64,000 nucleotides of DNA from positions 62,001 to 126,000 of the forward strand of contig CALHGZ010000008.1 of the NCBI GenBank assembly GCA_938031175.1. The letters are read 5' to 3'. Made by a program: the position numbers and the translations under genes. The notes under the pieces were generated by a model, which was not told where the DNA came from, made no database searches, and saw nothing but the letters and a program-made list of their open reading frames with translations. Source of the stretch: Candidatus Kapaibacterium sp. Lineage in GTDB: Bacteria; Bacteroidota; Ignavibacteria; Kapaibacteriales; UBA2268. Of this stretch, positions 1 to 64,000 are shown in pieces; within the stretch, counting starts at the first letter, position 1; each line of letters opens with the position of its first letter.

Positions 1-373
1 CTGGATTTAACCCGGCACCTGCTATTCCATCGCCTTTGCCTTCTGCTCCGTGACAGGAAGCACAATTGGATTCGTAAAGTGTCTTACCTTGAGCTATTAG
101 TTCATCATTAGGTTTCGAAAGCAACTTAACATCGACTCCTTCGAGTTTAATTCCCTTCTTCTTGGCAATATCTTTAAAAGGCTCGGCAAATTTACCTTCA
201 GGCGGTACTTTATTAGCAGTTAAAACTGGTAAGCTATCTATATAAAATAAACCGCCGATAATCACAAAAATTATAAAAAATATGTAAACAATTCCAAACC
301 AACGTATCGGAGTTTTTATTACTGCTTTGAAATTTATTTCGTCTTCGTATTTATGATTGTTCCCCATATTCAT
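1..373 (-). CDS. Membrane-anchored monoheme cytochrome c, 3' end outside the window
   Basis: The reading frame opens at the ATG ending at 373 (a second ATG follows two codons later) and runs off the left edge, so only about 124 residues are visible. There is a short charged N-terminus, one hydrophobic segment at about residues 25-45, a linker, then a class I c-type heme motif CASCHG with cysteines at 104 and 107 and histidine at 108. The layout is that of a periplasmic cytochrome c tethered to the membrane. It starts 26 bases after actF ends and is on the same strand, so it probably belongs to the alternative complex III operon and may carry electrons from that complex to a terminal oxidase. 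The heme motif and anchor are seen; the electron-acceptor role is inferred. A cytochrome-containing oxidase subunit cannot be excluded without the rest of the gene. Confidence 0.8.
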   Translation of the reverse strand, partial: MNMGNNHKYEDEINFKAVIKTPIRWFGIVYIFFIIFVIIGGLFYIDSLPVLTANKVPPEGKFAEPFKDIAKKKGIKLEGVDVKLLSKPNDELIAQGKTLYESNCASCHGAEGKGDGIAGAGLNP

Positions 374-398
374 ATACTTCAATAATTTTCAATTCATT

Positions 399-1589
399 TT
401 ATAATCGGAATTCCATAGCTCGTTTTAATTTCGGATCTCCAATCGGTATTAAATTTCTATTCTTGGCAGCAAGATTAAATACTACAATAATGAGACCAGT
501 TGCTAAAATTATAACACCGAGTTCAATCCAACCAAAAATTGCATTGTCTTTACTGTAATTGGGTGCTATAAGCCAATATAAATCATAAAAATGTGCGGCA
601 AGTACCCAAATTGATACAAATTTTAATCGCCTAGGATTTTTCTTTGATGTCTGAGATACTAACAATGCATAAGGAATAATAAATCTTACAAATATTAAAC
701 CAATTGAAACATATAGCCAGCTACCTTCTCCGCGTTGAATATACCAAAAAGTCTCTTCGGGTAAATTCGCATACCAAATTAACATAAATTGACTAAAAGC
801 AATGTATGCCCAGAAATTCGAAAAGGCAAACATTAAAGCACCTAAACTGTAGTAATGGTCTTCTGTTATGCCCTTAGGGAGATAACCAGCTTCATTTAAG
901 ATTACTGAAAACAATGTAACTACTGCAAGTGCTGCAAGTACACTACCGGAAAAATAATAAACACCAAAAATTGTAGAATACCAATGAGGCTCCAAACTCA
1001 TTAGCCAATCGAGTGCAATAATTGTCATTGATACTGCAAAAAACAGCATGAATATAGCTGAAAATTTTATATTTTGAGTGGTAAATTTCTGATCTTTGCT
1101 CAAATCCTGCTTTTGAGAACGACTTGTAAATATCCAGTAAAACAAAGACATCAAAATAAATATAACTATAAATCTCACCACAAAAAATGTCTCATTTAAA
1201 TATGGTCTTTTACCTGCTAAAATTGGATCACTTTCGATTGCTTCCAAGTGCGTCCAATGGAATGGTGTATGCAAATCTAATAGAACGGGAAGTGCAAGTA
1301 TAGGTAAAATAAGAACCAAAGATGCTAAAAATTCTGTGATACGTCTAAAAGGTACGCTCCAAACAGCTCCAGCTAAATATTCAAGTGCTATTAGAAATAT
1401 TGAACAAAGAGAGATACTTGCAACAAATGAAAATAGCAATATAATATTGAACGATGCTCTGACATAGTCAACCGAATAGGCAATTGCTAAAAGAGCAATT
1501 CCAATTACAGTAAGTATTATACCGATTGTGAATACTTTACCTGGAAGAGGTTTTTTCGAATATTCCAAAGTGTAATCCGTGTTACTCAT
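399..1589 (-). CDS. actF: Alternative complex III subunit ActF (quinol:cytochrome c oxidoreductase, second NrfD-like membrane subunit)
   Basis: This 396-residue protein is almost entirely hydrophobic, with about ten membrane segments. It carries the family stretch SLEPHWYSTIFGVYYFSG near residue 200 and a C-terminal DPKLKRAMEF tail like that of ActF proteins. ActF is the shorter of two NrfD-like integral membrane subunits of alternative complex III, which oxidises quinol and reduces a c-type cytochrome or oxidase. The ATG overlaps the end of the actDE gene by 8 bases and has a good ribosome-binding site (GGGAGGAAG). The preceding genes supply the other subunits in the standard order, which makes the assignment firm. 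Confidence 0.93.
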   Translation of the reverse strand: MSNTDYTLEYSKKPLPGKVFTIGIILTVIGIALLAIAYSVDYVRASFNIILLFSFVASISLCSIFLIALEYLAGAVWSVPFRRITEFLASLVLILPILALPVLLDLHTPFHWTHLEAIESDPILAGKRPYLNETFFVVRFIVIFILMSLFYWIFTSRSQKQDLSKDQKFTTQNIKFSAIFMLFFAVSMTIIALDWLMSLEPHWYSTIFGVYYFSGSVLAALAVVTLFSVILNEAGYLPKGITEDHYYSLGALMFAFSNFWAYIAFSQFMLIWYANLPEETFWYIQRGEGSWLYVSIGLIFVRFIIPYALLVSQTSKKNPRRLKFVSIWVLAAHFYDLYWLIAPNYSKDNAIFGWIELGVIILATGLIIVVFNLAAKNRNLIPIGDPKLKRAMEFRL

Positions 1590-2721
1590 TTAAATCTTCC
1601 TCCCGGGCATTTAAAGCTCTTTGCAAAGCCCTTATGTAATTAACAATTTGCCATCTTTCGATTGGTTCCAATTGGGATGCATATGATGGCATAATATTTT
1701 GCCCAACTGTTATAACGTGATATATTTGTCCGTCGGTCCAATTTCTGAGCTTATCAGAATGTAAGCTTGGTGGATTTGGAAATTGATTATTCAGACGGCT
1801 GTCACCTTTGCCAAAATATCCGTGACAGGGACTACAAAAGGTATTGTAATGCTCTTTCCCTTTTTTTAGATGATATTCATTCATCAATACTGGATTTATA
1901 AGATTTTTTGCCATTGTATCAGGCAATCCACTATAAACATATGGAAAATTCCCTCTCGAAACAGTGCCGGGGACAGGTGTTCGCATACCAAAACCATCAC
2001 TAAAAAATGATGAACTGCTTTGTACATTTAACCGAGGCTGTTCCCACATCCAATTCCTTGGTGGAATTTGTTTCCATTTATTAAGTAATATATAGGATAT
2101 TCCTGCTGTTAGAACAATTACAACACCTAGCAACAACATAAATTTAGGATGAAAAATCTCGGCTTTAAAGTTTAAATCCTCAGGGTCATAATAAATTGGC
2201 ATAATGACCTCAGGATTTAAACTGCCCAGAAACTCTTTTACTTTAAATTCATCAAATTGAGGATCTTTCGCTTCAATTATCAAACCGAACTTGTCTAATG
2301 ATACCTTGTCCATATACTCAGTACCATGCAAGGGATGGCTATTATTAGGAAATTTAAAGTAAATAAATAACATAGCAAGGACAGTCCCAACAGAGGCTAA
2401 TAGAACAGTAACTTCGAATGTAATGGGAATAAATGCAGGTAAAGCAAATGTTGGTTTCCCACCAATATTTTGAGGATAATTTAACGTTTTTGTATAGTAC
2501 ATAAGTAAAAGTGCTAACGCCGCGCCACTAAGACCAAGGATAAGAGCTATATATCCTAATGTGGATGGTTTTAATTTCATTTTTTGGCTTAAACCATGAA
2601 CTGGATATGGTGTGTGAACATCGAAGAATTTATATTCGGATTCAGCTACTTTTTTTGCTGCTTTAGTTATATCATCAACTTTATCGAATATTGCTGCTAA
2701 ACAAAATAATTTTTTATCCAT
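1582..2721 (-). CDS. actDE: Fused ActD-ActE subunit of alternative complex III (membrane subunit plus monoheme cytochrome c)
   Basis: The 379-residue product combines two subunits that are usually separate genes. Residues 1 to about 175 match ActD: a soluble N-terminus, two membrane helices at about 60-85 and 105-128, and a ferredoxin-like tail. A third helix near 193-213 then leads into an ActE-type cytochrome c domain with the heme motif CSPCH (C296, C299, H300) and a likely axial methionine in NIMPSYA. I chose the ATG ending at 2721, not an upstream in-frame start ending at 2790, because it has a GGGGAGG ribosome-binding site and begins [13 protein letters not shown] as ActD proteins do. 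The gene overlaps actC by 8 bases and actF by 8 bases, consistent with translational coupling. No stop or frameshift separates the halves. Confidence 0.9.
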
Positions 2722-4090
2722 TTTGGGCCTCCCCGTGATGTGAAGGTTGAGCCTGCTTAAGAACTGCTTTGACTTCAGCAATAGAAACAACGGGCAATGT
2801 TTTTGTGAAAAGTATTATCAATGTGAAGAAAAATCCAAAGCTACCGAGTAGGATACCGATATCAACTAAAGTAGGTTTAAAATAATCCCAACTCGATGGC
2901 AGAAAATCTCTTGACAAAGATGTAACTACTATTACAAATCTTTCGAACCACATTCCAATATTGACAATAACTCCGATTATGAACATAATTATTATGTTTC
3001 TCCTTATCTTTCTTATCCAAAACAATTGCGGGAAAACTACATTACAGGTGACCATTATCCAATATGCCCAAGCATAGTCTCCAAATGCTCTGTTCAAAAA
3101 TGCAAATTGCTCAGGTGGATTTCCGCTATACCAAGCTATGAAAAATTCCATTCCATAAGCATAACCGACCATAGTACCTGTTACTATTATGATTTTATTC
3201 ATTTTCTCAAGGGTATCAATTGTAATGATATCTTCCATGTTAAAGATTTTGCGGATAAATATCAAAACATTTTGAACCATAGCAAATCCTGAAAATACAG
3301 CACCAGCAACAAAATATGGAGGGAAAATCGTTGTATGCCAACCGGGAATTATAGACACTGCAAAATCGAAACTTACGATTGTATGTACGGATAGAACTAA
3401 AGGCGTTGCGAAACCGGCTAAAATTAAGTAAATCATCTCATAATTATGCCAATGCCTATGGGAAAAACGCCAACCAAGACTAAAGATAGAATAAATAACC
3501 TTCTTTATTTTATTTTTGGTTCTTTCACGTAAAGATGCAAAGTCGGGAATTAAACCTATATACCAAAAAATCAACGAGACAATAAAATAAGTTGAAACGG
3601 CAAAAACGTCCCACAATAATGGTGAGGTGAAATTAACCCATAATTTGTAATTGTTTGGATATGGAAAAAGCCAATATCCCAACCAAGGTCGACCTACGTG
3701 AAATAAAGGGAAAAGAGCAGCATTTATTACAGCGAAAATTGTCATTGCTTCAGCAAACCTTGCTATTCCTGTTCGCCATCGCTGTCTGAATAAAAATAGA
3801 ATTGCGGAAATGAGTGTGCCGGCATGACCAATTCCTATCCAAAACACAAAATTTGTAATATCAAATCCCCATCCGACTGGTACATTATTTCCCCATTTAC
3901 CTACTCCATATACAAATGTCAGGATCCAACAAAGAATTCCCACACCGAACATAGACAAACTGATCCCCAAAGCGATAAAGTACTTTTTATCTGGTATAGT
4001 CTCCATCGGCTTGGAGATAATATCGCTTATATCTCTAAACGAGTAATTACCCTCTATAACAGGTGCCTCTTGTGTATAATCAACTGCCAC
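2714..4090 (-). CDS. actC: Alternative complex III subunit ActC (NrfD-like quinol-binding membrane subunit)
   Basis: The 458-residue product is a polytopic membrane protein of the NrfD/PsrC family with about ten helices and the characteristic stretch [17 protein letters not shown] near residue 90. In alternative complex III, ActC binds quinol and sits beneath the iron-sulfur subunit ActB. The start is GTG: the actB stop codon and this GTG overlap by one base (TAGTG), and a GGAGG ribosome-binding site lies seven bases upstream. No in-frame ATG fits better. The gene overlaps the next gene, actDE, by 8 bases. Confidence 0.93.
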
Positions 4091-7000
4091 TAAGCATCCT
4101 CCGTATTTATATTTCTCAATTTTGCAATATATGTTACATTAGGTCTAACATTGAGTAGTTCCAAAATATGGTAGCCCAAATTATGCTTTCTAATTTTTGA
4201 TATTTCAGATTCAGGGTCATTTAAATTACCGAAAACAATAGCTTCTGCAGGACAAGCCTCTTGACAAGCAGTTTTAACATTCCTCCCATCAAAATTTTGA
4301 CCTTGTATTTTTGCCTCCTGTCGTGCATCCATTATTCGCTGGATACAGAATGTACATTTTTCCATAACACCACGCGAGCGAACCGTAACCTCTGGATTGT
4401 GGGCAAGTTTCAATGAATCTTTATAATAAAATCCATTTGCGAAAAAGTCTCTGTAATCATAAAAGTTGAATCTTCGTACTTTATAAGGACAGTTATTAGC
4501 ACAGTATCTGGTTCCAACGCATCTGTTGTAAATCATTTGATTTAATCCATCAGGACTATGTGTCGTTGCTACTACTGGACATACGTTCTCGCATGGAGCA
4601 TTGTCGCAATGTTGGCATAACATAGGTTGTAAACTGGCTATTGGTTCATCAGGTGTACCAGTATAGTATCTATCAACTCTAATCCACTGCATTTCCCTAC
4701 CTCTGATTACCTGGTCTCTGCCCACCACCGGGACATTATTCTCGACATTACATGCAGTAATACACAAACTGCAACCTACACATTTATTTAAATCAATTGC
4801 CATTCCCCATTTTACTTCTTCGTATTCAAAATCTTTAGTTATACTTAATGGTTTACCGTCAGGTCCGGAAAAACTATGATGCGCTCCATGGTGAAGGAAT
4901 TCTGGTTCTTCGATATATTGTTGGACTGTTCCTTCTTTAATTATACCTCTTTCCAAATGCTTGTCTTTAACAAATTCATCATCAAGAGCATGATGTTCTT
5001 GAGTTGTAGCTAATTTATAAACCTCCCCTGTTTTATTAATGCTAATATTTTGGTACAAAAATTTTGACTGGCCTTCTAAGCTCATCAATTTTATTGCATT
5101 GAATCCATTATTACTACCAATCGTACCTGCAAAAGTCCTTCCATATCCTAATTTGACACAAACCAACATTTCTGCAAGACCTGGCTGAATTAATACAGGA
5201 ATTGAGAGATTTCCGCTTTTTGTTTGAATTTCAATCATATCATTGTTCTTCAAACCAAGTTTTTTGGCTGAATTTGGCGAAATACTAGCATAGTTGTCCC
5301 AGGTAATTTTCGATATCGGATCGGGTAATTCTTGTAGCCATCCATTATTTGAGTATCGACCATCTTTGATAGTTATATTATCACACAATAAGAGTGTGAA
5401 TTCTTCTTTTGTTTCTACAATAGTTTTAATTTCATTTATTGAATCCAATCTGATTGACGGTTTTTCTGTTTTTAAGGTAGCAAATTCAATGAAACCATCG
5501 TGTAGAGCTGTGTACCAAAAATCCTTGAAATCAGTTTTAGAATTAATTTGGCGATATACCTCATTTTCCCATCTTAATTGTAAATATTTATGGTATAAAT
5601 CGAATATCTTGTCGGATGTTTGTAGTGATATCCAATTCAATAATATAAGTTCCTTCTGTCTATTGTCATAAAGAGGAGAAATTACAGGTTGCTGTAAACT
5701 AATTAAGGATGAACGAATTTGAAAATCATTCCAGCTTTCTAAACTGTGATTAATAGGCAATACGTAATCACATAATTGGGATGTCTCATTGGCTAAATCC
5801 GTCATTGAAATTTTTAAAGGTACATTTTCAAGCGATTTACCATAATTCAATTCTGGCATAAAATGGAATACAGGATTAGTATCGAAATGAATTACTACAG
5901 CAACCTCATTCATTTGCATTTTCTTGACTAAAGCTTTTAATTCCTCGTGACTGGAATATTCTGTAAAGCTTATATTGATATCATCAAAATTGTAAAATTT
6001 TATTCCGCCAATAATTTCGTTTAAAATATTTATAGCAATGTGTGTATCTACTGTGAGCGCGTTACCTCCATATAGAAAACATTTATTGTTATTATTCATT
6101 ATATCATTTATTAACTCATCTATTTTAGCAGCGGATAAATCATATTTTTTTATAACTTCATCTAAGTTATAGTTTTTTACTTTATCTTTAATTGCAAACC
6201 AATTATCGGATACTTTATTTTTCTTAAATAGTTCGTTTATAATTGCTAAAACAAACTCAAGTGTATGAGCAGGATTGATTCTAATTCTAATATCCGAATT
6301 AGCTCCTGTTAATGTAAAATTACCTTCTATTGCATATAATTTGTTGAAGTATTTAGGGTTGTTAATATCTCTTCTTTGTGAGAATAATCTAATATTCTCG
6401 ATTGCATTATTGTCACTACCTAAAATATCTGCTTCTAATGTGATTATGATATCAGGTTCATTCCATTTTATAGGATATTTAAAATCTTCACCATAACACT
6501 TTTTCCATGCAATCTTTCTGTTTTGGTCGTCAATTAAATCATAAATATAAAGCTTTGTTGTTGGATATTTTTGTTGAAAGTCCTGAATAAGTTTAAAAGT
6601 AGTAGGCGATTTTATTGGATGGCTTACGAACGCAATTTCTTTAGCTTGATTGACGGCATTTTTTAAATTATCAACAATAAATTTATCTACCTCTTCCCAT
6701 TGGGTTTCTCGCTTTTCGCCCTCTTTAACTTGTAGTGGCTTTTTTATTCTTTCGGGATCGTAAAGGTCTAAAATAGCCGCTTGAACATAATTAGGCACTT
6801 TGCCTCGATTAATTGGGTGTTCGGGATTACCATCTATTTTGATTGGTCTTCCTTCTCTGGTTTTTACTAGAATTCCAGAACCATCATTGAAAGTTGAAGC
6901 GTAGTAATTGGCTTTGCCGATTGTTATATCTTCAGGTTTTTTGTTATAGGGTATTATTTCGCCCTTGTCTTTATAATCAGTACAGGCAGTTGCTGCAAGG

Positions 7001-7185
7001 GCAGCTGATGCACTTACCAATGCTAAAAATTTTCGACGAGAGAGTGGCGCTAATGTTGATAATTCAAAATCGTCTGTTACTCCATCAAAAAATTCTTTTT
7101 TCTTTTGTTCATTAAATTTTGAGCTATTTTCAAAATCTTCTAAACTTATCCATTGTTTGTTTAGAGTCGTCTTATTTTTACTCAT
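4090..7185 (-). CDS. actB: Alternative complex III subunit ActB (molybdopterin-oxidoreductase-like domain fused to four-cluster ferredoxin domain)
   Basis: This 1031-residue protein has the two-part ActB build. The N-terminus carries a twin-arginine signal (SRRKFLAL, residues 49-56) followed by a cysteine at 68 that could be lipidated. The middle resembles the molybdopterin oxidoreductase fold, which in this family is known to lack the cofactor. From about residue 790 comes a ferredoxin-like domain with four cysteine groups: [35 protein letters not shown], and CTFC with CQEAC. These match the one [3Fe-4S] plus three [4Fe-4S] clusters known from characterised complexes. It is preceded by actA and followed directly by actC. 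The protein should be exported folded by Tat and face the periplasm. Confidence 0.95.
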
Positions 7186-7241
7186 TAATTTCCTTACCTC
7201 GAATTATTCAATTAAAACTAACTTATAAATTCATAACATTA

Positions 7242-7814
7242 TTACCTGTGACAAGCAAAACAATTTACCGGTCCTTTTTTTGCGTTCTCGGTAAACTGTG
7301 GAACTTTCAAATGTGGTTCTCTGTGACAATCAAGGCAACTTCCCATAGTAAATGACTCGATTTGGCTTACTACATCCATTCTTTCAACATGTCCGTGACA
7401 GCTAACGCATTCTATACCACTGTTGACATGGACACTGTGATTGAAATAAGTATAGTCTGGTACTTTATGTATCCTCTTCCAAGGAATTGGTGTATTAGTT
7501 TCGTAATAATAAAATAACTTCACTATTTCTTCTCTATCTCTTCGTGCCACTGAATGACAATTAATACATGTACTTACCGATGGTATTCCTGCGTGTCTGC
7601 TTTTCGTTACTTCTGTATGGCAGTATTTGCAATCAATTCCCATTACGCCAGCGTGTAAACGATGAGAAAATTTTATAGGTTGGTCAGGCTCATAACCAAT
7701 TCCGTCTCGTTCTGGACGAGATACATAATATGTTATCGCAAATGTTGCTATAATCACAAATATTGTTATGGGGAATCTTACTTTTAGAGTATAATCAAGT
7801 ATTTTTTTATTCAC
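7242..7814 (-). CDS. actA: Alternative complex III subunit ActA (pentaheme cytochrome c)
   Basis: The 190-residue product has one N-terminal membrane anchor (about residues 13-30) and five CxxCH heme motifs: CKYCH, CINCH, CVSCH, CLDCH and CFACH. That number and spacing are diagnostic of ActA. The hemes form the electron wire from the ActB clusters to the cytochrome c exit. The start is GTG; an in-frame stop immediately upstream excludes a longer product and there is no closer ATG. It is the first gene of the operon, 56 bases ahead of actB, with a candidate TATCTTTA promoter element about 50 bases upstream. Confidence 0.95.
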   Translation of the reverse strand: MNKKILDYTLKVRFPITIFVIIATFAITYYVSRPERDGIGYEPDQPIKFSHRLHAGVMGIDCKYCHTEVTKSRHAGIPSVSTCINCHSVARRDREEIVKLFYYYETNTPIPWKRIHKVPDYTYFNHSVHVNSGIECVSCHGHVERMDVVSQIESFTMGSCLDCHREPHLKVPQFTENAKKGPVNCFACHR

Positions 7815-7861
7815 TTATATACCATGTAATATTGAAACCTATCCATTTATCTAATTCAATG

Positions 7862-7869
7862 TAAAGATA
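7862..7869 (-). promoter_or_regulatory. Candidate -7 promoter element for the act operon
   Basis: On the minus strand this reads TATCTTTA, one base from the Bacteroidetes TAnnTTTG consensus, and lies about 50 bases before the actA start codon. No clear TTTG box sits 19-20 bases further upstream (one is 23 bases away), so this is a moderate call based on position and similarity to other elements in the window. Confidence 0.3.
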
Positions 7870-8058
7870 TAAAAAAAATTTTTGCATCATAGCAAATTAA
7901 AACTTCAAATATCTGCAAATTTATTTTAGTAAAATTAATTCAGAGACAAGAAAAACACAAGAAAAAATTTGAAATAGTTGATAAAATCTAGTAAATCTCT
8001 AATATTCAAATATTTAAATATTCAATTTTTAATTAAAATCAGAAAAAAATATCCGAAA

Positions 8059-9438
8059 TTAAATTAAGTTCGATACAATTTTTTTGATTTCAGATTTCAA
8101 TCTATTCAGTTCCTGAATATTATTGGACTCATAAATAATCCGAATTATTGGTTCTGTATTTGATTTTCTTAACTGAAACCAAGTTTTATCTTTTATCCCT
8201 TTAATACCATCAAATTCGTAAAATTCATAATAAGCTAATTTTTCCTTAACGATTTCTTTCAAAATTTCGAAATCTCCGGTAAAATTATATTTTTCTTTCT
8301 CCATAAAATATTTTGGATAGCTATTGGCTAATTGTGACAGACTTGCTCTTTTTCTAATGAGCAAAGCTAAAATTAAGGTTACACCAACAAGTGAATCACG
8401 TCCATAATGGCTATCCGGGAAAATAACACCACCACTACCTTCGCCTCCGATTATTGCATTATTTTCTTTCATAGCTTTTACAACATTAATCTCGCCAACA
8501 GCAGATCGTATTAATTTTGCATCATATTTATCTGCTACAAATTCTGCCAACTGAGTCGTTGAGGAATTTACAACAACATTATATTTATACAACTTTTTAA
8601 AATCAGTCATAAAACTTAAAACACTTTCAATAGCAAGCACAACTGTTTTCTCCTCACCAATTGCATTGCCTTCATTATCAATTAGCACTAATCTATCGGC
8701 ATCAGGATCTACAGCAACTCCGAAATCAGCACCATAATTGACTACTGCAGTCATTAAATCGCCTAAATGTATTGGCAGTGGTTCTGGATTATGAGGGAAA
8801 ATGCCTGTATTTTCACAATAAAGTGGTATTACCTCGCAATTCAAAGAATTAAGAAGTTCTGGTATATATTGTGAACCTGATGCATTGACAGCATCAACTA
8901 CAATCCTATATCGCCTGTTTTTTATTTTGTCTATTACTCCATCAGCTCTAAAAAAATCCAAATTTAAAATTTTGTTTATGTGAATACGGTGGACATCTTT
9001 TAATACAGTTATTTTACCAATTTTCTTTGAATGATTTTGAAAATTGTATTCACCTTTGTCTAATTTTTCCCACAACTTTTTATTATCGAATTCATCCAAA
9101 AAGATTCCTTCACTATTAATGAATTTCAACCCATTCCACTCTTGTGAATTGTGAGAGGCTGTTATGGCAATCCCGCCTGAACATTTATGTAAATCTGTTA
9201 TTACTTGCACTGTTGGTGTTGGTGAAATTCCAATTTGAATAACATCAATTCCGCTTTCTACTAAAATTTTAGTTATCAAATCATTTAATTTCGCACCACT
9301 TGGACGTCCGTCGTAACCAATTACTATCTGATTATGAGGTAATAGCGATAAAAATGCTTGTGTATAAGCTTTAATTAATTCATCTGTTAACAAATCATGA
9401 GTAGCTCTTAGTCCTGAAATCGAACGAATCACCGGCAT
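8059..9438 (-). CDS. glmM: Phosphoglucosamine mutase / phosphohexomutase family enzyme
   Basis: The 459-residue protein has the four-domain alpha-D-phosphohexomutase pattern. The active-site serine loop is AITASHNSQEWNGLKF near residue 100, the magnesium loop is DPDADRLVLID near 245, the sugar-specificity loop is GGEGSGGV near 335, and the phosphate-binding RKSNTEPIIRI lies near the C-terminus. The length and the opening IRSISGLRATHD resemble Bacteroidota GlmM, which converts glucosamine-6-phosphate to glucosamine-1-phosphate for peptidoglycan and lipopolysaccharide precursors. A phosphomannomutase or phosphoglucomutase role is the main alternative, since the loops alone do not settle the substrate. 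The gene is transcribed away from the neighbouring plus-strand operon. Confidence 0.8.
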   Translation of the reverse strand: MPVIRSISGLRATHDLLTDELIKAYTQAFLSLLPHNQIVIGYDGRPSGAKLNDLITKILVESGIDVIQIGISPTPTVQVITDLHKCSGGIAITASHNSQEWNGLKFINSEGIFLDEFDNKKLWEKLDKGEYNFQNHSKKIGKITVLKDVHRIHINKILNLDFFRADGVIDKIKNRRYRIVVDAVNASGSQYIPELLNSLNCEVIPLYCENTGIFPHNPEPLPIHLGDLMTAVVNYGADFGVAVDPDADRLVLIDNEGNAIGEEKTVVLAIESVLSFMTDFKKLYKYNVVVNSSTTQLAEFVADKYDAKLIRSAVGEINVVKAMKENNAIIGGEGSGGVIFPDSHYGRDSLVGVTLILALLIRKRASLSQLANSYPKYFMEKEKYNFTGDFEILKEIVKEKLAYYEFYEFDGIKGIKDKTWFQLRKSNTEPIIRIIYESNNIQELNRLKSEIKKIVSNLI

Positions 9439-9579
9439 AGATTATTATCATTTATTAGACAATTTTTAATTTATCTAAAAAGTTAAATATAATAAATAAA
9501 TGATATCATCGAACATTATTCAAATAAAATTTATATAAATAAGTCTTTTTTATAGTTTGTATAATTAATTTTTAGAAAA

Positions 9580-10047
9580 ATGAGTAAAATTCTTAATAAT
9601 CCTCTTTTTAATCTAATTATTCGCCTCATTTTAGGTTTAATTTTCTTTTTTGCAGCGGTTGGTAAAATTGCTGATCCAGCATTATTTGCAAGAGAAATAA
9701 ATAATTATAATCTGATAAATTTTGAATTGACTAATCTAATTGCTTTAACATTGCCCTGGATAGAGTTAATCATTTCCATTTTCTTGATAACTGGTATCCG
9801 AATAAAAGCAAGTTCATTAATTGCAGGAATGATGCTTGTAGTTTTCATATTTGCCGTTGCTTCAGCTATGGCACGAAATCTTGATATAAATTGTGGTTGC
9901 TTCGGCAGAACTATACAAAAGGTAGGCTGGGGTAAAATTTTTGAAAATACAGCTCTACTAATCGGCTCTATTTATTTATTTTTCAAACCACCTCAAAAAT
10001 TAACACTTGAAAATATAATACTGAACCATAAAAATAACAATGAATAA
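9580..10047 (+). CDS. DoxX/MauE-like four-helix membrane protein
   Basis: The 155-residue product has four predicted membrane helices and the motif NCGCFG near residue 107, typical of the MauE/DoxX branch of small membrane proteins. MauE-type proteins are linked to redox or disulfide chemistry in the periplasm, but the function of this member is unknown. The cysteine pair lies in the loop between the third and fourth helices. It is the first gene of a plus-strand run and is followed by comF after only 6 bases. Confidence 0.7.
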   Translation: MSKILNNPLFNLIIRLILGLIFFFAAVGKIADPALFAREINNYNLINFELTNLIALTLPWIELIISIFLITGIRIKASSLIAGMMLVVFIFAVASAMARNLDINCGCFGRTIQKVGWGKIFENTALLIGSIYLFFKPPQKLTLENIILNHKNNNE

Positions 10048-10053
10048 AATTTA

Positions 10054-10788
10054 ATGAATTTCCCTCAGAATCTTCCAAAGATAATCCATTATATTTACCA
10101 ATCTTTTGAAGAATTCGTATCGCCTAGGCACTGTGAAATTTGTGGCAATCATATTGGATTAAATAAAAGAAAATTGGAATTCATTTGTGATAATTGTTTT
10201 TATTTACTTCCCAAAGCTCCATCACCTGACTTAATCTTGAATTCATTAATTACAAATTTCCCAGGCGACGAACTGTTTATTTCCAATGCAATATCCCTTT
10301 TTAGTGTATCTGGGACAAACCATATCTTTATCAAAATTATACATTCACTTAAATACAAATCTTTTACTAAGGTTGGCTATGAACTGGGACACTTGCTTGG
10401 TAAAGAATTGATTAAATTCCATTTTCTCGATTATGACGGACTTATTCCTGTTCCAATACACGTTGCACGCAAAAGGGAGCGAGGATACAATCAATCTGAA
10501 ATTATTAGCAAATCCGTCTCAAAAGTAATTAACAAACCAATCTTAAATAATCTAATCATCAGAAATCGCTATACCTTATCACAAACAAAATTCAACAGTA
10601 CACAAGAAAGAAAAGACAATCTTATTGATGCTTTTTCTTTTAAGAGCAATCCGAACGAAGTACAAAATAAAATTTTTCTCCTAATTGATGATGTCTTAAC
10701 CTCAGGTGCAACGGTCAATACAATTGCAAAATTACTTATTGAATCGGGTGCTAAAAGAATTGATGTTGCAACATTAGCAAAAGCATAA
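10054..10788 (+). CDS. comF: ComF family protein (phosphoribosyltransferase fold with zinc finger)
   Basis: The 244-residue protein has an N-terminal four-cysteine zinc finger (CEICG then CDNC, residues 28-48), the ComF stretch ARKRERGYNQSE near residue 140, and a C-terminal PRPP-binding loop LLIDDVLTSGATV. ComF proteins are needed for DNA uptake in competent bacteria, and homologues also occur where competence is not known. The fold and motifs are clear. The natural transformation role is family knowledge and is not shown by the neighbours here. Confidence 0.85.
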   Translation: MNFPQNLPKIIHYIYQSFEEFVSPRHCEICGNHIGLNKRKLEFICDNCFYLLPKAPSPDLILNSLITNFPGDELFISNAISLFSVSGTNHIFIKIIHSLKYKSFTKVGYELGHLLGKELIKFHFLDYDGLIPVPIHVARKRERGYNQSEIISKSVSKVINKPILNNLIIRNRYTLSQTKFNSTQERKDNLIDAFSFKSNPNEVQNKIFLLIDDVLTSGATVNTIAKLLIESGAKRIDVATLAKA

Positions 10789-10842
10789 TTTTTTAAATTA
10801 GCCTCCAATTTATATTTTTGACTATAAAATAAAGTCATAATT

Positions 10843-12222
10843 ATGCTTTTTTATTTTTATATAGCATTAATCACATCAATTTTAAATTCTTATCTTGATA
10901 TTAATTATCATTTCCCACTCTCTGATACTTTCAACCCAGATATATTTAAAGAAAGACGTTCCAAAATAATCAACTCGCTCGGTGATAATTCAGCTATTAT
11001 GATTTTATCTGCTGATTATATTGGTTCAGAAGCCATAAGTACTTACATTGAACCAAATTCATATCTATATTATCTTACTGGCAATATAAGGCAAAAGTCA
11101 GTTCTAATTTTAACATTTAACAAAATTAAAACCCTTAAAGGCAATTTCAACGAAATCCTTTTCATAGAAAAACAAAGCGACATACATCGTAAATGGTATG
11201 AAACGTCACCCGATATTGATTTTGTTGAAAATTATCTTAAAATTGACGCTGCTTTTGAACTAAAGGAATTGGAAAATTATATTAAAAGTTTTGTTAAGAT
11301 TATAGATACTTTCTATATCATTTATCCTTCACAAAAAGCAGAACATTATCAATCTTCAAATTTCTTCAACTTCAAAAAACCTATTATTGATTCAATCACT
11401 AAATGGAATAGTAAAACCGTAATCAAAAATTCCTTCACTCCTTTGAAAAAAATGCGGGAAATAAAAGATTCATTTGAAATAAGTCTCATTCAAAAAGCTG
11501 TTGATATTACAATCGAAGCCTTCTTTAAAACATTCAGCAAAATGCCAGAAATCAATACTGAATATCAATTACAAGCTACAATAGAGTATTATATTCGTAA
11601 TTCAGGCGCCGAACATACAGCCTATCCATCAATTATTGCTTCCGGTCCAAATAGTTGTATTCTTCATTATTCATACAATAATCGAAAATTTTACAGCGGT
11701 GAATTAATACTAATCGATTGCGGTGCTAAATATCGTGGCTATTCCGCTGATCTAACAAGGACAATACCTGTAAACGGCAAATTCAACGAATATCAGAAAA
11801 TCCTTTATTCAATTGTATTAGAAGCCCAGGATAGTGCTATTACTAATTGTAAACCCGGTAAACCTTTTATTGCACCACATATAAAAGCCACCGAAATCAT
11901 ATCGAAAAGATTGTTAGAATTGGGAATAATTGAAAATTCCCAGGACTACCGACTTTACTTACCTCATTCTGTAAGCCATTACATTGGTATAGATGTGCAT
12001 GACGTCGGAACCTACGGTGAATTAAGAAATGGTACTATCATTACTATTGAACCAGGAATTTACATCCCACCGGGCAGTCCCTGCGATAATAAATGGTGGA
12101 ATTCATGCATACGAATTGAAGATATGATATTAATTACAGATGATGAACCAATTGTTCTCTCAGAAAAATTACCCAAAACAATCGATGATATTGAAAATTT
12201 ATTATCTAACTTAAAAAGGTGA
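10843..12222 (+). CDS. pepP: Xaa-Pro aminopeptidase (M24B metallopeptidase)
   Basis: The 459-residue protein has the two-domain creatinase/aminopeptidase P layout: an N-terminal domain (about 30-180) and a pita-bread catalytic domain. The five metal ligands are visible: aspartates in LIDCGAKY and SADLTRT, histidine in SHYIGIDVHD, and glutamates in TIEPGIYIPP and RIEDM. It removes N-terminal residues that precede proline. The first 15 residues are hydrophobic and could be a weak signal peptide, so a periplasmic site is possible. The gene lies 54 bases after comF and 3 bases before the next gene. Confidence 0.9.
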   Translation: MLFYFYIALITSILNSYLDINYHFPLSDTFNPDIFKERRSKIINSLGDNSAIMILSADYIGSEAISTYIEPNSYLYYLTGNIRQKSVLILTFNKIKTLKGNFNEILFIEKQSDIHRKWYETSPDIDFVENYLKIDAAFELKELENYIKSFVKIIDTFYIIYPSQKAEHYQSSNFFNFKKPIIDSITKWNSKTVIKNSFTPLKKMREIKDSFEISLIQKAVDITIEAFFKTFSKMPEINTEYQLQATIEYYIRNSGAEHTAYPSIIASGPNSCILHYSYNNRKFYSGELILIDCGAKYRGYSADLTRTIPVNGKFNEYQKILYSIVLEAQDSAITNCKPGKPFIAPHIKATEIISKRLLELGIIENSQDYRLYLPHSVSHYIGIDVHDVGTYGELRNGTIITIEPGIYIPPGSPCDNKWWNSCIRIEDMILITDDEPIVLSEKLPKTIDDIENLLSNLKR

Positions 12223-12225
12223 TAT

Positions 12226-12771
12226 ATGCTTATTAAAAGAAATGATGTTGTTGCTGTATTCATTGACATTCAAGAAAAATTATTCCCCTTTATTTATGAA
12301 AATGAAAAGCTTAATACTGTCCTCTTAAAATTGATCGATGGATTGAAAATATTGCATACTCCCATACTTATTACTGAACAATATCCAAAAGGTATTGGAA
12401 AGACTATTCCTTCATTGATCAATTTACTCAATGAAGATTATAAACCAATCGAAAAAATGACTTTTAGTTGCTGTAAATCCGATGAATTTATGAATGCACT
12501 CAGAGTTTTGAACAGAAAACACGTCCTAATCACTGGTATTGAAGCTCACGTATGCGTTTTGCAAACAACCATTGAATTAATTGAAAACGGCTACATTCCT
12601 GTCATCATTGAAGACGCTATTTCCTCACGAACGCTGGCTAATAAATTGAATGCTCTCGAAAGAATGAAGCAAGAAGGGGCTATTATATCAAATTATGAAT
12701 CCATATTATTTGAATTGTGCGAAATTTCAGGCACCGAAGAATTCAAAGCTCTATCAAGGATTATTAAATGA
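12226..12771 (+). CDS. Isochorismatase-family cysteine hydrolase
   Basis: The 181-residue protein has the expected catalytic triad of the cysteine-hydrolase branch: Asp14 in FIDIQEKL, Lys77 in IEKMTF, and Cys110 in GIEAHVCVLQTT. Its length and motifs resemble the YcaC-like and nicotinamidase-like members. The substrate cannot be told from sequence; siderophore isochorismate is unlikely because no such pathway lies nearby. The gene starts 3 bases after pepP, so it is probably co-transcribed, and its stop codon abuts the stop of the convergent gene at 12772. Confidence 0.82.
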   Translation: MLIKRNDVVAVFIDIQEKLFPFIYENEKLNTVLLKLIDGLKILHTPILITEQYPKGIGKTIPSLINLLNEDYKPIEKMTFSCCKSDEFMNALRVLNRKHVLITGIEAHVCVLQTTIELIENGYIPVIIEDAISSRTLANKLNALERMKQEGAIISNYESILFELCEISGTEEFKALSRIIK

Positions 12772-14031
12772 TTAATTTAATTTTGTAATAATTTTTGTAA
12801 GTACTTTTTCACCTATTTTCAATCTTAAAATATATGTACCGTTTGGGAATCTATTAAAATTGGCTTTAATTAATTCCCTATTGTGAGTTTTAACTTTATA
12901 AGATTGGGCTAAATTGCCGGTCAAAGTGTGGATTTCGATTTCTATTGTATTTGAAAAATTATCTGAATTTTTTATAAACAAATCATCTGAAACTGGATTG
13001 GGGTAAATCAATATATTGCTTATCTCATCGGAGAAATCCTCAACGTAGGAATATTGACGATACCAATTTTTAATGATATTGATTTTATTGACTAATGAGG
13101 TTTCAAAATGATTTAGTGGTACTTTAGTTCCAATTTTCAAAAAGTTAGCATTATCATAAACAATACCATCTTGAATTTTGAAAAGACCGCCATTTACTTC
13201 AAATCTATTTTCTGGAGTTATTATGTCAATATTATTACCGTCGGGAATTAATCTCAAAAAAGCTATATATCGTTCACCCTTGGCAACTGTTTTAATTTTA
13301 CCTTTGGGCAATAAATTGTGGGACAAACCAGTTCCGGTTTCCCAATTTTCAATATAACCAAAATTAAGACAATCATTGTCATTAACAAATATTTCGGAAT
13401 ATAAGTTACTACCTTCTGATTTGCAATTAGATGGGGTTTTATACCCTTTATAAGATTTTAGTACTTTTGCAGAAACATTTATCCATCGCAATGGTTCACG
13501 ACTGCTCGTATCAGTTCCAATAATTACACTATCTATTTGAATTTCCAAAATATAATGCGAGGCTATTAACATTAAATAATCCTCGCCAATTATGTTTCTG
13601 TAATTGTCGTAAAGCAATGAAAGAAACCCATTAAATAAACAATTAGGATCAGATTTGTAAGATTTATTATATTCTAACGAATTGATTGTTGCATTGTATC
13701 TTCTAAATAAATAAGGACTGTAATCTAATACCTCGTAAAAAAAACCTGAATAAAATTTTATTGTATCGAAAGAACTGAATTTTAATTTATCAATTAAATA
13801 ATCACAAGAGTTTGTTTTTGTTAGATTTTCAATAATGATGTAACTATCAAAGCAAGAAGGTGGCATTTCGTTCTCTATAGGAGGTATCTTTTCTAATTTG
13901 GTCAAAAGCATTGATGCCTGATAACGCTGATCATTACCATAACCAGTGAATTGTGTATAGACAGGGTTATGAATCAATAATATTAATATTATTGTAAGTG
14001 ATTTAAGCGCTATGAAATAAAGTTTATTCAT
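12772..14031 (-). CDS. Secreted protein of unknown function with T9SS sorting tail
   Basis: The 419-residue product begins with a Sec signal peptide (hydrophobic at about residues 8-26) and ends with a type-A T9SS C-terminal domain from about residue 337: IYPNPVSDDLFI, then HTLTG, then NGTYILRLKIGEK. Such tails direct export across the outer membrane by the Bacteroidetes-specific type IX system. The middle (about 30-330) has several cysteines and no fold I recognise; it contains repeated short hydrophobic strands that suggest a beta-rich domain. It may be surface-attached or released. The function is unknown. Confidence 0.75.
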   Translation of the reverse strand: MNKLYFIALKSLTIILILLIHNPVYTQFTGYGNDQRYQASMLLTKLEKIPPIENEMPPSCFDSYIIIENLTKTNSCDYLIDKLKFSSFDTIKFYSGFFYEVLDYSPYLFRRYNATINSLEYNKSYKSDPNCLFNGFLSLLYDNYRNIIGEDYLMLIASHYILEIQIDSVIIGTDTSSREPLRWINVSAKVLKSYKGYKTPSNCKSEGSNLYSEIFVNDNDCLNFGYIENWETGTGLSHNLLPKGKIKTVAKGERYIAFLRLIPDGNNIDIITPENRFEVNGGLFKIQDGIVYDNANFLKIGTKVPLNHFETSLVNKINIIKNWYRQYSYVEDFSDEISNILIYPNPVSDDLFIKNSDNFSNTIEIEIHTLTGNLAQSYKVKTHNRELIKANFNRFPNGTYILRLKIGEKVLTKIITKLN

Positions 14032-14137
14032 TCAAATTCAAAGTTAAAATATTTATTCTATTAAAACAAAATAAACTTATAAAAGTTACTGCTTTTAAAT
14101 TTTTATAAAATCTTTTATAAATTGGAAATTATGGAAG

Positions 14138-15439
14138 CTATTCTTTGATGACCCAATAAATTTCCTGCTTTAAATTTTTAATCCATTCTTGGAATAATTT
14201 TTCCTGTTTAAAAAATAAGGCGATTTTTTCGATTTGTTTATAATCGTCGGGTAATTTTGGTATGTGTTTGGGGATAAATTGTTTTTTATATACAATATGA
14301 TAGCTTGTTTTTGCTCCCTCTGTTTTGTATAACATAGGAGGAGTAATTTCACCAACAGGTAAATTAACTATATCAGCAGATGTAATATCGGATACATTGA
14401 TTTTTCCTAAAAACCCACCGAATCCTTTGGTTTCTTTATCATCGGAGTATTTTTTTGCTAAATCCTCGAAATTTTCGCCTGCTTTAACACGTTCGGCTAA
14501 ATCTGAAAGGAATTTTTTTGTACGTTCTATATCATCGTTGCTCAATCCAACTTGAAATAGAATATGCCGAGTCAAGACAGCTTCTTTTTTCTTATCAAGA
14601 GTTTGTATTATATGAAAACCAAAAGGTGTTTCTACAGGTAGCGAAATCTCGCCTATTTGTAAATTAAATGCAACTTTTTCATACTCTGGATATAACTTAC
14701 CTCTTTCGAACCAGCCTAAATTGCCACCATCATTTTTTGTACCGGGATCAGCACTGTAGCGTTTCGCAAAATCTGCAAAATCTCCACCTGCTATAATTGA
14801 ATCTCTTACTCTTTTTGCTAAATCAAAAATCTCTGCTTTTGAGTTAGTTACAGCTTCAACCTCTTTTACAATATGATAGAGTTCCACTTGGTCGGGTATC
14901 TCAGGTATAGAGTCACGATATTTTTCAAAAAACTCCTCTACTTCTTTCGGTGTTATAGTTACATTTGCAAATTTTTGCTGTTGTAATTTTTGTGCAAGTA
15001 ATCTCTTCTGAACTTCATCGCGATATTCGAGTTTGAGCCGTGTTATTGATATTCCATATACGTCCTCAAGTCGCTTTTCTGAACCATATCGTCTGATTTC
15101 TTCACTAATCCAATAATCCAGATATTGATTAATTTCTTCGTCGCTAACTTTGATTGAATCCTGAATTGCTTTGGCAATCATCAATTTTGTATTAATTAGA
15201 TTTTCTAAAACTTGCTTCCTTAAAGTTGGATCTTTAGGATTTAACCTCGGATTCTGATATGTCAGTATCATTAATGCAGAATTTAAATCCGATTCCATAA
15301 TTATCTCGTCGCCTACAATAGCTATTATCTTATCAAGTCTTTGACCGCTTGTTATTTGCGAAATAACCGGATTTAAGCTAACTAGAGTTATTATAATCCC
15401 TAAAACTATTTTGCGATATAGATTCAATTTTCTCATCAT
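14138..15439 (-). CDS. surA: SurA-like periplasmic peptidyl-prolyl isomerase, two parvulin domains
   Basis: The 433-residue product has a signal peptide, a SurA N-terminal chaperone domain (about 30-170, with IVGDEIIMESDL), and two parvulin domains at about 180-285 and 290-395. The first keeps the typical GGNLGWFERGKL and GFHIIQ signatures; the second is more divergent (GGFLGKIN). SurA helps outer-membrane beta-barrels fold during periplasmic transit. It starts 2 bases after the larger parvulin gene upstream, so the two form an operon. Confidence 0.85.
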   Translation of the reverse strand: MMRKLNLYRKIVLGIIITLVSLNPVISQITSGQRLDKIIAIVGDEIIMESDLNSALMILTYQNPRLNPKDPTLRKQVLENLINTKLMIAKAIQDSIKVSDEEINQYLDYWISEEIRRYGSEKRLEDVYGISITRLKLEYRDEVQKRLLAQKLQQQKFANVTITPKEVEEFFEKYRDSIPEIPDQVELYHIVKEVEAVTNSKAEIFDLAKRVRDSIIAGGDFADFAKRYSADPGTKNDGGNLGWFERGKLYPEYEKVAFNLQIGEISLPVETPFGFHIIQTLDKKKEAVLTRHILFQVGLSNDDIERTKKFLSDLAERVKAGENFEDLAKKYSDDKETKGFGGFLGKINVSDITSADIVNLPVGEITPPMLYKTEGAKTSYHIVYKKQFIPKHIPKLPDDYKQIEKIALFFKQEKLFQEWIKNLKQEIYWVIKE

Positions 15440-15441
15440 TA

Positions 15442-17508
15442 TTAGCTTTTCAATATTTGATCAATTCTGTCAGTAAAAATTCTAACCGGTATTTTTTCCT
15501 TAACTCTTTTCAACCAATTTTCAGTATAATATTTTTGCATCTGATCTTGATAAAGTGGAGCAAAATCTGATATAGCTTCGTCAAATGTTTTTTCCCTAAC
15601 TGGAAAAACCTTATTAATACGTACAATAGAATATCCTTTTTCGTAAGCAAATGGTTTTAATATATCCCCCTCACCTGGATCAAATTCAGAAATTTTTGCA
15701 GCTAATTTATTCCTTTTAATATCTATTTGTCCCCAATTTCCCTTTTTTTCGCGGAAACCTGTTCTTTGTGTATAAATTTCTGCTAATTCTTCAAAATCTT
15801 TTCCAGCTATTGCTTCATCATATAAAGATTTAGCAAGTGAGTCCGACAAGACATAAATTTCTGTTACATCATAGGCTAAATCTGTTTTATATCGTGTGCG
15901 GGTTGTATCCCAGAATTTTCGTGCTGTAATTGTATCAAACTTTAATTTATCCCAAACTTCAATCGCTTCAACTTTAAATAGTAATATACCATCGCGGAAT
16001 TCACTCATTAATTGTGCAAAATTTGGATATTTTTTCTCCAAATCTTTTGTCTCTTCATCAAAAATATCTGGTGTCACGTATCGGTTAATTGCGTTAATTA
16101 TACCATTCGTATTGGTGGCTAATCCCCGATATTCGGTTTTAGTATTAAATATTCCTATAAATTCTCCGACGCTTACATTTTTATTCAAATAACGGAAAAG
16201 TGATTTTTCGCGTAATGCTATGTCAATATTCTCATCCCAATTTTCTTTCTGGTTAGTTTTTGTTGTATCTACTTTTTCAAGAATTTGATTAAGCACATCA
16301 TAATTTATTGCAAAACCGTGCTTAATCTTCAATTGTTCGATCAAAGCTTGCTTATCTTCTTCATAATAAAGTCTTTTATAGATTTTTTTCAGTTCTTCTC
16401 TTTCAAATTCTTCATCAATATCTTTAGTCGAATCCCTGCGAATTATATGCACTCCATATTCACTAAAAACTTTATCCGAAATCTGACCATCTCGCAAACT
16501 GAAAATTGCATCTTCAAGCTGTTTAGAGATGTTTTTACCTGAATTTAAAAAACCAGTGGATCGTGAGTAGTAATCGTGAAACCTTCCACCTTTCATAGCT
16601 GTTCCAGGATCATCGGAATGCAATTCTGCTAATCGGCTAAAATCAGCGCCTTCTCTTAGCTGCTTTAATAAATCATCTGCTTTCTTCAAAACTTGAGCTG
16701 AATCTTTATCAAGCCCTTCGCCAATTAATATATGACTTGCAAGAACATATTTACGTGGCTCTTTTTTTAATAATTTTAGGATAAAATATCCATATTTTGT
16801 TCTAACTGGTTCTGGGTAAACTTCGCCTGGATTTTTTATTGAAAAAAGAGCCCTCTCGATTGGTCGTGAAATTTTGCCAGCTGTAAAGAAATTAAACAAA
16901 GTCCCACCATCTCTACCTGATTCCTTGTCGTCAGAAAATTCCATTGCCAGAGTTGAAAAATTCTCGCCTGCTTTGACACGCCTCATTATATCCTGAGCTT
17001 TATTATATGCCTCGAGTGTATCAGCTATTCCATGTGGATCAAGTGCTATCAAAATATATGCAAATTGTATTTCCCATTTACGAAATTCAAGCATCTCGTT
17101 TACATTGGGTTCAATTAGTTCTTTATCATAATAAAATGATTCTGCTAGTATTCGCCTATACTGCTTGATATCTTCAATAACAGAGGAATCTTTTTCGAAA
17201 CCTCGTGCAATTGCATCATGAACTTTTAAACGATAGTCTGTATAAAGTTTTATGAAGTCTAATATTGAATCCCGAGGAATTTCGGTCAATTTTGTATTTT
17301 TTCTGCTTATATTTTTTTGAAAAGCTTGCTCAATCACACTCCAAGTTATATCTTCTTTGCCTACTTTGGCTACCACAACAGTGGAATTATCTTTAACGAC
17401 ATTTTTTGACTTTCTACCTTTTTGCGCTATCAATTGATTAGTCAATAACAAGCTCAAAAACAGAACAATAAATATTAAAAACTGACATTTCTGAACTTTT
17501 AGCATCAC
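15442..17508 (-). CDS. Large periplasmic parvulin-type peptidyl-prolyl isomerase with three isomerase-like domains
   Basis: The 688-residue product has a signal peptide at about residues 8-28, a helical chaperone-like segment, and two clear parvulin domains at about 145-250 and 255-365 (both with the SDD and GG signatures and YGYFIL or YGVHII ends). A third, weaker parvulin-like domain lies near the C-terminus, around 545-650 (KKGNWGQIDI, KGYSIVRI). It resembles PpiD or PrsA-like foldases of Bacteroidota rather than E. coli SurA. It is the first gene of a pair with surA and probably acts on exported or outer-membrane proteins. No lipobox is visible. Confidence 0.8.
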   Translation of the reverse strand: MMLKVQKCQFLIFIVLFLSLLLTNQLIAQKGRKSKNVVKDNSTVVVAKVGKEDITWSVIEQAFQKNISRKNTKLTEIPRDSILDFIKLYTDYRLKVHDAIARGFEKDSSVIEDIKQYRRILAESFYYDKELIEPNVNEMLEFRKWEIQFAYILIALDPHGIADTLEAYNKAQDIMRRVKAGENFSTLAMEFSDDKESGRDGGTLFNFFTAGKISRPIERALFSIKNPGEVYPEPVRTKYGYFILKLLKKEPRKYVLASHILIGEGLDKDSAQVLKKADDLLKQLREGADFSRLAELHSDDPGTAMKGGRFHDYYSRSTGFLNSGKNISKQLEDAIFSLRDGQISDKVFSEYGVHIIRRDSTKDIDEEFEREELKKIYKRLYYEEDKQALIEQLKIKHGFAINYDVLNQILEKVDTTKTNQKENWDENIDIALREKSLFRYLNKNVSVGEFIGIFNTKTEYRGLATNTNGIINAINRYVTPDIFDEETKDLEKKYPNFAQLMSEFRDGILLFKVEAIEVWDKLKFDTITARKFWDTTRTRYKTDLAYDVTEIYVLSDSLAKSLYDEAIAGKDFEELAEIYTQRTGFREKKGNWGQIDIKRNKLAAKISEFDPGEGDILKPFAYEKGYSIVRINKVFPVREKTFDEAISDFAPLYQDQMQKYYTENWLKRVKEKIPVRIFTDRIDQILKS

Positions 17509-17592
17509 AAAACCCTTTATTTAATCAACATATTTGGCATTTTAGAAATCATCGGGATTCAATATTATAGAAACGTAATTAATTTACTACTA

Positions 17593-18984
17593 TTATTGAG
17601 ATTTCAAACCTTTTATTATATTATCAGCAATTTTATAGATGTTACCAGCACCAAGAGTAATAAAGATATCTCCAGGTTGGATCACATCTGAGATTAGTTG
17701 AGTTAGATTGTCAAAATTAGGTTCATAAATAACTTTCTTCAATCTCCCTTCCAATTTTATATTATCAGCAATTAACTTACCGCTTACTCCATCAATCGGT
17801 TTTTCCCGTGCAGGATATACATCGGTAATCACTGCAATATCAGCATCAAAGAATGAGCTAGCAAATTCCAAATAAAAATCCCTTGTACGAGTAAAAGTAT
17901 GTGGTTGGAAAGCACATACAATTCTTTTATTCCAACCATCTCTTGCAGCTTTTAAAGTTGCTTTGACTTCTGTGGGATGATGAGCATAATCATCTACTAT
18001 TGTAATACCGTTTATTATTGCTTTAATGTCGAAGCGTCGTAGAATACCTCCAAAACGGGAAAGAGCTTTTTTGATAACTTCATAACCTATACTAAGTGTA
18101 CGTCCTACAGCAATCGTTGCAAGGGCATTTTTTACATTGTGTATTCCAGGTACTCTAATTCTAATTGTTTCTTTTAGTTCACCAGCTTCATAAATGTCAA
18201 ATTCTGTGTTAAGCTCGTTAAATTTAATATTTTTTGCGATAAAATAAGCATCGTTATCCACACCAAAACTGATCATTTTCTTGTTTATATCACTTGATAT
18301 TTCCATAGCCCCTTTGTCATCGGCGCAAATTGCCACAAAGCCATAAAAAGGAACTTTATTGGCAAACTCAATAAATGTGTTTTTTATATCTTTAAAATCT
18401 TTATAAACATCTAAATGTTCAGGTTCAATATTATTGATAACGGCAACAGTTGGCATCAATTGTAGGAAGGAACGGTCGAATTCATCTGCTTCTAAAACAG
18501 ACCAATTCCCATTGCCCAATCTTGCATTAGTTCCTCCAAAATCTTTTAATCTGCCTCCGACAATAACTGTTGGATCGTAACCTGCTTCAATTAACAACAA
18601 GCCCATCATCGAAGTTGTAGTTGTCTTGCCGTGAGTGCCTGCTATTGCCAAGCAATAATTCAACCGCGATACCTGTGCCAGCATTTCTGCACGCCTGAGT
18701 ATGGGTATTCCAAGTTCACGAGCTTTGATAATTTCAATATTCGTTTCAGGATCGACTGCACTTGAATAAACTAATACTTCAGCATTTGTTATATTTGACT
18801 CGCTATGCCCTATATTAACTTTGGCTCCTATTTTACGTAAATATTCAGTATTATCAGATTCGTTTAAATCCGATCCCGAAACAGAAAATCCTTTATGTAA
18901 TAAGATTTCAGCCAAGCCACTCATACCAATGCCGCCGATACCTACAAAATGTATGTTTCTGACTGTGAAAAACATTTGTTCCAT
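17593..18984 (-). CDS. murC: UDP-N-acetylmuramate--L-alanine ligase
   Basis: The 463-residue protein shows all MurC hallmarks: the N-terminal nucleotide-binding HFVGIGGIGMSGLAEIL, the ATP P-loop AGTHGKTTTTSMMG near residue 110, the substrate-binding DYAHHPTE near 325, and a C-terminal domain with AFQPHTFTRTRDF. It adds L-alanine to UDP-MurNAc in the cytoplasm, the first peptide step of peptidoglycan synthesis. The gene usually sits in the dcw division cluster beside murG, murB or ftsQ; here its neighbours are parvulins and a dipeptidase, so it is separated from that cluster. Confidence 0.96.
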   Translation of the reverse strand: MEQMFFTVRNIHFVGIGGIGMSGLAEILLHKGFSVSGSDLNESDNTEYLRKIGAKVNIGHSESNITNAEVLVYSSAVDPETNIEIIKARELGIPILRRAEMLAQVSRLNYCLAIAGTHGKTTTTSMMGLLLIEAGYDPTVIVGGRLKDFGGTNARLGNGNWSVLEADEFDRSFLQLMPTVAVINNIEPEHLDVYKDFKDIKNTFIEFANKVPFYGFVAICADDKGAMEISSDINKKMISFGVDNDAYFIAKNIKFNELNTEFDIYEAGELKETIRIRVPGIHNVKNALATIAVGRTLSIGYEVIKKALSRFGGILRRFDIKAIINGITIVDDYAHHPTEVKATLKAARDGWNKRIVCAFQPHTFTRTRDFYLEFASSFFDADIAVITDVYPAREKPIDGVSGKLIADNIKLEGRLKKVIYEPNFDNLTQLISDVIQPGDIFITLGAGNIYKIADNIIKGLKSQ

Positions 18985-19048
18985 TTTATGCTAAAAATGA
19001 AAAAATAAATTTAAGAATTCTTAATTTTATCAAATGTATAAAATTTTA

Positions 19049-19056
19049 TATCTTTA
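19049..19056 (+). promoter_or_regulatory. Candidate -7 promoter element upstream of pepE
   Basis: The element reads TATCTTTA, close to the Bacteroidetes TAnnTTTG consensus, about 34 bases before the ATG at 19090. Its position argues for that ATG over the earlier TTG at 19066, which would leave almost no leader. Confidence 0.3.
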
Positions 19057-19089
19057 CAAAAAGGTTTGATTTTAAAATGGTTAAAATTT

Positions 19090-19797
19090 ATGAAAAGATT
19101 ATTATTGATTAGCAATTCAACTTTATTTGGTAGTGGCTATCTTGATCATTGCGAAGACGAAATAATTGATTTTTTAGGGAAAAAAATAAAGACTGTCGTA
19201 TTTATTCCATACGCAAGACCATCGGGAATTTCACACGATGAATATACCAAAAAAGCAAGAGAAAGATTTCTCAAATTAGGATATAAGCTAATTTCAGTTC
19301 ACGAAGTCGAAAATTCTAAAAAATTGATAGAAGAAAGCGAGGCAATTTTTATTGGTGGTGGTAATACTTTTGTATTACTCGATGGACTTTATGCCAATGG
19401 TTTAATAGAACCGATCCGCAAGAAAGTCAATAGTGGTACGCCATACATTGGTACAAGTGCAGGCTCGAATGTTGCCTGCCCAACAATTATGACTACGAAT
19501 GATATGCCAATCAAAGAATTGAAAAGCTTTAAAGCTTTGAATTTATTTCCATATCAGATTAATCCGCATTATTTAGACCCCGATCCAAGTTCTACACATC
19601 AAGGCGAAACTAGAGAAACTCGCATTAAGGAATACCTTTGTTTCAACAATACATCAGTAATTGGCTTACGTGAAGGTGCAATGATTAGAGTTGAAGACGA
19701 CCAAATAACGCTCAAAGGATCTACCGGTGCAAAAATTTTCAAAAAAAATATAGAACCTTTTGAAATTAGTTCTGGTGATAAAATAACTGATTTGTAA
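19090..19797 (+). CDS. pepE: Dipeptidase E-like serine peptidase (family S51)
   Basis: The 235-residue product aligns in layout with E. coli PepE, which cleaves Asp-X dipeptides. It has the opening RLLLISNSTLFG, the glycine-rich EAIFIGGGNTF loop, and the nucleophile serine in YIGTSAGSNVACP. The frame can be extended upstream to a TTG at 19066, but the conserved family start (MKRLLLISNS) and a candidate promoter at 19049 favour the ATG at 19090. It converges on the nitrilase-family gene with only 2 bases between stop codons. Confidence 0.85.
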   Translation: MKRLLLISNSTLFGSGYLDHCEDEIIDFLGKKIKTVVFIPYARPSGISHDEYTKKARERFLKLGYKLISVHEVENSKKLIEESEAIFIGGGNTFVLLDGLYANGLIEPIRKKVNSGTPYIGTSAGSNVACPTIMTTNDMPIKELKSFKALNLFPYQINPHYLDPDPSSTHQGETRETRIKEYLCFNNTSVIGLREGAMIRVEDDQITLKGSTGAKIFKKNIEPFEISSGDKITDL

Positions 19798-19799
19798 AA

Positions 19800-20594
19800 T
19801 TATTTATAATAATATTCAGGACGGCGGTCTTTATTAATATCATTGAATTGATTGAATGATTTATCCCTTGTTTCAAAAGGTTTTATTTCTGCTGATATAA
19901 TTAGATTGGAACTATTATCTGCTTCCGCAAGAATACTACCATTGTAATCATAAATTACAGATTGGCCATTGAATAGCAATGTATCATTATCCCTTGATTC
20001 ACTGCCAATCCTGTTTGCAATAGCTAAATATACCTTGTTCTCTAAAGCGCGGGTTGGCATTGCTAATCGCCAGACTTTTGTAACAAGATTGGAAGGACAA
20101 ACAATTAAATCAGCACCCTTTAATCCCAAGGTCCTTGCAGCTTCTGGAAAACGCCAATCATAGCAAATCATACAACCAATTTTCAAATCCCATTCTTTAT
20201 AATCTATAACGAAAAATCCAGTATTTCCTTCGGAAAAGCAAAATTTCTCTTTATAGAAAAGATGTGTCTTTCGATATATAGCGCTATATTTTGAATCCGG
20301 GAAAATTAAAATTGCTGAATTATATATCTTATCTGCCTCAAGCTCCGGAAAGCCATAAATAATTATAGTATTTTTTTTGCTGCTCAGTTCTTGAAAGATT
20401 TTGTAAGTCTCACCATTAAATCTTTCTGAAAAAGGGAATAATTCACGAAAATCAAGAAAATAATAACCGCTTGTTGAAAGCTCCGGAAAAATAATAATAT
20501 CAGAATTAATTAATTCAACATATTCGATCATTTTCTCAATATTATACTGTCTATTGAATAATTCAGGTGCAAATTGGACTACTGAGACTTTCAT
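19800..20594 (-). CDS. Carbon-nitrogen hydrolase (nitrilase superfamily amidase)
   Basis: The 264-residue product has the Glu-Lys-Cys triad of the nitrilase superfamily: Glu38 in IIFPELSTSGYYF, Lys in YRKTHLFYKEKF, and Cys in IGCMICYDWRFPEAART. The remaining fold signatures (INLKGADLIVCPSN-like stretch and RALENKVYLAIANR) are present. Candidate activities include omega-amidase, N-carbamoyl-amine hydrolase or a general aliphatic amidase. The frame extends upstream to 20621, but MKVSVVQFAPE is the normal family start, so I place it at 20594. Confidence 0.85.
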   Translation of the reverse strand: MKVSVVQFAPELFNRQYNIEKMIEYVELINSDIIIFPELSTSGYYFLDFRELFPFSERFNGETYKIFQELSSKKNTIIIYGFPELEADKIYNSAILIFPDSKYSAIYRKTHLFYKEKFCFSEGNTGFFVIDYKEWDLKIGCMICYDWRFPEAARTLGLKGADLIVCPSNLVTKVWRLAMPTRALENKVYLAIANRIGSESRDNDTLLFNGQSVIYDYNGSILAEADNSSNLIISAEIKPFETRDKSFNQFNDINKDRRPEYYYK

Positions 20595-20789
20595 AACGTC
20601 AAATTTTATTATTGATAACATCCCATATTTACAAGCAAAGTTACATAAAGAATTAAAATTGAAAAATTATTTTATTTTTTCCCCCACTTAAAATATTGAT
20701 ATATAATTAATTACAAATGCTCAAAAATTTTGATTGAAAAAAAATTTTGGTATTTAAAAAATTTTTTTGTTTCTTGCACAATCTTAAAT

Positions 20790-20805
20790 GTGTAATTTTT
20801 TACAC
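20790..20805. promoter_or_regulatory. Perfect inverted repeat GTGTAA-N4-TTACAC, possible operator
   Basis: Six bases are repeated in inverted orientation around a four-base TTTT centre, 56 bases before the start codon of the NlpC/P60 gene. The size fits a dimeric repressor site or a short RNA hairpin, and the repeat overlaps a TAATTTTT stretch that could act as a promoter -7 element. No regulator for it is identified. Confidence 0.35.
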
Positions 20806-20860
20806 GCCTGTTATCCGACAAATGATCGCAGGGATTTTTTTCACTAAATAGGGAGGAATT

Positions 20861-21655
20861 ATGATAAGAAGGATTCAAATTTTAACTAAAATATTCGTAG
20901 CACTCCTCATCATAATTTCTTTAACCCCATTTGTTCACTACCAGACACTCGCCAAAAAGAAGAAAAAACCAAAAAAAGAAAACGTTAGAAATACTGCAAT
21001 TGATTTGATAAGAAAAAATTCTGAAAGTATTTGCGAATTAGCTGGCCTAGAACCTATTTATGGAGATAATACTAATGGGTATGAAAATGAAGGACTTATC
21101 GGTGAATTAGGTGAAGATATCGAAGAGCTTGAAAGAGAAGACGACATTACTGTTGACCTCGAAACTTTTAAAAATTTATGGCTTTCATATGTCAATCCCG
21201 GTGAAAGTATGTTTACTTCGACAGGTATTAATAAAGTTGATATTATTAATGAAATTATGGAATGGCTAGGCACTCCATATAAATTTGGTGGTATTACCGA
21301 AAAAGGGATTGATTGTTCAGCTTTCATTAGGCATCTAATGCTAAAAACTCACGAAATAATGATCCCCCGTACTGCAAGAGAACAATACACATTAGGCAAG
21401 GAGGTTAAACGAGAAAAACTCGAATTTGGGGATTTAGTATTTTTTCAAACCAGAAAAAGAGTATATATATCTCATGTCGGAATTTACCTCGGGGATAACT
21501 TATTTGCACATGCCAGTTCAAGATATGGAGTTACTATTTCTTCGCTTGAATCAAGCTATTACAACAAGCGTTTCATTGGTGCTAAAAGAATTGCACCTGA
21601 AGACTTAAAAAAATATAGCATTAAATACGATAAGATTGATAATTCATCTATGTAA
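20861..21655 (+). CDS. Secreted NlpC/P60 family cell-wall endopeptidase
   Basis: The 264-residue product has an N-terminal signal or anchor (about residues 8-26), a lysine-rich linker (KKKKKPKKE), an acidic helical region at about 60-110, and a C-terminal NlpC/P60 domain. The catalytic cysteine is in GIDCSAFIRHLM and the histidine in ISHVGIYLGDN; the family function is cleavage of gamma-D-Glu to meso-DAP bonds in peptidoglycan. A strong GGGAGGAATT ribosome-binding site precedes the ATG. A hairpin terminator lies 35 bases after the stop. Confidence 0.88.
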   Translation: MIRRIQILTKIFVALLIIISLTPFVHYQTLAKKKKKPKKENVRNTAIDLIRKNSESICELAGLEPIYGDNTNGYENEGLIGELGEDIEELEREDDITVDLETFKNLWLSYVNPGESMFTSTGINKVDIINEIMEWLGTPYKFGGITEKGIDCSAFIRHLMLKTHEIMIPRTAREQYTLGKEVKREKLEFGDLVFFQTRKRVYISHVGIYLGDNLFAHASSRYGVTISSLESSYYNKRFIGAKRIAPEDLKKYSIKYDKIDNSSM

Positions 21656-21689
21656 TATTCACCCTTTCATTTTTCATTTTTCACCTTGG

Positions 21690-21714
21690 CGCCCTTGCAA
21701 AAGGGCGTTATTAA
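21690..21714 (+). terminator. Hairpin terminator after the NlpC/P60 gene
   Basis: A 7-base-pair stem CGCCCTT/AAGGGCG closes a GCAA tetraloop, followed by a T/A-rich stretch. It lies 35 bases after the stop codon. Confidence 0.7.
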
Positions 21715-21788
21715 TTTTTATATCAAATTTTTATTACTATTTACTTATTCTAAACCATAAAAGTATTTATTTTTCTGAATTGATTATT

Positions 21789-21817
21789 AAAAAAGGCCCT
21801 TTTTATGGGGCTTAAAT
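21789..21817 (-). terminator. Hairpin terminator after nuoK
   Basis: On the minus strand a GCCC/GGGC stem with a flanking A-T extension and a seven-base A-rich loop is followed by a run of six T residues. It lies about 30 bases after the nuoK stop codon, so nuoJ-nuoK transcription should end here. Confidence 0.6.
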
Positions 21818-21842
21818 AATTTTGGTTAATTTAAAATATATT

Positions 21843-22154
21843 TTACCATTTCATAAGACTTACTTCATCTACATAGATAGTTTTCTTATTTCTAAAAAGA
21901 GCAAGAACAATAGCTAAACCAACAGCAGCTTCTGCCGCTGCAACAGCCATTACAAAAAAAACGAAAATTTGACCAGCTGTATCTCCCATAAAAGCAGCAA
22001 ACGAAACAAATGTCAAATTCACTGAATTCAGCATAATCTCGATTGACATAAAAATAATGATTGCATTGCGTCTTGTAAGAACACCTACTGAACCTATTAC
22101 AAACATCATGGCCGATAGTATTAAATAATATTCTTGAGGAACATCAATTAGCAT
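21843..22154 (-). CDS. nuoK: NADH-quinone oxidoreductase subunit K
   Basis: The 103-residue product has three membrane helices and the NuoK signatures, including the conserved glutamate in [13 protein letters not shown] (first proton-channel Glu) and a second acidic site in [12 protein letters not shown]. NuoK is one of the small antiporter-like membrane subunits of complex I. It follows nuoJ by 14 bases, and a terminator follows it. Confidence 0.95.
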
Positions 22155-22168
22155 AATTTATCCTTTTA

Positions 22169-22678
22169 TTACTCATATCTTCGTTTTGATAATACAATTG
22201 CACCTATTATTGCCACTACCAATAATAGGGAAATTGCCTCAAATGGAACTAAGTAATGACTAAATAATTCTTTGCCTATAGATTGAGCTTTACCTGCTTC
22301 AATTGATTGTGGAGGTAAAAATGCATTCTTCGATGATACTCCCATATACATTGTTGTAAATTGTGTAATTAAGCCAAGAGCAAAAAATGCTGCTATAATT
22401 TTCCTGAAATTTAATTTCTCCTTCAGTTGCGCCTCATCACTCAGATTCAATAGCATTATCACAAATACGACCAAAACCATTATGGCACCGGCATAAACAA
22501 GTACCTGAATTACGGCAAGAAACTGAGCATTCAGAGTAAGATACAAACCCGCTAACATAAAAAAATGTAAAACCAAAGACATTGCTGATACTATGGGATT
22601 TTTGTGGGCAATTGTAACTATTGCACTTGCTATTGCAAGAACACCCAAAACAATAAAGAATAGATAGGATAAACTCAC
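22169..22678 (-). CDS. nuoJ: NADH-quinone oxidoreductase subunit J
   Basis: The 169-residue product has five predicted membrane helices with the NuoJ stretch IQVLVYAGAIMVLVVFVIML near residues 58-77. NuoJ is a membrane subunit of complex I that sits beside NuoK. Only J and K are present here; the gene upstream on the same strand is relA/spoT, and downstream lies a terminator and the NlpC/P60 gene, so the other complex I genes must be elsewhere. Confidence 0.93.
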   Translation of the reverse strand: MSLSYLFFIVLGVLAIASAIVTIAHKNPIVSAMSLVLHFFMLAGLYLTLNAQFLAVIQVLVYAGAIMVLVVFVIMLLNLSDEAQLKEKLNFRKIIAAFFALGLITQFTTMYMGVSSKNAFLPPQSIEAGKAQSIGKELFSHYLVPFEAISLLLVVAIIGAIVLSKRRYE

Positions 22679-22755
22679 ATTAATACCATTACTATTTACT
22701 AAAATTGATACGCAAATTAATAAAAAATAGTATGATGCAAAAATTTATATCTGGA

Positions 22756-25008
22756 TTAATGGGGGCTTACTGGTATTAATTCTTTTCGCGAAACATATTT
22801 TACGCCTTTAATATTTGCTATACCTTCTTTTAATTGTTGCAATTGTTCAATGTGTTCAATTGAAACAAGCAATTCGATAATTTGTTCATTTTCGTCGTGA
22901 CTAATTTTTATACCTTTAATCAAAGCTTCTTCCATAGCAATCACAAAGTTTGTTATATCATTGGCTATTTCTTTTTTATCATCTGTAATAACTATCAGGT
23001 CTAAAACTAACTCTTTTGGATTAATTGATTGCCAGTCGACTTCAATTATATTAGCCTCTTTCATTTTAAGTAAATTCTGCAAGTTTTTGCAATTTTTCTG
23101 ATGAATAATTATCTCATTAATATCTGTTATTAATCCGATAATTTTATCTCCCGGTATAGGATAACAACAATTAGCCAATTCTACATCAATTTTTTCAAAA
23201 TCTTCGACTTTTTTGATATGATTATCATTATAATTAGCATTTTGTATTTTATTTTTATGATTTTCACTAAACTTAAATACTATAAAGTCCCATACGCGGT
23301 CAATATTTATATCCCCCTTACCAAGTTCAACAAAAAAATTCGATAAATTCATCAACTTTATACCTTTGACAATCTCAGCAAGTTCATCATCAGATATTTC
23401 TAAATCTTCTTTCTTAATTTTTTCATACCATATCTGCCGACCCTTATTTTCATATTCTTTCTCTTTATTTTTGAAATATTTTATGATTTCGGTTTTCGCC
23501 TTACTCGTGATTACGCTTTTTAGCCATTCTTTATCTGGTTCCTGATTGTAAGAGGTCAGTATTTCAACAGTATCACCATTCTTTAAACGATAATCCAGCG
23601 GCACAATCCTACCGTTTACTTTAGCCCCAATACAATGGTTGCCTAAATCAGAATGAATTAGATAAGCAAAATCTAATGGGGAGCTATCTTTGGGTAATTT
23701 TTTTAGCTCTTTTGTTGGAGTAAAAACATAGATTTCATCGAAAAATAGATTCCTTTTAACATTTTCGAGCAAATCTTGTTGTGCTTCTTCTCTCGAAATT
23801 TCACTGAATAAACGTAGTGAATCAAGCCATTCTTTTATATTAGCCTCTTGTAATATATTCTCAAGCTTGGATTTTCCACCTTTATACAAAAAGTGAGCGG
23901 CTAAACCTTTTTCTGCGAACTCGTGCATCTTCCGTGTACGTATTTGTACTTCAACATTTCTGCCCTGTTGGTCTATTACCACAGTGTGGATTGAACGGTA
24001 GCCATTCTTTTTAGGAGTATGGATATAATCCTTAAAAGTACCTGGCACGGGCTTATGAATATCAGTTATTCGCCCATATACATAAAAGCACAGATTATGG
24101 TCATCGGTATCTAAAATTATTCGAACAGCAAACAAATCATTTAATTTATCAATTGTTAATCCACGGGCTATCATCTTCTGATATATTGAGTATATATGTT
24201 TTGCCCGCCCTGTAATTTCAAATTTAACATCATTTTTTTTCAATAATTCATCCGATTCCAACATATTTTTTAATGGTTTAACAAATTTTTTTATGTATTC
24301 TTCTCTTTCTTTTCTCGTAGTCTGAATTTTCTTGCTTATCCTTTCATACTCGATTGGATTCAGAAATTTAAAAGATAAATCTTCCAGTTCCCATTTAAAA
24401 TTACCTAAACCCAGGCGATGAGCAATTGGACAGAAAATATCGAGTGTTTCTCGGGCAAGATACATTTGTTTTTCTTTTGATAAATATTCTAGTGTCCTCA
24501 TATTATGCAGTCGGTCAGCGAGCTTTATAAGTATTATCCTAATATCTTTTAGCATCGTTAGCAATAAACGATTATAGCTCTCAATCTCAATCATTGTGTC
24601 GGAAGATTGTGCTTCTACTCTTTGTATTTTCGAAAGACTGTCAACAATATTCGCTATCTTTGAGCCGAATTCATTTTGAATATCTTTGATTGAGCAGTTT
24701 ACTCCATAATCTATTACATCATGCAACAATGCTGCTGCAATTGACTCCTCATCAAGAGTTACTTCGTTGAGAAGAATCTTTGCTACTTCAAGCGAGTGTT
24801 TGTAATAAGGTTCACCAGATTTTCTGAAAACGTTATTGTGGGCGTTAACTGAAAATAAATAAGCTTTTGTGATTAATTCCTCATTTAGTTTGGGAATTTT
24901 GTTCCTGCAATTTTCTAAAAAATCAATTAAATCTGCTTGATACTCGTCAACAGGGCAAATCTCATTCTTTGATTTACTTATTAATCGTCTAATTTGTATA
25001 GGGAACAT
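22756..25008 (-). CDS. relA: RelA/SpoT-type (p)ppGpp synthetase with altered hydrolase motif
   Basis: The 750-residue protein has the long RSH layout: HD domain (about 50-200), synthetase domain (about 235-375, with RAKHIYSIYQKM, DLFAVRIIL, NGYRSIHT, EVQIRT), TGS domain (about 425-485), a conserved cysteine region (ELANCCYPIPGDKIIG near 611) and a C-terminal ACT domain (about 672-745). The synthetase residues look intact. In the hydrolase domain the metal ligands His71, His96, Asp97 and the later LADRLHNM aspartate are present, but the normal Glu-Asp pair after HDxx is Asp100-Tyr101. It is 77 bases ahead of nuoJ on the same strand. Synthetase activity is likely; hydrolase activity is uncertain. 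Confidence 0.9.
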   Translation of the reverse strand: MFPIQIRRLISKSKNEICPVDEYQADLIDFLENCRNKIPKLNEELITKAYLFSVNAHNNVFRKSGEPYYKHSLEVAKILLNEVTLDEESIAAALLHDVIDYGVNCSIKDIQNEFGSKIANIVDSLSKIQRVEAQSSDTMIEIESYNRLLLTMLKDIRIILIKLADRLHNMRTLEYLSKEKQMYLARETLDIFCPIAHRLGLGNFKWELEDLSFKFLNPIEYERISKKIQTTRKEREEYIKKFVKPLKNMLESDELLKKNDVKFEITGRAKHIYSIYQKMIARGLTIDKLNDLFAVRIILDTDDHNLCFYVYGRITDIHKPVPGTFKDYIHTPKKNGYRSIHTVVIDQQGRNVEVQIRTRKMHEFAEKGLAAHFLYKGGKSKLENILQEANIKEWLDSLRLFSEISREEAQQDLLENVKRNLFFDEIYVFTPTKELKKLPKDSSPLDFAYLIHSDLGNHCIGAKVNGRIVPLDYRLKNGDTVEILTSYNQEPDKEWLKSVITSKAKTEIIKYFKNKEKEYENKGRQIWYEKIKKEDLEISDDELAEIVKGIKLMNLSNFFVELGKGDINIDRVWDFIVFKFSENHKNKIQNANYNDNHIKKVEDFEKIDVELANCCYPIPGDKIIGLITDINEIIIHQKNCKNLQNLLKMKEANIIEVDWQSINPKELVLDLIVITDDKKEIANDITNFVIAMEEALIKGIKISHDENEQIIELLVSIEHIEQLQQLKEGIANIKGVKYVSRKELIPVSPH

Positions 25009-25187
25009 ATTTTTTGGATTTTGACTTTATATGATTTCTTTCATTTTAAATTCGACGTTTTGGCTATTCTTTTAGTATGAATTGTTATTATCCTTTATAG
25101 TTTTTTTCAGAAACTTATCAAAATTGCAAAAATTCATTGTTTTGATTAGATTTGAAATAATTTTTCATTAAAAACAGAAAAAAAATA

Positions 25188-27224
25188 TTGATAACTATAG
25201 ATAAATTATTGATCATATTTTTAACATTCATTTTAATTGTTAATCACACCAATGCCATTGAACCCGATACTGTTGAAGCAACAAAAATAAAGTATGGTTT
25301 AGGTTTTAATTATAACTTAAATTATCACATTGCACAATTTGGTAAACTACCTGATTACCCATCTTGCTGCGGTAGTTATGGTAATCATATTTCATCGGGT
25401 TACAGTTTATTTGCATTAATAGATTATCCATTCAATGAACAATCATATTTACATTTCAGATTATCATATTCTGATAATCGCCAGACTTTCAGTAACTTAG
25501 AAGCTACCACAGTTATAATAAACGGTAATTCGAGGGATGGTAAATTCGAACATAGACTAGATTCAAGATTTGCCGATTTATCTCTTTCGACTTATTATTC
25601 ATACCAGCCAACAAATTTCTTGAATTTACATATAGGCGCCGGACTAGGATATATTTTTGACGGTTCTTTTTCGCAAAATGAAAAAATTGTTGAACCTTTA
25701 TACACAGGCACATTCTCCGATGGTACTCGAATTAGGAACAGTTTCAACGGTAAAATTAAAAATCTTCAAAATCTACAACTTTTATTTTCTGCCGGAATCT
25801 CCTATGAACTTCCACTCGATAAAAGACTAATCTATTTTCTTTATCCTGAATTATTGTACAGTTTTTATCCATTAAATTTAATTAAAGGATTGAATTGGAA
25901 TTATCATTCGTTCAGATTGGGACTATCACTAAAATATAAAGAGCCACCACCAGCTCCTCTACCACCTCCACCACCAATTATGCCACCATACCCCGAACTT
26001 GAGCTTCCCAAAAAGCCTCCCCTTTTAACTGCTTCCATAAAAGCTGTAGAAAAAAGAGAGGATTTTCCAAGTGAGAAAGCAGATTTCCAAATAAAAATTG
26101 AAGAATTTATATCGCTTAATGTCAGACCGCTTTTAATGTATGTATTTTTCGAGGAAAATTCTGCCATAATCCCAGATAGATACGAAAAATTATCCTTACC
26201 TGAAACATATTCTTTTAATTTATCACAATTGAATAATTTAGATCCACTCGAAACTTACTATCATATTCTCAATATTATCGGTAAACGAATGAGGGACTAT
26301 CCCAAATCTACAATCACTTTAACAGGAACTAACTCTAACAAAGGTCAGGAGAAAAATAATTTAACACTTTCTCTTAATAGGGCATTAGCAGTTAAAAATT
26401 ATTTAGTAGAAAATTGGAAAATTGAACCGGAGAGAATTAAAACCACAGCAAGAAACTTACCCCAAACACCAACAATAAGTGACGAAGAGGGTGCTGATGA
26501 CGAAAACCGAAGAGTTGAAATTACTTCCACTGACGATAAAATAGAAAAAGCACTCATCTCAAATGATACACTAAGGCAACTTTCATCCACAACAATTAGA
26601 TTCTTACCCAAAATAATATCTGAAGCTCAAATCGATAATTGGACATTAATTGTTACTCAGGATAATAACACAATCTTCAGAAAAGAAGGTAAATCCCTTC
26701 CACCAGATATTATAGAATGGTCAATCAACGATACAATTTTAAATAATAAAATTAAACCGGGCTTTCTCAAATATTCATTCAGAATAAGCAATAAATTCGG
26801 ACAAACTTTTACTACGCCCCAACAGATTATCCCCGTTGAACAATTGACAATTCCAAGAAAAAGATTGGAACGAATCGAAGATAAAGAATTCGAACAGTAT
26901 AGCCTTATTTTATTTGATTATGGGAAATCAAAATTGACAAAATCTCATATTGATATGATTAATTTTATTAAATCAAGATTAAATCCTGAATCATTTATAT
27001 ACATTTATGGCTATACAGATACAATTGGTGATGAAGAAGTAAACTATAAACTATCTTTAGCAAGAGCAAAAGAAGTCGCTAAGGCTTTAAAAACACCAAA
27101 CGCTGAAATCGAAGGTATTGGAGAAAGTAAAATTCTATACAGTACGAAATATCCCGAAGGAAGATTTTATTGCAGAACAGTGAAAATCGATATTATTACA
27201 AAAATTGGAGATAATAATAAGTAA
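25188..27224 (+). CDS. Large outer-membrane-associated protein with two OmpA-like domains
   Basis: The 678-residue product has a signal peptide (about 7-24), a beta-rich N-terminal region of about 220 residues that resembles a small outer-membrane barrel, a proline-rich linker at about 251-277, and two OmpA/MotB-like domains. The second, at about 570-670, keeps the peptidoglycan-binding aspartate and arginine (YGYTDTIGDEE, LARAKEV). The first, at about 305-450, has the arginine (SLNRALAV) but an asparagine where aspartate is expected (TGTNSN). The start codon appears to be TTG, with no in-frame ATG before the signal peptide. It probably links the outer membrane to the cell wall. A small membrane-protein gene follows 2 bases downstream. 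Confidence 0.75.
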   Translation: MITIDKLLIIFLTFILIVNHTNAIEPDTVEATKIKYGLGFNYNLNYHIAQFGKLPDYPSCCGSYGNHISSGYSLFALIDYPFNEQSYLHFRLSYSDNRQTFSNLEATTVIINGNSRDGKFEHRLDSRFADLSLSTYYSYQPTNFLNLHIGAGLGYIFDGSFSQNEKIVEPLYTGTFSDGTRIRNSFNGKIKNLQNLQLLFSAGISYELPLDKRLIYFLYPELLYSFYPLNLIKGLNWNYHSFRLGLSLKYKEPPPAPLPPPPPIMPPYPELELPKKPPLLTASIKAVEKREDFPSEKADFQIKIEEFISLNVRPLLMYVFFEENSAIIPDRYEKLSLPETYSFNLSQLNNLDPLETYYHILNIIGKRMRDYPKSTITLTGTNSNKGQEKNNLTLSLNRALAVKNYLVENWKIEPERIKTTARNLPQTPTISDEEGADDENRRVEITSTDDKIEKALISNDTLRQLSSTTIRFLPKIISEAQIDNWTLIVTQDNNTIFRKEGKSLPPDIIEWSINDTILNNKIKPGFLKYSFRISNKFGQTFTTPQQIIPVEQLTIPRKRLERIEDKEFEQYSLILFDYGKSKLTKSHIDMINFIKSRLNPESFIYIYGYTDTIGDEEVNYKLSLARAKEVAKALKTPNAEIEGIGESKILYSTKYPEGRFYCRTVKIDIITKIGDNNK

Positions 27225-27226
27225 TT

Positions 27227-27538
27227 ATGATCGAAATATTAATATTTCACATTCATATTATTGCAATCTTATACGCATTTACCAAAAACTGGCAGAAAAC
27301 CTCTATTAAAGATGGCTTTTTAGCTATTGGTATCATTCTTTTAATGTTTTCAATAGGCTGGGCTATGACTTCAACCATTGCTTCTCTAATTATGCCATCT
27401 AAATGGAATACTATCTTTTTTAACAAGGATACTCTATCCCTGATTTTGCTATTAATTCCAGAATCAATTTTTTATTATCATTTTTTCATAAAGGACAGAA
27501 TAAAGCTCAAAGATTCATCAACCGAGAAACTGATATAG
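27227..27538 (+). CDS. Small membrane protein of unknown function
   Basis: The 103-residue product has three hydrophobic segments (about residues 3-20, 30-55 and 68-88) and no motif I recognise. It starts 2 bases after the OmpA-like gene, so the two are probably co-transcribed. Its 3' end overlaps the convergent gene at 27507 by 32 bases. Confidence 0.65.
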   Translation: MIEILIFHIHIIAILYAFTKNWQKTSIKDGFLAIGIILLMFSIGWAMTSTIASLIMPSKWNTIFFNKDTLSLILLLIPESIFYYHFFIKDRIKLKDSSTEKLI

Positions 27539-28292
27539 TTATATTATCTACCAAATTATCAGCTTCTTTTTCAGGAGATTTTTTCCCTTTTGTTTTTCGG
27601 GTTTTTTCAGGTTGTTTATAAGCCAATTTGGGTTCAAAATCGATTCTTTTTTCTCTTATTCCATTATCTAGCAGAAATTTCTTTAAGTTACTAATCCTTT
27701 TGTCGAGCAATTCTTTTAATTGCTCTTCAGTTGTAATTGTTACTGTTTTTTTCTTGTTCTTTGATTTTGGGTCATTTATTTTAACTGATTTAGGGGGGAA
27801 CCAGGAATCTTCTGTGCTAACAATAATCCTAAGTATTAATCTTGGATTGTTACTCAAAAGCTCATTTATTTCACTTAATAATTGAACTTTTTGGTCAATT
27901 AAATTGTCATCATTTCTATTAAAAATACTGTGAGTTGATAGAATCATACCTGGTGACAATTTAGAACAGGTAAAATGCTTGTAGATTTCCTTATATTCGC
28001 TGACTACCGGCAACTCAAATTCTGTATCACCATTAACAATAATATGATCAGTAATAATAACCTTATATTTTTCACCGCCGTTCAAAACTGCCTGGTAAGA
28101 ACCGTCTGTTGAATTTGAATTTGCAATTACTTTTTTCCCATCTCTTCCAATAAAAGTTAATTTCAGTCCTAATGGTTTATTACTACCATATTCCTCTACT
28201 TTGCCTTTGAGCAAGATGACTTTGCCAAGCTGAGCTTCTACGTGAAAAAATGTCAGAACCAAAACTACAAGTAATGAAATAATTAATTTCAT
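27507..28292 (-). CDS. Exported protein with degenerate OmpA-like domain
   Basis: The 261-residue product has a signal peptide (about 1-20), an N-terminal beta-sandwich of the carboxypeptidase-regulatory type (about 25-95, with GKVEEYGSNKPLGLKLTF) and a C-terminal region that resembles an OmpA-like domain but has an inserted lysine-rich loop (KSKNKKKTVTITTEEQ) and lacks the usual TD motif. It is a paralogue in layout of the gene at 35815. The lysine- and glutamate-rich stretch near residue 235 is unusual. Peptidoglycan binding is doubtful. A candidate promoter lies 45 bases upstream. Confidence 0.65.
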   Translation of the reverse strand: MKLIISLLVVLVLTFFHVEAQLGKVILLKGKVEEYGSNKPLGLKLTFIGRDGKKVIANSNSTDGSYQAVLNGGEKYKVIITDHIIVNGDTEFELPVVSEYKEIYKHFTCSKLSPGMILSTHSIFNRNDDNLIDQKVQLLSEINELLSNNPRLILRIIVSTEDSWFPPKSVKINDPKSKNKKKTVTITTEEQLKELLDKRISNLKKFLLDNGIREKRIDFEPKLAYKQPEKTRKTKGKKSPEKEADNLVDNITISVSRLMNL

Positions 28293-28336
28293 CTATGTAT
28301 AAACCCTTCAATTTTAAAATATTAAATACTAATAGT

Positions 28337-28344
28337 CAAAGATA
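28337..28344 (-). promoter_or_regulatory. Candidate -7 promoter element (TATCTTTG) for the 27507 gene
   Basis: On the minus strand the sequence TATCTTTG matches the Bacteroidetes TAnnTTTG element exactly, 45 bases before the start codon. The expected upstream box is TTTA instead of TTTG. Confidence 0.45.
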
Positions 28345-28382
28345 TATTTTAATTAAACGAAATTAAAAAAGAATTAATATAT

Positions 28383-29606
28383 TTATTCTTCCCTTAATGT
28401 TTTCAGGAGTTCGCTTCTTGCTGCTCTTCTGGAAGGATATATAGTAGCTATAAAAGAAAGTAATAAAGATACAATACTTATCAATAAAACATTATAATAA
28501 TCTACTCGCAAGGGTAACTGACTTACAAAATATTTTGTAGTGTCGAGCTTAAACCAAGCAAAATTTATCTGTCCATAGCAAAGCACAAGTCCAAGTATAG
28601 TCCCTGAAACAGTACCTAAAAGACCTATTATTAATCCTACAGAAATAAAAATTTTTGTTATTGTTTGGTCACTGGCACCCATAGCTTTTAAAACTGAAAT
28701 ATCACCTCTTTTCTCAGCAACAGTCATATTTAGAAGTGCAAATATATTAAATACTGCTATTAGAATAATTAAACTCAAAATTGAAAATGCAACCATTTTT
28801 TCGAAATCCATAATACTGTAAATCTCTTTATTCAAATCTTTCCAACTTTCTATATGAAAATTCGCGGGCAAAAGATTGCTTACATTTTGTTTTATCTTAT
28901 CTAACTCATCAATATCAGCAACTCTTATATCAATAGCAAATTCAAAACTTTTTTGATTTTCAAATAATTTAGAAATTCGATTAATTTCAGTGAATCCATA
29001 AAAGTCATATTGATTATTTACCAAATAAACACCACGAATAATAGATTTAACTGGATTGGTTTTTGTATATGTTCTCAATGATGTCTCGATCATTTCGGGT
29101 GTCATTAAATAAACCGTATCACCTGCAAATACTCTCAAACGGTCACCTATACCAGCTCCGATAATTATTTCGTTTATATCACTGCTTTTAAAATTACTTT
29201 CTCCGAATATGATATTATTTTTAACTCCTGAAATATCCACTATCTTTTCTCCAGATATGGCATATAATAGTATTACCTGCATGTTTTCGCCTTTAAAAAC
29301 TACTGCCCGGGTGAATTTTACAGGTGTACAAGAGATTACCCCAGAAATTTTACTTATTGAGCTAATTAATTTATTCAATTCATTATCGCTCAACATCTTA
29401 GTAGGAATAATTCTGAGATGGGGGTCAAGCCCGAGAATCTGTTCTTTGGCAACATCACTAAATCCATTAAATAAAGACATCACGCATATTAATGCAGCTA
29501 CTCCAACTGTAATGCCAATAATAGAAATTATAGACACTATGTTAATTATATTGAATGTATGGCGGGCAAATATATATCTGCGTGCAAAAAAAAATATAAA
29601 ATTCAT
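28383..29606 (-). CDS. lolE: LolC/LolE-like ABC transporter permease (FtsX family)
   Basis: The 407-residue product has an N-terminal helix (about 20-45, with SIIGITVGVAALICVMS), a large periplasmic domain (about 50-265) and three C-terminal helices with the FtsX-family cytoplasmic stretch AEKRGDISVLKAMGAS. This is the layout of LolC/LolE, which extract lipoproteins from the inner membrane for transport to the outer membrane. No LolD ATPase is adjacent. It lies 12 bases after ppk1 on the same strand. LolC and LolE cannot be distinguished here, and a macrolide-exporter-like MacB partner is less likely from the periplasmic domain size. Confidence 0.8.
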   Translation of the reverse strand: MNFIFFFARRYIFARHTFNIINIVSIISIIGITVGVAALICVMSLFNGFSDVAKEQILGLDPHLRIIPTKMLSDNELNKLISSISKISGVISCTPVKFTRAVVFKGENMQVILLYAISGEKIVDISGVKNNIIFGESNFKSSDINEIIIGAGIGDRLRVFAGDTVYLMTPEMIETSLRTYTKTNPVKSIIRGVYLVNNQYDFYGFTEINRISKLFENQKSFEFAIDIRVADIDELDKIKQNVSNLLPANFHIESWKDLNKEIYSIMDFEKMVAFSILSLIILIAVFNIFALLNMTVAEKRGDISVLKAMGASDQTITKIFISVGLIIGLLGTVSGTILGLVLCYGQINFAWFKLDTTKYFVSQLPLRVDYYNVLLISIVSLLLSFIATIYPSRRAARSELLKTLREE

Positions 29607-29618
29607 CTTGTTCTTAAA

Positions 29619-31739
29619 TTAGCGATGATTACTTTTTAACTCATTTATTTCCCTTATAAAATATTCTTGTGCAGATAATTGAATTTGATTCTTCGCTGGC
29701 TTTATCTTGGTATAAGACCCATCAGAATTTAATTTCCATGATTTTAAATTATCATTCCAATATATGTTTAATATACTCCAAAGGCGTTTTTGATTTTTTT
29801 TATCTTTAATTGGGAACATAAGCTCCACTCTCTTATGCAAATTTCTTGACATCCAGTCGGCACTTGAAAGATAAAATTCCTCATTGCCACCATTTTTGAA
29901 ATAAAAAATTCTGCTATGTTCCAAAAATCTTCCCAAAATGCTTCTCACCTCAATATTCTCACTAATTCCAGGTAAACCCGGTTTTAAGCAGCATATCCCC
30001 CTTACCAATAATTTAATCTGAACTCCTTTTTGGGATGCTCTGTATAGTGCAGGAATAACTTGCCGATGAGCTAATGAATTCATCTTGGCAAATATTAAAC
30101 CCGGATTCTCAGGCGTATGCAAATCTATCTCACGTTGTATCAGCTCTAAAGTCCGTTCATATAAGTTAACAGGGGCAACTACAAAATCTTTCCAATCCTT
30201 GTATAGAGAATAACCAGTTAAAAAGTTAAATAAATGAATAGCTTCGAACCCAAGTTCTTCTTTAGATGTAAAATATCCAATATCTGTATATAAACGTGCA
30301 GTAATATGATTATAATTACCTGTTGATAAGTGCAGGTATTTTTTTAACTTGCCATTTTCACGGCGTATAACCAAAGTTATTTTGCAATGCGTTTTCAATC
30401 CAACAACACCATAAACGACATTGACTCCTTTTTGCTCTAATTCCTTAGCCCAGATAATATTATTTTCTTCGTCGAATCTTGCTTTTAATTCCACAAATGC
30501 TGTTACATCTTTACCATTTTCTGCAGCTTTGATTAAAGCAGCAACTACTGGTGAATTGGAACCAGTTCTATATAGAGTAATTTTTATAGCTAAAACATTC
30601 GGGTCAACTGCAGCTTGCTCGAGAAATCGCAGGGTACTATTTGTAAATGAATCAAAAGGGTGATGAACTAAATAATCATTACTTGAAATAACTGAGAAAA
30701 TATTTGTACTACTATCAATGAATTCTGGTATCTTAAATGTTGAAAATGGTTTATCTTTCAATGATGGCTTATCTAATTTCACTAGTTGCATAAAATCTGG
30801 CAATCCAAGAGGTCTATCGTGAATGTAAATATCGTTTTTATCTAGATTCAATGTCCTCATTAGTAAATTCAAAAGAAATTCATCCATTTTTGAACTTACT
30901 TCTAAACGAACTGCAGCTGTGCTCCAACGTCTTTGTTTAACTTGTTCACTTATTTCAGAAAGAAGATCCTCAGCTTCGTCTTCAGCAATTTCTATATCAG
31001 CATTTCTGGTTACTCTAAAAACGTTCGCCCCTAAAATTTCCAGCCCTGGAAAGATTAATTCTGCATTATCTTTGATTATCTGTTCAAGCAAAACAAAATG
31101 ATATCCGGGCTTATGCTCAAGCCTAATCATACGTGGCAAAACTGTAGGTAATTGTAAAAATGCAAGTATATGATTGCCTGTTTCTTTGCTCGGATCTCGT
31201 AGTACAAATGCGATATTCAATCTTAAATTAATCAATCGCGGAAATGGATGAGCCTGATCAAGTGTTAGTGGTGTTAAAACTGGTAATACACACTCAATAA
31301 AAAATTTCCTGAGACGCTCTCGTTCCCGCTTCGTCAATGTATTTATATCATATAACTGTATATTCTCTTTTTCCAAAGATGACATTATTTCCTTAAACAA
31401 GCGAGTCTGATACTCATAGAGAGGTAAAAGCTTTTTTCTGATTTCAATTAATTGTTGTTGAGCAGTGAGACCATCATAAGATAATTCCTGAGTGTCAGCA
31501 TAAACCTGGCTTTTCAATCCAGCAACTCTAATCATAAAAAATTCATCCAGATTAGAACTAAAAATGGAAACAAACTTCAAACGCTCTAAAAGTGGATGAT
31601 TCGTATCTTCTGCTTCATTTAATACTCGACGATTAAATTCGAGAAAGCTTAGTTCACGATTAATATAGTAGATTGGATTCTTTAGATCATCCTTTATCTT
31701 TTTCAAACTTGTTGTTGTTAAATGCAAAGTTCCATCCAT
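29619..31739 (-). CDS. ppk1: Polyphosphate kinase 1
   Basis: The 706-residue protein has the four-domain PPK1 layout: the N-terminal YINRELSFLEFNRRVL, the head domain, and two phospholipase-D-like catalytic domains. The phospho-accepting histidine is His451 in GLKTHCKITLV, and KKYLHLSTGNYN follows as in the family. PPK1 makes polyphosphate from ATP, a phosphate and energy store also tied to the stringent response; a RelA/SpoT gene lies 5 kb away. It is followed by the lolE-like gene after 12 bases. Confidence 0.95.
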   Translation of the reverse strand: MDGTLHLTTTSLKKIKDDLKNPIYYINRELSFLEFNRRVLNEAEDTNHPLLERLKFVSIFSSNLDEFFMIRVAGLKSQVYADTQELSYDGLTAQQQLIEIRKKLLPLYEYQTRLFKEIMSSLEKENIQLYDINTLTKRERERLRKFFIECVLPVLTPLTLDQAHPFPRLINLRLNIAFVLRDPSKETGNHILAFLQLPTVLPRMIRLEHKPGYHFVLLEQIIKDNAELIFPGLEILGANVFRVTRNADIEIAEDEAEDLLSEISEQVKQRRWSTAAVRLEVSSKMDEFLLNLLMRTLNLDKNDIYIHDRPLGLPDFMQLVKLDKPSLKDKPFSTFKIPEFIDSSTNIFSVISSNDYLVHHPFDSFTNSTLRFLEQAAVDPNVLAIKITLYRTGSNSPVVAALIKAAENGKDVTAFVELKARFDEENNIIWAKELEQKGVNVVYGVVGLKTHCKITLVIRRENGKLKKYLHLSTGNYNHITARLYTDIGYFTSKEELGFEAIHLFNFLTGYSLYKDWKDFVVAPVNLYERTLELIQREIDLHTPENPGLIFAKMNSLAHRQVIPALYRASQKGVQIKLLVRGICCLKPGLPGISENIEVRSILGRFLEHSRIFYFKNGGNEEFYLSSADWMSRNLHKRVELMFPIKDKKNQKRLWSILNIYWNDNLKSWKLNSDGSYTKIKPAKNQIQLSAQEYFIREINELKSNHR

Positions 31740-31809
31740 AAATTTATCAATAATAAATATTTATCGGCAAATCTCATAAAAATTTATCAATTCCAGTGCC
31801 AATCTGTTT

Positions 31810-33231
31810 CTAATAGGAGATTTTAAGATTTGGGAACTGAGTCTTCAATCTATTTTTTTCACTTTCGGAAAGATTATTATTTTTTATCTTGATTACCCGC
31901 AAATTTTTCATTGTTTTAAAATCATCAGGAATTGTCGAAATTTTGTTATTCTCTATTAGTAAGAAATTTAGTTTGTTAAGTTTAGTTAATTCTAACGGTA
32001 TTTTAGTAAGTTGATTGTTATCTAAATTCAAGGACACTAAATGTTCAAGCTGGATTATTTCTTGCGGAATATCTTTAATATTATTGTAAGATAAATCAAG
32101 CTGTTCGAGTTTTTTCAGCGAAAAAATCTGTATTGGAATTTTTTCAAAATTGTTTTTCGAAGCTATTAAACGTTGCAAGGATTGAAGATGTCCGAAATCC
32201 TCAGGTAATGATTTAAGATTATTGTTACTAATGTCTATTATTTTCAAACCTGATAATTTACCTAAACCAATTGGAAGTTCCTCGTTTTTATTATTTGTAA
32301 AGCTTAGTGTTGTAAGTTTATTTAATTTAGACATATCTTTTGGCAAAGACTTAATTTCATTTCCGCTGATTTGAAGCATAGTAAGTTCACTAAGATTGCA
32401 AAATTCATTCGGTAGTGTACTGATTTTATTATTATCAATTTCTAGTATAGCCAGGGATTTTAACGACCCGAATTCTTTAGGTATGGATTCAATCTCATTA
32501 TTGCTTAAAAGTAATCTTCGAAGTGATGTTAACTTGCTAATTTCGACAGGTATTTGCCGTAAATTGTTACTTGATAAATTGAGTGTGAGCAATCCGCTGA
32601 TATTGAATAATTCTTCATTTAAGTTTTTAATTTTATTATTATCTATATAGAATTCCTTTAAATCCGTTAAATTTGAAATGCCTGCGGGTATAGATAAAAG
32701 CTCATTTCTGGATAAATTTAATACTTTTAGCTGTTTCAATTTAGAAAAGTTTAAATTAATCGAGCTGATTTTATTATTCGACAAATCCAATTGTTGGAGA
32801 TTTTCTAAATTCGATAATTCATCATTTATCTCTGTTAATTTATTTTTAAATAATCTCAAACTTTTTAATTTAGTTAATTTACCAATTTCTGCTGGTAAAG
32901 AACTAATATTATTGAAACTCAAATCCAATACTTCAAGTTCTGTAAATTGTTGGATTTCTGGTGGAATAGAATTTAATTTAGCTCCTCGCAAGGACAGTCT
33001 TTTTAAAGTTGCAGCATCTTTCAAAGCTTCATTAAATGTAGTATATGTCTGTTCTGGTTTAAGTTGCGGTGGCTTTTGCTGCAATGAATTTTGCGATAAT
33101 GCCTCATTTTGATGATATGCCCCAAATATTAAAATAAATACAAGAGCCACGGCAATGATTAAATTAGGCAACTTGTTGAAATTTGTCTTCATCATAACTG
33201 AAGTTGAATTTTTCAACCTTGAAATCTCCAT
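31810..33231 (-). CDS. Secreted leucine-rich-repeat protein
   Basis: The product (473 residues from the first ATG; starts at Met13 or Met14 would give a more usual signal peptide) has a hydrophobic segment at about residues 24-42, a short proline/glutamine-rich linker, and then about 17 tandem leucine-rich repeats of 23 residues each, filling residues 80-470. Each follows the pattern LxxLxLSxNxIxxLPxEIxxL, the bacterial small-LRR type. No cell-wall anchor or T9SS tail is seen. The repeats form a curved binding surface, so a protein-binding role is likely; the partner is unknown. Confidence 0.85.
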   Translation of the reverse strand: MEISRLKNSTSVMMKTNFNKLPNLIIAVALVFILIFGAYHQNEALSQNSLQQKPPQLKPEQTYTTFNEALKDAATLKRLSLRGAKLNSIPPEIQQFTELEVLDLSFNNISSLPAEIGKLTKLKSLRLFKNKLTEINDELSNLENLQQLDLSNNKISSINLNFSKLKQLKVLNLSRNELLSIPAGISNLTDLKEFYIDNNKIKNLNEELFNISGLLTLNLSSNNLRQIPVEISKLTSLRRLLLSNNEIESIPKEFGSLKSLAILEIDNNKISTLPNEFCNLSELTMLQISGNEIKSLPKDMSKLNKLTTLSFTNNKNEELPIGLGKLSGLKIIDISNNNLKSLPEDFGHLQSLQRLIASKNNFEKIPIQIFSLKKLEQLDLSYNNIKDIPQEIIQLEHLVSLNLDNNQLTKIPLELTKLNKLNFLLIENNKISTIPDDFKTMKNLRVIKIKNNNLSESEKNRLKTQFPNLKISY

Positions 33232-33315
33232 TTTTAAACGTTATTTGAAATCGTATAATTTTCCCGATAAACACCCTTCAATTATTTTACTATATTTTAT
33301 TTATTAACGAATTAT

Positions 33316-34821
33316 CTACGTTGGAATTTTCCTTTTATCAATAAGGAATCTGTTTTCAGCCATTTTTGAAATCTTTACAAATGGTAATCCAAGCAATAAA
33401 TATACCAATGCTACAAATATTCCCATTCCGATAAAATCATAATATTTAGTTGCAAGCTGGAAGTACACTTTAGTCAGCTCAACCATAGTTATAACAGATA
33501 CAAGTGAGGAGTCCTTTAGCAATGATATGAAATCATTAGTAATTGGTGGTATAACTAATCTAATCGCCTGAGGTAAAATAACGTATCTCAAAGCCTGACG
33601 CCTGTTCATTCCCAAAGCGTAAGCAGCTTCGAATTGACCACGAGAAACTGAATTCAAACCAGCTCGATAATTCTCTGCTTCATAAGCTGCATAATTTAAT
33701 CCAAGACCTATTATTGCTGCCAAAAATGGAGACAATTTTATACCTATACTCGGTGCTGCATAAAAAATGAAATATAATTGAATTAGTAGTGGCGTACCTC
33801 GCATAAATTCAATATAAATTACTGCTAAAAAAGAAAGCGGTTTGGGTGCATAAACTCTGATAATAGCAAGAATTAAACCTAGAATTATTGCCAATAACAT
33901 TGATAATATTGAAATTTGTAGTGTCATCCATGCTGCTTTACCGATTGTTGGTATAACACCGATGTATCTTTCGACAAGCTCATCAAAACCGGGTTTTTGT
34001 TTTTGTATCTCAACATACTTGATGTATTCGACTGGTTCAATTAGAGTAGGGTCATAATCATTTAAATAAGCCGCCATCAATAAATTCCATAAATTCCACC
34101 GGTCGTAGATTTCTCTCAGTTTTTTTGTCTTTATCAAATGGTCAAGTGCTTCATTAATTTTAGCTTGGAGTGCCGTATCCTGTAATCTCATAGCTATGCC
34201 ATAAATCACTTCGCCAACGGGCTCTCCAACCATTTTTAAATCGGGATTCCAAGATGTATAATACATAGCTATAGGGGCATCGCAAAGCACTGCATCAATC
34301 CTACCATTAATCATATCTGTAAAAGCATTTACTTCTCCTTCGTAACTGACAACATTCACGCCTGGCATAGCGTTTAAAATACGTTCAGCAAGTGAATTTT
34401 TGAGGGCTCCAGCTTTTAACCCTCTCAAATCAGCTAGTTTATGTATTCTTTCATCATCGGCAAGTACAACCAACTGTTCATAGGTAATATAATAAGGCTT
34501 TGAGAACAAGACTTCACGAGTTCTATCAGCAGTGATTTCTATACCATTTATAGCAATATCATAATCACCACGATACAAGCCGGGTATTAAGCCATCCCAT
34601 TGATTCTGAACAAATACAGGCTTCATATCTAAATAACTGCATATTGCATTAACAATATCAACTTCAAAACCTGTTAATCTGTTTTCTACTAATAGATCCT
34701 GAAAAATGTATGGCACATTGCCCTCTGCATCGGCAGCCCATCTAAGTATGGTTTCCTTAGCTTTTAAATTGCTTACGAAAACAAAAATTATTAAGAATAA
34801 AAATGATTTAAAATATGACAT
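33316..34821 (-). CDS. Polar amino-acid ABC transporter, substrate-binding protein fused to permease
   Basis: The 501-residue protein begins with a signal peptide (about 4-21), continues with a family-3 solute-binding domain (about 25-250, with GFEVDIVNAICSYL and IAINGIEITADRT), and ends in a His/Glu/Gln-type permease domain (about 285-490) with five or so helices and the EAA-like stretch FEAAYALGMNRRQALRYVILP. Binding protein and permease are normally separate. The partner ATPase gene lies 2 bases upstream. Glutamine or another polar amino acid is the likely substrate. Confidence 0.9.
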   Translation of the reverse strand: MSYFKSFLFLIIFVFVSNLKAKETILRWAADAEGNVPYIFQDLLVENRLTGFEVDIVNAICSYLDMKPVFVQNQWDGLIPGLYRGDYDIAINGIEITADRTREVLFSKPYYITYEQLVVLADDERIHKLADLRGLKAGALKNSLAERILNAMPGVNVVSYEGEVNAFTDMINGRIDAVLCDAPIAMYYTSWNPDLKMVGEPVGEVIYGIAMRLQDTALQAKINEALDHLIKTKKLREIYDRWNLWNLLMAAYLNDYDPTLIEPVEYIKYVEIQKQKPGFDELVERYIGVIPTIGKAAWMTLQISILSMLLAIILGLILAIIRVYAPKPLSFLAVIYIEFMRGTPLLIQLYFIFYAAPSIGIKLSPFLAAIIGLGLNYAAYEAENYRAGLNSVSRGQFEAAYALGMNRRQALRYVILPQAIRLVIPPITNDFISLLKDSSLVSVITMVELTKVYFQLATKYYDFIGMGIFVALVYLLLGLPFVKISKMAENRFLIDKRKIPT

Positions 34822-34823
34822 AA

Positions 34824-35660
34824 TTAATCAATCATTAATTTCAAATAATTAAGTGTTCGCTGATCTTTAGGTGACGAGAAAAATTTGTCTGTTGTTTCAT
34901 ACTCAATTATTTTCCCGTCTTCCATATAAGCTACTCTATCCGAAGCATTTCTAGCAATGTTTAATGAATGGGTTACAATTATTTGTGTCATCCCTTCCCT
35001 GTGTAAATTTTTCATAACGTCAATAACTTCGCCAACAAGTTCAGGATCTAAAGCACTCGTTGGCTCATCATATAACATGACCTGAGGCGACATAGCCAAT
35101 GCACGAGCAATTGCTACTCGCTGAGCCTGTCCACCGGATAATTGATGGGGATATCGTTCCATAAATTCGCCCATTCCGACTTTCTCCAATAATTGAACTG
35201 CTCTTAATGTAGCCTGCGACTTTGTTTCATTTTTTACTTTCACCGGTGCAAGAGTTATATTTTCCAAAACTGTGAGATGTGGAAATAGATTTAAGCTTTG
35301 AAAAAGCATTCCAACTCTCAATCTTAATGCATATACTTTGGCACGGAAATCTTCATCCAATGAAATATCATTTTCTTGTGAATTACTTTTTTTATGCATT
35401 GCTCTGATTTTAAATTTAGAAATATATGCTTTTTCCTGCCTGTTTCTAGATAATGTTATGCCAGCTATATGGATGGTTCCTTCATCAAGTATTTCCAAGC
35501 AATTTAAGCATCTTAGGAAAGTTGTCTTCCCGCATCCTGAACGACCTATGATTGAGATAAATTCCCCTGCTCTTACATCAAAATCTATACCCTTTAATAC
35601 GTGTATGCCTGAATGGTACTTATGTAATCCACGGACTGATATTAAATAATCGCTACTCAT
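34824..35660 (-). CDS. Polar amino-acid ABC transporter ATPase (GlnQ-like)
   Basis: The 278-residue ATPase has the Walker A GRSGCGKTT (residues 39-47), Q-loop FQSLNLFPH, signature LSGGQAQRVAIARAL, and Walker B LYDEPTSALDPE. It is about 35 residues longer than typical GlnQ because of a charged insert between Walker A and the Q-loop (roughly residues 75-110). It pairs with the binding-protein/permease fusion directly downstream, which together make a two-gene importer. Confidence 0.92.
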   Translation of the reverse strand: MSSDYLISVRGLHKYHSGIHVLKGIDFDVRAGEFISIIGRSGCGKTTFLRCLNCLEILDEGTIHIAGITLSRNRQEKAYISKFKIRAMHKKSNSQENDISLDEDFRAKVYALRLRVGMLFQSLNLFPHLTVLENITLAPVKVKNETKSQATLRAVQLLEKVGMGEFMERYPHQLSGGQAQRVAIARALAMSPQVMLYDEPTSALDPELVGEVIDVMKNLHREGMTQIIVTHSLNIARNASDRVAYMEDGKIIEYETTDKFFSSPKDQRTLNYLKLMID

Positions 35661-35769
35661 TCTAATAAATATTTATTTAATTCCAAATAGTGCATATTAA
35701 TAAAATCTATACATTTATCAAAAATAAATTGAAAAAAGATAAATTCCTTAAATATTTACAAAAAAAATT

Positions 35770-35790
35770 CCCCGGTTAATTTTACCGGGG
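35770..35790 (-). terminator. Rho-independent terminator after the 35815 gene
   Basis: A 7-base-pair stem CCCCGGT/ACCGGGG with a seven-base loop is followed on the minus strand by AATTTTTTTT. It lies 25 bases after the stop codon of the OmpA-like gene. Confidence 0.85.
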
Positions 35791-35814
35791 TTGAAAATTG
35801 TTTTGTATAGGTGG

Positions 35815-36528
35815 TTAAATTTCTGTTATTGTAAGATAGGTCGGACCTATATATCTTTTGCCTTTTGCTAATTTTTTTACTGGCAAAGGTGTTTTGGGAT
35901 CTATGGATGAATTGAATTTAATCTCAATTCGTGAGCTTTCTATGCCTTGTGACACAAAGAATGCTTTTAATGATTTTGCTCTTTCCTCTGTCAATTTCTC
36001 ATTTTCCTGCTTATTTTCATTATTATCAGGGAAACATTCAATTAAGATTTTTACATTTGGATTCAATTTTAAAACATGAGCATAATCATCAAGGAAAAGC
36101 TCAGCACCGTATCTTAATTTTGATTTATTCAGTTCGAATGGAGCTACTGGCAATTTTATACTTACGCCCACTTCAAGCGGTTTTAACAAAAAATCTCTTG
36201 ATATTTCTAAATATTTATCAGTATTTGGAGTAATGATTTCAAATTCTTCAGTCAAAAAATCTTTTTGTTTAATAGTTAAAATATATTTCTTACCAGGTTT
36301 TAAACCTGTCAAATAGTAATATCCATTTTGTGCTGAATTACTACGAGTAGCATTAACCCGCTTGCCTTCTTCGTCCAATACTATTAAGAAAACAGTTACT
36401 GGTTGACGAGTTACTTCATTGAATATGTTACCAGTAAGCGATATAACAGGCCCAACTAACTGACTATGGGCTAACTGTATACATGACAGGGTAAACATAA
36501 TTATTATGAAAAGCTTGATTTTCATCAT
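35815..36528 (-). CDS. Exported protein with regulatory-type beta-sandwich and OmpA-like domain
   Basis: The 237-residue product has a signal peptide (about 4-22), a carboxypeptidase-regulatory-like domain (about 28-115, with TGNIFNEVTRQPVTVFLIV) and an OmpA-like domain (about 130-230). The latter keeps the acidic and arginine positions (FPDNNENKQ, TEERAKSLKAF). It shares its layout with the gene at 27507, with about 8 kb between them. It starts 7 bases after the WD40 gene, so both are likely one operon with the terminator at 35770. Confidence 0.75.
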   Translation of the reverse strand: MMKIKLFIIIMFTLSCIQLAHSQLVGPVISLTGNIFNEVTRQPVTVFLIVLDEEGKRVNATRSNSAQNGYYYLTGLKPGKKYILTIKQKDFLTEEFEIITPNTDKYLEISRDFLLKPLEVGVSIKLPVAPFELNKSKLRYGAELFLDDYAHVLKLNPNVKILIECFPDNNENKQENEKLTEERAKSLKAFFVSQGIESSRIEIKFNSSIDPKTPLPVKKLAKGKRYIGPTYLTITEI

Positions 36529-36535
36529 TATATTT

Positions 36536-37516
36536 TTACCTCCTCTTTTTCTTTTGTTCTTTAGTAAGAAATCTCACAGTTCCATCGGCACATCCTAATA
36601 TAATGATACTTTGGTCAAGTACTAAATCCACTGACCAAATTTCAACACCTGCATTAAATGTCATTAAATTTTTACCGCTGTTAATATCCCATAATTTGAC
36701 AAATTTATCCAGACTAGCACTAACAATTGTTGAATTATCACCGGCAAAAGATATATCCTGAATTAAATCATCGTGGGCTTTTATAGTTCTGATATTAATT
36801 CCGGAGGGCATTTCCCATACCTTTATATATCCATCCTGGTCACTGGAAACAAGTAATTTACTGTCGAAACTAAACAGAACAGTTAATACCGGTGCATTAT
36901 GTCCCAAGAGTGTCATCAGTGGCTCGCGGGTAGTCAAATCGGTTGACCAAATTTTTATTGTCTTATCATCACTACAGGAAGCAATGTATTTCCCATCATA
37001 ACTATAAGCTACATTATTGGTTGCTTGTGTATGGTCTCTGAGAGTTTTTATTTCGCTTGCGAGATTTACATCCCAAAGTTTAACGGTTTTGTCGAAACTT
37101 GTGCTTGCTATAAATGTGGAATTTTCATCTTGTGAAAAATAAACTCCAATGACCTGGTCAGTATGTCCACGAAGTATTTTCAATTGTTCTCCTGTTTCGA
37201 CATCCCAGATTCTGATTGTTTGGTCGCTACTACCACTTGCAAGCCACCTATCATTTCCCGAAAAGGAGAGGTTATTCACTTGCCCTAAATGGCCCCTGAG
37301 GGTACGCAATTCTTTACCGTCGGGTAAACTCCATATCTTTATAGTTTCATCGAGGCTACAGGTTGCTACTTTTGTATCATTGGAATTGACAAATACTCCA
37401 AGAACTTCGTCGTCGTGCTTCCCTATAATCTGCATCTTATATTCTTGCGAATGAAGATATATAGAGCTGATGATAAAAATTAATGTTAAAAACTTAATTC
37501 TTGAGATATATTGCAT
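36536..37516 (-). CDS. Exported WD40-repeat protein
   Basis: The product has a signal peptide (hydrophobic at about residues 5-20 from the chosen start) and seven WD40 repeats of about 42 residues, each ending in sequences such as TIKIWSL, TIRIWDV, TVKLWDV, enough for one beta-propeller. I chose the ATG ending at 37516 because a GGAAGAG ribosome-binding site lies before it and the signal peptide then starts directly; an upstream in-frame ATG ends at 37558. WD40 propellers bind proteins. The OmpA-like gene follows 7 bases downstream, which suggests an envelope partner. Confidence 0.85.
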   Translation of the reverse strand: MQYISRIKFLTLIFIISSIYLHSQEYKMQIIGKHDDEVLGVFVNSNDTKVATCSLDETIKIWSLPDGKELRTLRGHLGQVNNLSFSGNDRWLASGSSDQTIRIWDVETGEQLKILRGHTDQVIGVYFSQDENSTFIASTSFDKTVKLWDVNLASEIKTLRDHTQATNNVAYSYDGKYIASCSDDKTIKIWSTDLTTREPLMTLLGHNAPVLTVLFSFDSKLLVSSDQDGYIKVWEMPSGINIRTIKAHDDLIQDISFAGDNSTIVSASLDKFVKLWDINSGKNLMTFNAGVEIWSVDLVLDQSIIILGCADGTVRFLTKEQKKKRR

Positions 37517-37602
37517 CTCTCTTCCTAAAATGATTTTATAATCTTTTGTGTAATCCATTTCTATTTTCTTGTGATTCTAAATAGTATTTAAAAATACAAA
37601 AT

Positions 37603-38007
37603 TTACTCAAGAGTTTTCAATAACTTTTCGATACTATTTTTTAATTCATTAACTTTCGAAATCAGATATTCTCTTTTATATTCTCGTTCGTAATTAAATT
37701 TATTAGATTCAGTGGTTTCAATTTTATCATTTATTATAATTTCGAAATTTTTTAGATTGCTATTAACTATTGAATCATAATTCTTAGCTAAATATTCCTT
37801 TACTCCTTTTGTTGATATTTTCTTTTGACGAAGCAGGTACTTAATCATTTTGAGTATCCTTAAATCTTTATCAGAGTATATTCTGTTACCGGCTCTGTTT
37901 TTTTTGGGTTTAAGAATTTCGAACTCTTTTTCCCAGTAGCGAAGTATGTGTTGCTCCTCATCAATTAATTTGCTCACTTCGCTTATTGAATAATATAGCT
38001 TTTGCAT
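37603..38007 (-). CDS. MerR-family transcriptional regulator
   Basis: The 134-residue protein starts with a MerR winged-helix domain (YYSISEVSKLI, then ILRYWEKEF and NRIYSDKDL, residues 4-55), followed by a helical linker and a coiled coil at the C-terminus. It lacks the metal-binding cysteines of MerR or CueR. The short C-terminus is typical of Bacteroidota MerR proteins of unknown effector. Confidence 0.85.
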   Translation of the reverse strand: MQKLYYSISEVSKLIDEEQHILRYWEKEFEILKPKKNRAGNRIYSDKDLRILKMIKYLLRQKKISTKGVKEYLAKNYDSIVNSNLKNFEIIINDKIETTESNKFNYEREYKREYLISKVNELKNSIEKLLKTLE

Positions 38008-38195
38008 ATTTTAATTTTACAAGTTTTGATTTATGATGCTAAAAGGCAAAGTAGAATTTAAAAAATTATATTTTTTAATACAATGTTTATAAAAAAAATA
38101 TCAAAAAAAAATTTGCAACCTTTCATACAGTAATGTGTTAATATTGCTAATATTTCCTAGAGTAAGTTATTGTTCAAAATTCAAAGGGATAAAAA

Positions 38196-38804
38196 ATGGC
38201 TAAAAAGAGTATTTTTCATCTCTATTTCATTATTTTGATCGTATTTGCTTCAGCTTGTAATGAGACCATTGTCAATGTTCAAGAATTTCCTGAATATCTT
38301 ATAGATGTAAATACTGGTACACAATGGGAATATGTTAGTTTATATGACAATGTTTCAATTTATTTCACCTCCATGCTACTCATTGACACAATTTTTATCT
38401 TTGATGGTAAACCTGAAAAATGGTATTTATATGAAGACATTCCAGGCGGTCTATTTTATCACTATTTCACTCAACGCAATGATGGAATTTATTATCTCAA
38501 TAGTTTCGATGAACCATACTTGGTTTACAAATATCCACCGCGCCTAAATGATACCTATACAACTTGGTATGGTGATACAATTACCGTATTGTCCATCAGC
38601 GAAAAAGTTAAAGTCAAAGCTGGTAGCTTTGATAATTGCATCATCTACCATTTTAAAAATGGTGAGAATGAAAGAGACGAAATTTTTAAACCCGGTATTG
38701 GTCTGATTAAATTTATAAAATACAAATTTGAAAATAATCGAAAAAGTATTAATTATTCATATGAGCTTTCCAAATTTACAAAAGCTATGAAAAAATCTTC
38801 ATAG
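38196..38804 (+). CDS. Predicted lipoprotein of unknown function
   Basis: The 202-residue product has a lipoprotein signal: a charged start, a hydrophobic stretch and FASACNE, with the lipidated cysteine at 21. The mature part is rich in tyrosine, aspartate and beta-strand-like stretches (TGTQWEYVSL, VKAGSFDNCIIYHF), a pattern seen in secreted beta-sandwich lipoproteins of this phylum. I do not recognise a domain. Confidence 0.7.
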   Translation: MAKKSIFHLYFIILIVFASACNETIVNVQEFPEYLIDVNTGTQWEYVSLYDNVSIYFTSMLLIDTIFIFDGKPEKWYLYEDIPGGLFYHYFTQRNDGIYYLNSFDEPYLVYKYPPRLNDTYTTWYGDTITVLSISEKVKVKAGSFDNCIIYHFKNGENERDEIFKPGIGLIKFIKYKFENNRKSINYSYELSKFTKAMKKSS

Positions 38805-38866
38805 ACTTATAGTATAAATCCTCAGCTATGAGCAAAAAGAAATTTTTAATGCAAAAAATTTTTGAA

Positions 38867-38898
38867 TTTGTAAAATTTACTTTTTTTAATTATATTTG
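38867..38898 (+). promoter_or_regulatory. Candidate Bacteroidetes-type promoter for rpoZ
   Basis: A TTTG box at 38867-38870 is followed after 20 bases by TATATTTG at 38891-38898, close to the TTTG-N19-TAnnTTTG consensus. It is 29 bases before the rpoZ start codon and is the best two-part match in the window. Confidence 0.6.
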
Positions 38899-38927
38899 TT
38901 GTTTGTAAATTTTCAATTGGAGGCTAA

Positions 38928-39242
38928 ATGAGCAAATATGTCGTCAATCCCGTTGAAGTTAGAATGCAAGAATCCGAGAAGGGAACTGTTTACCAATCTA
39001 TAGTAGCAATGGGATTCAGAGCAAGACAAATTAATGATGACATTAAAAGCGAATTAAGCCAAAGATTAGCCGATATCACACCAATGTCTGATGAAAATGA
39101 GGGTATTAATTTCGACCAAATGGCTGTCAGCCGTGAATTCGATAAAATACCAAAACCTACCTTTTTAGCTATGCAAGAAATTAAAGAAAACAAACTAAAA
39201 TGGTCATTGCCTCAGGAAGAAAATAACGATTACAGCCAGTAA
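38928..39242 (+). CDS. rpoZ: DNA-directed RNA polymerase omega subunit (Bacteroidetes type)
   Basis: The 104-residue protein has the core of the short Bacteroidota omega family: GTVYQSIVAMGFRARQI followed by IKSEL, and the C-terminal FDKIPKPTFLAMQEIKENK. Omega helps assemble RNA polymerase. A GGAGG ribosome-binding site lies 4 bases before the ATG, a candidate promoter is upstream, and a hairpin terminator follows. Confidence 0.85.
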   Translation: MSKYVVNPVEVRMQESEKGTVYQSIVAMGFRARQINDDIKSELSQRLADITPMSDENEGINFDQMAVSREFDKIPKPTFLAMQEIKENKLKWSLPQEENNDYSQ

Positions 39243-39262
39243 TTAAATCTCAAATTATTAGA

Positions 39263-39293
39263 AATGCCGGATTTAATCTATCTTTCCGGCATT
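39263..39293. terminator. Bidirectional terminator between rpoZ and the M16 protease gene
   Basis: A 9-base-pair stem AATGCCGGA/TCCGGCATT encloses a 13-base loop and is followed by ATTTTTA-type tracts. The right arm lies inside the last codons of the M16 gene, so the hairpin ends transcription from both sides. Confidence 0.7.
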
Positions 39294-40570
39294 ATTTTTA
39301 TAATACTCCAATCTTTTGTATCCAAATATTTTGAAATTACTCTGTGTATATCCTCAATCTTTATGTAATCAATGTTGGCAATCGTATCGTTGGGATTTTC
39401 ATATTTATTCAGATATAACTCATTTTTAATCTGACTTTTCATTTTATAAGTTATATCTTCATTATCAATCATTACTCTTGACTTAAGCTGTTCTTTCGCA
39501 CGTTTGAATTCGGATGAATGGATACCGCTTTTTTGTAACTTTTCCATTTCATTGAAAATTATCTCTTCAATACGAGGAATGGAATTCATATCGCTTACAG
39601 AACTGATGTATAAAGTACCTATATCTGAAAAAAAATAAAGATCAGATTCAAGTGAATAGGCAAGCCCATATCTATCTCTGATTTTACTTTGTAATCGGGA
39701 ACTCATACCATCACATAAAATTTCGTTGAGAATAATTAATGGATATTTATCTTCTGAATTGAATTCACAAACATTACGCCCTATCAAAATGTATCCTTGT
39801 TGGACCCCCATAAATATATTTTTATTAACTGATTTATGAACTGATGGTTCAATTCTTGACCTTACATTTCCTTTTTTAGTTAAGTTGCCAAACCTCTTTA
39901 CTGCTAATTCGACAATAATATCATGATCAACATTGCCAACGGCTGAAATAATGATATTTTGTGGTTGATAAAATTTTTTGTAAAATCTTTCTAACACACG
40001 TCTATTTATCTCAGATACAGAATTCAATTCGCCTGTAATTGGTTTAGCTAATGGATGATTTCCCAAAATAAAACAGTCGGCATAATCAAAAATTAATTCA
40101 TCAGGATCATCATTATATAATTTAATCTCCTCCAAAATAACTTTACGTTCATACTCTATGTCCTTCGTTCTGAATTCCATAGGAAATAGAATATCTGCTA
40201 ACAAATTAAATGCTTTTTTCAGATTCTGAGATAATGCACGGGTATAATAATATGTATATTCTTTTGCAGTAAAAGCGTTTACATAAGCACCAATTGCCTC
40301 GAATTTGCTGTTTAGGCATTTCGTACTACCATGCTTTGAAAGTCTAAACAATATGTGTTCTAGAAAATGTGCCGTACCATTGTACTTTTCCTCATCTTCC
40401 CTTGAACCAGCATTTATACATATTCCTAGTGCAAATGACTGTACAGCTTTTGTAGTTTCTGTTATTACTCTAAGACCATTTTCGAGGGTTGTTTTCCTGA
40501 TTGAGGTTTTTCTTCGCTGATTAAGTCTGTAATAACTTGACGGGTAACGCTTTTTTGCAGATGGGTTCAT
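39278..40570 (-). CDS. M16-family zinc peptidase (processing-peptidase-like)
   Basis: The product has the inverted zinc motif HFLEH (inside AHFLEHILFR) and, about 75 residues later, the third ligand glutamate in RKVILEEIKLY. These define M16B peptidases such as PqqL, YmxG and mitochondrial processing peptidase. About 430 residues fit the one-chain type. I place the start at the ATG ending at 40570 because the family begins near RKTTLENGLRVI; longer frames to 40618 are possible. It lies downstream of the large T9SS-sorted gene with a short gap, so the two may be co-transcribed. No signal peptide is evident. Confidence 0.82.
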   Translation of the reverse strand: MNPSAKKRYPSSYYRLNQRRKTSIRKTTLENGLRVITETTKAVQSFALGICINAGSREDEEKYNGTAHFLEHILFRLSKHGSTKCLNSKFEAIGAYVNAFTAKEYTYYYTRALSQNLKKAFNLLADILFPMEFRTKDIEYERKVILEEIKLYNDDPDELIFDYADCFILGNHPLAKPITGELNSVSEINRRVLERFYKKFYQPQNIIISAVGNVDHDIIVELAVKRFGNLTKKGNVRSRIEPSVHKSVNKNIFMGVQQGYILIGRNVCEFNSEDKYPLIILNEILCDGMSSRLQSKIRDRYGLAYSLESDLYFFSDIGTLYISSVSDMNSIPRIEEIIFNEMEKLQKSGIHSSEFKRAKEQLKSRVMIDNEDITYKMKSQIKNELYLNKYENPNDTIANIDYIKIEDIHRVISKYLDTKDWSIIKIMPER

Positions 40571-40624
40571 TTTAAGAATGAAAATTTTTGGAAAAATCAT
40601 TATAAATGACGTTTGCAATTAATT

Positions 40625-43600
40625 TTATTTGATATGAATGAACTTATTAGTTTTGGTTAATGTACCATGTTGATATACGATGTAGTAAATTCCAGATGGA
40701 TAAGGACTAAAATCATATTTTAATGAGTTTATTCCAATTTTAGAATATTTCGGTTTAATTAAATCGAGTAAAATTCCATTAATTTCATAAATTTTGATAG
40801 ATGATTCTTCATTACTTATTACAGAGAAATTAATTTCAATTTCGCTTTCATTTATTGCAATTACTTCAAATTTAAATTCACCGCCAACATGGACTAAACG
40901 TTGATTGAATGCACAATCACCAATTATTGTAATTTGTCCATCAATTTTATCATATACAATTGGATAATCAGCATAAAAAATTGCTGTTACGAGAATTAAT
41001 CCAGTTGAAGATGTATCACCGATTAATGTCTCGCCAACAATTACAAGGTATTCTCCGTTATTTAGCATATTCGGATCAATTTGGTCAATCATTATAGTAA
41101 CATCACCCTTTGTGTGATGAAGAAGTGTAATGTAAGGACTTTTGAGCATAAATACACTTCCCGGTAGGACATTTGTTAAATTAAAAAGCTTGGGATTAAA
41201 GCGTAAATTTAATTCAATAGCTACAATATTAGCCTGAGATAAATCAAATGGCGGAATTGCTGTAATTCTTAATGGAATTTTTATAATTTCTCCTGCATTT
41301 GATTTAATGCTCGGTATGGAAATCAGTACTTTATTTGTATCACTCTGGATAGTAGCTTTACCTGATAAATTAATTTCATATTCTTGATTGCACGGGTATG
41401 ACTGATAAAAAGTGGCTTTACTTCTAAATTCACCATTAAAAGATGGTGCAAAAGTAAACTCAATCGAGTTATTACCTTGACTTGGTATTAGTATTGGGGT
41501 GATGTTTTTGGTATTAAAAATACTATCTTGAATTTTTATGCTATCAATAAAAATATCCGTTATGGAATTATTTATTATTCCAAGATTTACAATTTGGAAA
41601 TCTCCGACTTCACAGTCAGTAAATTCAACATCTCGTGATTCAAAATGCAATATAGCATAGTCAACAGTTATATCATAACTTATTGATAAAGTATCGTAAC
41701 AAGGAAGAACTTCAAATAATATCTTACCCCTATAATTTTCAACTTCCTCAATATTTAAAGTAATAATTATTTCATTTGTGTCAGTTAAAAAATAGCCTTT
41801 CTCAATATTTAAATGTAATTCGGTCGGATTAGACGTTTGTATTATTATATTGTTAATACTTGCTGTCTGATTATAAATGCCATTTAAAATTAATCTGTTT
41901 CTAATTTCGAAATAAATTGGATCATTGCATTTTGATAGCTTAGCTTCATAATTATTGTCCCAATCCCAAACATAATCATAATTAAAACGTTGTGTATTGG
42001 TATAAATCTTTTTTACAAGGTCGCATTGATCAGCTATGATATATAATGAATCTATTGCATAATGATAACTCTCCTGCGGTTTAAATTGAATTAACAACGC
42101 TTCTTCAGTGTCAGGTCTTATGATCAGAGGTAAATTCACAAATTTATAATTCTTATTCTCACTTTGTTTACTTATAATAATTTCATCATCGCCTGTATTT
42201 TTAATAAAAATAATTTGCTCATCGCTATTTGTGCATTCTGGTAATGAAAAAAATAAAGTATCTTTGAGCAATTCAAAATCAACATTATTTATTTCAACTA
42301 ACAATTTCAGAGTTAAAGTATTTAAATTCAAAGTGTCACTATCAAAAAAATATTTTACTTGCATTTCTCTCTGATATTTACCAATTATTGGATTAGCTAT
42401 AAAGCAATTAATTACAAGGCTATCTTTGGATTTTAATATTATTGGCAGATCAATCGGTTGAATTTTGAATGGAGAATCAACAACTATTTGCTCTATTACT
42501 AAGGGAATATGTGATATATTATACAGAGTGATTAAAGTATCCTTATATTCAAATTGGCAATGCAAATAATTTCCAAAATCATAAAAAATATTGCTAGTGA
42601 CAATTTCTTCCTTTTCTCGTTCTAATATTAAATTTAAAATCTGCTCTTTACCACAATCAGCATAGATAACGGTTTTTAAAGAAGAACTGAAAAAATCAGC
42701 TAAACATCTAATCACTATATCAATATTATCACCGCTTTTGATGATTAATTCATTATCAATTGGAGATATGATTTCAATCCCTGTTGGTATAATAAAGTTT
42801 TGTTTTTTGATTAATATATCATTATTACTTTGATTAATCAAACGGAAGACTGTATCAATATAACTTATGCCAGGTTCAAAATATAATTTTATCGTATCTT
42901 TATCAAATGCAAAGTCGATATTTTTCTTGAAAACTCTTACTTTGGGAGTAAAGTTTGAGCAAAATTCATCGGATAGTACGCAATAAAATTCTCCCTCATC
43001 ATTAATTAAAACTAGTGATCTTGATGAATCGAAAAGTATATCATCTTTGAACCATTTATAATTATTTCCACCATTAACACGTAACTCTAAATTTTCACCA
43101 TCACAAAGGAAAATGATGGTGTCATTTTCCGCTTTAGTCCCATTGACAAAAATTTCCGCTATTGGCTTATCTTTTGTAAAAATCTGAATTTCATTCGATA
43201 AATATTCGCAACCTTGTGAAGATGTAATCCTTAAACGGTATCTACCAGATTCAAATACATCAACATATTTGGCATCACTTTTAAATAAAGCTCCATTTTT
43301 GAGCCAGTCATATTTATAACTTGCCTTTGTTTCACCATCTATTTTAATCCTAACTGTATCTCCGGTACAAATGATATTATTCCCCATTTCGACTATAATA
43401 TTTTTACTTTCAATTGTATCTTTTCCAAGCTGGATTTCAGCATAATTTTCAATATTATAAATTCTTCCTCGACGATTCAATGGATTGGAATCAAAATTGA
43501 GGTCATCAGATTTGAATTTGTAAGCATAAACTCTATATATATATTGCTCACCACATTGAAGTTCATAATTATCGATGAAATTGTTTGAACTCGTCTGAGC

Positions 43601-44527
43601 GATTACAATTGATGAACCAAGCTGAGTACCAATATTATAAATACGTCCGTCCTCGGGCAATTCAATGTTATTTTTATAATATGCAAGTGATCGTACGATC
43701 ATATAACCAATAATCGTGTCTAATGGTAATTTATCGTCAGTGTGCATCCAACTCAAATAGACATAATCTTGCTCAACTCTACCATTTATAACGCGATAAT
43801 TATTCCAAATAGGCATCCTCAGTTTTTTCCAAAATGCTTGATTTACATTCATTTTCCCAAGAGAATTATTAGGTAAGCCTTTTGTTACAAAAGAGCTAAT
43901 TGATGTTTTCGAAGCTGTTGCATCAAAACCTCCAGAATAATCAAGTAGCGATTGTCCAGGAACAACAGATAAACTTGTTTCATTTGTCATACCCGAGGCT
44001 GCAGATAATTTATGTCCAATAATATTGGTAAAATCGCCACTCTCAAATGGCATATGGGCAAGACTGTGTATATTATTCCCATCAGGATCAAGTATTTGGA
44101 GTAAATCGGAGGCTTCGGCAATGTTTAGCGCATTAATATTCCAGCCTTGGGGACAATAATAACAAATCTTTTCGAAAAAGTAATCATTTTCGGCACCCAG
44201 TTCAATATAACCATCTGATTTTTCAGCATCAATGATTGAATCTCCTCTGAAATTAATAACTATAATTGTACCCGAATGCAGACCTTGCCAAAATGGAATA
44301 TTCTTAAAACGTATTCCTCCACGCCAATTATTCGGTGGAGGTGTAGAACCAGAATTATCACGCAGAATATAACCCCTCAAATCTAAATTGTTACTTGTTA
44401 CAATCAACTCAACCCATTCCCCTCTTGGGTTATTTCTTAAATTATAATATTCGCTTATTATAATGCCTTGGGAATAAACCACACCTGAGATTAGTATTAC
44501 CAGGAGTATAAAATATGTAATCTTCAT
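40625..44527 (-). CDS. Large T9SS-secreted protein with lamin-tail, Ig-like, ASH-like and cohesin-like regions
   Basis: The 1300-residue product begins with a signal peptide (about 2-19) and an LTD (lamin-tail) domain (about 20-190, with RGEWVELIVTSNNLDLRGY). A fibronectin-like segment follows (about 230-360), then two Ig-like domains with paired cysteines (about 375-540), several ASH/choice-of-anchor-like beta-sandwiches (about 540-1060), a cohesin-like region (about 1064-1195, with IELNLRFNPKLFNL), and a T9SS tail (about 1225-1300, with SPYPSGIYYIVY). The product is probably a surface or extracellular adhesin. Domain names are from pattern recognition only and need profile searches. Confidence 0.75.
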   Translation of the reverse strand: MKITYFILLVILISGVVYSQGIIISEYYNLRNNPRGEWVELIVTSNNLDLRGYILRDNSGSTPPPNNWRGGIRFKNIPFWQGLHSGTIIVINFRGDSIIDAEKSDGYIELGAENDYFFEKICYYCPQGWNINALNIAEASDLLQILDPDGNNIHSLAHMPFESGDFTNIIGHKLSAASGMTNETSLSVVPGQSLLDYSGGFDATASKTSISSFVTKGLPNNSLGKMNVNQAFWKKLRMPIWNNYRVINGRVEQDYVYLSWMHTDDKLPLDTIIGYMIVRSLAYYKNNIELPEDGRIYNIGTQLGSSIVIAQTSSNNFIDNYELQCGEQYIYRVYAYKFKSDDLNFDSNPLNRRGRIYNIENYAEIQLGKDTIESKNIIVEMGNNIICTGDTVRIKIDGETKASYKYDWLKNGALFKSDAKYVDVFESGRYRLRITSSQGCEYLSNEIQIFTKDKPIAEIFVNGTKAENDTIIFLCDGENLELRVNGGNNYKWFKDDILFDSSRSLVLINDEGEFYCVLSDEFCSNFTPKVRVFKKNIDFAFDKDTIKLYFEPGISYIDTVFRLINQSNNDILIKKQNFIIPTGIEIISPIDNELIIKSGDNIDIVIRCLADFFSSSLKTVIYADCGKEQILNLILEREKEEIVTSNIFYDFGNYLHCQFEYKDTLITLYNISHIPLVIEQIVVDSPFKIQPIDLPIILKSKDSLVINCFIANPIIGKYQREMQVKYFFDSDTLNLNTLTLKLLVEINNVDFELLKDTLFFSLPECTNSDEQIIFIKNTGDDEIIISKQSENKNYKFVNLPLIIRPDTEEALLIQFKPQESYHYAIDSLYIIADQCDLVKKIYTNTQRFNYDYVWDWDNNYEAKLSKCNDPIYFEIRNRLILNGIYNQTASINNIIIQTSNPTELHLNIEKGYFLTDTNEIIITLNIEEVENYRGKILFEVLPCYDTLSISYDITVDYAILHFESRDVEFTDCEVGDFQIVNLGIINNSITDIFIDSIKIQDSIFNTKNITPILIPSQGNNSIEFTFAPSFNGEFRSKATFYQSYPCNQEYEINLSGKATIQSDTNKVLISIPSIKSNAGEIIKIPLRITAIPPFDLSQANIVAIELNLRFNPKLFNLTNVLPGSVFMLKSPYITLLHHTKGDVTIMIDQIDPNMLNNGEYLVIVGETLIGDTSSTGLILVTAIFYADYPIVYDKIDGQITIIGDCAFNQRLVHVGGEFKFEVIAINESEIEINFSVISNEESSIKIYEINGILLDLIKPKYSKIGINSLKYDFSPYPSGIYYIVYQHGTLTKTNKFIHIK

Positions 44528-44682
44528 TTAATAATTTCACATGTTGATTTAATTAATTTAAAAAATAAAATTATCTTTTGAAAATCAATCTAAAACATCT
44601 TAAAATATACAAACATATTGAGGTATTTATGATATTTTAATTATTTTAAAATCAGAAAAAATGTTTGTATAATTGAGTTTTA

Positions 44683-44690
44683 TAATTTTG
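44683..44690 (+). promoter_or_regulatory. Candidate -7 promoter element for the GND-repeat gene
   Basis: TAATTTTG matches TAnnTTTG and lies 18 bases before the start codon. A TTTG at 44664 is closer than usual (15-base gap), so the call is weak. Confidence 0.25.
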
Positions 44691-44707
44691 AAAAACAATA
44701 ATCAGAT

Positions 44708-47353
44708 ATGAAAATTAATGTATTATTATTACAATTATTTCTTTTAGTGAATTACCATACTTTATCCGAAAATCTGACAAAACCCCAGCAATTTCTCAAT
44801 CAAATACTCAGCCAACATCAAGTAATCATACCTGATGTAACTTCAAGTTCTAAACCAACTTTTTTTCGTTCACTTATTGATAAACCTAATAATATAATAT
44901 ACACAGAAAAAATTGCTCAATATGCATACGAACTTATAAGCGAAAAATCTCAAAATTCAGCAGAACAATTTATACCAATTTTATTCGGACAGAAGTGGAA
45001 TAAATACAATTTAAATACACTTTTACCCAATGATTACATAACAAACAAAATAAATGTTAATATCAATAGAATTGTTGGCAATATTGAATACAACATTATC
45101 AGGCAATATTTATCGCCAATTCTACTAGCGATTGAATACCTTGAAAAAGATGAATTTTTCTCTGATTTTCAAAATATTATTGAAATAACTAAAATTTTAA
45201 ATAAACTTGATTTACTGAGAAATGACATAATATCAAGAAATCCCGTTGAACAATTAGAACACACCGACCAACTAATCAAACTGTCCTCCATATTAGCGGA
45301 AAAATCAAACAAATTTATTAAATCTGAAGTTTTATCTATAGCTATAAATTTATATTTTTCATTATCTGAAATTAATCAACTTACCCTAAGGAATTCTGAT
45401 TTATATAGACAAACAATCAAAACAACTATAATAGAAACAGATCTTGGTAAAATTGCTCTCGGTGGATTCGATAATGATTATTATGAGGATGATTATTTTA
45501 TAATAATAGATCTTGGCGGAAATGATACATATATATCGAATTCGCAAACACTGCAAAATAAGATGACATCACCTGTTAATCTAATAATTGATTTCAGTGG
45601 AGACGACATATATATAGGCAATAACTATTGCTTCGGTGCAGGCATATTTGGGATAAGTATCTTGATGGATTTTGATGGTAATGATTCATATTCAACAACT
45701 GATTTCTCATTAGGAAGTGCTTTGTTCGGCGTTGGAATTTTTTTTGATAAAAATGGTAATGATATTTATTCTGCGCAAAGCTTTACTATCGGTTCTGCCT
45801 TTTATGGTTGGGGTATATTTGTGGACAAATCTGGCAATGATATTTATCGCGGTGTACACTTTACTCAGGCTGCTTCACTTGGACTTGCAATGGGTATTTT
45901 AATCGATGCTGCTGGTAATGATAACTACATAGCCTCTAAACCATTCAGCGAAAATAAAGATAAACAGCCTGATTTTCACAATTACGCCCAAGGAGCTTCC
46001 CTTGGCTTGCCCTACTCAATATCTGGTGGTATTGGGATATTATTAGATCTAAGCGGAGACGATAACTACATTGCTAATAATTCAGCACAAGCTTATGCAA
46101 ATTACTGTGGAATAGCTGCACTTATTGATAAATCTGGAAATGAACGATACCAATCCGGAAGCTGCTCTCAGGCTTATGCAATTTACAATTCATTTGCCTA
46201 CCTTTTTGATTATGACGGTTTTGATACTTATTCCTCCAATTATAATTCTCAATCATTTTCACAAGATTTATCTCTATCAGTTTTGATTGATAATTATTCG
46301 ATCAATGACTATTTTATAACCAAGGATAACAAACAAAACTATAATTCATTCTCTTATTATCTGAAAATTACAAATACTGCTGAAGATAAAAATCTTTCAG
46401 AATATGCATTTAATTTTTTCAATAATAATCCATTTATGCAGGAATACGCAAAAATGCCTAATCCATTCACTGACTTATATCTAATTCCAAGTTACTTTGA
46501 AAATTATGAATTTAATTACAATGAAACTAATGATAAGAATTTAGATTTGGCCGATTTATTTTCACTTCTTGTGATTTACAGAAATAAGTCCATTAAATTC
46601 AATTCTATTCTTAATGAATTCCTTGAAAAAACTGGTTCCTTCGAATATTTAGAGGATAAAATCAATACAAAAACTAATTCAGAAATTCTAGTGCTACCAG
46701 CTATAATAAGTTCCTACTCGCCTGAATACCACGATAAAATCATTCAGTTAATCAACGAGATGTTTACAAGTTCTGATTTCAAGAAAAAATTACTTGCAAT
46801 ACAACTTTCTGTTGTTATGGAGCTTACCGATAACATACCAAAAATTTACTCCCTTCTCAATTATAATGATTACTCACTAAAAATTATGGCACTTTGGGCA
46901 TTAGCTCAATTAAATTATAAAAACTCTAATGTATATTATTCATTATTAGAAAATGACAAATCCTATTTAAGATTTTACTCAGCTTACGCTATAACAAAAA
47001 CTGACTTAACATTCTTTGCAGACGAAAAAATATTGAGCGATCCCGAGTTGAGTTATTCTGCATATAAAGGATTAATGGATATCGAAAATATTGACTTTGA
47101 GACAATTCTATCCTTAATTGAATCCAATTCGAATGAAAAATTTAAATTGCTTGTAATTACACTTGTTAACAAAAGTAATATAAGCAACAAGAATGCAAAA
47201 AAATACATCAAAAGATTCAGGAATTTACCTGATAATTACCGTGCCGAGATATATGTACAACTTTTAAATGCTAAAAATAATGCTTATAATATATTATCAG
47301 ACAGAGCCAGCGATCCAATTTTTAAAAAATTAAGGAAAAGAAATAACAAATGA
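44708..47353 (+). CDS. Exported protein with about nine G-N-D-x-Y repeats and C-terminal HEAT-like region, function unknown
   Basis: The 881-residue product has a signal peptide (about 4-20), a helical domain (about 25-235), and then, from about residue 267 to 535, a run of about nine repeats of 22-35 residues. Each has the core DxxGNDxY preceded by a hydrophobic strand (for example LMDFDGNDSY, FFDKNGNDIY, FVDKSGNDIY) and a small-residue stretch such as QAxxxG. The pattern suggests a beta-solenoid with stacked turns, possibly binding metal. From about 640 to the end are helical repeats that look HEAT-like (ALWALAQLNY). No T9SS tail is visible. The stop codon overlaps the gmk start by 4 bases. 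Confidence 0.7.
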   Translation: MKINVLLLQLFLLVNYHTLSENLTKPQQFLNQILSQHQVIIPDVTSSSKPTFFRSLIDKPNNIIYTEKIAQYAYELISEKSQNSAEQFIPILFGQKWNKYNLNTLLPNDYITNKINVNINRIVGNIEYNIIRQYLSPILLAIEYLEKDEFFSDFQNIIEITKILNKLDLLRNDIISRNPVEQLEHTDQLIKLSSILAEKSNKFIKSEVLSIAINLYFSLSEINQLTLRNSDLYRQTIKTTIIETDLGKIALGGFDNDYYEDDYFIIIDLGGNDTYISNSQTLQNKMTSPVNLIIDFSGDDIYIGNNYCFGAGIFGISILMDFDGNDSYSTTDFSLGSALFGVGIFFDKNGNDIYSAQSFTIGSAFYGWGIFVDKSGNDIYRGVHFTQAASLGLAMGILIDAAGNDNYIASKPFSENKDKQPDFHNYAQGASLGLPYSISGGIGILLDLSGDDNYIANNSAQAYANYCGIAALIDKSGNERYQSGSCSQAYAIYNSFAYLFDYDGFDTYSSNYNSQSFSQDLSLSVLIDNYSINDYFITKDNKQNYNSFSYYLKITNTAEDKNLSEYAFNFFNNNPFMQEYAKMPNPFTDLYLIPSYFENYEFNYNETNDKNLDLADLFSLLVIYRNKSIKFNSILNEFLEKTGSFEYLEDKINTKTNSEILVLPAIISSYSPEYHDKIIQLINEMFTSSDFKKKLLAIQLSVVMELTDNIPKIYSLLNYNDYSLKIMALWALAQLNYKNSNVYYSLLENDKSYLRFYSAYAITKTDLTFFADEKILSDPELSYSAYKGLMDIENIDFETILSLIESNSNEKFKLLVITLVNKSNISNKNAKKYIKRFRNLPDNYRAEIYVQLLNAKNNAYNILSDRASDPIFKKLRKRNNK

Positions 47354-47943
47354 AAAAAAGATATGCCATAAAAAAAAAGCTTTTAGTAATTTCATCGCCT
47401 AGCGGAGGTGGCAAAACAACAGTTACTAATTACATATTATCGAAATATCCAATGATCAAATTTTCAATTTCTGCTACAACACGCCCTAAGAGACCGAGAG
47501 AAAAAAATGGTGTTCATTACCATTTCATAAGTAGAGAACAATTTGAAGAAAAAATTAAAAATAATGAGCTAATCGAATATGAATACATATTCGGTAATTA
47601 CTATGGAACGCCTAAAAGCGAGATTGAAAAAGCATTTAAAAATGATATAGTACTTATTTTCGACATTGATGTAAAAGGAGCTTTATCTATAAAAAAAGCA
47701 TACCCTGAGGAATCTTTTTTAGTATTTATAGAACCCCCCTCAATACAGACACTAAAAGAGAGACTGAAAAATCGAAGAAGTGAATCAGAGGAACAAATTA
47801 ATGAGCGATTGTCCAGAGTAGAAATGGAATTAAAATTAAAGGAGCAGTTTGATTATATTATTAAAAATGAAATGTTGAGCGATACCTTTAATGAGATAGA
47901 TTCATTAATATCAAAATATATAATCGAGCCTGAGGATAATTGA
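47350..47943 (+). CDS. gmk: Guanylate kinase
   Basis: The 197-residue protein has the P-loop SSPSGGGKTTV (about 15-25), the GMP-binding SATTRPKRPREKNGVHYHF and DIDVKGALSIKK, and the lid RLKNRRSESEEQ. It phosphorylates GMP to GDP in the cytoplasm and feeds both GTP and (p)ppGpp synthesis. Its ATG overlaps the stop of the repeat-protein gene (ATGA), so its translation is probably coupled to that gene. Confidence 0.96.
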   Translation: MKKRYAIKKKLLVISSPSGGGKTTVTNYILSKYPMIKFSISATTRPKRPREKNGVHYHFISREQFEEKIKNNELIEYEYIFGNYYGTPKSEIEKAFKNDIVLIFDIDVKGALSIKKAYPEESFLVFIEPPSIQTLKERLKNRRSESEEQINERLSRVEMELKLKEQFDYIIKNEMLSDTFNEIDSLISKYIIEPEDN

Positions 47944-47987
47944 TAAATTTTGGAATTTTCAGTAATTAATGTTAATTTTGTTTCACT

Positions 47988-48062
47988 CGGCGTGTAGCGC
48001 AGCCCGGCTAGCGCACTTGCTTGGGGTGCAAGGGGTCGCTGGTTCAAATCCAGTCACGCCGA
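47988..48062 (+). tRNA. tRNA-Pro (anticodon GGG)
   Basis: A full cloverleaf can be drawn: acceptor stem CGGCGTG/CACGCCG with discriminator A, D-arm GCGC/GCGC, anticodon stem CTTGC/GCAAG around the loop TTGGGGT, and T-arm GCTGG-TTCAAAT-CCAGT. The anticodon is GGG. The terminal CCA is not encoded. A strong terminator follows within 2 bases. Confidence 0.95.
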
Positions 48063-48063
48063 C

Positions 48064-48090
48064 AAAGGTGATTAAAAAATCACCTTTTTT
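48064..48090. terminator. Bidirectional terminator between tRNA-Pro and the potassium channel gene
   Basis: A 10-base-pair stem AAAGGTGATT/AATCACCTTT closes an AAAA loop and is followed by T residues on the plus strand. The mirrored A-run before it can serve the minus-strand gene that ends at 48089. Confidence 0.9.
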
Positions 48091-49777
48091 ATTTCCCATA
48101 AATTTCTAAAAATTTCATTTCTGAATTTACATTTCCTATAAGTAATAATTCAAAACTACCTTTGATGCTCGTATTTGGGTCAGGATTAATTATCATCTCG
48201 CCATTATCGAATATAGCTATTAAATTACAATCTGTCTTTTCGCGAATTTGGGAATCTTTTATTTCTTTACCTATGAGTGAAGCAGGAGCTTTAACTTTAA
48301 AAACATCTAAACCTTCCGATAGCATTAAAACTTTACCGCGTTCAAGGAAATTAATTATTGCATTTGCACCAAGAGAAGCATAAGATAAAACCAGGTCGGC
48401 ACCAGCTCTGTGTAATGTAGAAACATTCCTGTCCATGTTTGCTCTACTTATTATTTGGATATCTGAACGAAGTCGGCGGCAATATATCGTAAGATATATA
48501 TTTGTAGCATCATTTCTTGTTGTAATTAGTACGCATTGCGTTTCGAAAATACCAGCTTTTTTTAAAGTATTCAAATCAGCTGCATTACCAATAACAATAT
48601 TTTCATTGTTATTTTTTAGTAATGGATTTTTCTCAACAATTTTGTACGAGATACCCCTTCTATCTAATGTTTCGGCAACATATTTACCAACCAATCCATA
48701 ACCTAAAATTAAGATTGGCGAATTGGAACTATGGTAAATACAAAAAATTTCATCATACAATTGGAGTTGTTTTCTAGTGCCAGCCAAAACTAAAACTGTA
48801 GAATTATTTATTATAATATCAGGTCTTGGTATTTTAAAAACGCCCCTATCCCAAATACCTACAACATTTATACCTATTAACTCACGTAACCTACTATCTT
48901 TGAGAGTTTTACCGACCAATGGAGTTCCAATTGCAGGTGCTTCAGCAATCAATAACTCTTCAATTTTCCCAATTGTATTTGATTTTGCGCCACCGACCAT
49001 AACACGACGAGCAAGGGCTTGACCAAGCAATTGCTTTAAATTTAACACATAGCTACTTCCAGCAAGTTCAAGTATATCAATTGAATCTTGGGAATTTGCA
49101 TTTGTGATGATTGGAATTGTGTCTGAAATTTCCCTGACAGTATAAGCAATATTAGTATTTAATTCATCATTTGCAACGGCAACAACTAATTCAGCTTTTT
49201 TTACTTGCATCTTTTTATAAGTTTCAGGATCATCCAACAGTCCGACTGCGACTTTATATCCTAAATCACTTAGCTCTAATGCTTTATTTAAATCTTCAAG
49301 TATAATTACATAATCTTTCTTATAAGCAATTAATTTGCTAACCAAAGATTCAACAACTTCATCATAACTTGTGATAATAACATGGCCGGCGGTATTCTCG
49401 GGCAGTTCTTTTGGTGCACGTAATTTGGCTTGGGCTTCAATCCAGGGTGCATAAAAAAATCGAATAAAAGAAAATGGAAATAATATTAGTAAAAAAACAA
49501 CTCCTGAAACAAGTACAGCTATTGAAAAAATTTTACCTAAATCGCTATGAAATGTAATATCACCAAATCCAAGAGTTGACATTACTGTCAAGGTCCAATA
49601 GAAGCCAGTTATCCAACTATGATATCTGCCTTCATATAACATTATTATATGAAAAAGAACGCTGTATAAGGCAATCATTATGAATAAAATTAAAAAAAAC
49701 TTCCAGAGTAATTTGATATTTCGCTTTGTTCTGGAGTTTTCGAATAAAAATGCTAGTTGACTTAACAAATACTTCAT
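48089..49777 (-). CDS. Potassium channel with two RCK/TrkA-N regulatory domains
   Basis: The 562-residue protein has two membrane helices with a pore loop between them carrying the selectivity filter TLGFGD (near residue 72), then two cytoplasmic RCK blocks (TrkA-N about 125-240 and 345-460, each with a Rossmann glycine motif, the second LILGYGLVGKYVA) with TrkA-C domains (about 260-335 and 480-560). This is the MthK/Kch channel type with a doubled RCK unit; binding of ligands such as calcium, nucleotides or c-di-AMP gates such channels, but the ligand here is unknown. Confidence 0.9.
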   Translation of the reverse strand: MKYLLSQLAFLFENSRTKRNIKLLWKFFLILFIMIALYSVLFHIIMLYEGRYHSWITGFYWTLTVMSTLGFGDITFHSDLGKIFSIAVLVSGVVFLLILFPFSFIRFFYAPWIEAQAKLRAPKELPENTAGHVIITSYDEVVESLVSKLIAYKKDYVIILEDLNKALELSDLGYKVAVGLLDDPETYKKMQVKKAELVVAVANDELNTNIAYTVREISDTIPIITNANSQDSIDILELAGSSYVLNLKQLLGQALARRVMVGGAKSNTIGKIEELLIAEAPAIGTPLVGKTLKDSRLRELIGINVVGIWDRGVFKIPRPDIIINNSTVLVLAGTRKQLQLYDEIFCIYHSSNSPILILGYGLVGKYVAETLDRRGISYKIVEKNPLLKNNNENIVIGNAADLNTLKKAGIFETQCVLITTRNDATNIYLTIYCRRLRSDIQIISRANMDRNVSTLHRAGADLVLSYASLGANAIINFLERGKVLMLSEGLDVFKVKAPASLIGKEIKDSQIREKTDCNLIAIFDNGEMIINPDPNTSIKGSFELLLIGNVNSEMKFLEIYGK

Positions 49778-49911
49778 CTAACATAACTTCCCGAGAAATA
49801 AAAAAGATAAAGCATAACACAAATTCAAAAATATGTAAAAGTTTGATATATTTAAGCTTTTTTAATATATTATAAATTTTATGAGTTAATATATTCAATT
49901 TTGACATAAAA

Positions 49912-52900
49912 ATGAAACAAATTCTAACCTCATTAGTAATTATTGCTCTAAATTTACATTCGAGTTTCTCTAAATCTTTGGGATCAAATCTTAAAATCAA
50001 CGAAATAATGCCTTCTAATGCAAAATCATTTTATGATGATTCATACAAAACTCCGGATTGGATCGAGCTTTATAATATCGGGGATACAGCTATCAACCTC
50101 AAAGGTTTTAGAATTAGCGATAAATTTGATTTCGAAAAAGCATGGATTTTCCCTGATACAGTTATCCGAGGCAAATCCTTCATCTCCGTCTATGCCAGCG
50201 GCTGGGATACGGTCGTCTCGAATAAATTCAATATCGAAAGTAATGGATTAGGCGTTTTTCAACATACCTGGTTCGATAGTTTCAGCTTTTTGTATAAAGA
50301 AGTAAAAGGCAACTTTGTTATGAGTGTAACTATAAATTCGACAAGATACATCCAAGGAAGAAGCGTCCACGGGGGTTTACTTGTCCGTGAGTCTCTCGAT
50401 TCCTTTGCAAGATTTGTCGGATATTATGTTATGAACCAAAATGATAATCCTTTTTATTGGCTTACTTACCGAGATTCTACTAATCCTTATCCTAAATATA
50501 AATTCCCTGGTTTTTCAAATCATAATAAATCTTGTTTTCTAAAAATATGGAGAGATGGAGAATGGATCTATACTTATGCTACAGACGAAAAGGGATGGAT
50601 TATCGAAGAAAACCAAATATGGTTCCCCGTTAATACGCCCGTTTATGTAGGCTTAGCAGTCGCAAGTAATGATGAAAAAAATCTAACAAAATTCTCTTTT
50701 TCAGACTTTATGCTTTTAGTTGATGAGGAAAAATTCTCTTGGGAACAACTAAAATTTATCGACATCAACACTACAACCCCAGGGAAAATATACCGATCGA
50801 GAGAAATGCACACAAATTTCAAACTTGACAGCAAAGGAGAATCTATCTATCTATGGGATGCCAATGGGAATTTAATCGATTCATTAAGATTTGGTGAAAT
50901 TTTAACTGATGTCTCTTATGGGCGTTATCCTGATGGAAGCAATACATTTTACTATTTCAAACAAGGCACAATAGATAAACCCAACGTGAATGCCACTCCA
51001 TACATAGGAATTACTAAAGCTCCTAAAATTAAAGTTGATTACGATATCTTTAATCAGAAAGCATACGCAACAATACAAGCAAATACAAATGAACAAATAT
51101 TTTATACTTTAGACGGTAGCGAGCCTACAATTAGTTCAATGTTATATCAAAATCAACCTTTGGTTTTCACCACAACTACAGTCCTTAAAGCAAAAACATT
51201 CAGAGAGAATTACTTATCGGGGAAAACCTCAGTAATAACTATTTTTGTTAATGATAGTAGTACAATTAATGTTGTTTCACTATCCGGAAAAAATGAGGAT
51301 TTTAGAAATAAAGATTCTAGTGGTTTACTTGATAGAGTATTTTCAGATATGAGGATTGTATCTTACTTTGAATTTTTCGATAAAAATTTTAACCAATTAT
51401 ATAATTCAGCCGTAGAACTAAAATTATTAGGACATGGAGCTGCAAGAAATCCATTACAACCTTCTTTTAAAATAAAAGCAAAAAATTCAATTGGCGACAA
51501 TGAGCTGAATTTTCCTTTTTTTGGTGAAAAATCGCAAAAAACATATCAATCCATCATGCTTAGAAATTCAAGTGGTGATTGGATCTCGGCTTATATAAGG
51601 GATGCATATTGTCATCAATTAGCCAAAATGCTCCATTCGCTCGATATCTCTGAATATATACCTATCAATGTTTACATTAACGGACAATATTTCGGGCTTT
51701 ATAATTTACGAGAAATTACTAATGATGATTATTTAAGTCATAAATATAAATTAAACAAAGATTCTATCAATATTTTTAAGTTATACAAAGAAATAAATAA
51801 TGGTTCTGTTTATTCCTATTATCATTTTATAGATGAATTGCACAATTATGATATAAACTCAATTGCTGCAAAGGAATTAGTAAAAGAAAATCTGGATTTG
51901 GACAATTTGACTGACTATTTAATTCTTGAATTCTACGTTTCTAACTATGATTGGCTAAATTGGAATATCAAACTTTGGCAATCCGAATCCTATGATGGTC
52001 GTTGGAGATTTTTACCACACGATTTGGATTGGTCTCTTAATTACAATTCATTAGCTTCACCGGATTACCCGTCAATTAAGCGATTTTTCTCATCTGATTT
52101 CTATGAAAAATATGCATTTACTGAACTCATTAAAAAAATCATTCAAATTGATGAATTCAAAAATAAATTTATAAATCGCAGTGCAGATATACTCAATTTC
52201 ATTTTCATCCCTGAAAAATTAACTAACCTGCTAGATTCACTTGTAAATTCATACATTAAAGAAGTGTCACGTCAAAAAGCATTGTATCCCGAATCATTAC
52301 AAAATTTTGAAACTTCCATCGAAGATATCAAAGATTTTCTTAAAAAAAGGGCATATTACTATCGAAATGAAATTGTAGAAATATTTGAATTAAGTGGCTT
52401 GTCAAATTTGAAAATTACATCTAATTTGAAAAAACCAATTAAAATTCGAATTAACTCAATCGAAGTTCAAGACACAGCCTTATCAGGTATTTACTTTAAC
52501 GACGTCCCAATTGAAATCGAATTACTTGAACATCCCAATATTCCATTCATTGGATGGTTTTCCGACAGTCTCATTCAATCAAAAAAAATTACACTAGTAC
52601 TTAAAGACTCGCTTGAACTAAAAGCAATATTTGACTTCAAAGAAAGCCCACAAATTGTTATTAATGAAATTATGTACAAAGCCTCGAAAGAATTTGATTC
52701 TGAAGATTGGATTGAGCTTTTTAATCCTAATGATGACGATGTTGATCTAAGTGGCTGGCTATTAAAAGATGATAATGATAAACATATATTCGAAATTCCC
52801 AATGGTACAATAATAAAAGCAAAAGATTATCTCGTGATAGTTGAACGAATTAAAAAATTCTCTAAAATTCATCCCGATGTAAGTAATTACATTGGTGAAT

Positions 52901-53397
52901 TTGATTTTGGATTCGGATTAGAAGATATGGTTAGAATTTATGATGTCTTTGGTATATTAATTGATTCAGTTAAATACTCATCATCACCACCGTGGGACCC
53001 TAAAGCTAATGAAACCGGTTATTCACTTGAACTTATAAATCCTTATTTAGATAATACACAACCTCAAAACTGGCGTGCTTCCTATGTTTTAAACGGGACA
53101 CCTGGTAGAATTAACTCTAACTATTCAAGTATCGAAGTAACTATGTCTTTTGAGGAAAGCATCAATATTTATCCTAATCCAGCTACTACAATACTTTACA
53201 TTAATGGAAACTGTATTTCAAAACTTAATTATGTAATTACAAATTCATTGGGTAAAAAGATTTTATTCGGTACAATCAATGATAGTAAACAAAATAAAAT
53301 TTCACTCAATGGATTACCAAATGGTTTATATTTCATTTCTCTATTTGAGGAAAACAAAATTATCTACAAAGATTCATTCGTCAAAATCTCAGATTAA
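49912..53397 (+). CDS. Large T9SS-secreted protein with CotH kinase-like and two lamin-tail domains, one split by an insertion
   Basis: The 1161-residue product begins with a signal peptide (about 2-20). The first LTD domain (WIELYNIGDTAINLKGFRIS) is interrupted at about residues 105-295 by a concanavalin-like domain (FVMSVTI, GGLLVRESLDSFARF, resembling DUF1349) and resumes at HTNFKLDSKGESIYLW. A chitobiase-type Fn3 domain (about 355-430, YTLDGSEPTIS) and a CotH kinase-like domain (about 455-790, with RFLPHDLDWSLN) follow, then a second LTD (about 908-1065) and a T9SS tail (IYPNPATTILYI, NGLYFISLF). CotH proteins of spores and some bacteria are atypical protein kinases. The 3' end overlaps the convergent gene by 17 bases. 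Confidence 0.82.
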   Translation: MKQILTSLVIIALNLHSSFSKSLGSNLKINEIMPSNAKSFYDDSYKTPDWIELYNIGDTAINLKGFRISDKFDFEKAWIFPDTVIRGKSFISVYASGWDTVVSNKFNIESNGLGVFQHTWFDSFSFLYKEVKGNFVMSVTINSTRYIQGRSVHGGLLVRESLDSFARFVGYYVMNQNDNPFYWLTYRDSTNPYPKYKFPGFSNHNKSCFLKIWRDGEWIYTYATDEKGWIIEENQIWFPVNTPVYVGLAVASNDEKNLTKFSFSDFMLLVDEEKFSWEQLKFIDINTTTPGKIYRSREMHTNFKLDSKGESIYLWDANGNLIDSLRFGEILTDVSYGRYPDGSNTFYYFKQGTIDKPNVNATPYIGITKAPKIKVDYDIFNQKAYATIQANTNEQIFYTLDGSEPTISSMLYQNQPLVFTTTTVLKAKTFRENYLSGKTSVITIFVNDSSTINVVSLSGKNEDFRNKDSSGLLDRVFSDMRIVSYFEFFDKNFNQLYNSAVELKLLGHGAARNPLQPSFKIKAKNSIGDNELNFPFFGEKSQKTYQSIMLRNSSGDWISAYIRDAYCHQLAKMLHSLDISEYIPINVYINGQYFGLYNLREITNDDYLSHKYKLNKDSINIFKLYKEINNGSVYSYYHFIDELHNYDINSIAAKELVKENLDLDNLTDYLILEFYVSNYDWLNWNIKLWQSESYDGRWRFLPHDLDWSLNYNSLASPDYPSIKRFFSSDFYEKYAFTELIKKIIQIDEFKNKFINRSADILNFIFIPEKLTNLLDSLVNSYIKEVSRQKALYPESLQNFETSIEDIKDFLKKRAYYYRNEIVEIFELSGLSNLKITSNLKKPIKIRINSIEVQDTALSGIYFNDVPIEIELLEHPNIPFIGWFSDSLIQSKKITLVLKDSLELKAIFDFKESPQIVINEIMYKASKEFDSEDWIELFNPNDDDVDLSGWLLKDDNDKHIFEIPNGTIIKAKDYLVIVERIKKFSKIHPDVSNYIGEFDFGFGLEDMVRIYDVFGILIDSVKYSSSPPWDPKANETGYSLELINPYLDNTQPQNWRASYVLNGTPGRINSNYSSIEVTMSFEESINIYPNPATTILYINGNCISKLNYVITNSLGKKILFGTINDSKQNKISLNGLPNGLYFISLFEENKIIYKDSFVKISD

Positions 53398-53860
53398 ATA
53401 GTAAAATTACTAATAATATAGCTACTCCAATAATCATATTTGCGGTAGATAAAAATTTAAATTTGATTTCGATCTGTTGATAATCCGAGCTTAAATCATT
53501 TTGAGCTCCTTTCACAATAGGCTTGTAATACTTGTTAATATGCTTTGACCATAAGATTGTAAATATGATTGCCAGAATAACAAATATATGCTTAATAGTT
53601 AAAATTAATCCATAGTGGACTGAAATATTAAACATTAACTTATGTGGAGCACGAATCAAACCAGTTATAAGTAAAAGTGCAATACAATGCCATGCAATAA
53701 GTGAAAATTTTTTGGAAGCAATTCCAATTATCTTAGCACGTTGAAAATCATTTATTTCTCGTAATGATGGTAAAAATACAAATATCAAATAAATCATACC
53801 ACCAATCCAGATGACCGAACTCAGCAGATGAATTACATTATTTATAGCTTGATACCACAT
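53381..53860 (-). CDS. CopD-like small membrane protein
   Basis: The 159-residue product has four predicted membrane helices and histidines in HLLSSVIWIGGM and in the helix LIAWHCIALLLITG, a pattern resembling the CopD/copper-resistance D membrane domain and related heme- or copper-binding families. The function in copper homeostasis is only a family suggestion. Its 3' end overlaps the large CotH-type gene. Confidence 0.6.
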   Translation of the reverse strand: MWYQAINNVIHLLSSVIWIGGMIYLIFVFLPSLREINDFQRAKIIGIASKKFSLIAWHCIALLLITGLIRAPHKLMFNISVHYGLILTIKHIFVILAIIFTILWSKHINKYYKPIVKGAQNDLSSDYQQIEIKFKFLSTANMIIGVAILLVILLFNLRF

Positions 53861-54080
53861 AATTGCCTCTGTTTTTTTAATACAATATTATGATATTTCC
53901 CCTTAGCAAAATTTTAAATTTTAAAGATCAAAAAGCAAAAATAGAATAATACAAATTTATAAACTACGTATGACTTTTTATAAAATTATGAAACTTGTTT
54001 TAATATCAGTTATGAGGTTGCTAACAATATAATAAACAAATTTTTACGCAGTGAATAAAATTACTAAGGCAGAAAAATTA

Positions 54081-54104
54081 AAACGCCGGTCATTGCCGGC
54101 GTTT
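54081..54104 (-). terminator. Hairpin terminator after clpC
   Basis: A 9-base-pair stem AAACGCCGG/CCGGCGTTT with a six-base loop is followed on the minus strand by AATTTTTC. It lies a few bases after the clpC stop codon. Confidence 0.85.
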
Positions 54105-54107
54105 GAT

Positions 54108-56654
54108 TTAATCTGCACTTTCTTGAATCTCTTCTTCTAATTCGGGTGGATTTGTAGGGCTAAGTAAGGGCATTTTTTTCTCATCTAACTGCTTTACTTC
54201 TTTAATAAATGTATAGACAATTTTCTTTTGTGAACCATCATAATTGCCAATTACTTTTGTCGAAGGTGGTATTTCACCTTTCAACATCTCCTCTGCTAAT
54301 TCATCCTCAACGTATTTCTGCAAAGCCCTCCTTAGTGGTCTAGCTCCGTATTTTTCGTCGAATCCTTTATCAACGAGAAAATCTTTGGCTTCTTTGGTAA
54401 GTTCAAGCGATACATTATTGATCTTCAATCTTTCCATTAATTCAGCAAGTTGAATATCAATGATTGAGTAAATATGCTTTTTCTCAAGCTTTCTAAAGAT
54501 GATGAAATCATCAATTCTATTGATAAATTCGGGATTAAACAATCTCTTGATTGATTCCTCGATTGTATTTTTTAGATTTTCATAATCATTTTCAGGTGTT
54601 TGTTCGGAAAATCCAATTTTACCGCCGGCTTTTATATCTCTTGTTCCAACATTTGATGTCATTATTATTATTGTATTTTTAAAATCAACTCTTCTTCCCA
54701 AACCATCGGTCAAAATACCATCATCAAATACCTGAAGTAGTACATTAAACACATCAGGATGAGCTTTTTCTATTTCATCAAGTAAGATAATACTGTATGG
54801 TTTTCTCCTGACCTTTTCGGTCAATTGACCGCCTTCTTCATAACCTACGTATCCGGGCGGAGCACCAACAAATCTTGATACGGAAAATTTTTCCATATAT
54901 TCGCTCATATCAATACGAATCAAAGCGTCCTCTGAATCAAACATAACTTTGGCTAACGCTTTTGCTAATTCTGTTTTACCAACCCCTGTAGGTCCGAGAA
55001 ACATAAATGAACCAATAGGACGAGTTGGGTCTTTGAGACCAGCTCTTGCTCGCCTTATGGCTTTGGATATTAGCTCAATAGCTTCATCTTGACCTACTAC
55101 ATATTTCTTTAATTCATCCGATAAATGCAATAATTTTTGGGATTCACTTTCCGCAATCTTATTGACTGGTATGCCAGTCATCATTGCAACAATATCAGCA
55201 ATATCATCTTCCGTAACAGGATATACTTTATTATTTGCCTCTAACTCCCATTCAGTTTTGGCATTTTCTAATTCCTGTTGCAATTTCTTCTCTAAATCTC
55301 TTAATCTTGCCGCTTCTTCAAAATTTTGCTGCTTTACTACAAGATTCTTTTGATTTCTTACTTTTTCTATTTCTTTTTCAAGATTCAAAATATCTTTAGG
55401 GACAACTATGTTAGCTAAATGCACTCTTGCACCAGCTTCATCTAATACATCAATTGCCTTGTCGGGGAAACTTCTATCGCTAATGTACCTTTCGGAAAGC
55501 CTGACGCAAGCTTCAATAGCTTCATCGGTATAGACAACACTATGATGCTCTTCATAGTTACTTTTGATATTATTTAATATAATTTTCGTTTCTTCGACAG
55601 TTGGAGCCTCTACTAAAATTTTCTGAAATCTTCTTTCTAAGGCTCCATCTTTTTCTATATATTGTCTATATTCATCTAAAGTTGTAGCACCAATACATTG
55701 AATTTCGCCACGAGCTAATGCTGGTTTGAACATATTTGAAGCATCAAGAGAACCAGAAGCACCGCCGGCTCCAACTATAGTATGTAATTCATCTATGAAC
55801 AAAATTACATCTTTGGCTTTTTCGAGCTCATTAAGCACAGCTTTCATTCGCTCTTCGAATTGCCCACGGTATTTAGTACCAGCTACAAGTGCTGCCAAAT
55901 CTAAAGTAACGATTCGCTTATCAAATAAAGCACGAGATACTTTCCTTTGGACTATCTTTACGGCAAGCCCTTCAACTATTGCAGTTTTACCTACACCAGG
56001 TTCACCTATCAATACCGGATTGTTCTTTTTCCTTCTAGACAGTATTTGACATACCCTTTCGATTTCCTTTTCGCGTCCGATTACTGGATCTAATTTATTC
56101 TCTAATGCTAATTTGGTCAAATCTCTGCCAAAATTATCAAGTACAGGCGTTTTAACTCTTTCTTTTACTGGTTTAACTCGTAAATTCTGTTGGCTAGATT
56201 TTGGATTTGTGGAAGATTTACCACTCAAAATATTATCCAATTCACGCCTTGCACTTTCATATGTTACCGAAAATTGAGCCAGAATCTGTGCAGCGATATT
56301 TTCCTCGTCGCGCAATAATGAAAGTAATAAATGCTCAGTACCAATAACGTCGGATTTATAAAGTTTAGCTTCGAGATATGTAATTTTCAATACTTTTTCA
56401 GCTTGTTTTGTTAGTGGTATATTGCCGATTGTTATAGTTGTACTTGAACTCCGTACTGTATCTTCAATTCCTTTTTTAAGGCGATATAGCTCAACCCCTA
56501 AATTTTTAAGTATTTTAACCGCAATACCTTCGCCTTCCCGTATTATTCCTAAGAGAAGATGTTCTGTTCCAATATAATCGTGACCAAGTCGTAAAGCTTC
56601 TTCACGGCTTAATCGAATTACATCATTTACTCTATTCGAAAAATTACCTTCCAT
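54108..56654 (-). CDS. clpC: ClpC-type AAA+ unfoldase
   Basis: The 848-residue protein has two N-terminal Clp repeats (about 1-145), the first AAA+ module with Walker [10 protein letters not shown] near residue 215, a UVR coiled-coil middle ([17 protein letters not shown] near 440), the second AAA+ module with GPTGVGKTE near 556, and a C-terminal small domain. The UVR segment between the modules identifies ClpC rather than ClpA or ClpB. It unfolds proteins for ClpP in stress and quality control. No mcsA, mcsB, ctsR or clpP is nearby. An upstream TATCTTTTTG stretch (minus strand 56699-56708) may be part of its promoter. Confidence 0.95.
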
Positions 56655-56769
56655 TTTAATCTCTCATTAATTATTTAGTCTCTTATAACATTTCGACGCA
56701 AAAAGATATATTTTATTTGTTAATGCTAAACCTTGCTGAAATACAACAATTTACTAAAAATATATAAAT

Positions 56770-57483
56770 TTAATTATTGGGTGAAGTCGCAATAACCTTG
56801 CAATTCGTATGGATGGTAATTTTGCCCATGTTTTTATCATTTGTTAGCAAATAAATTGGTTCTCTGAAATATCCTGTCGAATCTGCCTGAAATGTAGCAT
56901 TAACTTTTATTTCGCTTTTTGGTGGTATCACTGTACCATCACTGATATTTAGCGAAATAAATTTACTAGAATTTTTGACTTTCAATATTCTTACGGGAAA
57001 ATCTTTATCATTTTTTATGGAAACAGTTGATTTAGCAATTTGATTTAGATTAATTTCACCGAAATCTAAAAGCATATTCCCAACCGATGACAATGTGCTT
57101 ACTTTGGCATATATATAAAAATTAGCATTTGGATTATCAGGGTCATTTGTAATAAAGGTCAAAACTTTCGTAGTATTACCTGTAACAGGAAATGTCTGAC
57201 GTATTTCAACTATTGCAAAATCATTTGGAGGGATTTCATTTTTATTTATTGGTGCCCAGGTACAACCACAATCTTTTTCTATATCGAATATTTTTAAATT
57301 TTCTGTACCTGTATTTCTGATTTTAATTTTGACAAAGTAAGGAGCATTTTCCATTAACACTTCACCGAAATCATAACTATCTCCATTTTCGAATTCAAGT
57401 CTAGGCTGAGTTACCAATTCATTGGTTAACAACAATATGGACAAAAGTAATTTGTATGTAATAAGTTTTAACATTTTCCCCAC
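56770..57483 (-). CDS. DUF1573 (ASH-like) exported protein
   Basis: The 237-residue product has a signal peptide (about 8-24) and two ASH/DUF1573-type beta-sandwich repeats. The first has DFGEVLMENAPYFVKIKIRNTG and the invariant CGCT of DUF1573 with FITNDPDNPN; the second starts at about residue 125 (DFGEINLNQIAKSTVSIKN). These proteins are widespread and mostly uncharacterised in Bacteroidota. It may be envelope-located. The next gene downstream on the minus strand is clpC. Confidence 0.8.
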   Translation of the reverse strand: MGKMLKLITYKLLLSILLLTNELVTQPRLEFENGDSYDFGEVLMENAPYFVKIKIRNTGTENLKIFDIEKDCGCTWAPINKNEIPPNDFAIVEIRQTFPVTGNTTKVLTFITNDPDNPNANFYIYAKVSTLSSVGNMLLDFGEINLNQIAKSTVSIKNDKDFPVRILKVKNSSKFISLNISDGTVIPPKSEIKVNATFQADSTGYFREPIYLLTNDKNMGKITIHTNCKVIATSPNN

Positions 57484-57633
57484 TTTAATTTTTTCAACAA
57501 TAAATTTATTAAATTTTTTTCTACTTTGAAATATTTTATATATACTTTTCGATCATCTATAATTTCAAATAAAATTATCATTATAATTTATCGTCTTCAC
57601 TTAACTAATTATAAAACAAATTAATTTTTAAAT

Positions 57634-58723
57634 ATGTTCGAACCACAAAAAGATAAAACCGAGCAATTAAGAAACCGCTCTAAAGAACTTAGGAGGTTTC
57701 TTTGACATTGACAATAAAATTATCCAATTAGAAGAATTACAAAAAAAATCTGAGTCCGAAACTTTCTGGCTCGACCAGCAATCTGCTAAAAACATTATGC
57801 AGCAAATTTCTGAATTAAAAGAATGGATTAAGGAATGGGATTCGCTCGATAAAGCAATTTCTGATGTCGAGGCTTTAATAGAACTAGCCGATGAATTTTC
57901 TGACCCATCCTATGAAAATGAAATTGATAATGAACTAAAAAAAGTCGAGGAATTGCTTAACGACTTGGAAATTAAAAAACTTCTTTCCGGCAAAGATGAT
58001 TCTAGATCAGCTATTATTACTATTCATTCGGGTGCAGGTGGGACAGAAGCACAGGATTGGGCTGAAATGTTGTTAAGAATGTATGTACGCTGGGCAGAAA
58101 AGAAAAGTTTTAAATTTTCTCTCATTGATAAACTTGATGGCGATGGTGCTGGTATCAAATCAGCAGCTCTCGAAGTGATCGGCAACTATGCATACGGTTA
58201 TCTTAAAGCAGAAAATGGGGTTCATCGTCTCGTTAGAATCTCCCCTTTCGATGCAAATGCAAGGCGTCATACATCTTTTGCTTCCGTATATGTCTATCCA
58301 ATTGTTGATGATGATATAAATATTGAAATAAATCCTGCTGACGTTGAAATGGAAACATTTCGTTCCGGCGGCAAAGGTGGCCAAAATGTAAATAAAGTTG
58401 AAACTGCTGTCAGATTGAGGCATATCCCAACTGGCATTGTTGTTTCTTGCCAGCAGGAACGTTCACAATTCCAAAACCGAGAAAGAGCTATGCGTATGCT
58501 TAAATCAAGATTATATCAAATGAAAAGAGAGGAAGAAGAAAAAGTTAAAGCTGAAATCGAAGGCAAAAAAATGAAAATTGAGTGGGGAAGTCAAATACGT
58601 TCTTACATTTTTCAGCCATACACATTAGTTAATGACCACCGTACTGAATTCAAAACAAGTGACATACACTCGGTTATGGATGGAAATATTGATGAATTCA
58701 TTAAAGCTTATCTCTTATTATAA
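57634..58723 (+). CDS. prfB: Peptide chain release factor 2, with programmed +1 frameshift
   Basis: RF2 terminates translation at UGA and UAA. A 23-codon opening frame (from ATG 57634) reaches an in-frame TGA at 57703; translation continues in the +1 frame from GAC at 57704. The joined product is about 362 residues. The main frame shows the SPF anticodon-like tripeptide in [13 protein letters not shown] and the catalytic GGQ in [13 protein letters not shown]. The open frame from 57797 alone would lack the first 54 or so residues, so it must not be annotated as the full gene. The slippage site is described separately. Confidence 0.95.
57691..57706 (+). promoter_or_regulatory. RF2 autoregulatory frameshift site
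   Basis: AGGAGGTTTCTTTGAC contains a Shine-Dalgarno-like AGGAGG, then CTT TGA C. In the known mechanism, ribosomes pausing at TGA when RF2 is scarce slip +1 on CTT, helped by the upstream SD pairing. The arrangement matches that of E. coli prfB. It gives RF2 feedback control on its own synthesis. Confidence 0.95.
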
Positions 58724-58731
58724 TTTGTCTA

Positions 58732-59469
58732 TTATAGTATTCTACCAATAATTGTAGGTAACATCTGATTCCAGGTATTATAATCGTGTCCAAATTTTGG
58801 ACCCCATATCTCCAAATTATGTGGTATATTTTTAGCGGTGAGTATTTCTGATAAATGAATAGAATTCTCAGGATATTCATTTTCACCAGAACCTGACAAT
58901 AAATGTAAATGATGGCGGCTTTGCAAAAATGAAAGCCAGTAGTTATCAGTTAGATTCGGTAGATAATGTATCGGAGAATTAAAATAGCAATTTTCATCAA
59001 AGTAATCGCCGCTAAAGTGTTGAATATTAAAAGTACCACTCATTGCAATTGTACCAAGAAAAAGATCTGGCCTTTTTAAGTAGCTATTACAAGCATGGAA
59101 AGCTCCTATTGCACAACCACAGGTCAAAATTGGTACCGCCCCACCACAATCCTCATAAATCAAGCGTACCACCTCCTCAATAAGAAATCTATCATATTCA
59201 AAGTGCCTTTTTGAACGTTGTGCTGGCTCAATTTCGTAATTCAACCAGCTCTCAAAATTGACAGAGCTTACAGAGTAAACTTTTATTCTACCCGATCTGA
59301 TATACTGACCAATTGAATCAATTAGTCCCATTTCCTCATTTTCGTCTATCGAATCCCTTGTTGCTGGAAAGAGTAAAATTATTGTTCCAAAATGACCATA
59401 GATAGCTATGTCCATATCCTTCGAAAGATTGATACTTTTGAGTTTTACAACTTCCTTATTAATTGGCAT
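58732..59469 (-). CDS. Alpha/beta-hydrolase (putative esterase family) homologue lacking the catalytic serine
   Basis: The 245-residue protein has the putative-esterase fold layout (YGHFGTIILLFPATRD, LFLGTIAMSGTFNIQHF) with the late acid and histidine regions (LLSGSGENEYPENS and FGHDYNTWNQML). The nucleophile elbow, expected as GxSxG, reads GCAIG with alanine at residue 120. Without serine the usual hydrolysis is impossible, so it may bind a ligand or be a regulatory pseudoenzyme. There is no signal peptide. The next gene on the plus strand, prfB, converges with it 8 bases away. The function is unknown. Confidence 0.7.
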   Translation of the reverse strand: MPINKEVVKLKSINLSKDMDIAIYGHFGTIILLFPATRDSIDENEEMGLIDSIGQYIRSGRIKVYSVSSVNFESWLNYEIEPAQRSKRHFEYDRFLIEEVVRLIYEDCGGAVPILTCGCAIGAFHACNSYLKRPDLFLGTIAMSGTFNIQHFSGDYFDENCYFNSPIHYLPNLTDNYWLSFLQSRHHLHLLSGSGENEYPENSIHLSEILTAKNIPHNLEIWGPKFGHDYNTWNQMLPTIIGRIL

Positions 59470-59600
59470 CTAAACTCCTAAAGTAATATTATCGATTAAA
59501 TTATTTACAAAATTATGCTTTTTACAAAGACATTTAAAAATTTTATTAATCAATTTTAAAATTCAGTATAATTACTGATTTCTTCTTATGATTAGTTCTG

Positions 59601-59608
59601 TATTTTTG
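59601..59608 (+). promoter_or_regulatory. Candidate -7 promoter element for the 59645 gene
   Basis: TATTTTTG matches TAnnTTTG and is followed by CA, as at 62580. It is 37 bases before the start codon. No TTTG box is seen at the expected distance. Confidence 0.4.
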
Positions 59609-59644
59609 CATCAGTACATTATACAACATTTTAGCGAGGTAATT

Positions 59645-59959
59645 ATGAAAAAAATTCTTGAAAATATTCTCCAGACAATGCCAGATATTGAATTTATACA
59701 AATCGAAAATACCCCTAAAATTGAAGACATCCAAAAAGCTGAAACATTCATCAGAATCTATGTAGATAAACTTTTCGATCAAAACTTTTACGAAATCAAT
59801 AATTTTAATGGTCGGGAACTTAGACAAAGTGAAATAATTGAATTAAAAGAGCAGCTAACCTGTAGATTTCTTGTAGATTGGCTGAATAAGCATTTTAATG
59901 CCGATTTAGACCCAGTCATATGCTATTTATTAATGAATGGAACCCGTTATCATAACTAA
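59645..59959 (+). CDS. Small protein of unknown function
   Basis: The product is 104 residues from the ATG at 59645, which has a GAGG ribosome-binding site; an in-frame ATG at 59588 is less likely. It is mostly helical, contains no signal peptide or membrane segment, and carries acidic and polar residues. I recognise no domain. A terminator follows, and a candidate promoter is upstream, so it is likely transcribed alone. Confidence 0.6.
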   Translation: MKKILENILQTMPDIEFIQIENTPKIEDIQKAETFIRIYVDKLFDQNFYEINNFNGRELRQSEIIELKEQLTCRFLVDWLNKHFNADLDPVICYLLMNGTRYHN

Positions 59960-59982
59960 CATCTCCGTTTTACCCCCAATGA

Positions 59983-60013
59983 AAAAAGCCCGGTTTCACA
60001 ATCCGGGCTTTTT
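59983..60013. terminator. Bidirectional terminator between the 59645 gene and mdh
   Basis: An 11-base-pair stem AAAAAGCCCGG/CCGGGCTTTTT with a nine-base loop ends with T residues on the plus strand and, by symmetry, on the minus strand after mdh. Confidence 0.9.
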
Positions 60014-60030
60014 GATTTCAATTTCTTTGA

Positions 60031-60984
<954 letters not shown>

Positions 60985-61011
60985 CTATGATATTAAACAA
61001 TTATATAATTA

Positions 61012-61039
61012 AAATATGGGGCTTTGAAGCCCCATATTT
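61012..61039 (-). terminator. Terminator between citrate synthase and mdh
   Basis: An 11-base-pair stem AAATATGGGGC/GCCCCATATTT with a six-base loop lies 13 bases after the citrate synthase stop, followed by an A/T-rich tract on the minus strand. It would limit read-through into mdh. Confidence 0.8.
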
Positions 61040-61052
61040 GAATTTCCCGTAT

Positions 61053-62333
61053 TTATATAGCACCAACTAATTCTTTGAATTTTGCTGTCGGTAAGGATTT
61101 TGGTCTTGTAATTGGATATCCCATTGCTCGGGCTACTACTGCTTGAGAGCAAATTCCCAATGCTCTCGAAATACTGAACAGTACCGTGTAATAGCTAAAT
61201 TCGGTCATTCCGTAATGATATAATAATGCTCCAGAACCAGCGTCAACATTTGGCCATGGGTCTTTAATCTTTTGAACCTGTTTGAGAACGTTTGGCACAA
61301 CGTTAAATACTCGTTCAACTGTTAAAAATACAGGGTCATCTTGCATATACTTTTTACCAAATGCAAGGAATGCATCAAAGCGTGGATCTGTTATTCTTAA
61401 TACTGCATGACCATAGCCGGGTATAACCTTGCCCGAATTCAAAGTATCCCAAGCGAATTTTTCAAGCTGTTCTTCAGTTGGTGTTCCACCAAATTTTTCC
61501 ATTGTTTCAAGGATCCATCCAAGGCACTCTTGATTCGCTAAACCATGTAGAGGACCAGCTAGACCATTTAATCCACCAGATAATGCATAATATAAATCTG
61601 AGAGGGCAGAATTAATTGTTGCTGCAGAATAAGCACTTACATTTCCACCTTCATGGTCGCAATGCAAGGTGAGATATAAACGCATCAATTTTGTCAATTC
61701 ACCGTTTGGATCAGGTAAGCCAAGCATGTGTACAAAATTTTGAGCCCAGTCAACATCGGTTCTTGGTTCAATTCGCGGTCCTTTGTTAAATCGTTTTCTA
61801 TAAACATAAGCCCCTATTCCCGGTAATTTTGCGACAATATTCAGAGTGTCCTCAAGCGTTGGCTCCCAATATTCGTCTTTTTTCATACCTTCTGCGTATC
61901 GCTTCGCAAAAATAGATTCCCTTTGCATTACTAAAATTGCAGTATTGAACATTGCCATCGGATGTGAATCTTCGGGCATACTGTTCAAAACATCCCATAC
62001 ATATTGTGGTACATTCTGTCGTTTGATAAGCTCTTGTTGCAGTTCTTTTAGCTCATCTTCTTTTGGTAATTCACCTGTAAGCAAAAGATAAAGTATTTCT
62101 TCGGGAAGTTTTTCAGTTAGATACTTCAATTCTATGCCACGAATTATTAATCCTTTGTCGGGTGGCACTTCTGAAGTATCGCAAACTAATCCTTTTACTC
62201 CCCGCAATCCCCCATAAGCTTGTGCTAATGTTACTTTAGATACTTCTTTATCCCCATATTGCTTAACAAACGCAGAAATATCCGCTTTTTCCTCGGCAAA
62301 TTTCTTCGACAGTTTGGTTTTAAGCATTTCCAT
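61053..62333 (-). CDS. gltA: Citrate synthase of the mitochondrial (eukaryotic-like) type
   Basis: The 426-residue protein has the catalytic histidines in PLHGLANQE and PGYGHAVLR and the aspartate in NVDAGSGALLY, and the stretch LHCDHEGGNVSAYS that characterises the mitochondrial branch. This is the type I dimeric form, not the hexameric NADH-inhibited GltA of enterobacteria. Citrate synthase condenses oxaloacetate and acetyl-CoA. The start has AAAGG upstream. It is followed by a terminator and then mdh, which makes oxaloacetate. Confidence 0.93.
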   Translation of the reverse strand: MEMLKTKLSKKFAEEKADISAFVKQYGDKEVSKVTLAQAYGGLRGVKGLVCDTSEVPPDKGLIIRGIELKYLTEKLPEEILYLLLTGELPKEDELKELQQELIKRQNVPQYVWDVLNSMPEDSHPMAMFNTAILVMQRESIFAKRYAEGMKKDEYWEPTLEDTLNIVAKLPGIGAYVYRKRFNKGPRIEPRTDVDWAQNFVHMLGLPDPNGELTKLMRLYLTLHCDHEGGNVSAYSAATINSALSDLYYALSGGLNGLAGPLHGLANQECLGWILETMEKFGGTPTEEQLEKFAWDTLNSGKVIPGYGHAVLRITDPRFDAFLAFGKKYMQDDPVFLTVERVFNVVPNVLKQVQKIKDPWPNVDAGSGALLYHYGMTEFSYYTVLFSISRALGICSQAVVARAMGYPITRPKSLPTAKFKELVGAI

Positions 62334-62579
62334 AGCAAACCTTTCGATAAATTAATAAATAAGTCTTTTTGTATTAGATACAATTAAAGATTGAACGGAA
62401 GAATACATTTTTTTAACCTTTTAAACAAATTATCAGAGCTTTTGAAGCAAAAGAAATATAATAAATTTTTGGACTTTGACAAAACTTATTTACTAGAATT
62501 ATTTCAAATTTCAAACTTTTGTAATTTCTTTGTTACAATTATTAAAATAAAATTTTAATTCAGATATTATTTTATTTTG

Positions 62580-62587
62580 TACTTTTG
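62580..62587 (+). promoter_or_regulatory. Candidate -7 promoter element for the UDP-glucuronate decarboxylase-like gene
   Basis: TACTTTTG matches TAnnTTTG and is followed by CAT, as at 59601. It lies 32 bases before the start codon. The -33 box is not evident. The 285-base gap upstream of this gene (62334-62618) otherwise shows only A/T-rich sequence. Confidence 0.4.
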
Positions 62588-62618
62588 CATTATTTTTTTT
62601 CAAATTAGGGACTTATTT

Positions 62619-63560
62619 ATGGCAAGAGTTTTGATAACAGGCGGTGCTGGATTTCTTGGCTCTCACCTTTGTGATAGATTTATAGCTGAAGGTGACGAAG
62701 TTATTTGCATGGATAATTTTATCACTGGATCACCTGATAATATTGCCCATTTGTTTGGCAACAAAAAGTTCATGTTCATTCATCATGATGTAACAAATTT
62801 TATATATGTACCCGGCGAACTCGATTTTATTCTCCATTTTGCCTCACCTGCTTCACCCATAGATTACTTACAATTACCTATACAAACCTTAAAGGTAGGC
62901 TCATTAGGTACTCATAAGACATTAGGTCTTGCCAAAGCAAAAAATGCACGATTTTTACTTGCTAGCACAAGTGAAGTTTATGGAGATCCACTAATCCACC
63001 CACAAAAAGAATCTTATTGGGGCAATGTAAATCCGGTTGGATTTAGGGGAGTTTACGACGAAGCTAAAAGATTTGCAGAAGCTATGACAATGGCTTATCA
63101 TCGTTACCATAAACTCGATACAAGAATTGTTAGAATATTCAACACTTATGGTCCTAGAATGAGAATTAACGATGGTAGAGCTATTCCTGCTTTCATTACT
63201 CAATCATTGAAAAACGAGCCTGTTACTGTTTTTGGTGATGGGTCCCAAACACGCTCCGTTTGTTATGTTGATGATTTGATTGAAGGAATTTTTAGATTAT
63301 TACTCTCCAATGAAATTGAACCAGTTAATATCGGAAATCCAGATGAAACTTCGATGCTTCATCTTGCAGAAGAAATAATTCAGCTTACAAATTCTCAAAG
63401 CAAAATAGTTTTCAAAACACTACCTGAAGATGATCCAAAGGTGCGTAAACCCGATATTACAAAAGCTAGAGAAATATTGGACTGGGAACCTAAAATTGAA
63501 AGAAAAAAAGGATTGCTTAAAACTATTGATTATTTCAAATCTAAACTTAACATTAAATAA
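62619..63560 (+). CDS. uxs: UDP-glucuronate decarboxylase-like NAD-dependent epimerase/dehydratase
   Basis: The 313-residue protein is a short-chain dehydrogenase of the extended type: [14 protein letters not shown] binds NAD, and YDEAK holds the catalytic Tyr and Lys. The segments [28 protein letters not shown] and [13 protein letters not shown] are typical of UDP-xylose synthase, which decarboxylates UDP-glucuronate to UDP-xylose for surface polysaccharides. I use the ATG at 62619 (AGGG ribosome-binding site); a longer frame from 62577 is less likely. Confidence 0.88.
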
Positions 63561-63584
63561 AAAGGGGGCTTATTATAGCCCCCC
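63561..63584. terminator. Hairpin terminator between uxs and the HMA gene
   Basis: A 7-base-pair stem GGGGGCT/AGCCCCC with a six-base loop is followed on the minus strand by TTTTTATTT, so it best serves the HMA gene. It lies directly after the uxs stop and can also stop plus-strand transcripts. Confidence 0.8.
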
Positions 63585-63603
63585 TGAAATTTGTGTGTAA
63601 AAT

Positions 63604-64000
63604 TTATTTGGTTTGAGAGTCTTCATTATTTGTTGTTTTTGTATTGCTTGTTTTGGATGAGCAGCAATTTGATTTTGAACCACAATCCTTTTTACTTGAT
63701 AAATCTTTTGTCGTACCCTTTTCACAGCACTCTGAATCTTTTTTTACAGTGGTTGAATAGCCCAAATCTGCTATCTTCTGAGTAATCTGCTCTTCATTGA
63801 TTTTGGATGGATTGTATGAAACTGTAACAACTTTGTTCTCTAAATTCACATCTGATTTTAAAATACCATCAAGTTTATTCAAACCCTTCTCTATTTTACT
63901 TTTGCATCCACCACAATGTGCATTAGTTTGAATTTGAACTTGCTTAATTGCATCTTCACTGTATGCATTGAAACTTACCAAAGCTAAAAAGAGTACAACT
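63604..64000 (-). CDS. Exported HMA-domain protein with cysteine-rich tail, 5' end outside the window
   Basis: The frame continues to the right edge with hydrophobic residues VVLFLALVSFNA, the end of a signal peptide, so an apparent start at 63981 (a TTG) is inside the signal and the true start lies beyond 64000. Next comes a heavy-metal-associated domain with the metal-binding CGGC (in AHCGGCKSKIE) and an HMA fold (about 65 residues). The tail is short and cysteine-rich (ECCEK, DCGSKSNCCSSK). A copper or mercury chaperone role in the periplasm is suggested by the fold. A terminator follows. Confidence 0.8.
   Translation of the reverse strand, partial: VVLFLALVSFNAYSEDAIKQVQIQTNAHCGGCKSKIEKGLNKLDGILKSDVNLENKVVTVSYNPSKINEEQITQKIADLGYSTTVKKDSECCEKGTTKDLSSKKDCGSKSNCCSSKTSNTKTTNNEDSQTK

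Follow-up and report, generated by a model that had tools for sequence, protein, structure and literature searches.

A candidate pseudo-esterase and repeated loss of the nucleophilic serine in a Bacteroidota protein family

What becomes of a hydrolase when its nucleophilic serine is replaced and the rest of the gene looks intact? The question is raised by an esterase-like gene in a stretch of Candidatus Kapaibacterium DNA, 64,000 nucleotides long, which we refer to in its entirety as the window. Pseudoenzymes with the alpha/beta-hydrolase fold are already known (MPT51 and the NDRG proteins), and the window gene would join these non-catalytic alpha/beta hydrolases. The interest of the locus lies rather in how often its family loses the catalytic triad: in this small, single-domain bacterial family, by parsimony, the nucleophile position has switched between Ser and non-Ser 12 times or more.

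A complete gene with alanine at the nucleophile position

The gene (Table 1) is an open reading frame that, on translation of the minus strand, begins with ATG at 59469 and ends with TAA at 58732; the plus-strand reading of the same interval contains 15 stops. Residues 117–123 are encoded by TGT GGT TGT GCA ATA GGA GCT, and the nucleophile elbow at residues 118–122 reads GCAIG. The original prediction, which left the strand unstated, had reported the alanine at residue 120, the GCAIG motif and its TGT GCA ATA codons, and each of these is confirmed by translation and alignment. It had also described a complete gene of normal length in which the remaining catalytic-region sequence was kept, and we found a frame open throughout its 245 codons, with Glu198 and His228 retained at conserved columns.

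Table 1. Positions in the window of the gene, its catalytic-site codons and features around it
Feature	Position	Strand	Basis or remarks
Candidate pseudo-esterase gene, predicted alpha/beta-hydrolase fold	58732..59469	minus	245 aa; ORF listing, translation, AlphaFold2, PDB matches
Codon 120 (GCA, Ala), nucleophile elbow, Ser usual there	59110..59112	minus	Alignments, codons, model
Codon 198 (Glu), likely triad acid, kept	58876..58878	minus	Conservation; acid role inferred
Codon 228 (His), likely triad base, kept	58786..58788	minus	Conservation
Short ORF, divergent from the candidate pseudo-esterase gene	59588-59959	plus	123 aa; no Pfam family at E <= 0.001
Terminator-like site past the gene's 3' end	58672-58656	minus	1 site vs 0.4 expected
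Gene for a 1161-aa multidomain protein	49912-53397	plus	Domains named in the text

A protein search of the host's own 2.69 Mb genome returned a single match, the window protein itself, and thus no second, Ser-bearing copy. The same genome has one match to Pfam PF00756 on contig 6, covering model positions 111–210 and lying inside a 694-codon frame. The window protein is probably cytosolic, with no obvious signal sequence by eye. Cys119 was considered as a shifted nucleophile and rejected: Ser-bearing relatives also have Cys there (GCSFG), and it lies one residue ahead of the elbow position.

Fold and family assignment

The AlphaFold2 model of the window protein has a mean pLDDT of 97.1 and places residue 120 between a strand (114–119) and a helix (121–132), which is the nucleophile's place. 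All 1000 PDB chains compared with the model gave Z >= 8, with a top Z of 24.0. The best VIA match was 7xrt, the ferulic acid esterase BT_4077 (Z 24.0, rmsd 2.8 over 232 residues, 14% identity), and further structure matches included FphF (Z 22.8), FrmB (22.8) and human esterase D (22.1); the VIA matches are the top 50 entries of the list, absence from which is uninformative. The predicted structure is therefore an alpha/beta-hydrolase fold with a nucleophile elbow, of the CE1 / esterase-D type. Hydrolases of that type (BT_4077, 7xrt; FphF/FrmB, 6vh9 and 7l0a; S-formylglutathione hydrolases) share the fold over its whole length, with Z of about 21–24, and in three profile alignments the elbow of the window protein falls on the GxSxG-like motif of solved proteins, with the His also aligned (8z91, 6mot). 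Identity to these hydrolases is only 8–16%, however, and the window protein has Ala where they have Ser.

At the level of sequence families the assignment is looser. The window protein scores 16.2 bits against PF00756 (Esterase; E = 0.0091), under the curated cut-off of 22 bits, and its Ser-bearing relative L003 scores 24.3 bits, over the cut-off. Because 53 of the 65 aligned family members match PF00756 at E <= 0.01, the family is close to this Pfam family even though the window member falls below the cut-off. NCBIfam gave no match for the window protein at E <= 1, and a single-sequence search of the PDB gave nothing convincing (best E = 0.7). The protein family may be COG4947, which is a guess on our part. 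A literature search by title and the start of the abstract found no paper on this esterase-like family, and we found no characterised Ser-bearing members.

By these alignments the window protein has lost a required catalytic residue, Ser120 being replaced by Ala (GCAIG, codon GCA) where a GxSxG serine nucleophile is expected, and has kept the likely triad His and the residue that probably serves as triad acid, Glu198. Two known cases with the fold can be set beside it. NDRG proteins of animals have the alpha/beta-hydrolase fold without hydrolase activity, but they are eukaryotic and form another branch of the superfamily, whereas the window protein is bacterial, and their profile match to it (2xmq, 6zmm) is weak and non-significant (E = 0.08–0.2). 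MPT51 (FbpC1) of Mycobacterium tuberculosis, which belongs to the antigen 85 group, is a non-catalytic alpha/beta hydrolase whose structure (PDB 1r88) has the same fold as our model (Z 21.8, rmsd 2.6, 221 residues). It is a mycobacterial protein with 16% identity to the window protein, and the likeness of fold does not imply membership in this Bacteroidota family. The title of Wilson et al. states that non-catalytic proteins of this kind typically lack the Ser (PMC6119806).

Serine has been lost repeatedly

Homologs were found in 39 of 54 genomes of the host's taxonomic family (40 matches) and, in a phylum-wide sample of 395 genomes, in 167. We counted 174 proteins, leaving out L179, which has the same sequence as L067, and L062, which differs at one residue from L061 of the same genome. 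Within the taxonomic family the nucleophile position is Ser in 17 of 39 proteins, Ala in 7 and Gly in 15, so that Ser is absent in 22 of 39 (with L062 counted, Ser is 17 of 40 and Gly 16). In the phylum sample outside it, 116 of 135 proteins have Ser, and the 19 Ser-less ones have Asp (10), Gly (4), Ala (2), Glu (2) or Phe (1). The difference (22/39 vs 19/135 Ser-less) has P = 2.9e-7 by a Fisher test, which ignores relatedness; counted by genus, at least one Ser-less protein occurs in 11 of 20 genera of the taxonomic family vs 11 of 81 elsewhere. In a 96-homolog alignment that includes the window gene, the nucleophile column contains 68 Ser, 17 Gly, 8 Ala and 3 Asp.

The nearest relative of the window protein among the matches listed has 58–59% identity, and a scan of genome contigs with the single protein found no close relatives. 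An alignment-based scan of contigs found at least 592 stretches, at least 573 of them confirmed relatives; the best 80 comprise 74 with Ser, 3 with Ala and 3 with Gly, and were kept out of the counts, being partly on the same contigs as the family and phylum samples. No relatives were confirmed in viral contigs.

Masking the three triad columns, we built a quick tree of the 174 proteins, which requires at least 12 Ser/non-Ser changes, six within the taxonomic family and six outside it. Shuffling the labels 200 times on this tree gave a mean of 37 changes and a minimum of 32. Because 12 changes compare with a shuffled mean of 37, the Ser-less states are inherited within clades and are not an error-like scatter. 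A careful tree of 76 proteins, with the nucleophile column alone masked, requires at least 9 changes. Loss and regain are indistinguishable in these parsimony counts; if Ser was never regained, there would be about 16 losses on the 174-protein tree, in which several nodes are weak. The nearest contrasts lie within genera: L016 (Ala) vs L017 and L019 (Ser), and L026 (Ser) vs L023 and L029 (Gly). The check suggested at the outset, whether Ala is conserved as the mark of one clade, therefore has a negative answer, Ser having been lost several times in the taxonomic family, with Ser-bearing sisters interleaved.

These data bear on whether the alanine at codon 120 is an artefact of sequencing or assembly, in a genome of 18 contigs. 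Of the 17 Ser codons in the taxonomic family, 15 are TCN, which a single substitution turns into a GCN Ala codon, and the genomes searched include no other one from the genus; both points leave room for a base error. Against it, 7 Ala (the window protein included) and 16 Gly occur in the taxonomic family, across several assemblies and genera, and because these cluster on the tree far beyond chance, the loss of Ser is a real and common outcome. The original prediction had held that a Ser-bearing clade near this gene would point to an artefact. Such a clade does exist, but the artefact does not follow from it because 21 other counted homologs in the taxonomic family also lack Ser. We regard a base error as very improbable. 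Since a TCN codon becomes Ala by one substitution and Gly by two, the codons would fit a path from Ser to Ala to Gly.

Two other Ser-less groups were seen. In taxonomic family f32, a clade of eight proteins (L084, L091, L222, L230, L233, L234, L238, L242) has Asp at the nucleophile position and has lost the His in 7 of 8; it may be either another pseudo-form or a case of changed chemistry. Genus g22 (L060–L065) has a strongly diverged Ser-less form, which reads GCG and then D or E and lacks the Glu and the His as well.

Histidine and glutamate are constrained while serine is present

Among the 174 counted proteins, every one of the 133 with Ser has His at position 228, vs 14 of the 41 without Ser, from which we infer that constraint on the triad lasts only as long as Ser is present. 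Similarly, among the rows with a residue at position 113, which make up the window gene's subfamily, all 78 Ser-bearing proteins have Glu at position 198, vs 11 of 23 Ser-less ones. This pattern supports a Ser-Glu-His triad that would be working in Ser-bearing members and released once Ser is gone. On phylogenetically independent pairs, Ser loss and His loss go in the same direction in about 2 of 7 and in the opposite direction in none, with the rest undecided (median P = 0.5); the independent pairs are too few, so 133/133 vs 14/41 is a count of proteins rather than of independent events.

In the window protein Ser alone is gone, with Glu and His still there. The 7 Ala proteins in the taxonomic family are all in this state, as are 3 of its 16 Gly proteins, the other 13 Gly proteins (two clades, L062 included) having lost the His. 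Proteins in this state might still be enzymes, with His228 and Glu198 as a general-base dyad acting on a substrate for which a Ser nucleophile is unnecessary; the loss of Ser would then mark a change of chemistry. The retention of both residues in 7/7 Ala and 3/16 Gly proteins is what such a dyad would call for, and cofactor-free dioxygenases carry out nucleophile-independent chemistry on an alpha/beta-hydrolase fold. However, 27 of the 41 Ser-less proteins no longer have the His, so proteins without Ser do not in general require it; its retention together with Glu may just mean that Ser was lost recently; and the residue that replaces Ser differs among Ser-less lineages (Ala, Gly, Asp, Glu, Phe). 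A dyad enzyme is in our view unlikely.

Selection and maintenance

The comparison of synonymous and non-synonymous rates suggested at the outset met saturated dS for the window gene in all three pairings made, and constraint before and after the loss of Ser is inseparable. As an indirect indication of constraint, its protein keeps 50 of 65 columns that are conserved in Ser-bearing subfamily members outside the taxonomic family, compared with 51/65, 53/65 and 41/64 in its Ser-bearing sisters L002, L003 and L014. Elsewhere in the family omega could be estimated: it is 0.035 in the Ser-less pair L025–L028, and 0.084 and 0.058 in the Ala–Ser pairs L016–L017 and L016–L019. Five Ser–Ser pairs (L003 with L005, L006 and L008; L020–L022; L032–L036) have omega of 0.011–0.022, and two others have 0.028 and 0.078. 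L007–L010 gave omega 0.038 at a dS of 3.1, which is near saturation, and fits with runaway or saturated dS (L025–L057, L030–L058, L060–L064, L060–L063, L004–L003, L026–L029 and three pairs with L001) were unused. L016, the single Ala protein that has close Ser sisters, differs from them at 33 and 30 amino acids, and the sisters differ from one another at 14. Some Ser-less members are thus under purifying selection; judged by these rates, Ser-less genes elsewhere in the family appear strongly constrained (omega 0.035–0.084), perhaps less so than most Ser-bearing ones.

If the window gene had been inactivated recently, it would be beginning to decay and have no present function. Loss of Ser is common in the family; the search of 54 genomes of the taxonomic family left 15 without a match, so the gene may be dispensable; the window genome lacks an operon link to thiamine pyrophosphokinase (see below); and Ser-less omega tends to be higher than in most Ser–Ser pairs. 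On the other hand, the frame is full-length, the conserved columns are kept as in Ser-bearing sisters, and some other Ser-less clades are shared by several species and are under purifying selection, with g22 in a fixed gene order. Incipient decay seems to us distinctly unlikely.

We consider it likely that the window gene is a maintained pseudo-esterase, arising from one of many independent losses of Ser, whose use is now binding and not catalysis. Its ancestors would have been Ser-Glu-His hydrolases with a fold of the CE1 / S-formylglutathione-hydrolase type. In the window gene's lineage Ser gave way to Ala, at a stage with Glu and His remaining, and without Ser no acyl-enzyme would form by the usual route. 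The protein would then have been maintained, most likely because the ancestral ligand, or else a partner protein, binds in its pocket, in a sensor, carrier or regulatory role; the loss of activity, the kept binding and any such role are our proposals for this protein. The view of the gene as a maintained pseudoenzyme, put forward from its sequence, thus stands as the best reading, given its length, Glu198 and His228, the 50/65 columns and the many Ser-less relatives.

A parallel for such a history comes from fungal Dis3/RNase II pseudonucleases, which reportedly evolved repeatedly and kept RNA binding (PMC8097288). As in the present family, activity was lost repeatedly in one branch, and there a binding role was kept; Dis3/RNase II is an unrelated enzyme in an unrelated organism, however, and the function of those pseudonucleases is known. 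In the family studied here, Ser-bearing proteins stand beside Ser-less sisters, and some intermediates still have Glu and His. This natural series could be used to ask what an enzyme is for after catalysis is gone, and it also bears on whether a non-catalytic role came first. For annotation it carries a warning: proteins of this group that would be labelled 'esterase' often lack the nucleophile.

Gene neighborhood

Of the 96 loci L001–L096, 24 have a gene of the thiamine pyrophosphokinase cluster (identified by Pfam on two members) at most 1.2 kb upstream and in the same orientation. In the taxonomic family it is found upstream at 14 of 40 loci, 9 Ser-bearing and 5 Ser-less, and because these 5 Ser-less loci keep it, the operon outlives the loss of Ser. 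In the window genome the thiamine pyrophosphokinase gene is on contig 2, away from the window gene, with no esterase-like gene in the 3.27 kb around it. The association spans L003–L068, and puts an uncharacterised hydrolase beside a thiamine gene.

We raise tentatively, as a minority view, the idea that the Bacteroidota family has a second function, independent of Ser, that predates the losses, for example ligand sensing or partner binding tied to cofactor supply through the thiamine pyrophosphokinase operon. Catalysis would then be optional and have been shed repeatedly, Ser first and then His and the acid, and living relatives would display the stages of becoming a pseudoenzyme.

Gene order is also fixed around the g22 clade, where cluster 12 lies upstream and cluster 26 downstream at 6 of 6 loci from 5 genomes. 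In the GCSFG subfamily (L077 and others) a gene of one cluster follows the esterase gene at 12 loci; it is ATP-grasp-like by eye, and its L077 member has no Pfam match at E <= 0.001. A GCS2 glutamate-cysteine-ligase-like gene also occurs in 5 loci of this subfamily (Pfam match for L077).

Around the window gene, promoter-like sites number 7 vs 6.0 expected in shuffles, no excess to use, and one terminator-like site lies past its 3' end (Table 1). The neighbors are a release-factor gene (PCRF and RF-1 domains) that converges on the 3' end, a lactate/malate dehydrogenase gene and the short divergent ORF. Elsewhere the window encodes a 1161-aa protein that combines Lamin Tail, CotH kinase and Por secretion-tail domains.
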